This document shows, in pieces, positions 1 to 64,000 of a DNA stretch of 64,000 nucleotides; positions within the stretch are counted from its first letter, which is position 1; every line of letters begins with the position of its first letter. Position numbers and translations under genes: made by a program. The stretch spans positions 9,248,894-9,312,893 of the forward strand of contig NC_056002.1 of the NCBI RefSeq assembly GCF_018446385.1. The letters run 5' to 3'. The notes beneath the pieces were generated by a model. The model saw only the letters and a program-made list of their open reading frames with translations. It was not told the origin of the DNA and searched no databases. Origin of the DNA: Zingiber officinale (lineage: Eukaryota; Streptophyta; Magnoliopsida; Zingiberales; Zingiberaceae).

Positions 1-30
1 AGTCCCCATTGCCCACTATTCGCTTGGAAC

Positions 31-44
31 TATATTATTTAAGG
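31..44 (+). promoter_or_regulatory. TATA-like box of the NAR2 gene
   Basis: An AT-rich TATA-type stretch (tatattatttaagg) lies about 55-65 bp upstream of the NAR2 start codon, a normal spacing for a plant core promoter with a short leader. Only 95 bp of upstream sequence is in the window, so no nitrate-response element can be assessed. Confidence 0.45.
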
Positions 45-72
45 ACACCTCTCTGCCACAATCTTTTTCTCC

Positions 73-84
73 ATGAAGAAGTAG
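73..84 (+). other. Minimal upstream ORF in the NAR2 leader
   Basis: ATG AAG AAG TAG forms a complete three-residue upstream ORF that ends 11 bp before the NAR2 ATG and is out of frame with it. It lies downstream of the TATA-like box, so it is probably in the transcript. Whether it affects translation cannot be told from sequence. Confidence 0.4.
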
Positions 85-95
85 AGTCAGTCAAA

Positions 96-769
96 ATGCC
101 TGCTTCCCTCCTGCATCAAATTGCAACTTTTCTTCTCCTCCTCTGTTTTCTGAGGACTTCTTCTGCAGTGCTGTTCTCCTCCCTGCACCAGGATCTCATA
201 GTCACTGCATCACCAAGACCAGGCCAAGGTTAGTGCTTTCTCCTCGTACAATTTTGGAACTGTAACTTCATAGAGATTTCTTGGTTGGGCGTGCAGTGTT
301 GTATGCCGGCGTGGACCAGATCAGAGTGAGCTGGGCTCTTAACGGGAGCCTCCCCGCCGGCGCCGGCGCGGCCTACGCAAAGGTGAAGATAAGCCTGTGC
401 TACGCGCCGGTGAGCCAGGTCGACCGCAGGTGGCGCAAGACCCGAGACGACCTCAAGAAGGACAAGACGTGTCAGTTCAAGATCACCACCACGCCCTACG
501 CCTCCGTCGGCGGCTCCTACGACTACGCCGTGGAGCGGAGCATCCCCACGGCGACCTACTTCGTGAGGGCCTACGCGCTCGACTCCTCCGACGTCGAGGT
601 CGCCTACGGGCAGACCACCGACGCCAAGAAAACCACCAACCTGTTCCACATCATCGGGATCTCCGGCCGGCACGCGTCGCTGGATATAGCTGCTGCATGC
701 TTCTCGGCCTTCTCCGTTCTCGCGCTTACTTTCTTCCTAGTGGCTGAGAAGAGGAAGGCCAAGCAATGA
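96..769 (+). CDS. NAR2: High-affinity nitrate transport accessory protein (NAR2/NRT3 type)
   Basis: Two exons: 96-228 and 297-769. The intron is 68 bp, with GT at 229-230 and AG at 295-296, and splits a Val codon (g|tg). The product is 201 residues, as usual for this family. NAR2 is a small membrane-anchored partner of NRT2 nitrate transporters, needed for high-affinity nitrate uptake at the root plasma membrane. Visible parts are an N-terminal hydrophobic signal peptide (about residues 5-24), a family-typical ectodomain with AYAKVKISLCYAPVSQVDR, WRKTRDDLKKDKTCQFKI, IPTATYFVRAYALD and TDAKKTTNLF, then a C-terminal membrane segment (LDIAAACFSAFSVLALTFFLV) and a basic tail (EKRKAKQ). Exon 2 is markedly GC-rich, as in many monocot genes. 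ATG 96 is chosen because it opens the signal peptide. Confidence 0.93.
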
Positions 770-1549
770 GAAAGGTCAAAGTTTTCATAAGAGCTTCGTC
801 CTCGATTGAAAAAAGTTAGCCGAGGAAGATGAAGATCGAGGAGCACAGCCGACTTTAGTAGAATCGGAGGCTCAATTCTGTCAATCCCTGTGTAAGAAAA
901 AATTATTATTAAAAGTAAAATAATTCAGGAATATGCATTTATCTATTTTTTTAATTTAGCGAATATGAATAAAATTCGTAAGAATAATTCACAGGAATAA
1001 TCAATTCTAGTCCTACTTATCGACAAATAGTCGAGTTGGGTGACAAGCCATTTTTTTCTTCTAAAATTTTAAATATTTTTTATAATTGTTCTGTTTATTA
1101 TTATTTTTTAAATATAACTCTTGATCTAATAAGCTCAAGTTAGTTGGGCACGACTCAATTAAACTAATGCATGTGCTAGACGAGCCAGTGTGACGTCGCC
1201 AGTTATATCTAACACTATAGATATCACACGTGTACATCGATTTCAATATATCATGATAAATGGATAGACTCATACCTATCCTTAGCACAACTCATTAATA
1301 CCTAGAAATGTCGTCAATAACAAAAATAATATTTTTTTTAAAAAAAAATTAAAAGACTCATACAATTAAATAAAGAAGTAATATTATTAAACTTGACACA
1401 AAAATTAAATAACTCAAGTTAACTTAAGTACTATTATAATCTAAAAAGTAAGTTAATTGTTTCCAGTGTCCAATAATGATAAGTTCATTGCTTCCACTGT
1501 ACAATAATTATAAGTTAATTGTTTTTATGGTACAATAATTATAAGTTAA
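770..1549. other. Intergenic, AT-rich, no gene seen
   Basis: This holds the 3' flank of the NAR2 gene, then AT-rich sequence. Positions 1450-1560 contain three imperfect copies of a short unit (ataagttaattgtttt with acaataatt), a small degenerate tandem repeat. No coding sequence was recognised. Confidence 0.5.
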
Positions 1550-1619
1550 TTGTTTTTTAGGAAGAGCGCCAGTGGCATTCGTGTAATTTTAATACTTGAG
1601 AGGGAAAAGAGAGTGGTTG

Positions 1620-2061
1620 TTCGTATGTGTGTCTGCGAGCAAAGCGTGGTTCAGAGGAAAGCACGGTGGGGGTGGGGTGAAGAAGGCGAAAAGCTAAAAC
1701 GAAAGATCGGAGAAAGAGAAACCCTAATTTCTCTCCTTCGAATCCACTCTAAATCTCTGCAGTCATCCCCTTACCCGACTCGCCCAACCTTCGAATTGTG
1801 AGAAAGCTGGCCCTTGTGCTTCCGCCACGAATCCGCCGCCGGATTCCGGCTTTGGTGGCCCAATGCCGTTCTTTCCTGCCAATAATTTGTTCCTTGTGGA
1901 GGATAAGGGTCTTGAAGAGGCTGGTTTGGCCGCTTAGGTTGGCAGTTGGTGCAGATGCTCTAAGCGGAGGGCTCGGAGAGAAGCAGATCGGAGGTTTCGG
2001 GAGGCAAAGAATGAAAACGGGGGATTCTACTTGTCGGCATCTTGTAGCTTGAATGCGGGAG
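1620..2061 (+). other. Probable 5' untranslated exon of the Ser/Pro-rich protein gene
   Basis: The stretch contains a plant-leader-like aaaccctaatttctctcc around 1716, followed by GC-richer sequence ending in gggag|gtagga (GT at 2062). A matching acceptor, ctgcag, ends at 2419 and would leave a second leader part at 2420-2550. The transcription start is not visible and the exon limits are inferred. Confidence 0.45.
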
Positions 2062-2550
2062 GTAGGAGTTCATTGATGTTCCTTGTCTCTTCTTTTTGCT
2101 TGTTCTGCTGTAGCGTTGAGAGAATTGTCTGTGAAAAAAAAATGAATTTTGATGTAGTAGGTCAGTTCGACGCTTAGTTTTGTACTTCGATGACCTTACC
2201 TCATAATTCATGCATTATACGCTCTTTTCTGATGATTCCTTGTTCCTTGCTGATCAGTCTAACAAACATCTGTTTGTTACGATTTGGCATTATGTGTTGA
2301 AAGTTTCACGACAGTTAGCAAAAAGGCCGAGGATTCTCTAGATTTGAGTGTTTGCCCGGAAACATTTTTTTTTTCCGTTTCTCTATCTTAACGTTATTAA
2401 TTGCAAGCTCGATCTGCAGGTAGTCACATTAACATTGATCCAATCTGGATGAAGGTCCTAAGCAACTGGTTTTATTGCGCACCTATTGAACATTAATATG
2501 TGAGGATCTAGAAGCAATTTTGTCTGCAAGAAGAACTAGAAGATTATAAG

Positions 2551-5500
2551 ATGCCTTCTTCACCTTTGACCAGGCGCTCCCTAGTGACAGAGCTTAAAGC
2601 AGAAAGTGCCCATAAACGGGGCCACAGTTTTGAGAGAAAATATTCTCTCAAGGCCAAGGATGATGATCTATTCCTTTTTAACGAGTTGCAGAACCGTGAA
2701 AGAGACAACTTCTTGCTGCACTCCTGTGACGACTTTGATGAATCTATATGTAATATCAATATTCTGCTTTTGATTTCCTGATCTATAGACTTTATTCTTT
2801 AGATTTCTCATCTGTGTTTAAGTACTGATTTATACAAATTTGTCACTCATCTCAGCAAAATTGAGATATGTTTCGGATTTTAATCTTGGGATCACCATAC
2901 CAGTTCGAACAGAGAGAAATGGCCTACTTGATGCAGATGGTGAGAAGAATGATTATGACTGGTATGTTCCCTTACGTAAGAGGCTTTGTTCATTGGGTCG
3001 ATGACAATGTTAATAGTCACTCCACTATGTTGTAAAGAGACACTTAGGTGCTAAGAATCTGGAATAGACTATTGTTATATTTTTCCCGAGCATGGAGCAT
3101 GTAATGTGAAGTTTCTGTTGGTTCCTTAGCTGTTATGTTTTGAGCTTGCCTTTGTTTGTTATCCAATTATGGTATAAGAAGATAACAGTTTTGTACCTTC
3201 TCTTGGAAATTTAGCTATATCAAATCATGACTAATAAATTGCTTTCCATTCAGGTTGTTAACTCCTCCTGATACTCCTCTATTTCCTTCGCTGGATGATG
3301 ATGTGTCACAATCTCCAAATTCTTCTAGAGGCAGGACAAGAAGTCAACCTATTCCAATCTCGAATATATCAATGGTATGAATTCCCTTTTCTGACAACAT
3401 TTCATGTATGGGAAGTTTTCATTTTATCCCTCTTTCTTTCAAGTATATTTTTTGATTATTCTTCTTACAGTCTGCAAGGCCTAAAAGAAGCAGTGAGAGT
3501 CCACATAGATTAAGTTCATCTCCTAGCTCTAACTATAGCGTCTCCCGTCCAAGAAGTAGGCCATCCTCAGTTCCTCACTCAAGCCCACCTCCAATTCTTC
3601 GATCTGCAACACACTTGCGGAGGCCTTCCACACCTCCAACCAAATCATTGCCATCAGCTCAAATGTCTTTGACTCCACCATCACGGAGGATAAGCACTGG
3701 TTCCAGTATGCAGAAAGTCACTGGTAAAGCGGGCATGTCACCTGTAAAGGCAAATCGTGGGAATTCTGCCTCACCAAAACTGCGAGGATGGCCATCAAAT
3801 CTTCCTGGTTTCTCCACTGATGTGCCACCTAACCTTCGAACTTCCCTAACAGACCAGTCAGCAACACGTGTCCGTGGTTCATCACCGATATCTGGTAATG
3901 GAAGGGGGTCTATGTCGAAATATGGAAGGCAGTCAATGTCACCATCTTCTTCTAGAAGTACAATATCACCACGTAACAGTGAAGGTGACAAATTTAGCTA
4001 TATTAGCAAGCCATCTGCATCATCTTCCCAGGAAGATGATGCTCAATCACATGCTTCTGCAGGAGTTTTGGTTAATACAGCTACAAGGAAATATCAAAAT
4101 TTTGCACACAACAGAGCTCTGGGATTTTCCAAGAAACCTTCAGGATCTCTCTCTGCAAGTTTTGCTCCAAAAAGATCCTTTGATTTTGCTTGTAGGCAAA
4201 TGGTAAAGTGCTGTACATTGCTTTATTACTGCTACAATCTTTTGTTTAGGAGCATGTATACTCTTGAACACTCTTCAACCCTTGGCCCTCTGAAAATACT
4301 GGAAATTTGTTTGAGTTAGATTTTTGTTAAAAATGACTTTTTGCACTTCAACCATTCCTATACTAGTGCTGATTTTGTGAAATTACTCATTGTTAGTAAA
4401 TTCTTTATTCATTTCTCTCTAAAAACAAACTGAACTACTTTTGTTTGTCATCCTACCAAAATTTTGAGGTTGGTGGAATTGGTAAATCTAATACTTGAAA
4501 AGAATGGAGATTGTTGCATAGGAGCAGTCCGGTGCACGAAGCTCCTGCCATGTGGGGTCCCGGGGAAAGATCCATTGTACGCAGCCTTACCCTGCTTTTT
4601 GCAAGAGGTTGTTTTCAGGATTCGAACCCGTGACCTTTTGGTCACATGATAACAACTTTACTGTTGTGTCAAGGCTCCCCTTCAGATTGTTGCATAGGAA
4701 CTGAATAATAATCCTTTGGGTACATGAGGAACATGCATTTTTGTTATGCATGGTTATCAACTATCTTTATTCTTTATCATTTAGAAACTGACACTTGTAA
4801 TTTGTTCATATGGAGCCATAAGTGTGAACTGATTGTCTACCTGTGTGTTTTTTAGCTTCAAAGTCAAGTGTAGTTTTCTACTAATTGCATATCTGTTAAC
4901 TGCCTTTGTCTCATGAATTCTTGTTTTGTATATATTTTTTGCATACTTATATTATTATATTTGGAAAACTATGAAGTACTTTTACAGAATGTTTCTCATT
5001 AGATACGACTATGTTCGTTGGTGATAGGACTTAGAAGTTATTTTTATGAGTTATTGGTGTTATAATAGTATATATGGGTGTAATTCCACATGAGATATTT
5101 TACTCATGTGGTATTATATTGAGTCCTTTATACAATATCTTTGTCTCAACTGTTGGAATATATATACATACATATAATTTACACATTGTGGCATACATAC
5201 AGGAATATTTCATCATGTGTTCATCATCCTTGTGTGCTTCTTTTCTTTTATTTGCACTACCTTTGTGCTATTTCAGATTTTCTACCCCTTAAACCTTTTT
5301 TAATAAAAAAAGAATATGGTTTTGACTATGTTAGAATGATTTGATGCCTAAATGTTAGTTATATTACTAGCTAAATCAATTCACATTTTCTCTAAATTGC
5401 TTAACAAGGGTTCCCTCCTTTTGTACTTTCTTTTTTTTCCTACTTTAATATTCTAAAGTTTCGGTGATACTGATTTCGATATAGTACCAACATTTTGATG

Positions 5501-8500
5501 TGTGGTGCCACTAGTGAGTTAGAGGTAGGAAAAGGAAATGAAGAAAAAGAAAAAAAAAGACAATTATATACTTAAGTTCAAACTTTGTTTTCCATCTGCC
5601 GTGGTACTATCTTGACATTATCTTGTATGACAACAAACTAAAAAAAAAACAACATTATCTCAATACATCTTGACCCGTGTTGTAATATATCAAGGGGTGT
5701 TGAGTGTTGGCATCATATAATATTTATCAACATCATTGGGACGACAACTTAGGAGACCTTGTATGTACTGAGTAGTATCAAATTTGATAATTTATTGGAA
5801 TGATACATTTTGATTGTTTTGCCTACATGGTACGTGATTTTAAATCATGCTTTAATGCACTTCAAAGTTAACTTTATCAGCTATGCTAGCATGTAGCTTG
5901 CACCAATGCGCTTAGCTAGTTAAACATATTATGATAAAATAAAAATATAATTATTAAAGTCTAAGTACATGAATACACTGTGAGAGCTTCAAGCTATTGA
6001 AATATCAATAGAAAATTGCAGGACTTGGAAGCATCCTTGTGATGGAAGAGGTGGCAAGCATAAGTATTCTCCAGAAGTTTGAGTATGCATGTTCTCATAA
6101 TTTATCATGGTTAAACTTGAAAGCTTTGGTGAATTTGATAGCCAAGGCTTCTTGCAGTCCATGAGAAATTGTAGAGAAATAAAATTCTTTAGCATTTAGT
6201 TATCCAATTTGATAAGTGATATGCTATACATGGAGATAAAGCTCTATTTTTCTACAAATGGTGATATCATAATCATGGAAGGAACATAAGTGGAATGAAA
6301 ATGAATCGGAATGAATTGGGAATCAGAGTGAATCAATCAGGTAGAGCCTTAGGGGATGCCATGATATCACAACATCCAATACAACCAAGGATAACATATT
6401 AGTGTACCCTCAGCTATAGGGGATGCCATGATATCACAACATCCAATACAACCAAGGATAACATATTAGTGTACCCTCAGCAACATTTTTCGACTACCAG
6501 AGTCATGGTCATGGTGTCACAACAATGGGAGTAAGTGGGCTGCCTCTGATGGTGGGTGGAGCAAGAAGCAAACAACTGACCTAGGTTGATGACTTCATAT
6601 ACTGAGGCCTGGCACCTATTTTGCCAAGGTGATGGAGGGGTAGTTGTGGTGCAAGTTGTTGGTCCGCGTTGGCCGGCTAGAAGAGGGGTTGAATAGCCCT
6701 AAAAAACACAAACACAAAACACCCTTCTTGAACTTATAACTTAAACACTTGCATATAATTAAATAAAGAAAGCAATAAACTAAAAGAAGAAGCTCACAGA
6801 CTTGACTTGGTTTCAACCGGAGAGGTTGTTAATCCAAGGAATGAATCGCACACTAAAAGATCTCCTTCAGGCAGAGAAGCATCTTACAGTAGTGAAAGCG
6901 CAAAAAGAAAGAAGCTAAACTAACAAGGAAGCGCACAAGTGTCGAATGCAAGAATTGCTTGTTGTTGTTAGCTTCTTGGACCAAGGCTATATTTATAGCC
7001 TTGGTCGGGGCGTCTGGAAGCGTTCCAGGTGCCTAGAAGGGGATAAAACTTTATCCCTTTCGCATAGATCGCATTTGATCGCGATCTGGATAAAATCCAG
7101 GTCTGACCCTCTGCTCCGATTCAGCTCGCCTCAGTTCGGGTCTTCCGCTCCGGCTTCGCTTGCTTGGGTGATCTCGACCATCTGAAATAGGGCTCACCCG
7201 AACCCAACTTCCGGTCTTCTCGAGCAACCTTCCGTTCCGACTTCTTGTCCCTCGGAAACGTCGTGCCCTCCTTCTCATCCACCAGCGTATTCTTCCACAG
7301 CACCTCATCCCTCGGACGCACCGAACCCGTCGGCTCTCTCCCGTGTCGTTCTTCTCGCTAGCTGCGTCTTTTGCTCGACCCTCTGTGCTCCTAAGCTCTT
7401 GCACACTTAGACACAAGGTTAAAACACCACAGGACCTAACTTAACTTGCTGATCACATCAAAATAACTTTGGGATTCCAACACAAGGGAGATATCCATTG
7501 ATGATCCTCCAACGGAGTGAGAGGCACTGAGCAACTTAGGGATGTTGACTATCCACCAAGGCTTGGTGTCAGCACAACTTTCTGGGAAGAGTGCTCAGGT
7601 TTGAAAGGCTGAGAAGTGCTGAAGACATGCACATTTTTGCATATCTTCTATGCAGATAATGGCTGGGCAGCTATAAAGGCTGTTCCCTTATCAGACTATT
7701 GTATACGGGACGGACACACAGTTACATACCACTAAAGCTACTCAATCGGATCCCTAGTCTGCATTGGTACAATGTTCAGGATGTTAGGACATAGATTGGG
7801 TACACCCATACATGATTGTGCACCTTTTTTGGATCATAATTTATTTACCTTATCCAATAAAAAAGATAACATATGATTAAATACCATAAAACTTGTCAAA
7901 TTACCATCCAAAGCTAGATTAGATGACTTGCCTAGCCCCAAGGATGACCTTCATAATCTTCAGGAGGAGGGGATATTTGCAAATGGTCACAAATAAAAAA
8001 GATTTTAGGTTATCACCTAGTGTCATATCCAAAGGTTTGCATTACCTACGGATGATTGCATTTTCAATGGGATGTCTAAGTGATTGACAGTATGATAGTA
8101 TAACACACAACTCTTCAATTTGAGAGAAGCAATTTAGGCGTGGTAACCAAGGTGGAGGTGTTTACATAGGATAGTGCCTGCAATGTTGGTGAGTTACAAA
8201 AGTGTGTACGGATGTTGAATCATGGAACTCCATGAACAACCACTTATTAACAATGGAGAGCAGGAAGGTGGAGATTGTACAATAGTCGGTGGTGTCATTA
8301 GAGTGCAATCATATGATGGCATGGATAATAGAGAGGCAAAGGGGTAAGAGGGAGGCTAGTGATTAGATGGAGGGAGGCCACAATCTCTATGTGCTCCCTC
8401 AAATTGATAGCTATGGAGGAGGATCAAGAAGATTTATTGATAACATGTTAGAATTTATCAAAAAAATATTCTCTATTATTCAATGAGGATACATTGCCTT

Positions 8501-11500
8501 GCATAGAGCTCAATGGAGCAATGACATTCATGTAGTTGACTTGAATGAGGCCTTGATAGAGGCATTGCTGAGAGAGGTGGTGTTTGGCACAAGATAAATA
8601 TGGTGATATTGGAACTTCTCAGGTATTATCGGCCTTAGCAAAATTGCTAAGGAAATAGTGAGTCTCCTGTTGGAGTATCTGTTGTAGTTTTAAGAGAGGA
8701 CTCATTCTCATTCAAAGTTTAATTGGAGAAGGAAATAATAGTATTGAATCAATAAGAGATACTATAGTTTACCTTATAAAGTTTAACAATACAAGGCAAG
8801 AAAACAACCTAGTTTAGCAAGGCAAGGCAAGAAAACAATCCATGTGGGATTATTATTACGATAACTATAATCTCCTTAAACAAAGCAGGAAGTTCTGGTT
8901 CTTATTTTTGATTGTTTGAGAATTTCAGAAATAGGTTGATAACTTTGTATGTCTTCTGCGCTTGTTGGCCTTACATAGACAAGTGATGTTCTACTATTTA
9001 ATAAATCATATGATTCATGGTTCATATCATTTGATGGATTCTGATTCATATATAAAACGATACATTTTCTATATATGAACCAAAATATAAAAGAACAATG
9101 ATGCTTTGGTTTAGATTAATATGATTTGATAAAATCTTATTTTATTCGATTCTTAAAATGAGAAATAAATCCATTAAACATTAAATTTGTCCAATTAAAA
9201 GGAACTCATTAAGGCATTAAATTAAACCCCATATATTACAAATCAAACTATATTCATTATAAAATAAGAAAAAAAAAGATGCATCTTATGTTACATCATA
9301 AAGGTATAAAAGTAAATCTCAATGTCAATGATAATATAAAAGAGAAAAATTTTATCACCTGAAGCTATAGTTGACGATAACCAAGGTGGACTCATTATCA
9401 TTAAGTCCATATTTGTGAATGCACAGGAAGACAATGAAGGCAAAATCAATAGTGATTTAAAAGCTATATCATGTCTCTGTCACCCTTTATTTCTCTCATT
9501 ACATAGCATGGTCATTGTCCGCCTCTCTTTATCTACTGCTGTGTTGACACAATTGAAACTCAAAGATTGACAACAAGGGTAGAGTCAAGGATGATATGTT
9601 AAAAGAATTTGACAAAGAAATTTTTGATTGCTCATCTCATTTCAATTCGTAATTGAATAAAATAAACAATAATTTATGAATCAGAGATATGATCCTATGT
9701 ATTTTTGTTCTGAATAAACATCAATTTACTCTATTTATAATGGTTTAATTTACTCCATTTATGAGAGTATGCTATTAAATAGCTTATTATTTAATTTTAC
9801 ATATTTAGAATCTCAAGAATAAAAGTAGAATGATTTTCTAAGATATTTTATAATTTTAAATTGAACCTTAGACTTATGATTTGAAATTCATCAAAGCTAT
9901 TCATGACTTGAAATTTGATTTGACAGCCTTGCTACTCTGTCATATGCAGTTATTGCTGTTGTGTTTTTTGGGGGTTAAACATAGTTGTTTCATTTTCTTA
10001 GTTCACTGTTTTCTTATGCAGTGTAAATTGATTCTTCATATGGCAGAAAACTTAGTGAATATTCAGCTTATGTTTGGTTCATACTTTCTTTTATGTGTGG
10101 AACTATTGCAATTTTTACATTTTTTAACTCACTGAAATCTCTATTTACAAAAATCTGTGTAGGATCACAATAGAACTCCTCAAAATATGTTCAGGCCGTT
10201 GTTATCTAGTGTTCCTGCCACCACATTTTACTCTGCGAAAACAAGCAGTGTGCATGGGTCTATGCTTTCTAGGAATTCTTCACTCACAACCAGCAGTAAT
10301 GCAACTTCTGAGCATGGGGCACATTTTCCTCTTGATTTAGAGGATGCTGACCATGATCAAAGTGATCTGGCTGGCAAATGGGATAGGAGAAAGATTACTG
10401 GATTCCAAGAGGAAGTATTTATCTTAGATAAATTAGATGAGGTAAATGAAGATACTTGTCACAACACTTACTCTGGAAAATGCCAAAGTAGTATTGGGAT
10501 TTTTGACGAGAGTATGCCCAGCAAAGTGGACTCAAAGTTGAACAAATCAATGGCTGATGATGGTGTTGCCGGAAATACTGTTGCTTGTCAAGATGCATCA
10601 TTTGCTTATGAGATTTTAGATATTTATGCTGGTAAAAAAGTGAGCATTTGCTTGAAATGTGGAAAATATTTTGATTTGATGGATATGGATGTTTGTCAAG
10701 AATGTTTAGCATCATGTTGTTTGGTAAATTCCAAAGAATCTGAGACTAATGCTACTTCCCAGGAGATCAATTCTATTGAAAGATTATGCATTTGCTTGAA
10801 ATGTGGAAAAAGCTTCATGGTCATGGATATGGTTGTGGATGTGTGTCAAGAATGCTATGCAATACACGGGGCGATAGCTTCTGAAGCTTCTGGGACCAGG
10901 CAAGTTGCATCCCGGGATGATCCTAATGGCGCACTGTGTCATCAGGTTCAAAGGGAAATGGGTATGCCTGTGCTGCATCACAGTAGACCTCATTCTACTC
11001 TTGAAGAGCATGGACAAATTAGGGAAATACCAGCAACTGATTTCTCCATGGATAGTGGAATAAACCTGATGATTCACAAAGAGAATCTTACTAAACAGGA
11101 AGTATTAATCCCAAATGAATCTAATGATCTAGACTCCTATTGTAAAAATGAATCATCACTGTCACTACAAACTCCTTGTCCAAATGACAGGGTTGATAAC
11201 TCTGAGGGCATGGGCATTGCAATACTTCTAACAGACAGGTCCAGCAGCAGAAAACAGCATCTTGTGCTAGGAAACAACATTTCTCTCACAAATATTCTGT
11301 GCACAGAGCCGTCTTATGGAGTTGATGTGAACATCATGAAGCACAACGTTGGGAATGATAATTCTTTTGCTTCTTCCTCTGTTGAACTGGGATCATCTGG
11401 ACAAAAGGACGCGCTCATTTTGCATCAGTTAAGTAATAGAAAGGATGAGATGGACAATGTGAGGTGTGGCAGTCACATTACTGCACATTCAGATTTGGAA

Positions 11501-14500
11501 AATTTTCCTGGCACATATAGACCACTTTATACTGAAATTGAAACTGAACAAGTTTCTTCTTGCATTAATCCAGGTCTTGAAAATGATGTGGAAAATAAAA
11601 GATTGAATGCTGAAATGTCTGAAAATTCTTCTGGATACTCGTGTTTGAGTGGTTTAAAATATGCATATGCAGAGCAAGCTGCCGTATGCACAGATGAATC
11701 TTGCTCTGCTAGTTCAACTTTGGCATCTGGTGGCATGTTACTGCAGTTGGGTGAAGAAGATACTCTCAAAATGCATGATACTTCTATTTCAGGTAATCCA
11801 GGTAGAAGCTGTATCTCTTGTCAAAACATGGATGAAGTTTGTTTTCATTACAGTGAAGGGGGCAATGAGAAAATTGAGAAACCTACTTCTAACCAAGGTG
11901 CACCTTTAATTGAAGACAACTATATGGTAACTGATGTTGAAACAAGTAGCTTGCCTATTGTAACCTTACGTCAGCAAAATGAAATAGTCAGTTATCAGGA
12001 TGCACAAATCGAGTGTACAACTGCTGAAATGATTCTATGCCGGGAGGCTTTCTTAGAAGATTCCATTTCCAAATCTCTGGTCAAGGATGTGTTGCCTTCT
12101 GAATTGGAATCTAAATTTTCCCAGGATTTTTCCTATGGTATGTGGAAACACCTATTAAGTAATTATTATTTGTCATTTAATGACCATGATTAGCTTTTGT
12201 TTGACATTTTCAAACCTTATACTCATTGAGGCTTCTAATGATATTTGCTTTTTCTCAGCCGTAAACATGGTTTTTCTGTTATGCACATTCACTCTGTGTT
12301 TGATGACTACTTTTATCTGCAGAAACCTTTTTGTCACATTGCACTTAATGTAGATGCTGCAATTTTTTGCTTATCCAAATGTTGAGTTGTTAATCACTGG
12401 CAATTTATATTTTCTTTGATTTTTATTATTTTATCTTGCAACAATTTATCTTGAATTTTTTGGCATATTTATTTGAAACTCATAACATTGCATCTCTTTC
12501 TTTTTAAGTGGACACTATTTCATTTTTACAAATTGCACATACATCCTCACTGTTAGGGGTGTTTGTCTTAATATTTTAGGTTTAGTGTTATATCTAAAGT
12601 GTTGGTTACCCCATAAACAATACAATATTGTCCTACTTGCCTTAATTTCTTTATGGTATCACAGCCTCCTGTTTAGATTTTAGCTTAGGGTTCTCTAAAA
12701 GTGGTATTAACCTAAGGGGACGCCATGACCTCCCACTTATCTCTTGATTTTCTCTCTACTCCGCCAAGCTTCTTCTCACATCAACGACCTCTTTCCGTGG
12801 TAGATACATTCCAGCCAAAGCATTGCAGATGCTTATCTACGAGGAGTGCTACCTCCAAGCATCGTTATTGTACTGACGTCTTTGCTGATTGAGTCCTTTG
12901 CATCCATTGTGACATCTCAATGGCAACAAGTGCTGTCGCCTTTGCCAGCTCTACCCAGAAGCCCTCTGACTTGCAATCTTCGAGGCCTACCTTCAGAGTA
13001 TCAACCTTGACTATCTTGCCTCTTTCAGATCATCATACCTAAACCTCATTTCTGACAAAGTCTTTGCTAGCTACTGCCAGTTTAAAGGATCATATTGAAT
13101 TCATGAAGCTTCCGTTGAAAGGTGTGCTAGTGAAGACCCCCCACAGTGAACTTGATGGTGATGAGCACTATTGCTCCTAGTAATCCCTTCTTTGGTCTGG
13201 TCTGTCACTGCCATGCTGATGTGGACAGAAGAGCAATTCAAGAAAGCAATTTTAATCTTTTTATTATTTTTATCAAGTTTGGAATTTAGGGTATTTTTGA
13301 TAATTTCTTTTTTATATTTTTAGATTTTGAGTCCGTTTAGGATATTTTGGATTTTTAATATGTTTAGAATTTTTCATTTCTGTCAATATTTCTTTCTTTT
13401 CATCGTGTCTTAGAATTTGGAGTCTATATAAATAATTATTTGGGTTGGTTTTTTAGACTTGGTTAGCAACAATAAAACAAGATAAAATTTATTTAAATAT
13501 AGATGATGATATAATAGGAGATAGAGCTCAATGACGTAAAAGGATTCATACAGCCGACCCCACTTAGTGGGAAAAGGCTTGGTTGTTGTTGTTGTTGTCG
13601 TTTCTTCCCAATTGTCGAGTTTGGTTGCCTATATTGACATTCTGCGGAATCAATAGGGTTTGGAAGACCACTTCTGTTATTGACAAACTCTGATGTCGAA
13701 ATGGGTGATGGGGAGGAGGATGCTTATGAAGAAGTTCCTGCAGGCGTTGGGATACAAGTATTGATGCAGTGGATAACTGTCGATTCCGGAAGCGATATTC
13801 TAAATCCTGTTGATTCCGTAGAGTGTCAGTAGATAGACAACCAAACTCGATGTTTGGGAAGAAATGATACAACTGCAAATTTTTATTAATAAAAAAAACC
13901 CTTACATTAACCCAAATAATTGTTTATATAGATTTCAAATTCTAAGATACAAAGAAAGGAAAGAAATGCTGGCATAAAGAAAAAATTCTAAACATACTAA
14001 AAATCTAAAATATCCTAAATTGACTCAAAATATAAAAGACAGAAATTATCAAAAATACCCTAATTACCAAACTCGATAAAAATAATAAAAAGATTAAAGT
14101 TGCTTTCTCGAATTGCTCTTCTGTTTGCATCATTCTCCCCATGGTGGAGAAAATTTGCCCTCAAATTTAGGATGACAAAAGTGAGGGGACTACCATTAGG
14201 TGTTTTTGCTGACTGATTTTGATGCAATGACCGAGATCCATATGCATAAAATTCATCGCCCGAGGAGGCACTGGATGCATGCTAAATATCTGATATAAAA
14301 TTCAATAACATGATTATTCTTACTATCCCTAGATTTCTCTACTATTATCACTATTCTGCAACCCATCATCGTAACTTGTATTATACACCATCAAAGGCTC
14401 AACCCCAGGGCATCACCATGGTTTTCCTCAAAACTCTCAATGTCAACATCAAAAAGTGCCTTATGTGAAGGGAGGGTGAAATCCAATCCAATGCCAAAAG

Positions 14501-17500
14501 CACGGGCTGAACCCATAGTTTGTATTATAGCTTTTGGGAGCACCAAGAAAACCCTACCAGAAACAACTCTCCAATCACCTGCCAAGCTGCATAGCCTCTT
14601 CGTTCCAATCTTACTCTTCCCTATGGGGGAGGCAATGATGCTTGTCCTCATCGGTGTCAATAACCCGATCCTCTTCTCTATCATCATTGTCATAGATTGG
14701 GTCGCCGACTATTTTGATCTTGTCGTCATTTCTCTCATTGCCGTCGACTTCATCCACCTCCTCGTCGGATGAATAGATGAATAGATCTGGTTGTAGGCTA
14801 CTATGAAACTAAGAGATTTTAATTCTCATACCTAATGTGGAGAGAAGAGCAATTCGAGAAAGCAGTTTTAATCTTTTTATTATTTTTATCGAGTTTGGTA
14901 TTTAGAGTATTTTTGATCATTTCTGTCTTGTATATTTTTTAGATTTTGAGTCCATTTAGGATATTTTGGATTTTTAGTATGTTTAGAATTTTTCGTTTTT
15001 TGTCAGCATTTCTTTCTTTGTGTCTAGATCATGGTTTAAAGTACCGTGCCGAAATGGTCGAAACGCGAGAAACGTCTCGTTCTGCTCGGCGACCGACACC
15101 GGCACGACCTCGGCACCAGACCCACGACAGGTGCGACGTGTTGTGCGACCCCGTGATCACAGCGGAGGGGTCACTCGACCCTGCAACAGTAGTGGAGGGG
15201 TCGCATAACCCTTCCGTTGTTGCCGCAGAGTCATCGTGCGACCTTGCGGTCACTGCAGAGGGGTCACACGGCTAACATGTTCGTGCCAAAGGAGTCACGC
15301 AATCCCCGCGGCCATGGCTGGTCGCGCAATCCCGCGACAGTGCCGAAGTCGTGTGGTCTCGCAGTGGTGTCGGATTTCAAATTTTTTTTTAATTAAACTT
15401 ATGTTAATTATTTTAATCAACTCTTAGCTATGATAGAGATAATCTAAAGAGACTTTATTAAACCCTAATAAAATTATCTAATTAATTTTAGATTTCATTT
15501 ATTTTAATTTAAAAATTATAATACAACTTTTATTTATTTATTTATCTATTTTCATATCTTTTCCTGTTTAAAAGATTATTTTTTTTTCTTTTTTATTTTT
15601 AAAATATTTATGTTAAATATTTTAATTTTTAATTAATATATTTTATATTTAAAAAAATACCGAAACTATATCGGCACGGCACGATACAGTACCGAAACCG
15701 TATCGTTCCGGTCCAGGATCGAAACCTTGGCACGGGTCGAAATTTTAAACCTTGGTCTAGATTTTGGAGTCTATATAAACAATTATTTGGTTGATGTTGT
15801 AAGGGTTTTTTTATTAATAAGAATTTGTGGTTGCGTCGTTTTTTCCCATACTTCGAGTTTGGCTACCTATCTCCTATATTCTGCGGAATTAATAGGATTT
15901 AGAAGATCGCTTCCGGTATTCGTGTATCAGAACGAGGTTGATCTTGGTGAGTCAGTCGTTGTCTCCTAGCATTCTGCGGAATCAACGGAGTATAGAAGAT
16001 CGTTTCCGATATTAATGCGCGAATCAACGGAACCGATAGTTATCCGCTGCGTCACATGTGCACGGTGAACACCTATGCGAAGAATGTCTTAGTAGCACAT
16101 AGAAGAGGCATCTGTGATTTTCACCTCTACTGCAGCAACAAGGTAGTTCTTATTGTCTGACTCTTTTCAGACCTTTTAAACACACCCTCAAACAATGCTT
16201 CACAGGGTGTACATCCATCAAAATTCTTGATGAAAAATAAAAATGAGAACACATGGAACTAAGATCACTATCTTCACCATATCTTTGATTTCGACAAGTC
16301 TGTTATGTCGACTAGATTTCTCCACTACATCTACGAGTCCCCTTTCTTCACTTGATTTGCTCTCTTAGCACGTTTACTTGGTCCATGTTTGGATGATACA
16401 ACTCTTTTCTTATTGGTCTCTTTCTTCATCTTTCTCATACTTCCATCTGCAATTTCACCTTCCTTGAGGTTTTCTTTCTCTGCTCACTGCATTCCTTATC
16501 ATTTTTGTTCTTAAGAATAAAAATAGTAAGCTTGCCCCTCATGTTTACATCTGAAATAACCAACAAGCAGCACATTTGAGGGTGTTCATTTGGATTGTTT
16601 TTAATTATTATGTCAGGATTTATTTTAAACTAATGACATTTATGAGAGTCGGGTTAGATTTTATAGTTGGAAATACAGTATTTCAGAATTTGCCAAAGTT
16701 TTTTCCCCATCTATTTTAGGTCTAAGGCTATTTCGGGTATTTAATTTTAACCAAACTTTATTGACATGGGCTTATTTTTAACTAATGGAATTTATAGAGT
16801 AGTATTAGATTTTATTGTTAGAAATATGGTATTTCAGAATTTTAGCAAAGACTTTTCCCCATCTATTTAAGGTTCAGAGGTGTATCCAAGTGATTATTTC
16901 AAACTGATGGATTTATTTTAAACTGATGAATTTATTTCATACATTATTCTAAAATATTAGATAAATAAATAAATTATAAATTTTTTACTGATAAATGATT
17001 AAATTCTAAAACACTTCCTATGATCTTTAAAGTTAAAGAAAAATATTGCCAATGGCAATAACATACTGTTTAAGGTAGATAATTCACTAATGACATATAT
17101 ACAATATTTTAAATTTTAAACAATATATATGAAAACATAAAATTTTAAATGGCAAATATGGAAAATAATATATATACAAAAATATATAGAAAACTCTAAA
17201 GATAACCTTCATCCTCGGGTTACGCATGTGAGATTAAACCTGCTACTCCAACAATCCTATTAATATCAATACCCCTAACACTCCTTGTACTAGAGCATAG
17301 ATAGTATCTATATCCAACTTGTTATATGAACTTGTAGTATTTTGGCATAAAGCATTTAGAAGCTTCCCAGCAATCCTATGTATTTTGATGATTGCCTATT
17401 GTTCCAAATATGTTTTACACAACATAAAATTGTTATATCATCCTTATTCTTTCCGGTGCTTGCAGAAGAACCAATTACCATTGAATCTCCTAGGAAACAA

Positions 17501-17884
17501 GTGCAAAGATGTTTTACTCTGGAAGAAGCAACAGATACCATTCTCTTTTGCAGTGCTATTGTTCATGATATTGCCAACAAAGCTGCAACAATTGCGGTGG
17601 ATAAGGATTTGGCTCTTTATGACTCTTCACATCGACTAATTACATTTCTGGGAAATACTGTTTCCAATCATAAGGATTTTCGCAAAGCATCCAGTGGACG
17701 GACTCAGAGTCCACGTAGAGTTAAAAGGAAAAAGCAAGAAACTGCTGACAAGATGCCATCTGTTGAGCCAACAAACAATGTCATAAACTCAGAGATCACA
17801 TCTTGCGACAATCAAGTTACACACAGTATAGATAGCGCGAAGCCCCCAAAGCCTGAGTCCAAGTGTAACTGCACAGTGATGTAG
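2551..17884 (+). CDS. Plant Ser/Pro-rich basic protein (DYDWLLTPPDTPLFPSL family) with C-terminal CaaX-like box
   Basis: Six coding exons: 2551-2749, 2856-2961, 3254-3374, 3471-4202, 10163-12137 and 17466-17884. All have GT-AG borders and consistent phases, giving 1183 residues. The N-terminus carries family signatures (RERDNFLL, KLRYVSDFNLGITIP, DYDWLLTPPDTPLFPSLDDD). A long Ser/Pro/Arg-rich basic region follows (about 130-380), then RQMDHNRTPQNMFRPLLSSVPATTFY across the exon 4/5 junction. Exon 5 holds two similar Cys modules, CLKCG...CQEC at about 549-567 and 597-617, then an acidic low-complexity stretch. The last exon has a conserved block (TLEEATDTILFCSAIVHDIANKAA) and ends CNCTVM. Related plant proteins are annotated as proline-rich or serine/arginine-repetitive, and some basic proline-rich members are reported to bind microtubules; the biochemical role here is not established. 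The tail could be farnesylated (CaaX with Met). Confidence 0.88.
4524..4683 (-). mobile_element. Au-type SINE (tRNA-derived) with 16-bp target duplication
   Basis: Read on the - strand the element begins with a tRNA-like head (gagccttgacacaac), has a pol III B box (gggttcgaatcc, reverse complement of 4618-4629), then the gcagggtaaggctgcgtac core and a tail ending gcaccggactgctcc, which is the layout known for the widespread plant Au SINE. It is flanked by a perfect 16-bp direct repeat, agattgttgcatagga, at 4508-4523 and 4684-4699. The intact duplication indicates a fairly recent insertion into the host intron, antisense to the gene. Confidence 0.88.
6351..6481. repeat. 64-bp tandem duplication, period 67
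   Basis: Copies at 6351-6414 and 6418-6481 appear identical (starting aggggatgccatgatatcac and ending taccctcagc), separated by tat. The lack of divergence suggests a recent slippage or unequal-exchange event in the intron. Confidence 0.85.
6657..7482 (-). mobile_element. Solo LTR of a SIRE-like Copia element
   Basis: The 826-bp unit starts tgttgg and ends ccaaca. On the - strand it has a TATA box inside a palindrome (gctataaatatagc), a GC-rich upstream part, and a 3' end of the type ctattcaacccctcttctag, as in SIRE-like LTRs. Flanks caagt (6652-6656) and caagg (7483-7487) look like a 5-bp target duplication with one change. No internal retroelement sequence is attached, so it is a solo LTR in antisense to the host gene. 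The stretch 6979-7100 is a chain of five hairpins (see findings). Confidence 0.78.
13220..13690 (+). mobile_element. LTR copy A (+), interrupted by a LINE tail
   Basis: Begins tgtggacagaagagcaattc and shares the phrases ttttattatttttatcaagtttgg, gagtctatataaat and ttctgcggaatcaatagg with copies B and C. The 3' portion runs directly into sequence belonging to the internal edge of copy B. The shared TATA-like tctatataaa and the context of copy B mark it as an LTR rather than a MITE. Confidence 0.6.
13460..13598 (+). mobile_element. 3' end of an RTE-type LINE
   Basis: The segment includes ggattcatacagccgacccc, then acttagtggg and ggcttgg, and ends in (ttg)n. That arrangement is a widespread plant RTE-clade LINE 3' terminus. 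It splits LTR copy A. Only the extreme 3' end is present (5' truncated), and the left border is approximate. Confidence 0.62.
13762..14132 (-). mobile_element. LTR copy B (-)
   Basis: Read on the - strand it starts tgatgcaaacagaagagcaa and ends gttatccactgcatca, about 371 bp. Just outside its start is a purine-rich ccatggggagaatg, preceded by a short open stretch ending in a stop. That matches the usual Gypsy layout of polyprotein end, polypurine tract, LTR. It is inverted relative to copies A and C. Confidence 0.6.
14133..14830 (-). pseudogene. Decayed retroelement coding remnant (Gypsy-like)
   Basis: On the - strand short stop-interrupted segments include acidic PIYDNDD-type text around 14680-14780 and VYNTSYDDG around 14360-14390. 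These resemble the acidic linker between gag and protease of plant Gypsy polyproteins. No intact domain is present; the family call is inference. Confidence 0.35.
14836..16054 (+). mobile_element. LTR copy C (+), host of a nested hAT-like element
   Basis: It starts tgtggagagaagagcaattc and ends gttatccgctgcgtca. Without the 733 bp due to the nested element and its duplicated target it is about 486 bp. It exceeds copy B partly because the ttctgcggaat...agaagatcg segment is repeated (about 15880-15925 and 15970-16010). Confidence 0.6.
15030..15754. mobile_element. Non-autonomous hAT-like element with 8-bp target duplication
   Basis: Termini are catggtttaaa and tttaaaccttg, imperfect 11-bp inverted repeats. 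Both ends are flanked by gtctagat (15022-15029 and 15755-15762), an 8-bp target duplication as expected for hAT transposition. Subterminal parts share accgtgccgaaa-type motifs in inverted orientation. The left half is GC-rich, the right half very AT-rich. No transposase is encoded. A related internal layout recurs near 40.4-40.7 kb. Confidence 0.78.
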
Positions 17885-18937
17885 GCAGTTCCTTGAGCAA
17901 CTTTCATGGCATATGCAATCGTCGTGTCATTCTCTTTTGTATAGCACCAGTAGTGAGTTCAATTCTTTTGTATAGCACTAGTATGTGCAATCTTGTAAAG
18001 ATAATGTCGTCGGCAGCAGTTCTTGAGAGGAATGTAAAGGTTGTGATAGTTGTTGATTTTGCTTTCTAGTCTGGTTAGATGTGGGTGTTGTTTCCACTGT
18101 GTTCTTGAGGGACGTATGTGTGTGGGTTTCCCTCCATATATTTTGGTAAATTTATGTCGTTGGTTAGCTTCTATGGCTTTAATCCATCAAGAGAGCTGTA
18201 ATGGTTATTAAATATATTCTTATGCCTTCATTCTGATCTTTCTAACCAGGAAAAGATCAAGACAAAGGTAATTCTTTCGAATAATTCTTCAGAATAAAAA
18301 ACTGGTTCTTTATTAGAAATTCTTATTCAGTTCAGTTTATTTATTAGAAATTCAATTTTTTCTTTAAAAAATTAATTAATTCAATTCGATTTTGATTTTA
18401 AAATTTTTTATTCGGTTAAGTTAAATATACCTAATTAATTGAATTTTTAAATCAAATCTAATTTTTAGACCCTATTTGTTAAGACTAAAATTGAATTTTA
18501 TTTAAAAAAACTGATTTTTTTTTAAAAAAATATTCAGTTAATTTAGTTTTGGATTGAATTAATTGATATTTTATAGGCTCAATTTTTCGTTTTTTTAATT
18601 CAATCAATTCTATTTGTTTGAAAAAAATATATTTAATTTGGTTGAATTAATTTGATTCAATTTGATTCAGTGTTAACATAATATTCATCTCTAAATAGAT
18701 GACTTTTCTAAATCAGATAATTGTCACACCAACAAATAATTAACAATTCTCTTATTGATGAATCTGACATTAGTATGGTGGCATTGTTTAATCAAGAGGA
18801 AACTTTATCAAATTCAGCTCTTTGAATCTGACACGGAAGAACCAACTTACCACCTTTCTTTTCATCGCTAATAAATACCAAATTAAATTGTCTAAACGTG
18901 ACTTGTCCTCTATAAACATAAAGGCCATCCATAAAAT
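17885..18937. other. 3' flank and AT-rich intergenic sequence
   Basis: The first 300 bp or so is presumably the 3' UTR of the Ser/Pro-rich protein gene. The stretch 18280-18670 is AT-rich with many imperfect aattcaattcggtt-like phrases, probably an eroded repeat. No coding sequence recognised. Confidence 0.45.
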
Positions 18938-19571
18938 TAGGATTGTAAATGAACTAAGCATTTATGAATAAGTTTGGTGTTCGGTTCGGTAAGAACTTTT
19001 TTATGTTCGTTCAATATACATTAGATTAATTAAACAAATAAGTTTGAACAGCTCATTAAGCTAAACAAACAATCTTGAACACATATGTGTTCAGCTCGTT
19101 AACGTTCGTGAACAATGTTCGTGAACAACGTTTGTGAACAATGTTCACGAACAATATTTATTAATAAAATTCTTTTCAATATGCTAAATAAACAATAAAA
19201 TAAAATAAAATAAATAAATAAATTTAAATTATCAATCTTAATAACCAATCAAACAATTAAAAATTTCAAACAATCAAACAATCTTGAATTGAGAGCTTGA
19301 TAACATCTAAACGAACCAAACACGAACCAAGCTCAAGCCAAACCCGAACCAAGCTCAAGCCAAGCTTGAATTGAGAGCTTGATAACATCTAAACGAACCA
19401 AGCTCAAGCCAAGCTTCAAACAAGCTCATGCTCATAAAAAATAAACCAAGTCAAGATTGAAGACTCATTTCAAAAGTTTAGTTTATTTTAAACTCGACTC
19501 GGTTATCTTATCAAACAAGTTTGAACACCCCAAAGCTCGGCTCGGCTCGGCTCGACTTGTTTACAACCCTA
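18938..19571. mobile_element. hAT-like non-autonomous element with 8-bp target duplication
   Basis: Left end taggattgtaaatgaac and right end ttgtttacaaccctaa-type (reverse complement tagggttgtaaacaagtc) form imperfect inverted repeats. Both sides carry cataaaat (18930-18937 and 19572-19579), an 8-bp duplication typical of hAT. The interior has repeated phrases (cgaaccaagctcaagcc, gaattgagagcttgataaca) and a ctcggctcggctcgg stretch near the right end. No transposase is encoded. Confidence 0.78.
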
Positions 19572-19754
19572 CATAAAATCTACCTGATTAACTAGGCCGT
19601 TGGTTATGAGTATTTTCAGATTTATTTTGATGATTAATAAAAAAAATCTTTAGTCAGTCTAAAGAATTAGATATAAAATGCACATATAGACTTTAAGCAC
19701 TTCAAGAGCATGTATATAGCATCCCCTCAATAGCACCTCAGCATGTATACAAAA

Positions 19755-19774
19755 CACACGCGCGCGCGCGCACA
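19755..19774. repeat. (CG)n/(CA)n microsatellite
   Basis: A short alternating purine-pyrimidine run (cacacgcgcgcgcgcgcaca), potentially Z-DNA-forming. It sits in AT-rich intergenic DNA. Confidence 0.85.
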
Positions 19775-20370
19775 TACATATAGTGACTTAGTCCCAAGAA
19801 ACAAAGGGAACACGAATGCACCCACCGTATAATCCCCTAACTTCAATTCTAGTTAGTAATGCACGTGGTAATTATGACTTTTGTTCTTAAATCTATTCCT
19901 GTTTTGTAATGTTCTAATTAGTAATGCACGTGGTAACCTTTCTTCTCTGTTTTTTTGTACTTCTTTCCTACACAATTATATCTTCTTTTACGAAAGACAT
20001 ATAATCCTGTTTTGTAATGAAATAAGGAATACTATAGACAACAACTCTATCTTTGCTGAACACAACCAACTAAAGATGATAATCAACTTCATCAAATTGA
20101 CTATGCCCGGATATTTATGGATCCAAAATTCATTGCTAAGTTTGTGCTAGGTTAAAGCTATCCTTTCGACTTAGTAATTGACCATATGTTAGCCTAATAT
20201 CCATTTTCATGCTGATCAATGTCTTCCCATAGATCAATGGCGTGAATAGTATCTTGATGAGCTCTCTATCTAACTTAGATTCAATGATTTCCATCTTGAA
20301 CTAATTATCATTTGTTTGTTTGATGATGCAAAAATTCCATTAAATCCTGGAGCAAGTACACCTATACATC

Positions 20371-22135
20371 TTATATTTTACCATCAGGGTAGGGAATAAG
20401 ATTCCTTGTCCTAGCCATCTCTTCGTTAAGTAATAAGTAACTCATGATCTGATAAGCACTGATTGCATCATCTTGAGGTATTAGTATTCTACGATATTCT
20501 TGAACTCTATCGTTACACGGGGCCTTGGCTATGAACTGAAATGGTTCTCTAGTTCCCTTTGCAAAGCTTATGAAACTCCCATCATAAGCATAGATCAACT
20601 CTGTTTTTCCTTATACCATTGAAGAGCTTCATCATAAAGATAGAATTTCTTATACTTAAAGGTTGCTGCTGAGGCTACCATGTCCTTTGCCGACTGGTTC
20701 TTTCCTTCTTACTCTTGATGATTGTTGGCAAAGACTATTAAACGTCGAGCTAAATCACACTGATGGAAATACAAGATACCTGAGCGATAGATTCCACCAC
20801 GGAAGTCCATAAAGACAAATAAAAGACATAATCCTCATATGCGGACACTAGCCTGATTATTAAATCCTCATACCTAGCTTTTTGAGCCCTAATAGTTAAT
20901 TCATTTAAGAGAGAACCAAGGTCACAAGCTTCTTTTGAGGCCTGATTCTGTCCTGGGTCATGATGTCGGGGTAGGATATTCAAATTGTCTCCTAAATACC
21001 CGCGGTTCGAACCACAACTACGATGTATTTGTAAAAAATTTTTCTCCAAATAAGGGGTGTAATCAAAGGATGTTGGACTTCTAGGCTGGCCGTCGTGTGC
21101 GCTTCCTGATTTATCCTATGACCGATGGAAAACTTCCGTGCATAAGAAGACCTACTTTTTCTAAAGTTGGACGATTCTTGTTAATGAACTCCAATACTTT
21201 TTTATTAATCGTAAATCCTTGTATGACGTCCCCTCCAATATAATCACTTCTTTAGGGGAAAAGAAATTGTAATACGTCCCCTCCAGTTATATCCTCATCA
21301 TCTCTAAAATTTCCTCCAACAAGCATATCTATCTCATGCACGATCTTATCATCATCTGAAACTTTAGAAGTCATCAAATGGCCTGGCCTTAAGCATTCAT
21401 TTTTATATTTAATTTAGAGACCCCCTTACAAGTACTATGTCCACTACACCACAACTTACACAAGTGAATTTCTGATCTTAAAAAGAATCTTCAGTGTAGG
21501 TGATGAAACCTCATTGTGTTTAAGGAAAGCTCCTCAAAATCTGAAACAACATCCATTTCAATAAGAGTTTAGCATTTTAGCTGTTAATCCATCAATAAAA
21601 AGGATTTGCCGAGCGCTCAAGATAGAACAAAAGACCTTCATACAAAGGTGCCCATGAATTCTAACCTAGACAGGCATAGAAGAGAGAGGTACCCTTTCTG
21701 AAGATAAGTTCTTGCTCTATCTATGCAGGATATATCATCACACAATTCAGACATAGAAGAGAGATGTTTTTTTCAAAGAAATTCCTTGCTCCATCTGCAC
21801 GATCAGCACGCATGGTTCTAAAAGAACTAAGGTCTCCAAGAAGACAACTAAATACATCTTCCTCATTGGTGAATCGAAATACAAAAAAAAAAAAAGTCAA
21901 GGCGAGAGAGAAGACCTTCACATCTTTGAGGCTTTCAAAAGGCTTGACCCGTTGCTAGGAACTTCCAGTGAATCTCCCCTTCTCTCGTCTCCTCCGAAAA
22001 AAGATGCACAATTAGCTTCTCAACACTGAGATCCACATACAATTTTTTTGAGTACAACCTCAGCTTCACAACAAGCAAGTCTGGAGAATAAGGAGCCTTG
22101 GGAACAATCACTCGATCGAGCGGGAGATTATGCAA
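20371..22135 (-). pseudogene. Cluster of decayed coding remnants, family not identified
   Basis: Several stop- and frameshift-separated open stretches follow one another on the - strand: 22135-21935, 21921-21721, a segment around 21640-21560 (RQILFIDGLTAKML), a possible Cys/His knuckle around 21480-21430, an acidic stretch at about 21375-21260, 21049-20750 and 20598-20371. Just upstream of the last, a short window (FYLYDEALQWYKEK) continues into it only through a frameshift. Order and orientation suggest one ancient polyprotein or multi-ORF mobile or integrated element. No domain was recognised with confidence, so no family is named. Confidence 0.4.
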
Positions 22136-23320
22136 TCACTCTTATCCTTGACTAGAGGCATCAAATAAAAATGTGCCGCACATATTTAAACAAAACAAAA
22201 CAAAATGCCAACAAGAAAATACTAACATGACAAGCTGAACCACTCCAGAACACCATAAACCCCCAAAGAAGAGCTCATTATTGAACTAACTAAAAGAAGA
22301 GAGTAGAGAAGACGATTCTCTTCTCTGAACTCATCTGAACAGATCAAACCTATGAATCTTCACTAGATCACTTAGAGAGTTGATCAAGCAAAACACAACC
22401 AAAGAAGAGCTTCTGAGAGGGTCATCCGAACTCTGCTAACTAAGCCACTAGAGTGTCACCCAATGGAACAATGGTCGTAAACCTTCTCTAGCCTCAGCAA
22501 GGTCCCTCATAAACAATGGTTCATCACATCACCCAAAGATGATAATTCGATTCAACCAGTGTATGGGTGAAACACCTTAGATTCAAATTATCTAACTTGT
22601 TTTAATTTAAAAATAAAATAAATTATTAATTATTGTTGGCAGACAATTAGAGAAAATTGATAACGAATAACTGATACTTTCTATACTTTTCTTGATAACA
22701 TAATTAATTTGATCAACTGAAGCTAAAAAATACAAGTACATATATTACCTTTCAACACTAGCTTTCGCAATGGTGTTCACTAGTTTATCAAAATAATCAT
22801 AAAAAAAATTTTACAATTTGCATCGGCATCCTATGCTAAATTGCTTGTTTGTGATTTTGTTACCTAAATATTTTGTTTGTGATTGTTTATGCCTAATGAA
22901 TATATCAGCTAGCAATGAATGCTCTCCAAATAGGATTGAATTTTCCAATTAATTAAGATGAACCAATGATTCTCATAATGTGACATCCGAGACTATTGTG
23001 TGATGAATCAGATATTGACAAGTCAGTAAGCTTCTTATTAAAAAGTAGTTAAAACATACCAAGTAGACGACATAATTTTATTACTGGAAATCCTAGAACA
23101 AAAATTTTGCATATTCATTTAAATGCGTGAATACATCTGAGAATAAATTCCTACGGCCTTCCACAACTAACCTAATCAGTGGAGCCAAAGAAGCTTAACT
23201 AGATAATACAAAGAAGTACACAAAGTTAGAAAATATAAGATAACAAACCCGGGGGATTGCACCAACCCAATGAACTAGCACTAAAGATTATTTTGTACCT
23301 TTTTCTGCATCTTTCTATCC
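22136..23320. other. Intergenic, no gene seen
   Basis: AT-rich sequence between the decayed ORF cluster and the kinesin stop codon. The last few hundred bases are presumably the kinesin 3' UTR. Nothing else recognised. Confidence 0.45.
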
Positions 23321-26300
23321 TCATTTCAGCAAATTCTTCAAAACATCAGGTCTTTGTCGTGCAAAACCCGGCTGAAAGGAAGTGATTTGCAATGTCAGGC
23401 CCCAACATTAGTACAAACCAGAATTTGAATTTGTGATATGAGCAGCGTCAGTAGGTAAATCCCACAAACGGACGTAATTATGAAAAGGATGATGGGGTTT
23501 TTTTTAAAGGCTCAGAACAGCTGCAGTAGTAGTACCAAACTTGTGTCCCATATATTATGGGGCCAGAATGTATTGCATAGCTGTTGTCATACATGATATA
23601 TTTCAACTGACTAATTGGGGAATTTGTACCTGAAGTAGCATGGAGGGAGTTGGAAGAGCCTCAGCAGCGACATGGCTTCTAGTTTTCCTTCCATTTAAGG
23701 CTATAATTGAAGGGCTATTGCCAGTGGTTATGTCCCAGAAGCTTCGCTTTTTAGCAGTGGGAACAGGGGAAGCAAAACGATGACTTGGGCTCTTCAATTC
23801 CTTCTCCGATGTTACAGAGCTCTTTCCTTTACAGGCTTTTGAACTTGTGACAACTCTCTTCTCCCGTTGTCCTTCGAGACCATACTTTGTTATCAAGTCA
23901 CGAATAAAATCATCTTTCTGCTTAAGCTGGAGAATATGCTCTTTCTTTAGTTGCTCTATCTCACTCTTCAAAGCCTTAACAGTCTTCTGTAGTTCTTGGA
24001 CTACTGTGCTATTTGTCTCTCTTTTCTTGCTCTCTGGTGTGTTGAAGCAGTTGTTAGATAAGATAGATCGCTTGACTTTTCTTTGGGTTGAGCATGGAGT
24101 AACGAGAACAGAAGATGGTGCATTGGCAGGTGCAGGTGAAGCTGCCAATGATTGCGCTTGAAGGGTCAGCATCTTTTGCTGGTGGCGAACCAATTGCTGC
24201 CGCAGTTCACTGTTCTCTTTTTGCAACTCTAGTACTAGTTTAGCTTGATCTACTCCAGAATCTGGCACATGTATATGTTCCTCAACTGTCACACATCCCT
24301 GAAGTATGATGCAATTTCTCAAGATTGATGTACTTCTTAAGCTAGTAAAGATACTGCAAAGTTTGATGCTAAGAAGAAGTGCACAACTCAAATTGATCTC
24401 AAACAGTGTCTAACAGTACGGTGCACAAAACTTAAGTTGTACTTCAGGCATATGAGTGAGGGACGCAACCATTTAATGGATGAGTTGATCCACAAGGATG
24501 ATCTACTGCACAACTAAATTGTACAAATAAAACTAGTCTTTCAAGTGACTGATTAACGGTGAGAATTATGTGTATTACCAATTTGATATGAGTCAATTTG
24601 TGATTCGACAAGGGCATGAGCTCAAATATGAACTTGAAAATGTCCACAAACGAGAGTGCATAAAATCTAGTACATGTAAACTCAAATTTGTATAAAACTT
24701 AAAGGATCAAAATATGATAATTTGTATCAAGAATGACTATGCAAGTTGCTAACTTGCTACATAGGCCGTGACAACCATGAATTTTCCTCCCAAGCACCAC
24801 TCAAACTAGTACAAAGAACCACATGAACTGTGCGATTTGACCAAAGTCAAAATCAACAAGGGGTTGGCCCCTCACTTGTACATGCGGAGCACAATTTCAG
24901 CACTACAATGTTAGTTAAACACTATACACAATGTTAGTTGGCACTTGTTGGACTCAAACTGAGTTTCACATCTTCAAATTCAATTTAAATCAATACATCC
25001 CTTCCTTGTGGCTCTTTAGAAAACCTCTCCATCTTTATAAAAGAGACCCTATTGTACCATTCTAACTTGTACCAAAGTCAAGTAATCTACTTTTGAGTTT
25101 TCTTCTCTTATTTCCTAAAAGACTTCTACAACATTGGAGGTCCGTTGGGTCTCAAAATTTAAATTGCTTCCATTATCAGATGAAAATCATTATATCAAGG
25201 AGATGATTGTTGATACACAATGACAACATTGTCTTAAAGAGAAAGTCCAACTCACATCTCAACATTTGGCTACTTTCCAATAATATTGTCAAGCCATTGA
25301 TTGCTCCATGTCAAAGAAAACACCCAAGGAGTTGTAGATCTATCAACCAACCAAGCTAAGTGGTGACCTAGTCAATGAGCTCACCACCAAGGAATACTAT
25401 CTCTGTATGATTAAAGCATGTGGGGTCATCTCTTGTTGTGTCATTAGTTTACCAGATATCTTAATATTTAATATCTTTGTTCCTAATTTAGAGGCAAATA
25501 ACTATATGTGTATACTTATATTTGTACTTACAGACCTACTAATATTGCTTTGTTGATCAGTCTCCTCACATACATAATCAGCATAATGTACATATAGATC
25601 AAGCTTTATCAAAAACATATTATGAAAATTATAAGGCTTCATTTTCATAGCCAAAGAAGTTAAGAGTAGCAAACCTTTGTTTTTATCTCCTTGGCACGAT
25701 CAGCCCAATGAAGCGTATTCTGCGTTTCACCAAAAGAAAGATTGCTGGGACTTATATTGGCAATCATGACAGTGTTGCAAGGCCCTCCTAAAGAATCCTT
25801 GAGAAGTTGGGTGAGCTTTGAATTCCGGTAAGGTATGTGCTTCTTTCCCTCCACAAGGGCATTGATACAACTGCTTAAAGCAAGGAGGGAGCGATTGATG
25901 TTTGCACCTTCTATGGATCTCTGAGTCCGTTGATCAGTTGCTAGAGCCCTCTCTGAACCAGCTAGATCAATTAGTGAAAGTTTCCCAATACGTTTTATGA
26001 TGCTACCTGAATCATTGCACTTGTATTCTGCAACAACCTAAGAATAAAAGTTCATGATTTTAGAAGCATGCCAATATATCTAAAGAGATTTCCATTAAAA
26101 AAAAATGATAAGCACCTGAAGTATTGCATGAGACCGCGAAGATGTTTCATTGACTCTAGTTGGTTCAGTGGTCCTATTTTGATTGCCTTGCTGAAGCAAT
26201 GACATTACCTGTACATATGAGAACAACATAAAGAAAATAATTATAAAGACTAATGTCCCAAGTATTTGCATTAGAATAATTTTAAACAAGGAGGGCCAAA

Positions 26301-29300
26301 CTACCTCATCTGTTGTGTAAGCTCTGTATTGTGTAAGGCCGGCAGCTACAATTCCCTGAAAAATTTTGACAAGTTTGTTGTCATGTTAAAATAAATAAGA
26401 GAGAAAATATGTTGTCCTTGCTCATAAGCATTTTTAGATCATTGAGCTAAGGTGTAATTTTAGATCATTAGTTCTATAATTCGTTTCACTACTCTAGGGT
26501 GTAATTTTATGAAGTACAATGACTAGAGATTCAAATGTCTTCCCAGAGTCAAATAAGAACAAAACCAATAAAGAATATATTTCTATTTAAATTTTGGATG
26601 TGAAAAATTTCATCCAAAATAATATGCAATAATGAATATGAGAAGTTGTATCATAGCTTAAACTAGATAAAGGAGTTAATAGCCTGAGAAATGGATTTAA
26701 CTTACTAGATAAAATCTAACGGGTGTCTTCAAATCTTCTCCAAGTGAATCCCTGGTTTCCTCCTAATCATGTTATCCAATGAGTACTAAAACTCACTAGA
26801 TAAGTAGTGGACCTGATGTGGTCCAGAGACCATGATATTTGTTTATAATGTACTAAACTTCATTCTATGTAGATTATTCTAAAATGTTATAGTCACTAAG
26901 CTTTTGACTCATTCAACCTAGGTAACCAAGAATAATCCTACAGTGATGTAAGATTAATGGGATTGAACCAAATGTTGGTAGAATATGAGCAATGGTGAAT
27001 AATAGGTTGTTACTAGCACAACCAAGAATAGTGTTTTCTAGATTTGGACCAAACTGGCTTGTGACACCTCAACCAAGAGTTGCCTGATAGTTTGTCCAAA
27101 CTATTTGTATACTTGAACTGTAAAACACAAATCAAGCCTGTCTAAAACCATAAAATAAAAAAAAAAGTTTTTAAAGGAATAAATAAAATTGCTATCATGT
27201 AACGGTTGAAGTATGAAGGTGAACAAAAATCCAAAATGGAAAATTTAAGCTACAACAAGATAACATTTAGCAAGAATGTAAAGATGAGCATAATAGAAGG
27301 GTAATAAGAAATGTAGTCATAAAAATATTAATAAGAAATGTAGTCATAAAAATATGATCAAGTCCAGCAAACACATAGCTATCCCATATTCTGGAACTGG
27401 AGATTGCCAGAAATTGGAGATGGTGAAGCATGTGAGGATGAGTGAGGTCTTTTGATTGGGTGGATCAAGCATTGCCAGAAATAATGAAGAGAATTGTGAA
27501 GTGAACTCTACAGGAATTTTGGGTTGAACCAAAACAGGGAAACAAGGATGTTCATATAACATGTTCAGGAACTGAACCAGTTGGATGAACTGGTTGCACT
27601 ACTGAGAACTAATAAAATCTCCATTTCTTTGGCCGAGCTGATTTTACAAATATTGACAGAGAAAAAAAATCATAGAATTCTCACTGAGAAATGGAGGTAA
27701 GGTGGCCACAATCTTAAATTAAGCTTAAACATACAACAACAAGATGGAAGGTCTGTACAGTTGAAAAAAAAATCACAATATATAACTAAAAAGAGAAGCA
27801 AGAGCCATCATAGGTTCATAATTAAGCTTTCCTTTATTTTTTTTTATACAAGAAATAGCCTTCTGAGTCAAGTATAATACTATACAATCTTTAGCCTCTT
27901 TGCTGTAAAAAGTCACCAAGTTATAAATTAATCATGCAGAAATACAGCTTGCATTTAAGATACCTGTTTATCTTCTCTCAAGACAAGTGGTCTACCAGGG
28001 GATAACAAATCTCTAACAGTCTCATTGTAAACTTCCAGGTAAGAAAGCTGAACAGAGTGATCCCCATCGTAACTCCGCTGCCTAATCTTGGAAAAGAGAT
28101 CCTTGATAGCTAGAACCATCACACCAGGATTCTCTATTGTTCCTAGCATTGTGTATGTTTTACCAGCTCCAGTTGCACCGTAGCAGAATACTGAACCATT
28201 CCTCCCTTGTAGAACACCTTCAACAAGATCTGAAGTGCTGAATAAATTTACAAGTGTAGCATAAAACACTATAGTCAGTCAAAACCAGAAGAATCTGATA
28301 TTCCTTATCAAAACCTTGAACTAGAGAACAGAAAGTTAAGTTAATCACAGTAGTGTAGAGAAAATTAAGACAATATAATTGGCATTCAATTGCTTGGAAA
28401 GAAATATTAAAGTAGTACAGCATAATATAGCCAATATTTGACATAGCAAGGAATGCTAATAACTTGGCATAAAATGATAAGAGAAACCATGAGTGATTCA
28501 TAGTAACCATAAAGTAAATCAAATAAGTTGATCACGAAGAATAAACAACTAAAGTCTGACATATATCAATGTCATCCTTGGACTACCAATACATAAATCA
28601 AGTATTATGCTAACACGTCCCCACGGGGGTGCCCAATTGGCTAGACGATGATAGATTTGCTATAATGGGATAGAGATCAATTTCCGGCAAGCGCATGCCC
28701 TCGAGGAAAAAAATTCTCCCACCCCCTAGTCACTTGGTGGTCGGCTATAAGCTGACCCTGTGATTTATCTCCTTTCACTAGCTTGGGGACGGGATATGAG
28801 GGGTGCCTGGGGTGATTTACCTCCCTTCACTTGTGACGTTGGGCTGTCCGCTAGGACCCATATGTGCTTCCAGGTGGAAAATTTTTACGAGGCAGGCTGG
28901 TCACCTCTAGGATTAGTCGGATCGAAAGGATGGGAAGGATTAACAAAACAAAAAAAAGTTTATTCTGCTAACAGCCTTTTTTGGATCATATTACTCAATC
29001 AACTCCTGAATGTACCAAAGATATCTTTAGTTTAATTACCAACTCACTCCAATGTATTTCCCCATTTAATTATTTGTTTGCTGGGTTCATTTTTTACTTT
29101 TTTCTGTGAATTACGTTCCTAATTTAATTTTCATGTAAGGGAGAAGTTAGACCATAGAAGAACAAGTAAGGCTTGTTCCTCAACAGCATATGCTTTTGGA
29201 TTAGGGCAATCAATCAAATGTAACATTCATTACCAGAGTTTAAACTTAATCTCAAAGATAAGTTTAAAAAGTATTGTAGTTGTCTAAAGAATTGTGTATA

Positions 29301-30282
29301 AATCCCATCAATACCACGTCATAATAAACTGTTTTCTGAACAAGATAAGAATCATGCTTCAGACATGTGAAATAACTATAGAAAAATTTGAGGTAAATAA
29401 GCAGTTATATTTTAGAACAATGAGGTTTTACGTAGTGGTGTAGACTTCTTGCTGCGAAGTTGAGTCCGGAAATGAGGCGTCAAAGCAGAAATGTCGTCCT
29501 CTGACCCTCTTCAGACGGAGATAATCTGTCTCAGATGCAAACTCAGTCAAGTAAACATCTTTCCTGTTCACGATCTTGACACAGCACCGTGAGCCAGCGT
29601 CCTTCTCCTTCTTTGCCATTGGTCTAAGCCGGACGAAGACATTGATCCGGCTCCCTCCACCCTCCCTACTCTCCTCAGTCTTAAATTGGTTCCCCCTGCT
29701 TTCCTGGCTCCCTGTCTCCACTGCTGTCGCCACCCGATAATCTGTCTTTCCTCTCTCGATCCTCCCTTCCGATTGCATACCGGCGCTGATCAACTCCCGC
29801 AGTGAGAGCTTCTTGGCTGCTACCTCCTCAGCGCCTGAGGTCACTTCTGTCACCTTGTTGGGACTGGAAGACGAGAACACGATGATCCTGTTCTGGTCAC
29901 GGACCTCGCGGTTCTCCTTCGCGGCCTCAGATTCCGGGAACATAATGCGGTTCTTGATCTCCGGTCTGATCGGCTCTCGATCCTCTGGCTCATGAGGTAT
30001 TTCATTCTCCATCTTCCACCTGCGACGACCGGAGTCCACCAGCTCCACGCTGGGGTGGTGGGAAGCGAGGACGCGTGAGTCGATGCTGCTGCCCGTCGTC
30101 CTTGCTGCCGCATGGCTTCTCTGCTGCTCGTACATGAGGGTGAGCGCCCTCAGCTTGTCGCGGAGGCCGCGGTGCGGATCTCGGAGGAGCCGCGCCCTCT
30201 CCGGCTGCCCCTCGCGATCTTGACATGCCGATGGCAACCCATCGCGGCACGCCGAGATTTGCCCCCGGGTGGAAACCGGCAT
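23321..30282 (-). CDS. Kinesin-8 family motor protein (KIN-8A type)
   Basis: Seven exons on the - strand: 30282-29432, 28237-27964, 26355-26305, 26208-26116, 26037-25675, 24298-23630 and 23371-23321. All borders are GT-AG with consistent phases; 783 residues. A long N-terminal extension (about 1-210) precedes the motor domain (about 212-544), which has [11 protein letters not shown], the P-loop GATGAGKT (304-311), switch I NETSSRSH (412-419), switch II DLAGSER (447-453) and [19 protein letters not shown]. Next come a neck region, coiled coils (about 555-600 and 640-690) and a basic tail ending in the small last exon [16 protein letters not shown]. Kinesin-8 motors are plus-end-directed and act on microtubule length and spindle or chromosome positioning; the plant role is inferred from the family. 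ATG 30282 is the first in-frame Met; the frame upstream offers only non-ATG starts. Both coil regions lie in exon 6. Confidence 0.93.
24299..25674 (-). other. 1.38-kb kinesin intron 5
   Basis: Donor AAG|GTTTGC and acceptor cttcag border this intron between the motor domain and the stalk. AT-rich; no element with clear ends was recognised. Confidence 0.7.
26356..27963 (-). other. 1.6-kb kinesin intron 2
   Basis: AT-rich intron between the P-loop exon and the 51-bp third exon. It contains a small tandem duplication around 27306-27355 (taagaaatgtagtcataaaa twice). Nothing else recognised. Confidence 0.7.
28616..28960 (+). mobile_element. Candidate tRNA-related SINE with 13-bp target duplication
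   Basis: The 345-bp unit lies in kinesin intron 1, antisense to the gene. It is flanked by tattatgctaaca (28603-28615) and tattctgctaaca (28961-28973), a 13-bp duplication with one mismatch. The 5' part contains an A-box-like tggctagacgatg and a B-box-like agatcaatttcc about 30 bp further on. The 3' end is A-rich (aacaaaacaaaaaaaagtt). These are SINE hallmarks, but it does not resemble the Au SINE. Diverged sequence of similar layout occurs near 32360-32455 and 35000-35150. Confidence 0.65.
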
Positions 30283-30543
30283 TATCCAATCGCAAGATCT
30301 CAAAGCGGACAAAGAAATTAGAGCATTGAATGGAGCAAAATGTTTCTTTGATCGATCTAGCTATCGGAAGATAAGTGAGCTAGGGTTTTGCTTGAGCTTG
30401 GCCTTTTTGTAACAGTGATCCCCGAAGCAATGTACTCGGAGGCGTGGAGAGGACTTTAGGAGGATACGAAGGATCAGGGGCGTTGATTGGGAACAAGATG
30501 GACGGCTGAGAGACTCTAGGCGAGAGGGATTTTAAAATTGGAC

Positions 30544-30564
30544 AACGGTCGGAAAGCGTAACGG
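30544..30564 (+). promoter_or_regulatory. Two AACGG cores upstream of the kinesin gene
   Basis: AACGGTC at 30544 and AACGGTA at 30560 lie about 260-280 bp upstream of the kinesin start codon. AACGG is the core of the MSA element bound by three-repeat MYB factors in G2/M genes. The flanks match the full MSA consensus only partly. Cell-cycle control is plausible for a mitotic kinesin but inferred. Confidence 0.35.
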
Positions 30565-31399
30565 TACAAAAATATTTGAATCTGACCTAGTAATCATTGG
30601 TGCGATTTGGCTTTTACCACGTATCATCTGTTTGGGTTCACTTTATGGCCGCGAATAGCAGGCGGTCGGTTTAAATTACACATTTGACCTAAAATTAAGC
30701 TATGATATATTTTTAGTAATTTTATAACTAATATTATATTTTTTTCTGAAAAATATTTGATCTAGAATTATTACTTATATTATATTAGATTTTTAAAAAT
30801 ATTTTATGTAAAATACTAGATATAGATTACTATTAAATCTTTTGTATAATGGATTATATAGTTGGCTCAAGTTATCTCTTACTTTATTGGTGATCAAGAT
30901 TTTTAGTTGCTTAATTATTATTTTTGGAAGGAACTTAATTGTTCTTTATTAGTATTAGAAAATAATCGTTATCAATTATAAGGATGTGAATCGTTGTAAT
31001 CTCTTCCTTTAAGCAAGGATCATATCGTACCATTAATATTGTCTTTATGTGTGACTGTTGAATATTTTGAGAATATAAACTTTTGTTTCATTAAACGTAA
31101 TTTTTTTTAATGTTTAATGTAATAAAAAAAATTGTAGTCGCTGAAAAGTTTTTATGGTGAAATTTTTTAAGTGGTATTCAAAAACTTAATTTATCTGATC
31201 ATTACTAATGGTCAAGGTGGCCCGGTTATAGAGGTCGATCAAATTGAAGCTGAATTGATTGTCAATCTCGAGGAAAATAATTTTTTATATGAACAAGATA
31301 GGTAATTATAACTTGACCGTGAGCTATAAACTAATCCCTTACTTTTATATAATCTAAGGATGGAGATTAAATACGTCTGAGATAAATTTTACTATAAGA
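30565..31399. other. Intergenic, AT-rich, no gene seen
   Basis: Upstream flank of the kinesin gene followed by strongly AT-rich sequence up to the border of the left long direct repeat. Nothing coding was recognised. Confidence 0.45.
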
Positions 31400-32455
31400 G
31401 AATAACTAAATTATATATATTAATTTTAAAATTATTAAATTACATATTTATATTTAGTTTCTATTTTACCACTCATCCCTTCCGCATTTCGTTCCGAATC
31501 GATTGTATAGCAATTGATTGGTAACAATAACTCAACTGGTCAATACTATAATCGTGAATAAATTTCACCAATTGATTGTTACACTGTATCAATCAATTAA
31601 TAACAATAATTTAATCGACCAATCGATTTAGAATAGTTTTATGATCATGAATAATTTCCGCCAATCGATTGTTACAATGTAACAATTGATTGATACGCTC
31701 GTGATATATCCATGGACAATTAGTTGGTTTCATTTGAAAGTGACTGATAAAACTAGAGAACTTAAGATTACTTTAAATCAAGATCTTTGTACTCATATAT
31801 GTCTCCTTAATACATTTATACCCTCAAACATCAATATAACACATTATATTAAGAATAATATTTTTTCAACTCGTTTCTGACATAAAAAAATTATGTCAAA
31901 TGCTCATTATAAGACTATGATGATAATATTTATTAACTAACACCATAAATGAGTTCTTAGGACTCTCATCTGTTGGGCAAAATCAAAATTTTGATTTTTT
32001 TGAATGTAATCAATTTCGTCTAAAATTAATTGATTAGTCAATTGAGTAACTATTATTAATCAATTGCTATACTGTATCAATTGATTGATAACAATAACTT
32101 AATTTGTTAATTAATTTGGAATGTAATAGAGAAGAGATAAAGGGTAAAATAAAATTGGATACATAATTTAAAACTTTTAAAACTAATATATTTGATTTAA
32201 ATATTCTAAAATTTTATTTACGTGGTTAGTAAATTGTCATAATTTTGTCATGTACCTTAAATAAAAATATTTTAATAAAATTTAATAACATATTCTAATA
32301 ATATATATATATTTTTTAAAAATGAAGATCCTTTCATTACGCTTGAATCAATTAATTATCTCTACGGCTGCCTACTTGATTAGTGAAGCACAAATTTATT
32401 AGAATAGAACATAGATTAATTTTTGACGAATACATATCCTCTTAACATATAAAAG
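31400..32455 (+). repeat. Left copy of an approximately 1-kb direct duplication
   Basis: Starts gaataactaaattatatata. It matches 33963-35085 closely over its whole length, including repeated caattgattgg/caatcgattg phrases and the stretch ctcgtgatatatccatggac. It lacks two insertions present in the right copy. AT-rich and non-coding. Confidence 0.82.
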
Positions 32456-32707
32456 AAACATCAAACATTTAATGCAATTAGAAATTACTTGAATAGCAAA
32501 ATTGTTAGCAAGTGCTCCCATGAGAAGAGGAGCAGCAAATAGTAAGATCCAAGTAGCAAGGATAAAAATCTAAACAACCATCCAAGTAGCAAATACACCT
32601 TTGATGGAGTCGAGAGTGAATGATTATAGGTTTCTATGAAGTTACTGACAACTCAATTAAATCTCATCTGTTTCTTGACAAATACAACATTTGACTTACA
32701 ACCCGTT

Positions 32708-33058
32708 CTAACTGCGCCACACTCTCTTTTCCTTGTTAGATCTGTATGTTTCTTGTTCCGCATTAGATCCAGTGTTTGCATGTTTCTTGTTCCGCATTAG
32801 ATCTGTATGCCCTTTTTTAAAGCATACAATTAGTTTCCACGTCACTTCATTTATCATCTTGTTTTTCCTGCTCGTGTTATTCCTTGAACTAAATTCGGCT
32901 TCTCGTGCATATTGGTTATAGAACAAATATACATCCTCTAGTGATGCAAATTCCATTCCAATTTTTGACTTTTGATCATTTGCAACTTGGAGAATGAATT
33001 CCTGATCATTAGCTCTATTTTCTTCTATTTCTGATCGCCCTCGCATTATATTTGACAA
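32708..33058 (-). pseudogene. FAR1-type DNA-binding domain fragment
   Basis: A 116-residue open stretch contains IGMEFASLEDVYLFYNQYAREAEF and an IVCFKKGH-like segment, the pattern of the FAR1 zinc-binding domain shared by FHY3/FAR1 factors and Mutator-like transposases. It stops soon after the domain (EKRVWRS then TAG) with no transposase core or SWIM domain following on this strand, so it is a fragment. A plausible 5' exon or leader lies at about 33870-33460 (cccacgatctagggtttcc on the - strand; possible donor CAG|GTTGCC near 33461). Origin from a MULE or from a FRS gene cannot be decided. Confidence 0.6.
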
Positions 33059-33559
33059 TAGATAAATAACTTGACAGATACTAAACTTTAAACTTGATTG
33101 AACAAATCATACAATTTCTAGAGCAACACAAATCATGCAATTTCTAAAGCAAAATAACAGAAGCAAACTAATAGTTTTCTAAAACAAAAATCACAGAAGC
33201 AAAATAATTGATTTTCGATATAAAACAGAAATGTTTAATCTCCCACAAATATACAAAAATGTTTAACATCACAAACAATCTAAAGCAGGATAGATACTTA
33301 GTAAAGCCATAGGTATATTTAACAGAAATATACAGAAGTGTTTCAAATCCCAAACAATACTCATGAGGTAAGGTTGATGTATCAAATATTGGTTGAAATT
33401 ACAAAGCCATAGCAGATACTTAACAAATTATATCAAGTTTGGAGAATTTTAGGGCAACCTGAGAGGATGTAGCGGTGGGGAGGAGAGTCACGCGTTGCAG
33501 CGAGAGAGCTCGCAGCAGAGGAGCTCGTCGCGAACGGAGGCGTCATGAGAGAGGAAGCT

Positions 33560-33755
33560 GCTCGTCGTGAGAGAGGGAGGCATCGTGGCGAAGGAGCTGC
33601 TCGTCGCGAGAGAGGGAGGCATCGTGGCGAAGCCGCGAAGGAGCTGCTCATCGCGAGAGAGGGAGGCGTCGCGGCGAAGGAGCTGCTCGTCGTGAGAGAG
33701 GGAGGTGCCGCGCCGAAGGAGCTGCTCGTCGCGAGAGAGGGAGGCGGCTGCGAAA
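33560..33755 (+). repeat. GC-rich 39-bp minisatellite
   Basis: About five units built on gagagagggaggc and gaaggagctgctcgtc, most 39 bp long, one longer by 9 bp. The period is a multiple of three, so open frames exist on both strands, but the translation is low-complexity and I do not call it a gene. It sits at the presumed 5' exon of the FAR1-domain fragment. Confidence 0.72.
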
Positions 33756-33962
33756 CCCTAGCTCGATTGGCGAGAGAGGGAGGAGCTTCACCGGAGAGGG
33801 ATCAGCGACAGGAAACCCTAGATCGTGGGAGGAGAGGATGCGTTTTCTCTCTATTGGCTTTAACGCAGTTTTAACCCTTTAACTTATTTGACGTGGGGCG
33901 TCCAAGTCAGCAACGCCGCACCGTTCCGCACCAAGGATTCCGCAGGAGAGCTGTTCCGAACC

Positions 33963-35085
33963 GAATAACTAAATTATATATATTAATTTTAAAATTATTA
34001 AATTACATATTTAGTTTCCATTTTACCCCTCATCCCTTCCGCATTTCGTTCCAAATCGATTGTATAGCAATTGATTGGTAACAATAACTCAACTGGTCAA
34101 TCAATTTAGAACAATACTGTGATCGTGAATAAATTTCACCAATTGATTGTTACACTGTATTAATCAATTAATAATAATAATTTAATCGACCAATCGATTC
34201 AGAATAGTGTTATGGCCATGAATAATTTCCACCAATTGATTGCTACAATGTAACAATTGACTGATAATTTCCACGGAATAGCGACGGAAAATTCCGTCTC
34301 TAATGCTGATTTTTTTTGTAGTGTATGCTCGTGATACATCCATGGACAATTAGTTGGTTTCATCTGAAAGTGACTAATAAACCTAGAGAATTCAAGATTA
34401 CTTTAAATCAAGATCTTTGTACTCATATACGTCTCCTTAATACATTTATATCCTCAAACATCAATATGATACACTATATTAAGAGTAATATTTTTTAAAT
34501 TCGTTCCCGACAAAAAAAATTATGTCAAATGCTCACTATAAGTACTATGATAATACTTATTAACTACCACCATAAATGAGCTCTTAGGACTCTCATCTGT
34601 AGGGCAAAATCAAAATTTTGATTTTATGAATATAATCAATTTCGTCTAAAATTAATTGATTAGTCAATTGAGTTATTATTTTTAATCAATTGCTATACTA
34701 TATCAATTGATTAGTAACAATAACTTAATTTGTCAATTAATTTGGAATGTAATAGAGAAGGGATAAAGGGTAAAATAAAATTGGATACATAATTTAAAAT
34801 TTTTAAAACTAATATATTTAATTTAAATATTCTAAAATTTTATTTACGTGGTTAGTAAACTGTCATAATTTTGTCATGTACCTTAAATAAAAATATTTTA
34901 ATAAAATTTAATAACATATTCTGATAATATATATATTTTAAAAAAACGAAATCCTTTTATTACGCTTGAATGCCCTTCATGCATCAATTAATTATCTCCA
35001 CGATGGCCTAGTTGGTTAGTGAGGTACAAATTTACTATAATAAAATAGAGATTAATTCTCGATGAATATATATACTCAGAGAAAA
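33963..35085 (+). repeat. Right copy of the approximately 1-kb direct duplication
   Basis: Closely matches 31400-32455. Differences include a CACTA-end insertion (34266-34323) and about 13 extra bases (gcccttcatgcat) near 34971-34983. The two copies flank a 1.5-kb segment with the FAR1-domain fragment. Confidence 0.82.
34266..34323 (-). mobile_element. Terminal remnant of a CACTA transposon
   Basis: On the - strand the insertion begins CACTACAAAAAAAATCAGC and continues with agagacggaatttt/ccgtcgc, the terminal and subterminal pattern of plant CACTA (En/Spm) elements. It is absent at the matching point of the left direct repeat (about 31690), so it entered only the right copy. No second terminus is seen; this is a tiny internal-deletion or excision relic. 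Confidence 0.68.
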
Positions 35086-36063
35086 AACTCTTCTCGCATC
35101 TTAATACTTGGACTGTCGATTGTAAATTAATCCTATAATTTCACTCCTTTTACATAATTTTAAAATAGAATATGAGAACATTTGAAATAAATATAATAAC
35201 CTATTTACTACAACACTACAACAACCTCACACCACTAATTTTCGATCTAATTTATTCAAACTAGTACAAATCATCACCTCCCGAAATATTCTTATCTCAC
35301 AGTTTTCTATGATGTCGAGGAAATACACTAATACCACGTGTGCAATGCAATCTATTGCAGGTAAAACACTATGAGTACAAACAAAATAACATAATTAAAC
35401 TTACATTTAATTCAAAATAAGAAATAATTTTTATGGCAGCACAGAAAAGATTAGTTAATTTTTAAAAGAGAAAAAATGTTCATATTTATGACAATAAGAT
35501 CTCAGCCATTAAATATCTCTGAAATTCAGATGAAGAAAATAACTTCCAAGTGCTGGATATCAAATGCATTACCTCGTATTTTTCTTCTCTTCCAGAGCTC
35601 CTTCGCATCCGACTAATAACTGCATGCATTTGGAGGTAATAAAAAACTATTACCACTCATTTCAAAGCTGAAATCAACCTTAAACACAAGTTACCTTGTC
35701 ATGCCCCTCAAGATCAGTGCAAGTCGATTCCAACACAAATTCTAAATTTAATACTTTTAAGCCAAGAGATCGGTTTGAAACTTTAAACAAACAGTTTTAC
35801 TAGCAACATGAAAGAACAACGCTAAAATAAATGTAGCAGACAAACCACATCAAAGTGACAGTGACTTCTTAAACCATTTAAGTCTTAACAAGATTACATG
35901 AGCATTTAGAAACTCATAACATGCCCAACCATCTAGTTCTGTGGTAAGCACAAGAGAAAGCACATATCTGCATAACAGAGAAAAAGTTGCCATAAATTTA
36001 TCTCGACTATGTTTATTTCTCCACACGGATAACAAGAATTCCCAGGATGGTTTACATGAAATT
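35086..36063. other. Intergenic, no gene seen
   Basis: AT-rich sequence ending at the stop codon of the reductase gene. Its last part is presumably that gene's 3' UTR. Confidence 0.45.
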
Positions 36064-39000
36064 TCAAGATTGAAATCTTTCTCTGTCATGTGGAGAAGAA
36101 TAATCTACACTTGGACCAATTGGAATAATTCCAAATGGATTGATAGAAGGATGACTTCCATAATAGTGCTGCTTAATGTGCGCCATGTTGACAGAACTGA
36201 TCATGCCTGGAATTTGGAATATGTCCTTCGTGTAATTAAACAAATTTGGGTATTCACGGAGGAGTTTCTTGTTGCATTTGAAGTGAACAGTATACACCTG
36301 TAAAAAAAGCAAATATATCCCATTAACAACATACTCGATGTCTATCCAGATTGCAGATTTTATAACTTTTATGAAATCAAATTTAGGACATGTTTGGTAG
36401 ACCAGATAAGGCCTAGACTACCTGAGAAAGGTAGTGTTGAGCCAGGTGCAGGCAACACTACCCAAATTGGTTCTATGCCCATCCCGGATCCCAATTTATT
36501 AAAAAATATTTAATTTAAAATTTTATATTTCAAAATTAATATAAAATTTTAAAACCGGAATAAATATTATTAAAATTGTTTTTATTAAATATATTTTAAA
36601 ATATTTGATATTTATATTTATTGTTAATATTTTATAAAATAAAATGGGAAGAACAAAGCTGGTGAGTTGTGCCAATCCCAAGCTTAGCTAGTGGGTTGTG
36701 TCAATCCCAATCCCATGTTGGATTAATAACATTCAGGTTTGGGATCGGGCTGAGCCTATGGGCTAACCTCCACCCCAGCACAAACTCACTTCTAATATTG
36801 TACCTAGTATGGCTTAGACCTAGTCGACACCTTTGCCATCTGAAAATTAAATTTTTTTGTTCAATTTTCATCTCTTATTTTGTTATTATTATTACTACTA
36901 CTATTTTTTTACCACAAAGTATCCCCATCATGGTTTGCAATCTCGTACCGGACGAAACAGTCGAAACAATTTTCGATATATTACGAAACTCAATACAATT
37001 TGACATAGACAATGTCTTCTTTCTCTTCTTCTTCTTCCTCCTCAACCTCCAATCGAGTCTTTCTCGACAAGCTTCTTATCCTTTATGTCTTCATGCCAAC
37101 GATGCTCCTCAGTCTTTCTCGACAAGCTTCCCGTCCTTTATGTCTTCATGCCAATGATTCTCCTCCCACGACAAACTTCTTGTCCTTTAGAGCATCAAAC
37201 TACCCAAGCTTGACTTGCCTTCAAGGGTCTTTGAGCCATCGAACCATCATCTACATAGACATGTAGACCTTCCTCGATACCTATAAAATCAAGAATTTCC
37301 TACTTCACAATCACTCCTTCAGGATTTCTTCATATGCCAAGCACCTCTTGGATTACTGCTAATAGTAGTTGAACTTCTTCCGCATCTGCCTGACTTATTG
37401 AACTTTTATCGAGACTTATTGAATTGCTTCCACATTTGTTAGGGATTCGCTTCTCTGTGACTTCATCATCTGCCAAAAACCTTTTAGACTTCTCTATCAA
37501 CACCCGTTGAACATTTTTCCTACAAAGTCTCCCATCACTTTAACCAACTTGGACTTTTTTAACCTATACTTGCTTACAATTCTTGTTGAGTTCCTAAACA
37601 CTTATTAGAATAATATAGATTAAGTTTAACTTCAAACTTTTGCCAACTACATCAAATTTAACAATACTCACCAACAATCATCAGAACATGATTGTACTAA
37701 TAATCCCCCCCTTAAGTCAAGCAGATATGATTGCACCAACAACAAAGATATGGTTATATTCAATCAAACCATGCTAAAGTATCTTAAAGAGGCAGAATCC
37801 TATAGGGTTAATAGTATAACCCCGAGTATAAAAGTACTTCAATTATCTTAAGTACATGCTCCCTTGGCCTATTAAGTCCTTGAGTGGCATGCCAAGAATC
37901 CAAAGTCCGATATTGGTATTAGTTATTTACCATTCATGTATATGCTACACTGTGACAGCATCAAAATAACTCCTTGAACAAAAAAAAAAAAACCAAAGAA
38001 AAATACAAGAAAAAATCCATTAATCAGGAATGATAGAAAAGAGGTATATAGGAGCTAAACAACATAAGCTAATTATCATTATCCATGATCCATGCATAGT
38101 ATTGCCAGATAAAATAGCTCAATATGAAACAATAAATTTTTAGCCAATTATAAACAAAGATGGAGCCTAATTGTAATCCATGAATTACACAACTAATTAT
38201 ATACTTTAATCAACACAAACAGGATAAATCTATACAAAAGCAATAAAATATCATATTCCAACTAATAAGCTTTAGCCCAAAATAAATTTTCAATTACATA
38301 CCTCATCAAACCTGATCAGAGTAACAAACAAGCGAATATCAGTTTCAGTAAGTGTATTCCCACAAATATACCGTTGCTTGCCAAGGATCTCCTCACATTT
38401 GTCTAATGCTTCATATAATTTTTCAACAGCCTACACAACCACAAAGAACCAACAGACATTTCATGATGGAGATTAATCTAAGAACATTTCAAGAAACAGG
38501 AAATGAAAAACTACCAGTTCAATTTTGCTAAATTCAATTACCTCATTGTAAGGACCTTGTTTCTTGGCAAAGCCACATTTGTATACCCCATTATTTATTG
38601 TGTTGTACACCCATTCATTGAGCTCATCTATCTTGGTTTGCATATGAGGGGGGTATAAATCAAGGGTTGGATTATCAGCTATGTCATTGAACTCAGTATT
38701 TAACATACGGATTATTTCTGCACTCTCATTGTTCACAATTGTTTTGAGTTTTTTATCCCATAGAACCTGCCAGATAATTCAGAATCTAAGCAAGGTAACT
38801 TTTCAGGGTAACTAAAAGAATATGGCATGTTTTATTTAACAGCATACTGGAACAGTATATTTTCCAATGTAATTTGTGCTAGCAAGCTCATAAAGTTCCC
38901 TGATACTTTTGGCACCATTAAGAGGATCAGGTTCTGCTCCTGGTTCTTCTGTACTAGAAGAGGGAAAAACCCATCCAAAATGCTCATCATTCTCCTTGGT

Positions 39001-41648
39001 CCTTTCCCATATTGGTTTTACAGCCTACCAATGCCATTGCTGAAGTGTTATAATGCAATTTCCATAACTGGACACAGCCATGTAAAGAAGACTTACTGTG
39101 TAACTAATGTCCTTTTCAAGTCCCTTGAGCATCAGAAAAGAAAGACATCTGGATGCCCACGGACATGCATATGATATATATAGGTGATACCTTCCAGTTT
39201 CAGATGGAAATTGAGATGTCTTCTCTTTGGAAATGAAATTGCGGAAGGTTGATGGTGTGCGATTGAATGCACCAGATTCTGTCATCTCATCCAATGCTGA
39301 ACGAGACATCTGAAGAATGTGACTAGCAGATTAAGTTTCGTTAAAGCCATAAGATAATCAGAAAGAAAATGAGTCAGGAAAGAACAATGCAACAGGCAGC
39401 AAAAATATGTTTGATAATAAAATAAACATACCTATCTGCCTATCAGTAAGTTGATAAAAAATCCCTTCAGTTCATAGATCACAACAGTTACAGTTGAATT
39501 AAAAATATATATATCCAACAAATTTCAAAACAAATAGACAAGAACATTTTATATTTTGGCAGTAAAGCATAATAGTCTGCCAAGTGCATTGATTCACCCC
39601 TCTTAATATTTTGGTAGTAAAGCATATAGCATGTTGACTAGGCTAATTCATAAATTTAATGCAGGCATGCAACTTGCAAATCAAACTAATGAGGCTAACT
39701 CGAGTTAATGATTGGCTAGATTCTTCACATAATTAAATATTATTTTTTTATTTCTGTTTAATTTGTTAATAAGTTAAATTGTTCAATTTGTAGTATCATG
39801 AAGGACCAAAACTTAAATTTTAGTGAATTGGTCTGAATTAAAAAAAAGGCTAAAATGGATAGGGTTGCACAAAGATATAACAAGTAATAGCAAATTCAAA
39901 TTCACTTATTAAACATCTTGATATTAGATCCTGCTTGGAGAAAAACTGATGTATCCATGGGTAGTTAACAAGCAAACAAAAAGTCAGACACATCAAACCT
40001 TTTAAAAGACTTGTGCTCTCAGAGGTTGCTGCTATCAGTTGTTGGGATTGCTAAACCGTATAAAGATTTTGGTTTTCTGAATACTGAAAATCTAAGGCTT
40101 TAGCATAATTCTTACAGCTCAGTGGTGATCAGTCAATACTAATCCAAGCCTTACACTGAAGCTCCAATACTGTGAATAAGCTTTGCATCATTGGGTTATT
40201 GGTTCAACTAAACATTAAATGACCATAACACTTTTTCTTTTGATATGTAAATTTATATCTTATACAATACTAATATACAGATTACAAAGAATGATCGATA
40301 TTAGCATAGATACCATGAACTCTTCACTTGTTCTCTATACTTTCTTAAAATCTCATGCCGTAGCAAAACAAAATGTTTTGCCCGCCAACCAGCACGCCTC
40401 CTGTGCCGGTATACACCCCAAAGCCCTGTGGACGCATCACGTGGGCCCCTGTGGCAGTGTCACGTGGGCCCCGCGACCGTGTGGGCCCTGGTGGTTGCGT
40501 CACACGAGCCCCATGGGCCCCACAGTCGTTGCGGATGCGTCGTGCAAGCCCCTCTGTTGCTGGCGGCGTGGAACATGTCGTGGGTGAGTGGACGAAGGCA
40601 ATAAGATTTTAATTAAATAACTTATGTTAATAATTTTAATAAACTCGTAATAGGATAATTTAAACAGGTTTAATTAAACACTAATTAAATTAATCTATTA
40701 ATTTAATAATGGATTAAACACTAATTTTTAGATGAATTGAGATATTGCTTTATGACCGATAATTTTACACTCAACAATGTTTCCCTATTAAACACGAAAG
40801 CATATTAAGCAAAAGGAAGCATTCCTGAAGTTGAATCCCCTGTTTCTCTTCTTTCCCTACTGTAATAAGAAGAGCAACAATTTTGCAAGATCACCTTATG
40901 AAAGAGAGTTATTGGTCATATTAAGATGGATAAGGGGGCATGAGAAATTGTATGACTTCACAAGCCTTGTTGAAGAAGTTCCCAAATGATTCTTTTGTTG
41001 GCTTGAGTCAATCAGTTCACTCTTCATCTCCTCCAAATAATATCAATATTGAAATCAGGATCTTATATTAAGTCACATGATTCATAGATTCAATAACAAA
41101 GGATCACCAGGAAATATTCTCAGTAATCAACATAAAATACTAAAAACACTTTATCGTGGACTGATATATTTGAAGAGGTATCATGAAATTGGGTGTGCTG
41201 TTCAAATGGTCGAGATTCAACTAGTTGAAGCTGGAAGCTACTTTCGACTTGACAACACAGTACAGATACAGATCCGATCTAGATTACAAAGTAATCGTAA
41301 AGAAAAAGATTTCCTACAAGTGAAAAATGACTTCAATAAAGAATATAAGAAGAAACAGAAGCCACATAAATAAGAATAACAAATTAAAACGAACCAGGTG
41401 CACCAAAAAGATGGATTTACATCCTGAGATTCGAAATACACTTGCAACTAATTACTTAATCTTCTTTTAGAATTCACAAACTAAAGAAGCAGCAATAGTA
41501 ACTTACATATGCATATCTTAAACCCTAACAAAGAATTGTTGGTAAACTTAATACAAGTAGTTGTGAAATCAGATCGAGATTGCACCTTGAAGGAGGAAGA
41601 AAAGGATCGGGCAACAATATAGCGCGAGGCAGATGAGACGCAGATCAT
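36064..41648 (-). CDS. Glutathionyl-hydroquinone reductase (GST superfamily, Xi-class/YqjG-like)
   Basis: Six exons on the - strand: 41648-41586, 39309-39097, 39024-38848, 38766-38542, 38430-38302 and 36297-36064. All introns are GT-AG and all phase 0; 346 residues. The enzyme reduces glutathionyl-hydroquinones to hydroquinones using glutathione. Visible features: thioredoxin-like N-domain with catalytic YACPWASR (Cys about 70), [33 protein letters not shown], and a C-terminal GST helical domain ending [19 protein letters not shown]. These motifs are typical of the family. Exon 1 adds [21 protein letters not shown], rich in Ser, Arg and hydroxyl residues, resembling a plastid or mitochondrial presequence. 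Exon 2 itself begins with ATG, so a shorter 325-residue cytosolic form is possible. Confidence 0.93.
36298..38301 (-). other. 2.0-kb intron 5 of the reductase gene
   Basis: Lies between the FDE codons and the [11 protein letters not shown] exon. From about 36385 it looks like inserted repeat sequence (catgtttggtagaccagata onwards), but I could not define both ends. It includes a 55-bp tandem duplication. Confidence 0.6.
37056..37165. repeat. 55-bp tandem duplication
   Basis: Copies at 37056-37110 and 37111-37165 begin agtctttctcgacaagcttc and end gatgctcctc / gattctcctc, differing at a few positions. Confidence 0.8.
39310..41585 (-). other. 2.3-kb intron 1 of the reductase gene
   Basis: Separates the presequence exon from the catalytic domain. 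Mostly AT-rich, apart from the GC-rich insertion listed at 40370-40740. Confidence 0.65.
40370..40740. mobile_element. GC-rich/AT-rich bipartite insertion related to the hAT-like element at 15 kb
   Basis: A GC-rich block (gtgggcccc repeats at 40440-40530) is followed by AT-rich acttatgttaataattttaa and attaaacactaattaaatta. The same order and similar AT-rich wording occur inside the hAT-like element at 15350-15480. Terminal repeats were not found, so this is a probable decayed relative. Confidence 0.4.
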
Positions 41649-42611
41649 TCGGAGCCTTCCGGTCTTCTAATAAACCACTTCATAGACGAGGGCTGGTTTT
41701 GGGGGTCTTAGGAGGTGGGTGACGTGCGGCGGCGGCCGACGATGTTCTGACCACTTGATAAATATATCTGCATGATAATATATAATATTATTTTATAAAT
41801 TAAATTTAAATTCTTATATTATGTTCACAGAAAAGATTTATTATATGAAAAAAGATGTATTATTGGAAGGTTATTATATTTTAGAAGATAATTATTAATA
41901 ATCATAAACATTTAAATGACACAATATCATCTGAAAAAAATAATTAACTAACACAGAAGATGTGTTGACTATTCCAAGGAGTTCATTGGCTGATTGAAAG
42001 TTCAGTGACTATTCCATGTGTTCTCAACACATGGGTCGAAGATAACTAAACTAAACTGAAGGCGTGCATTGATTGCATGAAGGGGTGGATATTCTCATTA
42101 AAGAGTCATGTCATCCACTAGTGATTTGATAAATTCAGATGCGATAACTATCAACAATCATTTGAAGGTGATAAATTCAGATGCTATTATTTGGGGAGAA
42201 GATGGACTTTGAACCTAACAAAGTTCTTATTAATTGAAGGATGCTGGACCATGATTGAGGAAGATCCTTAATTAGATGAAGGTTGCATAAATGACATGAA
42301 AGCAAAATAACTTCCTTCTATAAATATTATATCTTCAATAGAATGAAACAATTTGATGATTACAACCTGGGGTTTTAGGAGTCATTGGATGAGAAATACA
42401 AAGTAAAAGATATCAACTTAAAGAAATTAATAGTTGAGAGGTTCTTGGAGCACAAGATAAATTTTAAGTTCATTGATCCTGTTTAAAAAGCTGAAGATGA
42501 CACGCTGAGTAGATGACTACGACGTTGAGCAGATGAAGACCTCTAGACGAGATCGAAGACACTTGACTGGTGCACTGAGCTCCCTACACACACCCAAACG
42601 AGCCAATAGAA
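41649..42611. other. Reductase 5' flank and intergenic sequence
   Basis: GC-rich immediately upstream of the gene (41649-41760), then AT-rich sequence. No gene was recognised. Confidence 0.45.
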
Positions 42612-43079
42612 TGTCAACACCCAAAAACCAAGGAAGGGATCCCTATCGAAGGCTCTCCGACTCTTAAGTCAGTGTATGCTCAGGCTAGAAGTAAAGCAGT
42701 AGTAATCAACAGCAGGATGCGTGCTTAGTGTAATGAAGTGTGCACACCTTATCATCAGAAAGGATCCTTGTTTATATATCATCTTTATAACCTCCGCAAT
42801 CATAAGATGACAAAGAATATCGGATGTCAGAAGTTGTTAACCAATGGAGCATATGCATCTTAGAAGGCGTATAGCCAATCCAATAATTTTTTCGCTACTT
42901 ATGTGCGCTCTTTTTGTAACTGACGTCATTAAAGAAGCGGATGAAGAAATATGCTATCATAATATGTCGATTGAGAGGAAGTATAATCGTCTCCAAGGAA
43001 GGTTTCTTGGACCTGTATCATCTTAGAAGAATATTCTTTGACAGACGATTGTTATTCTATGACAATACTGTTCCCTGAG

Positions 43080-43268
43080 TATATCTCGATCGGGCGTTGA
43101 CTTGCCAGGGCGAATAATAAATGGAACATTGTGTTTTATGAGTATATCTTGGCCGGGAGTTGACCTGCCCGGGCGAATAATAAATGGAACCTTACATTTT
43201 ATGAGTATATCTTGGATGGAAGTTGACGTGCCCGGGCAAATAATAAATGAAACCTTGTATTTTATAAG
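43080..43268. repeat. Three 63-bp tandem repeats
   Basis: Units start at 43080, 43143 and 43206 with tatatctcg/tatatcttgg and share gttgac, gcccgggcgaataataaatg and ttttatgag. Confidence 0.85.
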
Positions 43269-43315
43269 GTTAGCCTACACTCTGCGCTGTTCTAATATAC
43301 ATGTGTGGTAATACT

Positions 43316-43511
43316 AGAGATATAGTGAAATACCGTCCGGTTCTTAAGGTTGCTCGAATATATGCTAGGAGTTTGGAGATTTGAGTAAAATACCGGCTGG
43401 TTCTTAGGGTCACTCGAATATATGCTAGGAGTCTGGGGATCTGAGTAAAATACTGTCCAATTCTTAGGGTCACTCGAATATATGCTGAGCGTCTGGAGAT
43501 CTAAGTGAAAT
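43316..43511. repeat. Three 60-bp tandem repeats
   Basis: Units of exactly 60 bp share ggttctta, gctcgaatatatgctagg and ggagat, unrelated in sequence to the adjacent 63-bp array. Confidence 0.85.
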
Positions 43512-44516
43512 CATAGAATCGGGTCTTTTAAGCCTAGACGACCTTATGGCCGTCCTACCGTATACAGGGCTACTCATCTTCTAGAGAATAGAGAACTAAG
43601 TCCCTAGAGACTAGACCAACCTTTCGGTTGGACGTCTTCATAACTGGGGGCTGATCCCTAATTACCGAAGTAATATCTCAAGTCATTCAGATCCAGTCGG
43701 GTCATCACCATACCTAGGACAGAGATGCTTGTTCCTCAAGCAGGACAAGCCATCCTTGAATTGGGAGCCTTAGTACTGGATGAAAGGTCGAGCTCTGCCC
43801 AAGGGTGATCCGTTGACTATTATCTTTCCTTGACTTGGACCTTCACCTCACCTTGACTTCGTCTTCCATGTCAGCCTGAGATTCTCATTTAACACCCCAT
43901 ATGAGTAGCATTCCCTTTAAGTTTAGTCAAAGGAGGCTAGTAGTCGATTGACTAGACCCAATTGTTCTTTTGGCCCAGACGGAGACATTCCCACCCGTTC
44001 TTAAGTACTGCAATTAATTATTCTTAAAATAACATATATGTCAGGAGCTTGGCGTCTAATAATGTGCTATTGATACATGGGAAAGCGTTTTCAGTGCAAT
44101 AATTCAACTGTCTCTTCCATCATAAATGTCTTTTCATGGGTGAGTGTCACGATCCCACTAGCACATTCTCTGAAGCGCAGTTGACACACGTCTTTTCGTA
44201 TAGACCAATGCCACTACTCCCTTCGCTAATTATCCATGAATGGTCAACAATGGGTAAACTGTTTGAATCAAATGGATATAATGGAGCTAGGCCCTGTAAC
44301 TTATATTTAAAAACCCTAAGTAGTGCAAAAGTGCATCACTTTGCGCTTCATCTTCTTCACTCTCGTCTCTGACGATTTCCTTCAACCAGTTCATCTTTCT
44401 TTCGATCTCCGACTAGTAAGCCTTCTTTCAAACCTTTCGTTACCTTTCTTATATTTTCATAGCCCAAGAATCTGTTTCTCTTTGATATAGTTTTATCTGC
44501 TCTGATTTTGATAATG

Positions 44517-45017
44517 TTGACCAACATGCTCTCTTCTTACAATACGAAATCCCTGAGAGTTATCCTATTCGCCTCCCTTCTCCTCAAGATCACCCCCATC
44601 GTCCTCTCTCAGGCTTTGCTACCTTCTTCAAGGACCAAATGAGAGCTGGTTTGCCATTTCCAATCCCTAGCTTTCTTTGTGAGGTAAGCCAGTATTTTAA
44701 CATTTCACTCTCCCAACTTACCCCAAATGAATTCCGCATCATGTGCGGTATGTTCATGCTATTTTGTTTGTTAACATTCCACCTACCCCTTATAATTTTC
44801 ACTTATTTATGTACCCTAAAAAATCAGAGTCAGGGGTCTTCTTATTTTAATCTCGCCAAAAGGCTGTATTTTTTAAAGACCATCATTCTTCCAACAAAAA
44901 GTGGAAGGATTGCTTCTTCTTTGTTGGTATATTTGAGCAAACTTCCTGACCTACCGCTTAGCGCTTAGACCTTCCCCTGCTTCCTAACCTGGGGAACTTC
45001 AAGCTAAACTCTATCTT
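44517..45017 (+). pseudogene. Tat-like Gypsy ORF1 remnant, copy 1 (part 1)
   Basis: Translation contains FKDQMRAGLPFPIPSFLCEVSQYFNISLSQLTPNEFRIMCGMF, the pattern annotated as putative gypsy-type transposon/Transposase_28 domain, found in ORF1 of Tat-lineage elements. The frame is broken and is then interrupted by the Copia element inserted at 45018. A second copy of the same domain starts near 53190. Confidence 0.65.
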
Positions 45018-45210
45018 TGTTGGTGCAATATTCCCCAGGTCAAGGTTGACCGTATTGACTGAGCTTGAATTGAGTCAAGCTCGAGTCTTGATGTCGTGGT
45101 TTCGATATTTGACAATACATGTAGTCAATACATGAAGATTGCAGGTGCAATTGTTCATGTGTGAAGGAGAGTCAAGTAGGTCAAGGTGACTGGATACTTG
45201 ACGAGAAAAT

Positions 45211-45609
45211 CCTGGTGAGTGAAGCCAGGTGAAAGACCTAGTGAGTGAAGCTAGGCAGAAGAGAAATCCTGGTGAGTGAAGCCAGGTGAAAGACTTAGTG
45301 AGTAAAGCTAGGCAAAAGAGGAAATCCTGGTGAGTGAAACCAGGTAAAAGACTTAGTGAGTGAAACTAGGTAAAAGGGAAATCCTGGTGAGTGAAGCCAG
45401 GTGAAAGACCTAGTGAGTGAAGCTAGGCAGAAGGGAAATCCTGGTGAGTGAAGCCAGGTGAAAGACCTAGTGAGTGAAGCTAGGCAGAAATGAAGCCCTC
45501 GTGAGTGAAGCCAGGCAGACATGAAGTCCTAGTGAGTGAAGCCAGGCAGACATGAAGTCCTAGTGAGTGAAGCTAGGCAGAAGGGAAGTTCTGGTGAGTG
45601 AAGCCAGGC
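45211..45609 (+). repeat. Hairpin minisatellite array in the 5' LTR
   Basis: Fourteen units of the form arm-tgagtgaag-arm. Arms mostly alternate between CCTGG/CCAGG and CCTAG/CTAGG. Twelve of fourteen units pair fully, counting G-T wobbles. Confidence 0.85.
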
Positions 45610-47357
45610 AAGGAAAATCCAGGCGGATTAAGGATGATCGGATATCTGGTGTTGGGAAGCCCAAGTAGGTCAAAAGGATTGACCGGATACTTGGCACGGG
45701 AAATCCAGGTGGATCAAGGTTGATCGAACATCTGGTGAAGATAAGTCCAATTAGGTCAAGGGTGACCGGACACTTGGTGAGCGAGTTCTAGCGGGTTAAG
45801 AGTGACCGGATGCTAGGCATAATGTACCAATAGGTATTTTCAAAATCAAGTCTAGGTTATCAAAATCTAGGGCTAGGTATTTTCAAAACCAATATCCAAC
45901 CATGTTCCTTGGGCTATAACTACATGATGTATGTATGATGTAACTACATGATGTAGTTATCAAAATACCTTTGGAAAACCTTGGTGAAGACTATCTTTTG
46001 ATAGTAATCATCATTGAATAGTTGAGCACAAACTTGAAGAAAACACTAAAGTTTTTACAAGTTTTCAAGATTATGTCAATCTTTGAAAATATGAAGTATT
46101 TTCTTAGAAAACTATTTTTCCATGATATTATATGCCCTAAAAAATGTCTACAACGATTTTTATGATTTTTGGAATTTTGTAGATTTTTCTAAGGGTTTCT
46201 GAAATTGACTGAAATGGAATTTCAGCATTTTCAGAGCTTCAATCGATCACCCGATCGATTGAAGGGTCTCAATCGATCGGGCGATCGATTGAGAGCAAGC
46301 TTCTCGCGAACAGAAGCTTCCTGGATCGATCCACCGATCGATCCAGCCTTCCTGAATCAATCAGTGGATCGATTCAAGCAGGTTCAATTGATTGGGACTC
46401 ACCTCCAATCGATTGGGAATGCTGATTTTGGCTGGTAAAGCCTGATTTCAGCATCTTGGACCTTTTTTAGTCTAGGTAACCATTTCTAATCCCTCAAAAC
46501 ACATTTGTATACAATTAGGGGGAGTTTTCATGATGAAAACAAGGACGGATTAGTTAAGGAAGACTAAGTAGAAGTTTAGATTGAAGTTTGGTTTCAATAT
46601 TGAATTGTTGAACCTCAAAACTTTTAATTTTGAGTTTCCTAAAGGTTTAGGGATTCCAAGTCATTGTTGGTGCAATGACAGAAGTCACATGCATGTCTTT
46701 AGGGGGAGTTACTCTTTAAGGACATGAAAAATTATTTTCATACACCTTGGAAGGTGGTTTTACCTTCTTTAGTGAAAATGCTCAAGGTTGAGCATTGGAA
46801 TACAATGGAGAGTGGATATCTTCATTGTTTATTGGTATATGCTCACGGATGAGCATTTGATAAAAATAAAGGGTATGAGACCTTTATTTGAATCGTGTTG
46901 TGCACAATGAGTGAAGTTGTGAACAACGGTGAGTAACTCTTCAGGGGGAGAGTTTCTTTTTGATGTGTGCCAATAGGGGGAGAATGAAGGGTTTAAGTTA
47001 GGCCTTCATTATCTAAGAGGGAGTTTACCCTCTTAGGGGGAGAATGTAAGGTTTAACTTACGTTTTCATTACCTAGTGGCATGAAAAAGGTTGAGGCTAT
47101 GGGACTAGCCTAACTTAAAGAAGGTATTGTCAAACATCAAAAAGGGGAAGATTGTTGGTGCAATATTCCCCAGGTCAAGGTTGACCGTATTGACTGAGCT
47201 TGAATTGAGTTAAGCTCGAGTCTTGATGTTGTGTTGATGTTGGAGTTTCGATGTTTGATAATACATGTAGTCAATACATGAAGACTGCAGGTGCAATTGT
47301 TCATGTGTGAAGGAGAGTCAAGTAGGTCAAGGGTGACTGGATACTTGACGAGGAAAT

Positions 47358-47724
47358 CCTGGTGAGTGAAGCCAGGTCAAAGACCTAGTGAGTGAAGCTA
47401 GGCAGAAGAGAAATCCTGGTGAGTGAAGCCAGGTGAAAGACCTAGTGAGTGAAGCTAGGCAAAAGAGGAAATCCTGGTGAGTGAAGCCAGGTAAAAGACC
47501 TAGTGAGTGAAGCTAGGCAAAAGGGAAATCCTGGTGAGTGAAGCCAGGTGAAAGACCTAGTGAGTGAAGCTAGGTAGAAGGGAAATCCTAGTGAGTTAAG
47601 CCAGGTGAAAGACCTAGTGAGTGAAGCCAGGCAGACATGAAGTCCTGGTGAGTGAAGCCAGGCAGACATGAAGTCCTAGTGAGTGAAGCTAGGCAGAAGG
47701 GAAGTCCTGGTGAGTGAAGCCAGG
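47358..47724 (+). repeat. Hairpin minisatellite array in the 3' LTR
   Basis: Thirteen units of the same type as the 5' LTR array; eleven keep fully paired arms (CCTGG/CCAGG or CCTAG/CTAGG). Two are mismatched. Confidence 0.85.
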
Positions 47725-48009
47725 CAAGGAAAATCCAGATGGATCAAGGATGATCGGACATCTGGTGTTGGGAAGCCCAAGTAGGTCAAAGGGATTGATC
47801 GGATACTTGGCATGGAAAATCCAGGTGGATCAAGGTTGATCGAACATCTGGTGAAGATAAGTCCAAGTGGGTCAAGGGTGACCGGACACTTGGTGAGCGA
47901 GTTCTAGCGGGTTAAGGGTGACCGGATTCTAGGCATAATGTACCAATAGGTCATAGGTGACCAGATGTTGGTTTAGGAGGCTTTAGACTTGATTTTAGGG
48001 AGAAATCAT

Positions 48010-48345
48010 GAGCTGGATCAATCAGCCGATCGATTGGCTCATGCCCAATCGATCGGCCGATCGATTGGGCGAGTCTTCGCGACAAGCCTCCTTCCAATCG
48101 ATTAGTGGATAGATTGGGACAAGTGCGCGATCGCACAGAATGACGCTGGATCGATCGGTCGATCGATCCAGATCCCCCAATCGATCAGTGGATCAATTGG
48201 GAGCTACGATTTCGCGCGATAAAGGCTAGATTGATCTGCCGATCGATCCAGGCAATTCCTGAGAGCACAGAGGCGCTCTGGATCGATCAGCCGATCGATC
48301 CAAAGCCTCCCCGATCGATTGGGAGCAATCCAATCGATCGGGATC
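48010..48345. repeat. Block of 20-28-bp palindromes built on CGATCGAT
   Basis: About seven palindromic or near-palindromic units. The clearest is a perfect 28-bp palindrome at 48043-48070 (left half gcccaatcgatcgg). Another at 48149-48174 has arms ctggatcgatcg/cgatcgatccag. A related block is at 46230-46425 in the internal region. Confidence 0.85.
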
Positions 48346-48862
48346 CGACCGTTGACGTCGTATTTAGCTGCTGGCGAGCTGTTCTCTCGATTGCACTTAC
48401 ACTGTTTCATCTCAGATCTTCACAGGGCTTCCAAAGCTTCTCCACAAAGTTCTCACCACCAGATCTTGAGGTTCTTGGAGGTTTGTCCAAGTCAAGAGGC
48501 GGATCTATAGCAGAAGAAGAAATCTAGGGTTAGGGTTTTTCTTGTGCAAACTTGTAAGCTTTTGCTTGTATTTTGTTCCCTTTCCCTTTCTTCTTGTAGT
48601 GTGAACTTGTAGGGCTTCTCCGCCTTTGGTAGTTACCATAAAGGAGTGTTTTTCATAGTGGAGGGTGCGTGAGTGTGTGGATCCTTGGATTAATCACTTC
48701 TTCTTGAGATGGATACCAAGTAAATCCTTAATGTTAGCGTTGTGTTTGTTTTCTTTGTAATTTCCGCTGTATATCCTTGAAGAAACAAGCAACGAAGAGC
48801 ACGACGAGCGCACCGAGCTATTCACCCCCCCCTCTAGCTACATAATCGGCCCCAACAATCTT

Positions 48863-49370
48863 CATATCCTTCTTGGAGAAAGTAGCTGGAGTACTGTTCT
48901 GGGCTCCCAATATGTTACAGGAAGGACTGTTGTTTTTATTTAGACATAATCCTGTCTGAGTGAAGCTTTGTTGCTCCTTTGGTAAAGTTTACAATTTGGT
49001 CCATTATATTATCCCTAACTAAGGTTTTCTTTGTTTTATGCAGTGAACGATTTCTTTGAGGGCATAACCTCTAAGTGTATACAACTAGAGGCACTACAAC
49101 AAAAGGAGCAGATGTTATGGACCGAGCGGGCTCAACAACTAGCCGACCCTTCTAGCAAGGCAATCGATAGCCACACAGCCAACCCTAGTGAAACGATCAT
49201 TCCGGAGGCCATGCCATACGCGCCTCTCCTAATATCTGAGGGTTCTTTTGAGGAAGAGTCATTGTAGAAGAGGCATAGGCTTATCCTCCCCACTCAAGCT
49301 CTTGAAGAACCTTCATCTCCCACTCCCATATCTTCATCCCATCTTGCGTCCATCCCAGAAGAGACCCAGG
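48863..49370 (+). pseudogene. Tat-like Gypsy ORF1 remnant, copy 1 (part 2)
   Basis: Resumes after the Copia insertion with SFLEKVAGVLFWAPNMLQEGLLFLFRHNPV-type text, matching the LLQEELLYMFKLSPTKF region of copy 2. The later part (49031-49267) encodes a Gln/Glu-rich stretch. Decayed and then interrupted again at 49371. Confidence 0.55.
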
Positions 49371-51106
49371 TGTTGGGATATATACTATAAGCCTAGCTTT
49401 TATATGAACATCTGTTTCGAAATATTTTGAAGTGAGAATCACTTTGGTCAAATGTTTTCATTTTATATTTCTATATATGTCAATGCAGTTGCCTATTTAA
49501 TTTATATTGTAGATAACATGGTGTGTGATGCGATACAGAATATCATGTTATCTGTTCCTTATAAATTATAAATAGTAGCTCACAACTAAGATGGATTGGG
49601 ACAACCCATTGGAACAGTTGTAGTGTAATTTGGTATTAGTCTGTCTTGACTATAAAATTACACTAGTACACTATGTGTGTATTAAGCAGGACTATTTGAG
49701 GTTGTTCGATTTATACTGTCTACATAAAAGAATATAACCTCTGTTATTATGGATGTGCGTCCTTTTAATCCCTATATAATAATAAGCACGTATACTTAGT
49801 ATTTATTTCTTTTACTTATCAATGGGTGAGATTTATTCGTTAAATCAATAGGCTCGATGAGTTGGGAAATAATACTATTTATATGGTGTGTTGTTGATTA
49901 TAGAAGGAATCTGTGCCCTAATTATTTAGGTTAGTGATGTCCCCTTGAGGAGCTCATAAAGATTATCATATAAACTCTGCAGGTGAACTTAGTCCGGCAT
50001 GATAATAAAGTTGAGTGATACTACTCTTGGAATCAGATGTTAATTAATTGAGTTGTTAGTAACTCAATTAATTAACGGATATACGATATCTTAAACATAG
50101 GGAGATTAATGCACTAATGATAAGAAGGAGCTCATATTGTAATATGAGATTGGTGCAATAGTTCAATAATAATTCTTTAGTGATATGAGTTATTATTGAT
50201 GGACTTGGGTTGGATGTTGGGCTGAACATAGGAAGTCCAAGCCGATTAGGAGACCTCAACCAATTCCTTCTCTAGGTCCCTGTTGCAGCCTCTATATAAA
50301 ACCTCGCATCCACCCATCCATAACTTGGTTTGGTGTAACTTAACTTAGTTTGGTTTAACTTAACTTGATTTTGGTTTAGATTTTTTCTAAATAAAATTCT
50401 ATTATTTTTCTTTCTTTATAACCGACGGCAACGATTATAAAAAGGAGTAGGTGGTGCCTCTTAAAACCTAATTTTCTAATTTTTCTAATTTTCTCTCTTC
50501 TCCTCCTTGTGGTCGGCGCCCCTCCCTTTCCTCCTCACCTAGGGTCGGTGCCCCTCCCCTCCTCTTTGCTTAGGGCTGACACCCATCCCCTTCTCCCTTG
50601 CTAAGAGCCGACGACCCCTCTGCTTGCTAGGGCCGGCGACCCCCTCCTTGCTAAGGCCGGCGCCCCCTTCTTCTACTCCTTGGTGGGCGGTGGCTTGAAA
50701 AAGAGGAAGAAGAAGAGAAGGTGTCCCATCCTATAGCCTTCTTTTGTAGCCGACGGTTTGGAAACCGAGAAGAGAAGGAGGGTGGTGTTGTCTTGGTAGA
50801 TCGTCGCCCACACGACGTCCAAGAAGAGGAGAGGAATATGACAAAAGATCAAGAGGTCTTTAGCTACAAAGAAAAGATACAACTAGTTCTTTAATTCCGC
50901 CGCGTAATTAGTTTGGTTTTCTTTGTATAGATTTTGAATACCAACAAGATGCCAGCGATCTTATACTTCGATCAAGATGTGCTTTGATCCATCAAGAACT
51001 TGCTTGATTGATTAAACACATATCTGATCAAACATGCATGGTGCTAGGAAAAGTTCTATACTTGTATAATTTTTGTACAGAAAAATTTAAACAGAACGGA
51101 ATTCCA
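49371..51106 (+). mobile_element. Solo Copia-type LTR
   Basis: Starts tgttgggatatata; a TATA-like ctctatataaaacctcgc lies at 50291-50308. The right border is near ggaattccag (about 51104). Flanks ccagg and ccagc may be an imperfect 5-bp duplication. ORF1-type sequence of the Tat-like element lies on both sides, supporting insertion. Contains a degenerate GC-rich tract (50510-50670, repeated gccggcg) and strong hairpins (16-bp arms at 50039-50076). No retroelement genes are attached. Confidence 0.55.
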
Positions 51107-52329
51107 GCGCCTTCACCAGGCGCAATCTTCTGAACGGACTTTATCTGTCCGTCCATCTACCTCACCTCTCCCTCCTAATAGTTCCCTCAAAGAGGCTACC
51201 TCCCAACCGACCGAATCTATGGTCGGTACCACTTTATCGTCAATCGTTTTCCCCCATCCTTGCCTTGGTGGGAACTTCAGCCTGCCCTTCCTGTATAGAG
51301 ACAAAGAGGCTTTACAAATTCTCTACCATATATAATCTTCCGCCCGCTCCTATCCCAACCTCCCTATCATCTACTCCTCTGTCAAGTGGTCGGGTACTAT
51401 TGTTGGGATCATTGATGGAAGCTTAGGAGATCGCCATGAAAAGCTAGGCGACCTTACGCTAGCAGGGGCGATGGACAAGTGTTCCTTCGACCTAACTATG
51501 GTGACCTCACAAACCTTCTTTATTATGAGTGTTTTTTAATAATCTTCGTTTTGCAGCAATGGATGCTCGGGCTAGGCATGCTGCAATAGTTCACGACTTT
51601 GGTCTAGGAAAATGAAAATTTGAAGAAACACCTATCGGAGGCAAACATGCCTGGCAGTTCTTCTTGCCCGAGCTAAGAAAGTCAAGCTCAACCAGAACGG
51701 TTGAGCCAAGTATAAAAATAACTCTAAGAGATTCGGGCGAAGAACTAAATTGACATCGAGCGGGCGCAAAAAGCCAAAGTTGCCCTAAAACCTCAGAAGA
51801 CAGGCTACGCTGAGAGATCGCTCGCCGAGTGAATATATTGGTCGAGCTCGACGAGAAAACTGTCAAATTCTAGTGCCTGGACACCCAACTGGAAGACTCA
51901 AAGGCCAACCACGTTGTAGAGATGACGACATAAACTCAATTGGTGGTTGAATGACAACAGAAGGTGGACACCCAAGAAACTGAGCTAGAGATACTCCAGG
52001 CAAACTTAGAGGCTGATCAAGCTACTATGAATGCTAGCAAATTTGAAGTTCCAAGTCTTTTGATCGAGCTAACAATCGCTCGGGCAGAGCTAACCTCTTA
52101 TTAGGGAGGAGAAGAGGACCGGTTTGAAGCGAGGAAGAAAATCCTCTTGGCATCAAAAAATTTCAACATGCCAATTGTCAACTCCATCGTAAACACTCTT
52201 AGTTTTGGAGCCGATGGTGTTATCAAGCAGTTGCAAGAAGAAGGCTACCTAATGTTCACTCCCCCCGCCACCTTCCTAGATCGCCAAAGACTCATTAAGA
52301 GCGTCCGCCCAACTTTTTCCTTACTCTAA
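51107..52329 (+). pseudogene. Tat-like Gypsy ORF1 remnant, copy 1 (part 3, coiled-coil region)
   Basis: Decayed open stretches rich in Ala, Glu, Gln and Lys, ending with SIVNTLSFGADGVIKQLQEEGYLMFTPP (52190-52275). The same order (DNA-binding-like domain, coiled coil, short hydrophobic end) is seen in copy 2 at 53.2-57.6 kb. Several stops and frameshifts. Confidence 0.45.
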
Positions 52330-53150
52330 AGTAGTCTTCCTATCATCTTTGATGATTGGTGTAACTCCTGTAATTTAGTTTTTGGGACTATCGCTCTCCC
52401 TATTTCACTATTTGATTGTTTAATTTGTTTATTTGTGTCTATTCATCCTCTCGCGCCTTGTTGTTTTAAAAGAGAACTTAGTCTACTTGCCCCTCACTAG
52501 GCGAACATGCTGTCTCGGGTGGGCGTGTGATAGAACACTTAGATAAGGACAACCTCTTAGATGCGCAGGACCAAAATTGACTGAACCAAGATTAACCAGT
52601 CTCTAAGTCTCAGATGAGCTTATAGGTCAGCCGATTCCTTAAGTGCTTGAAAAACGTGGAGGGGTAAGATACCTGCCTCCGCTTAAGGCCGACCAGTCAT
52701 CAAGGGGTCTTGGTGTTAACCGCTTTGAGATAGGGGCAAATCTGTTTTGATATAAACGCCAACTTTTTACAATAATTATGTATTTGTCCCATCAGTTATA
52801 ATTGTGTGTTTCTTATTTTTTGACACATGTTAGCCAACCTTACTTTTTTGACATACCAACCGGCTTACAATTTTCTAGGATTACATCATCTCATCTTTTG
52901 ATCTAGCAGCCCTGATCACTACCCCACTCTTTTATTTTCCCAATCTGATGACCCATGTTAAAGGGGGTATTTAAAGAATTTCCTTAGAGAACTCTTTAAA
53001 AATCCTAAATCTTTTGCCTTTGTCATCTTCTGCATCCTAGAGTTTGCAATTTCTAGCGACCTTGTCTCTTCTCTATTTTCTCCTCCTTACTTTTGCCATT
53101 CACATCCTTTTCTTAGCCCACCTAATGGTCATTTCTGGTCCAACTTATAC
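52330..53150 (+). mobile_element. Probable internal/LTR sequence of Tat-like elements
   Basis: Non-coding sequence between the end of copy 1 ORF1 and the start of copy 2 ORF1. Phrases such as gcctccgcttaaggccgacc suggest retroelement origin but the border between the two elements was not resolved. Confidence 0.35.
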
Positions 53151-54610
53151 CCACCTAGTTTCCTAGTTCCTCAGCATATACCTCGATGATATTCGGTACA
53201 ACTATGGCATTCCCCACTCTATGCATATCATGGTATCAACTGCGGAGGCTCGTCCCCACCTTCCTCCATATTATATAGCTTTCTTCAAGGAGCAGATATA
53301 GGCAGACTTGTAATTCCCTCTCCCTTCTTTTCTCATTGATATGAGTCAGTACTTTCGCATTCCCCTTTAACAGCTAACTCCTAATTCTATTCATGAAATA
53401 TGCGAGGTACTCATTGTTTTCGGCCTATTTGGGGTTCCTCTTTCCCCCCATTTATTTCATTACTTTTTTCACCCACAACAAGTGACCGATGGTTGTTTTC
53501 GCTTTTCTTTCTGATTGAAACTTGGTCTTTTTGAGAAATTTCTGGCATAAGGCTGCAAGTGGAAAAGTAACTACTTTTTCATCCACCTCCAAACTCCGGT
53601 ATCTTGGCCACAAGTTTGGCAATATAGACTTCCGCCCGCGCCCACTTGGGGTGACTTTGACGGAGAGCACTTTGATGGAGAGTCATCCCTTAGTAGAGCC
53701 GTCACGAAATTGATTGGACTAAAGTTTGATATTTCGATGTTGCTTCAGGAGGAGCTGTTATATATGTTCAAATTGAGCCCCACCAAATTTGGACTGGCCC
53801 TCTCCTTCGGAAAGACTTGTATTCTTTCCTTCTATTTAGTCTTAAATAATATTTTCCTATAGTTACGTTTAACAAGTATTATTAGTGCAACCAAGACCAT
53901 TTCTAGAGCATCCTTTTAGGCGGAGCTTAGTTGAATAAAGACACCCTAAACTGACTAGGGAAGGAGCTTTGGGCGAAGTGTGAGTCCGAGCTGACGGCCT
54001 CAATTCCCAGCCTTCCTCAAATAACGCAGCTCCCTCTAAGTCTAACGAATCCAATATCTCATTCGCCAAAAGACGTCACTTGTGCGCTCTAGTTATATCC
54101 AAACAATCCACATCCAGACGACTGCCCAGTAAGCTTCTAGCTTCCTCAACTTGAGGAAAGAAATTAATGACCACGACTCACCCTCCACCCATACCTTATA
54201 TTCTCGGGTCGTCTGGTGCTTCTCCTGTGCCTTCCTCTGCTTTGCAACCACGATGACCGTAAAAATTTATTGTCCTACCTCTCTTGTCCGTTCGTCCCTA
54301 CCGTCCGACTCTGGTCGAGGTGTTTTCGTGAGGCCAAGCTCTCCTGCCAAATCAGAATGTCAATTTAAATCCTCTTTCGACCTGCCCTCCCAATAGGGAA
54401 GTGCCTCTGTTCCTCCCTCCTATAGGGTTGTGGAGCTACGAGGTCCCTTAGCAGAGTCCTGGGTAGATGCAAGGAAACGCCCAAGGGACCTTTCAAATCA
54501 AGAGCGCACGAGCGAGCACGCGTGGGCGAGCGCTCTCGGGCTACCACTGCGATGAGTTAGCACTATGTCTTCCAACAAATGAGCCTTTTTCTAACAACTT
54601 TTCTCACAGC
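53151..54610 (+). pseudogene. Tat-like Gypsy ORF1 remnant, copy 2 (part 1)
   Basis: Encodes YIAFFKEQI...FPLPSFLIDMSQYFRIPL...LTPNSIHEICEVL (stops at the gaps), the same domain as at 44.5 kb, followed by LLQEELLYMFKLSPTKFGLALSFGK (53740-53815). Multiple stops. Confidence 0.6.
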
Positions 54611-57005
54611 TATTAATTTTTAGTTCTACATCTCGGGATTAAACATAAGCCACCTGGTGAGCAAGGTCCCATAGGCTTCAACGGTTGAAATTATGAATTT
54701 AGTTCCCGTAAAGATTAGTTCGATAAAAAAAATTAAAAGGAAATGTGTGTCAAGTAAAATTGTAATTTGCGTGAAGTTTAATTAGGGCTAAGTAAGATTT
54801 TTGAAAAGTATTTACTGGAGCCCTAATTGACACCTAATCTAAGTCCTACGGGCCAGAATTGGAGGTGAGTTTACTAGTGAATTTGGGGCCTAAATAAGGA
54901 TGGAAGGAGGGTGCCTTAGAAGGGGAAGGAAGTGAGAGAGAAAAGGGGGGGGATTCGAGTTGGGATCAGGGGGAGGGGCTGTGGCATGCGATTTTGGGGG
55001 TAAGAGGGTTCTCGATGGCAAGGGAAGGCAAGTGTTTCTTCCATTGTAGGTATGGAGTTAGGGGTTTCATTTGATAGACTGGTGCAAGGGTTCGGCTGTG
55101 GATTGTTCAACATTGGGAATTTTGCTTGTTTTTTTCCTTATTTTGCTCGGATATGAGATATGGTGTTTAGATTCTGTGATTACTTTACCTTCTTGTGTGG
55201 TTTTGACTCACGGAGTAACCGGTTTCTTTTGGTTTCTTACGCTATCCTTCAAGAGGATTCTTAAGATACAAATGAGTTCTTTTTTTTTTTTTACCGGAGA
55301 GGTCCATATTTGATGATTTAGGCAAGGATTTATGATGTTTTGCTTCTTTCTATTGTTTTCAGAAGTTTTGGGGTAGATTGTTGATAGATTAAGGTTTGAT
55401 CAGGGATGCTTTCACTTTATCCTATTGCTCTCGGATTAGTGGACAGATTGTTGATGGATTTAAACTTTGGAATGAAGATGTTGTGCTTTTGTTATTGATT
55501 CCAAAATTTTGGGTTGAATTTTTTGTGAATTAAGTTTTGATTGATGATATTGTTTTGTTGAGTTTTCCCTCTAATTTTGTTGTAAACAAAATGTTGATGG
55601 AATTAGACATAAGAATGAAGATGTTGTGCTCTTGTTATTGATTATGAAATTCTGGATTGAGTTTTCTATGGATTAAGTTTTGATTTAATGATGTTATTTT
55701 GTTGAGTTTGCCCTCTAATTCTGCTGTGGATAGAATAATAATAGAATTAAACATAGGAGTGAAGATATTATGCTCTTATTATTGATTCCAAAATTTTGGC
55801 TAGAGCTTTGATAGATCAAGTTGTGATTGATGATGTGCTTGTGTTATCCCTTATTTCTGTTGAAAATTTCTGGACACGTTATTGATGGTTTTGGTTTTGA
55901 TTGATGATGCTCTTATATCTCCTTCTTGCATCCAAAAAGTCGAGTTACATTGCGGGTGAGTGAAGTTATGATGGATTTTGTTCATGTGTTGCTGAAATTT
56001 CAGGACAGATTTGGTTATGTTGAATTGATTTTAAAGTTGTGTTGGTTTTCTTGAGTAGCTGGAATTTTAGGGGCTGATTTGGAAGAATTGGAGTTAAGAT
56101 AGCTTAAGCTATTGTGGTTTCAAAAATTTCTTAAGATACATGGATGTTATATGCATTATTTGTATCACTATGTACACCTCGTTATGCATGTTACAATTAA
56201 GTTATGGGTAGGTTTACTTTTCGTGTTATGATATGCATAAGTTGTGATTTTTCCTAAATGGTTACATAGATGAATATGGTATGAGTGGTGACAGTACAGG
56301 ATGAGTGCTCTAGGATGAACTCTAGGGAGGATCCTTCCAAGTATGAAAAAGGAAATGTAGAATTACTATGAATGAATGATTTATGTTCTTCTAAGAGGTA
56401 CCTCCCTACGGGTCGTGAATATAAACTAACTGAATGTGCTCTAATAAATATTGCCACAAATGCACCATGTTCACTCTTAGTTGGTTAAGACAGAGTTTCC
56501 TTACCGTATATGCTATATTATGATTGATATTTCCTTTTCAAATTTAATTCCTAGGGAGAAATGCTTGAGTTGGTTTTCTAGTCGAAGTAAGTTCAGGTGC
56601 TATTTTTTTTTTGTTTTAAATCTCGCTTGTTGTTTATATCATGTACCTACTTGTGAAAGATATATTTGCAGGGTCTGTGGATTCACATTATAAATGATGC
56701 AGGTGGGGGAAATGACACCAAGGATATGATGGGGGACTTGAAGGCAGAGTAACTGAGGAGATAAGATGGAATGCATCGCACACTACTCTAGGGGCCTTAG
56801 AACATATTAATAAAATTTTGTTAATAGGTTTCTCTTGTGGTTATGAGTTGAAAACTATTTTTTTCTTTATGTCATTAGGAGCTAATGAAATTTTTATTTG
56901 AAAAATATATATTGAGCTTTGAACTTCATATGTGATGCAACTTTCTATGACTATATAGTAATTATGGTACTTTATATGTTGGGGATAATAGTTAAGAAGT
57001 TACGG
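54611..57005 (+). mobile_element. Probable long solo LTR of a Gypsy element
   Basis: About 2.4 kb of sequence with no coding potential interrupts the copy 2 ORF1 remnant. It has a TATA-like gcctaaataaggatgg (54889-54904) followed by a purine-rich leader with a G run, then many imperfect repeats of ttgattgatgatgtt / ttgttgagttt phrases (55380-55900). Length and layout suit a del/Tekay-type LTR. Borders and target duplication were not resolved. Confidence 0.4.
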
Positions 57006-57621
57006 GCCTTTTCATGGTGGTTGACCTAGAGAGGGACAATAAAATCCTGAAGGAATGCGTCCAGGAATTGAAACTCTCTGCCTCCAACCCGAGTGAGGAG
57101 ACGACCCGATTATAGAAGCAGGTCAAACTCTAGGCGGGGCTATTAGCAAGTATGGAGCAAACTTTAAGAGAGTCTCAGTAGATGGGAGAGTCTCACCAAG
57201 AGAACAAAAGAAAATTAGAAGCTCTATTGGCTCTCACTAAGGTCCGTGAGGAAGTGACCTTAAAAACTAAAGCATTGTTAGTTAACTAGGCAGATCGTGC
57301 TACTACGAGAGTTGAAGGCTTCCCTACTGGATCTACCGAGTGACTTAAAGAAATATCTTCCAGAGATATGTAAATCTCGGAATAACAGCCAACCTGGACA
57401 TCTAAGAAACCCGGCTGGAATCTCTACAAGCTGAATTAGACACCACCAAGTCTGAGCTATTATTTTACAAGGCTGAAGAGAATGACCGTTTCAAGGCTAG
57501 GTAAAAAGGTTACTTTGAATCCCAACAATTTGGTGAGATCTTTGGGAACCAGATTGCAAATCCCCTCGTGGGACTAAAGGAGTGATTCAATAGCTGCGTG
57601 AGGGTGGCTACCTCTCAATTG
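57006..57621 (+). pseudogene. Tat-like Gypsy ORF1 remnant, copy 2 (part 2, coiled coil)
   Basis: Opens with VDLERDNKILKECVQELKLSASNPSEE and continues as stop-interrupted heptad-like sequence up to the LTR that begins at 57622. Confidence 0.5.
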
Positions 57622-58062
57622 TGTTGGTGCAGGTTGCACTAACAATCTGATTTTGATATATGACAAATAGGTTAAAATTAGATGAGTTGTTTGTCTAATA
57701 TTTCTACCAAGTGTGCAGGAGTTGACTGGTCTGAAAGACATGATACCAAGCTAAAATCCAGCTAGGTCCGTGGAACCCGATTGATGGTGGAAAATTCAGC
57801 CAGGTCTATGGGGATTGATAGCTAGTGTGAAGTCCAGATAGATCTGCAGGGCTCAATATTTGGCGAAAAGTCTAGTTGGGTCTGCAAACCTAACAACCGG
57901 TCGAAGTCCAGTTGAGTTTGCGGACCTGACAACTAGCGGGAAAACTTAGTGGATTAGAGACAAGTCGAGTGACTACAAGTGGTAAGTAAAGGTAAGTAAC
58001 TGGAGGAGAGATATAGTAAGGGCGTGTTTCCCATTAAGGGAGCTATAGGCATCAGTCCAACT
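57622..58062 (+). mobile_element. Truncated SIRE-like LTR
   Basis: Starts tgttggtgcaggttgcac and contains repeated gtccagntaggtctg-type phrases. It is cut at 58062 by the insertion of the next Copia element; the remainder lies beyond the window. Confidence 0.65.
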
Positions 58063-59324
58063 TGTTGGTGCGGGAAGCATCCGACGATCGAACCTGTGTT
58101 TTGATAATGGTAAAGGGTTCAAAGTTAAGTTGTTTTGTGATCTAATAGTTTGAATGAGCTTGCAGGAAAGTTCTAAGTGTACTTAGGCAAAAGTCCTAGC
58201 TGCGGTTAGGCAGGTGGAAAACCCAAGGGGGTGGTAACCCTAGGTCATAGGGGGTGGTAACCCTATACGGAAAGTCTTGGCGGGTTGAGAGCTTCAGACA
58301 AAAGTCCTAGGGGATGGTAACCCTTGGTGGAAAGTCCTGGTGTCGCGAACCAGGTGGAAGACTGGACGGGTCGGGGAGCGGGCGTCCAGCAGAAAGTCCG
58401 GAAGCATCGAGCGCTGAGCAAAAGTCCAGTCGATCTAGAGGATCGCACTGGCAACAGGTAACTCTCCTAAGAGGAGTAGGTGAGGACGCATTCCCTGCAG
58501 AGGGAACAGTAAGCGTCGGGCCGACCTAGGGTTTCTGGTCGGAAATCCGAAGTCAGAACCGGACAGTCCGGAGACTGTCAATATTTTATTTACTATGACT
58601 ATTATGTGCTAACTTTGTTTTGCAGGGTATGTGTTTGGGACTAACACATTTTGCAGGGACAAAGGAGCAAGTCACACCTCGGATGAACAGTGTCCGAGGT
58701 GCCTCGGGTGCAAGGCTGAAGCTGACTGTGAAGTGGAGCTGGAGGCGCCTTCATGGGGATTGGAAGCGCCTTGAACCGCTGCTTGGAGGCGCCTTGGAGT
58801 GGCGTTGGAGGCGCCTTCAGGTGGATAACAGTCAACAAGCAGAGACTTATCGCAGAGTTGATTTGGGGATATAATTTCGGGTTGGAGGCGCCCTGGAGCT
58901 TGATGGAGGCGCCTTGAATACCCTGTATAAGAGGGTCTCGACCAGCAGCTAGAGATATAATATTCTAAACTATTCCTCTACTACAAGCTGCTAACAAGAC
59001 AATCCCGAAGTGCTACAACAACATCCCGACAACCCGGAGCTTTAGTTTTTAGTATTCTATTGTCGGTATAAAGTTTCTTTACTGCTTTTACATTGTACTT
59101 AGTTTGTAATAATATTTTCCGAGCTTATAGTTGTTGCCCACCAGAAGCGATCAACGATCGCGGGCCTTGGAGTAGGAGTCGTCACAGGCTCCAAACCAAG
59201 TAACCAACTTGTGTTAGTGTTTGTTCTTTTCCTTTCCGTTGCGTTTATCTACTCGATACATTTTAAATCGAATGAAATAGCCACGAACACTATTCACCCT
59301 CCTCTAGCGCTTCTCGATCCAACA
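58063..59324 (+). mobile_element. 5' LTR of the SIRE-like element
   Basis: Contains a chain of hairpins with changing arms (58195-58455), then a block with six ggaggcgcc/ggaagcgcc motifs (58740-58915), a transcript-start-like cctgtataagagg (58920-58932) and a 3' end ctattcaccctcctctagcg. Confidence 0.85.
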
Positions 59325-59326
59325 AT

Positions 59327-59338
59327 TGGTATCAGAGC
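59327..59338 (+). promoter_or_regulatory. Primer binding site (initiator Met tRNA)
   Basis: tggtatcagagc, two bases after the LTR end, is the standard plant Copia primer site complementary to the initiator methionine tRNA. Confidence 0.93.
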
Positions 59339-59582
59339 GGTGTCGCTTTGATTTGGTGTAACCACCAATCAAGCATATTTTTTTTATGGTTATTTTCAGT
59401 TTTACGGAGTCAATTAGAATTAGCTTAATAGCTACATTCTAATTCTTTTTACGAATCAGGTTTTTTACTCGAAATTGGTGCAACACCACTCAAGCTCATT
59501 ATTTTAACTTTATTCCTGCACTATTAATCCAAGACCTAGTCTTTTGACATCTCATTCTATTTTGTACTTGCATATTAACTAA

Positions 59583-61115
59583 ATGGTCCAGCAAGAAGGA
59601 TACAACACTGTTCGTCCCCCGCTCTTCACTGGAGAAGATTTTGGGCACTAGAAGGGACGAATGAAAAATTTCCTAAAGATCCAGTTCGAGATGTGGATGA
59701 TCGTCAAGACTGGATTCCAATTGCCAACCGACGAAGATGGCAAGCCTACACCCTGCGAGAACTGGGAACCAACCCTAATCAAGAAGGTGGAAGCCAATGC
59801 CAGAGCGACCTGCACCCTTCAGTGTGGACTGACCAAGGAGGAGCTCAACAGAGTTGGTCCGTTTTCAACCGCAAAAGAGCTATGGGAGAAGCTGATAGAA
59901 CTGCACGAGGGTACCTCCGTCACCAAGGTAAGAAAGAGAGATTTATTGTTTAATAAATTATATAATCTCAAAATGCAGGAAGGAGAGACAGCAAGTCAAC
60001 TCCACACACGTATTCAAGATATTCTCAACTCCCTCCACGTGATCGAGCAAAAGGTCGAGAACAGAGATATAATAAGGTATGCTCTCAACGCGTTTCCGAG
60101 GAGTACATTGTGGCCATCAATGGTAGATGCCTACAAGGTCTCCAAGGATTTATCTTCTATAAAATTAGATGAGCTATTCTCTGAGTTTAAGTTACATGAG
60201 CAGACTAATACACATCCAACTAAGAAGGGCATTGCTTTGGTTGCAGGTACAAGCAGAACACGCGAACCAAGACCAAGGCGTAGAACCGAACCAGAATTGG
60301 ATGAAGAACCTGACTCAGACGATGAAGAAGACGAGCTAACGGCTAAACTCGTCAACCTTGTAAAGAAGCTCTATAAGAAGAAGAAGGGGTTCAACAAGAA
60401 GGACCTCAAGAAGGCAGTTCAGTCCAAGGAAGCCCAATCAAGCTCGAAGGTAAAATTTGAAGTGACTTGTTATGGCTGCAACCAGAAGGGACACATCAAG
60501 GTCAACTGTCCCAACCAAAAGGAGGTAAAGAAACAAAGAAAGAAAAAGGTCCTGAAGGCAACATTCGAAGAATCTTCCTCCGAAGACGACGACGACGAAC
60601 TCGATCAGACGAGTCTCCTTGCACTGATGGCCCGGGACCAGATCAATATGTCCGAGAGCGAGAGCGAATCAGAAGCTGAATCGGAAAGAAGCCACGGATC
60701 CGTATCCGTTTCTGAAGGGTCTGAACCCACTGTAAGTATTCCGCGTTTAAATAATTTGATTAATTATTTATTACATAAATTAGCAAAATCTAATATTCGG
60801 ATCAAGTCACTTTTGAAAGAGATAACAACCCTTAAAGAAGTGACCAACCACAAATCCTTGTCTGAATCTGTTCAGACTGGAACCTCGACTCAAGTCCAAA
60901 AGCTTGAGGAAGAGAATTCCAACATGAAAATTCAAGTCAAGGATTTGAAGACTGCGTTGGAACGGTTCACTTTGGGTTCTAAGAATCTTGACCTGATTCT
61001 TGGAAAACAAAAGGTCGTATACAACATATCTAGAATTAGATTCAAGCCTAAAAAGAAGTATAGATCATATTTATCACTTGTACACAGAACAAATAAAAAA
61101 GTGGCCCAAGCATGA
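59583..61115 (+). pseudogene. Gag of the SIRE-like Copia element
   Basis: ATG 59583 starts a Copia-type gag (LFTGEDFGH), but a TAG at 59649-59651 stands where the family has Trp. The rest (from 59661) is one open frame of 484 residues: capsid-like LHEGTSVTKVRKRDLLFNKLYNLKMQEGE, an acidic linker, zinc knuckle CYGCNQKGHIKVNC (60468-60509; C-x2-C-x4-H-x4-C), then an acidic/Ser-rich region and coiled coil. Gag forms the virus-like particle and binds the RNA. Confidence 0.85.
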
Positions 61116-62331
61116 GTACCCAAGTCCAACTTGGTCAATCAAGTTGGACTTGGTCAATATTGGGTCCCCAAGGATCAAGTACATTACCTTGATAGACCTT
61201 ATCGAGGCTATGATCCAGGGGGAGCAAAAAGAAAAATTATCTTAATAAATAAATAAATTTAAAGGAATATAATTCAAAATTAAAAATTTTAATTAAATAA
61301 AAACAAGTTAAAAAGAAAATCAGTAATGTAGGAGGAGGCTCCAGAATAGTTGGCACCTCCAAAAATAATCTACCCGATAGGGTAACCAAGAGTAGTCTAC
61401 CCGGCAGGATAATTAGGGTTAGAATAAAAAGAGACAACAGTTTAACTTGACCTGTGGTACTGGTGAAGTTTTGGATGATAGTACGTTAGGAAAAGCTTAG
61501 TCTATGCATGTCTAGGAAGATATGGCTTCGACCTGGTGCATTTGGCTAAGTGGAACTAACCGAAGCTACCCTTTATGGATTATAACCAGTTAGACCAAGA
61601 TTTTGTATTAAGTTCAGTGGATAGGACTATTTGAAAAATCTCAAAGGCATAGTTACTCTAATGATGTCCAAGTGACTCACCATAGCCCAGAAGTTTATCC
61701 AAAGAATGTCTATTTGTTGAACCTAAAACTAAACCTAAATCTAACACAAAGTTAAACCAAACCCTATAATTGAACCTAATTCATCTCACAAAATTATAAG
61801 ATTCCCTGATTGTAAAATTTAGATCAGGTGAGATAATTAAGAAGTAAATAAAATTAAATTGAATAAAATAAAATAAAATAAAATAAAATTAAATTAAAAT
61901 TAAATTCAATTCAATTAATTTAAATAAAATAAAATTCAATTCAATTAAATTAAAATTCAATTCAATTCAATTTAATTAAAATTAAATTAAATTAAAATTA
62001 AAATTAAAATTAAAATTAAAATTTCAAATTAATTAACTTAAAAGCTTTCAAATTAATTAACTTAAAGTTTTTCAAAATTAATTAACCTAAAGTTTTTCAA
62101 ATTAACTAACTTAAAGATTTTAACTTAAAGTTTCTCAAAATTAATTATTCTTCAAAATTTACTTAACTTAAAACAAATTCAACCATCTCACAATCACCCA
62201 TAGGAATAACTGAGTGTTAGCCTAGATTGGGTGAGATGGAAAATTAGGGAGCTTATTTCAATCAAACTATCTTTTGATCCATCAAAAAGAATCCAATTCA
62301 AATACTTTATGTGTAGGAATTGGATCAATAG
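61116..62331 (+). other. 1.2-kb non-coding spacer between gag and protease
   Basis: Stop-rich on all frames. From about 61835 to 62150 it is nearly pure A/T, with aaaattaaatt/ttcaattcaatt steps and short aattaacttaaag repeats. In related elements gag and pol are usually continuous, so this may be a repeat expansion or a lineage-specific spacer. Confidence 0.7.
61855..62035. repeat. AT-only low-complexity tract (aaatt/aaaat steps)
   Basis: About 180 bp consisting of ataaaataaaata, aaattaaatt and attcaattcaatt steps, almost without G. Slippage-prone and located inside the retroelement spacer. Confidence 0.85.
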
Positions 62332-64000
62332 ATGTTGGATAGTGGATGCTCCAGACATATGACTGGAGATAGGTTGAAGTTCACTAAGCTCAAATGCAAG
62401 AACCTAGGATTAGTTGCATTCGGCAACGACGGTAAACTTAAGGTAATTGGAAAGGGTAATATCGAACTTAGTTCCGATTTCATTATTCGAAACGTTTTAT
62501 TAGTTGAAAATTTTAACTTTAATTTACTGAGTATAAGTCAATTGTGTGATAGTGGCTACTTAGTTACTTTTGATAATTCTGGGTGTTTAGTTAAAAATAT
62601 TGATAACCCCGAAATAATATTTAAGGGGCTTAGGAAAAATAACATCTACACAATTGACCTACTCATATCCTCAACAAAGTGTCTCTTGACACAACAAGAG
62701 GAAACCAACCTGTGACACAGAAGACTGGGTCACACTCATGTCAAACTCATTTCAAAAATGAGTCGAAATGACTTAGTTAGAGGGCTACCCAAATTAAGGA
62801 AGTTAGAAAATACAATTTGCCAAGCTTGCCAATAAGATAAACAAACCAAATCAACCCACAAGTCAACCAATCTAAATAGAACTGACTCCTTACTTGAGCT
62901 CCTACATTTAGATCTTTTTGATTCACATTGAGCCAAGTCACTAAGCAAGAACCAGTACTGCTTAGTCATAATTGATGATTACTCTAGGTTCACTTGGGTA
63001 AAGTTTCTAAAAACAAAAGATAAAACCTTTAAAGCTTTTTATAATTTTTGCAAGTTAACAGAAAATGAAAAATATACCAAAATTAAAAGAATAAGAAGTG
63101 ATCATGGGGGTGAATTTGAAAATCATAGGTTTACCCAATTTTATAAAATCAATGGATACAAACATGAATTTTCATGCCCTAGAACCCCCCAACAGAACGG
63201 TCTAGTGGAACGGAAAAATAGAACCCTACAAGAGGCCGCTAGAACCATGTTAAATGAGTATAACTTAAATCATCAATTCTGGGCCGAAGCAATAAATACA
63301 GCAAAGTACATTCAAAATAGAATTCTGATTAACAAATTACACAATAAACCCCCCTATGAAATATACTATAATAAAATTCCCAACTTGAACTATTTAAAAG
63401 TATTTGGATGTAAAGTTCACATTTTAAACACTAAAGATTACTTAGGAAAATTTACACCTAAATCAGTCCAAGGAATATTTCTAGGGTACTCCTCAACCAG
63501 TAGGGCCTATAGAGTCTATAACCAAAATACCCTAAAAGTTGAAGAAACAACTAATGTAATCTTTGATGAAGAAAATAACCTACCTAATATAAATGAAAAT
63601 GTTGACATTAACCCAAGAATTATAGAAGATGATGAAATTAAACCTAACACTAGTAAACTAGAGGAACTAATTACTGACCCAAGTATAAGACCAACAAGAT
63701 AAGACCAACAAGAATAAGTACTTCTCACCCACCTGACCAAATTTTGGGTGACCCAAACCTAGGAGTTAGAACTAGATCTTCTTATAGAAACCTGAGTCAG
63801 ATTGCCCTTATTTCTAAGATTGAGCCGAAGACTATAGAAGAAGCTCTACCTAACCCAGACTGGATCATTGCTATGCAGGAAGAGTTAGCCTAATTTGATA
63901 GAAACCAAGTCTGGGAACTTGTACCTAAACCCATAGATAAGTCCATAATTGACACCAAATGAGTATTTAGAAACAAATTGGATGATCAGGGTGATATATT
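62332..64000 (+). pseudogene. Pol of the SIRE-like Copia element (protease, integrase, start of reverse transcriptase)
   Basis: Protease active-site text LDSGCSRHMTG is at 62335; the gag-pre-integrase HHCC motif (H-x4-H, C-x2-C) spans about 62717-62830. The integrase core has its Asp, Asp, Glu residues in LHLDLFD, RSDHGGEF and NGLVERKNRT. KVFGCKVHILNTK and GIFLGYS follow. Reverse transcriptase begins near 63820. Breaks: TGA 62713-62715, TAA 62833-62835, TGA 62929-62931, a 14-bp tandem duplication 63685-63712 (frameshift), TAA 63891-63893 and TGA 63960-63962. Confidence 0.9.

Follow-up and report, generated by a model that had tools for sequence, protein, structure and literature searches.

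Hairpin minisatellites and complementary stem types in a Sirevirus-like Copia LTR of ginger

The window, a stretch of 64,000 nucleotides of the ginger (Zingiber officinale) genome, contains a retrotransposon copy that spans 45018-48858 and is flanked on both sides by the target site duplication ATCTT, read directly at 45013-45017 and 48859-48863. Alignment to the sequence from 47153 onward delimits a truncated 5′ LTR (45018-45835, forward strand, beginning TGTTGG), and the 3′ LTR occupies 47153-48858 on the same strand (TGTTGG...CCAACA); LTR subregions (U3, R and U5) can be named here from position alone. The copy is a deletion derivative that lacks the gag region and whose 5′ LTR is cut at 45835. 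What remains of the interior is a 3′ non-coding region, referred to as the linker (45962-47152, forward strand), with AGGGGGAG tracts at 46517, 46701, 46943, 46975 and 47035 and a terminal tract, AGGGGAAG, at 47143. Near the 3′ end of the LTR, a poly-C tract (48825-48832, forward strand) lies at the position of the integrase signal when compared with the available part of the Sirevirus description (PMC2829016). At the deletion junction (45836-45961), ~37-49 bases match relatives in reversed orientation (e.g. 5384-5336 of the relative L021), possibly the trace of an inversion or a template switch. Upstream of the element, at 43069-43511, lie two short tandem arrays of 63 and 60 bases per unit.

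Each LTR carries a minisatellite of hairpin units of the form arm-TGAGTGAAG-arm, with 14 units at 45211-45608 in the 5′ copy and 13 at 47358-47724 in the 3′ copy (both forward strand). The 5′ array is built on a 57-base dimer, the period returned by Tandem Repeats Finder, and some of its units differ by one base in the loop. An initial annotation, made by eye, had counted all but two units of each array as fully paired when G-T pairs are allowed; our count agrees, with 12 of 14 units paired in the 5′ array (failures CCTCG/CCAGG and CCTAG/CCAGG) and 11 of 13 in the 3′ array (both failures CCTAG/CCAGG). Around the arrays lie longer units with two nested stems, all on the forward strand: a hairpin GTCAAGTA/TACTTGAC ahead of the 5′ array (45171-45202) and five units following it (45619-45817), then a hairpin ahead of the 3′ array (47317-47349) and six units following that (47735-47972), for totals of six (5′ copy) and seven (3′ copy). 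The nested stems reported earlier at 45661-45694 and 47863-47893 are exact. The outer stem is weaker in some units, among them the fourth unit downstream of the 5′ array. The hand-chosen outer arms of the seven 3′ units, six bases each, pair at 38 of 42 positions with G-T allowed, and permuting the right arms gives this level in 4 of 5040 cases.

We compared minimum free energies with those of dinucleotide shuffles, 100 per strand, and report z values for the two strands. Both arrays fold better than shuffled sequence on the forward strand, with the 3′ array at −5.1/−3.1, the 5′ array at −4.0/−2.1 and none of 100 forward-strand shuffles as low as either, bearing in mind that the 13-14 units within an array are not independent and that the shuffles take no account of tandem duplication. 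The nested blocks gave −2.8/−4.9 (3′) and −2.1/−2.9 (5′), the block of ATCGAT palindromes downstream gave −8.5/−9.3, and the LTR end (48500-48858) showed no unusual folding (−0.6/−0.5). Forty 300-base control segments of the window had a mean z of −0.42 (sd 1.21), and since the three lowest reached −3.9, −3.6 and −3.1, the 3′ nested block (forward strand −2.8, −2.6 on repeat) lies within the control range by energy. Low values were also obtained for three segments of gag (−2.6, −3.2 and −6.8), the last of these being a stretch of L021 at 3700-4000 that folds unusually well. Searching 44800-49000 against Rfam with E ≤ 1 yielded 10 hits, all far below the gathering threshold, the best (46227-46304) scoring 30.8 bits where 90 are needed.

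The same part of the LTR is rich in short palindromic sites. Several inner stems of the 3′ nested units are GGTCA(A)/(T)TGACC dyads, which we take to resemble the plant W-box core. W-box-like sites number 9 in 47153-48350 against 1.5 in shuffles (maximum 6), 1 in 48400-48858, and 0 in the linker against 0.8 in shuffles. Downstream of the nested units, a cluster of 12 ATCGAT palindromes at 48027-48340 compares with 0.38 in shuffles, and the motif's core is that of the Sirevirus Tnd-1 motif, ACAATCGATTGT, as given in the available text of PMC2829016. The cluster is followed by TATTTA (48361-48366, forward strand), a weak candidate promoter box proposed from its position, which was the sole match to the TATA patterns tried in 48300-48600, where the published consensus was not found. 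Together, the W-box-like sites, the ATCGAT palindromes and the weak TATTTA fit an enhancer-like region. The two enrichments would also be expected if DNA-level binding sites alone, palindromes and inverted W-box-like pairs, were kept and RNA hairpins were a by-product, as would the palindromic nature of the Sirevirus repeated motifs (PMC2829016, as excerpted), but we consider this unlikely, given the range of arms described below.

How the alternating stems arose can be read from the two LTRs of single elements. We assembled 18 candidate LTR pairs by distance and strand, with target duplications verified in the window pair only; five of them are 9-21 kb apart and possibly not true pairs. These yielded 160 shared units, the same in 90 and different in 70 (20 and 17 in the five distant pairs; 70 and 53 in the remaining thirteen). 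Among the 90 unchanged units, 81 were fully Watson-Crick, 3 contained a wobble and 6 were broken, whereas only 1 of the 70 differing units represented a switch between two Watson-Crick stems. For the 56 units with a standard stem in one LTR, 62 changes could be polarised, and 51 of these were C>T or G>A. Single changes left a wobble in 26 units and broke the pair in 24, with two changes in a further 6. Non-standard units that were inherited were broken or kept in proportions similar to new ones (6 broken and 4 kept versus 30 and 27; Fisher P = 0.74), a comparison that omits 13 changed units without a fully paired side.

The alternation within arrays is thus most readily explained by amplification, in 57-base steps, of an inherited dimer and not by maintenance in place, since only 1 of 70 differences is compensated, the changes are mostly C>T or G>A, and unit number differs in 13 of the 18 candidate pairs. 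The LTR-pair comparison rules out in-array covariation as proof of selection. Thus, the claim in the initial annotation that CCTGG/CCAGG and CCTAG/CTAGG covary divides in two: complementary change is found between subfamilies, as described below, while repeated compensation within arrays is not, and the simpler explanation offered at the time, amplification of a few founding palindromic units, fits the arrays with their dimer and variable copy number. Extended to the whole family, this explanation would hold that the units have no function and that C>T and G>A changes at mirror positions of the two arms mimic compensation. The dimer period, the variable unit number, the predominance of C>T/G>A and the near-equal split of wobble and broken changes all speak for it, as does the distribution of differences between the two LTRs, which are most frequent in the arms (90 of 1600 sites; loops, 27 of 1440; spacers, 124 of 3594). 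The 51 C>T/G>A changes lie in 40 CHH, 11 CHG and 0 CG contexts, however, so that a route through CpG and then CHG is not shown by present copies; with 11 of 51 in CHG against 40 in CHH, we also discarded the idea that deamination hot spots at CHG sites were responsible.

We searched the genome (3.09 Gb, 211 contigs) and found 224,629 matches to the pattern CCTNG-loop-CNAGG and 300,707 exact-loop units of the form C...loop...G, a count that includes the linker unit CACAA/TTGTG. Among exact-loop units, the middle pair was T-A in 271,330, changed on the left only in 5,395, on the right only in 15,539 and on both sides in 8,443; reversed-pattern controls gave 129, 260, 69 and 533, respectively. 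After subtraction of the controls, double changes numbered 7,910 versus 1,018 expected, an approximately eightfold excess (odds ratio 27). One and the same loop is carried by several fully complementary stems, namely CCTGG/CCAGG, CCTAG/CTAGG, CCCGG/CCGGG, CCAAG/CTTGG, CACAA/TTGTG and CTTGG/CCAAG, the last occurring 1,227 times genome-wide. A binding site should keep its arm sequence, and although our searches fixed the loop, this variety of arms argues against a reading in which only DNA-level sites are kept.

Among the first 100 both-changed units listed, the middle position was complementary in 93, 50 units were fully Watson-Crick and 59 were paired when G-U is counted. Over 400 cells (four pairs per unit, selected middle pair included), 317 were Watson-Crick versus 231 when shuffled, a total reached in 0 of 20,000 shuffles. 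CCAAG/CTTGG accounted for 22 of these units, CCCGG/CCGGG for 20 and CACAA/TTGTG for 6, with the rest spread over 34 other arm pairs; as a small number of inherited stem types makes up these counts, units outnumber the independent events behind them, and when each of the 37 arm pairs was counted once the excess shrank to 91 cells versus 80.2 (reached in 176 of 20,000 shuffles). A divergent array (L077) shows CCCGG/YCGGG beside CCTAG/CTAGG, together with an earlier unit CCTAACC-AAA-GGTTAGG; since a similar unit, CCTAAC-TGGGAT-GTTAGG, occurs in other arrays, loops vary as well. The proposal that pairing outlives sequence change, with subfamilies differing by complementary stems, is partly supported: an excess of compensatory changes is seen in the counts, but independent events are few, and almost none fall between the LTRs of one element. 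This pattern bears on a functionless origin in both directions. CCCGG/CCGGG, CCTGG/CCAGG and CCTAG/CTAGG are connected by C>T/G>A steps, as that origin predicts, whereas CCAAG/CTTGG and CACAA/TTGTG need transversions that it leaves unexplained.

We also considered whether single changes that leave a wobble outnumber those that break a pair, as a sign of pairing in RNA, and draw no conclusion, as counts conflict between data sets. Genome counts favour wobble at the middle pair (15,539 right-only versus 5,395 left-only), at L4-R2 (7,846 versus 4,783) and at L2-R4 (~3,900, scaled from 100 rows, versus 3,364), but sampled units go the opposite way at two of five pairs (L1-R5, 12 versus 24; L2-R4, 17 versus 29). 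Among the matches listed, 100 units with T at L2 comprised 63 CTTGG/CCAGG, 20 CTTGG/CCAAG, 15 CTTGG/CTAGG and 2 CTTGG/CTAAG; these counts, which serve as a non-compensating control, imply that copies differing in age or amount of change explain part of the double excess at L2-R4. The unit tables omit 124 of 801 loop matches, whose arms are more than three bases off the standard arms, and the loci are not a random sample, many having been found via similarity to the window copy; L057-L075 were taken from the top of the CCTNG-pattern list for contig C1, and L076 came from a separate search at L4-R2.

Hairpins are not confined to the tandem arrays, as the linker and the adjoining ATCGAT block likewise fold into hairpin strings. 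Within the linker, a run of some 13 hairpins, most with stems of unrelated sequence, selected manually from the fold and by eye, lies at 46660-47111 (forward strand), including one at 46903-46921 (forward strand) in which the loop TGAGTGAAG is held by the complementary arms CACAA/TTGTG. Folding gave z = −6.6 for 46650-46949 and −6.5 for 46900-47152, and the region 46650-47152 is single-copy, with two hairpins enclosing a polypurine tract and others adjoining one. That these hairpins are single-copy tells against the amplification of functionless founders.

In an alignment of 25 linker rows, 94.4% of 2,627 cells pair versus 93.4% when shuffled, a percentage that benefits from the structure having been modelled on the window row. 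Changes on both sides of a pair were found at 9 pairs versus 4.1 shuffled and in 21 cells versus 6.3 shuffled, neither value being reached in 500 shuffles, and slid controls gave 0-7 in each case. Three of the nine pairs are common to 3-8 rows and six occur in one row each; further pair types showed no excess in the linker (36 versus 34.7 shuffled, reached in 128 of 500 shuffles). For the 25-row alignment, the covariation term in RNAalifold was −0.44 kcal/mol and the program drew partly other, longer-range pairs; the small term and the differing pairs argue against a strong linker signal. A comparison of 14 near and 5 far rows (19 of the 25, with 6 unused) identified 3 pairs with substitutions on both sides that remain Watson-Crick, 5 with a one-sided substitution that can still pair, 4 that lost pairing, 1 that never paired, 92 unchanged and 7 ambiguous. 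Fixed differences were rarer at stem sites (17 of 217) than at non-stem sites (44 of 250), though not significantly so when set against within-group variation (P = 0.097). If the more frequent state is taken as ancestral, two of the three linker changes shared by several rows go from A-T to G-C, which counts against the functionless account; on balance we regard that account as rather unlikely.

One linker stem is A-T in 17 rows and G-C in 8 of the 25, with zero one-sided rows, which is what would be seen if template switching during reverse transcription or replication copied one arm onto the other, creating or repairing hairpins in single events with selection unneeded. Template switching that makes hairpins has been described for RNA genes (PMC8794818, in the portion available). 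The perfect stems of unrelated sequence in the linker and the two-base difference per arm between CCAAG/CTTGG and CCTGG/CCAGG would suit such a process. At locus L073, on the other hand, CCAAG/CTTGG fills the slot where the window has outer arms CCAAG.../...CTTGG, which loop replacement explains equally well, and stems altered in one arm only, CCTGG/CCGGG and CCCGG/CCAGG, appear frequently among the matches listed; we hold template switching to be an improbable source of the pattern.

We give about an even chance to an explanation in which structure is kept. The hairpin units would constitute a palindromic cis-region upstream of the promoter in a Sirevirus-like Copia LTR, and in transposing lineages LTRs whose units retain dyad symmetry would go on spreading, whether because transcription is driven by palindromic and W-box-like sites or because hairpins act in RNA. 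New stem types may then spread as tandem units, through slippage or unequal exchange in the course of reverse transcription or recombination. The data fit upkeep of the palindromes by selection and by a mutational process alike, and do not separate the two. More tentatively, and somewhat doubtfully, the whole 3′ non-coding part, linker and upstream LTR together, may form one continuous hairpin string in which stems were replaced in complementary pairs during spread, so that ~300,000 units would record how palindromes are made and kept, via selection on RNA or DNA structure or via template switching. With several stems around one loop and hundreds of thousands of units, the family could separate hairpin selection from mutational upkeep, and many hairpin-bearing elements are datable through their LTR pairs.

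The affiliation of the family was read from the window copy and four relatives. Sense-strand frame listings of the relatives' internal regions showed long gag frames in L021 and L024 (597 and 531 residues), a gag split in two pieces in L022 and gag remnants beside other sequence in L023, with no pol-sized frame in any of the four. The one frame scanned, that of L021, matched zf-CCHC above its cut-off in two stretches (E = 1.4 × 10−5) and Retrotran_gag_2 below its cut-off (E = 3.5 × 10−4); this gag, which carries two zinc knuckles and is accompanied by no visible pol, lies at ~2595-4385. The family thus looks non-autonomous on present sequence, despite its very abundant units. Sirevirus features found comprise the five AGGGGGAG tracts in the linker, the terminal AGGGGAAG one base off and followed by AT/TG, the poly-C-rich integrase signal position at the LTR 3′ end, the palindromic repeated motifs within the LTR and the CCHC zinc knuckle of the L021 gag. 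The Sirevirus primer-binding site, described in the available text of PMC2829016 as TATCAGAGC after CA/ATTGG or CA/AGTGG, is complete in L021, follows AATGG in L022, differs within the nine bases in L023 and L024 and is deleted in the window copy. The CGG-CCG signature is absent from the window arrays and present in related units elsewhere in the genome. The element is a Sirevirus-like Copia LTR retrotransposon by these sequence features, with gag or gag pieces only in the relatives read; because no pol-sized frame appeared in the sense-strand listing of their four internal regions, we name it Sirevirus-like only. The word SIRE is absent from the main text of two ginger genome papers.

TR-GAG elements are non-autonomous elements with LTRs and a gag frame but without pol. 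The ginger family resembles them in its LTRs, gag frame, zinc knuckles and lack of visible pol in the four internal regions read. Sireviruses, in turn, carry palindromic repeated motifs upstream of the promoter in their LTRs (Bousios et al. 2010, PMC2829016, as available in part). In maize, the LTR palindromes have been reported to show predicted secondary structure and high sequence variability and have been linked to small-RNA targeting (PMC5311732 and PMC10760457, in their available parts, citing Bousios 2016); the window's palindromes similarly lie in the LTR regulatory region with predicted structure and variable sequence, and by analogy it is possible that the hairpins yield small RNAs, although the maize motif, CACCGGACNNNGTCCGGTG (PMC10760457, available part), differs from the window arrays. 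Among the literature titles listed, we noticed no covariation study of LTR palindromes. Set against the available text of PMC2829016, the ginger LTR has the many palindromic units upstream of the promoter region, the several AGGGGGAG tracts before the 3′ LTR, the AT/TG junction and the poly-C near the LTR end, and CCCGG..CCGGG units outside the window hold the CGG-CCG pair. It departs from that description in the 9-base asymmetric loop, the short CpG-free stems, the dimer and the nested two-stem units of the window, in the several stem types common to one loop, and in showing neither a pol-sized frame in four relatives nor the TATA consensus. The region in the window represents a novel version of the palindromic region already known from Sirevirus LTRs.
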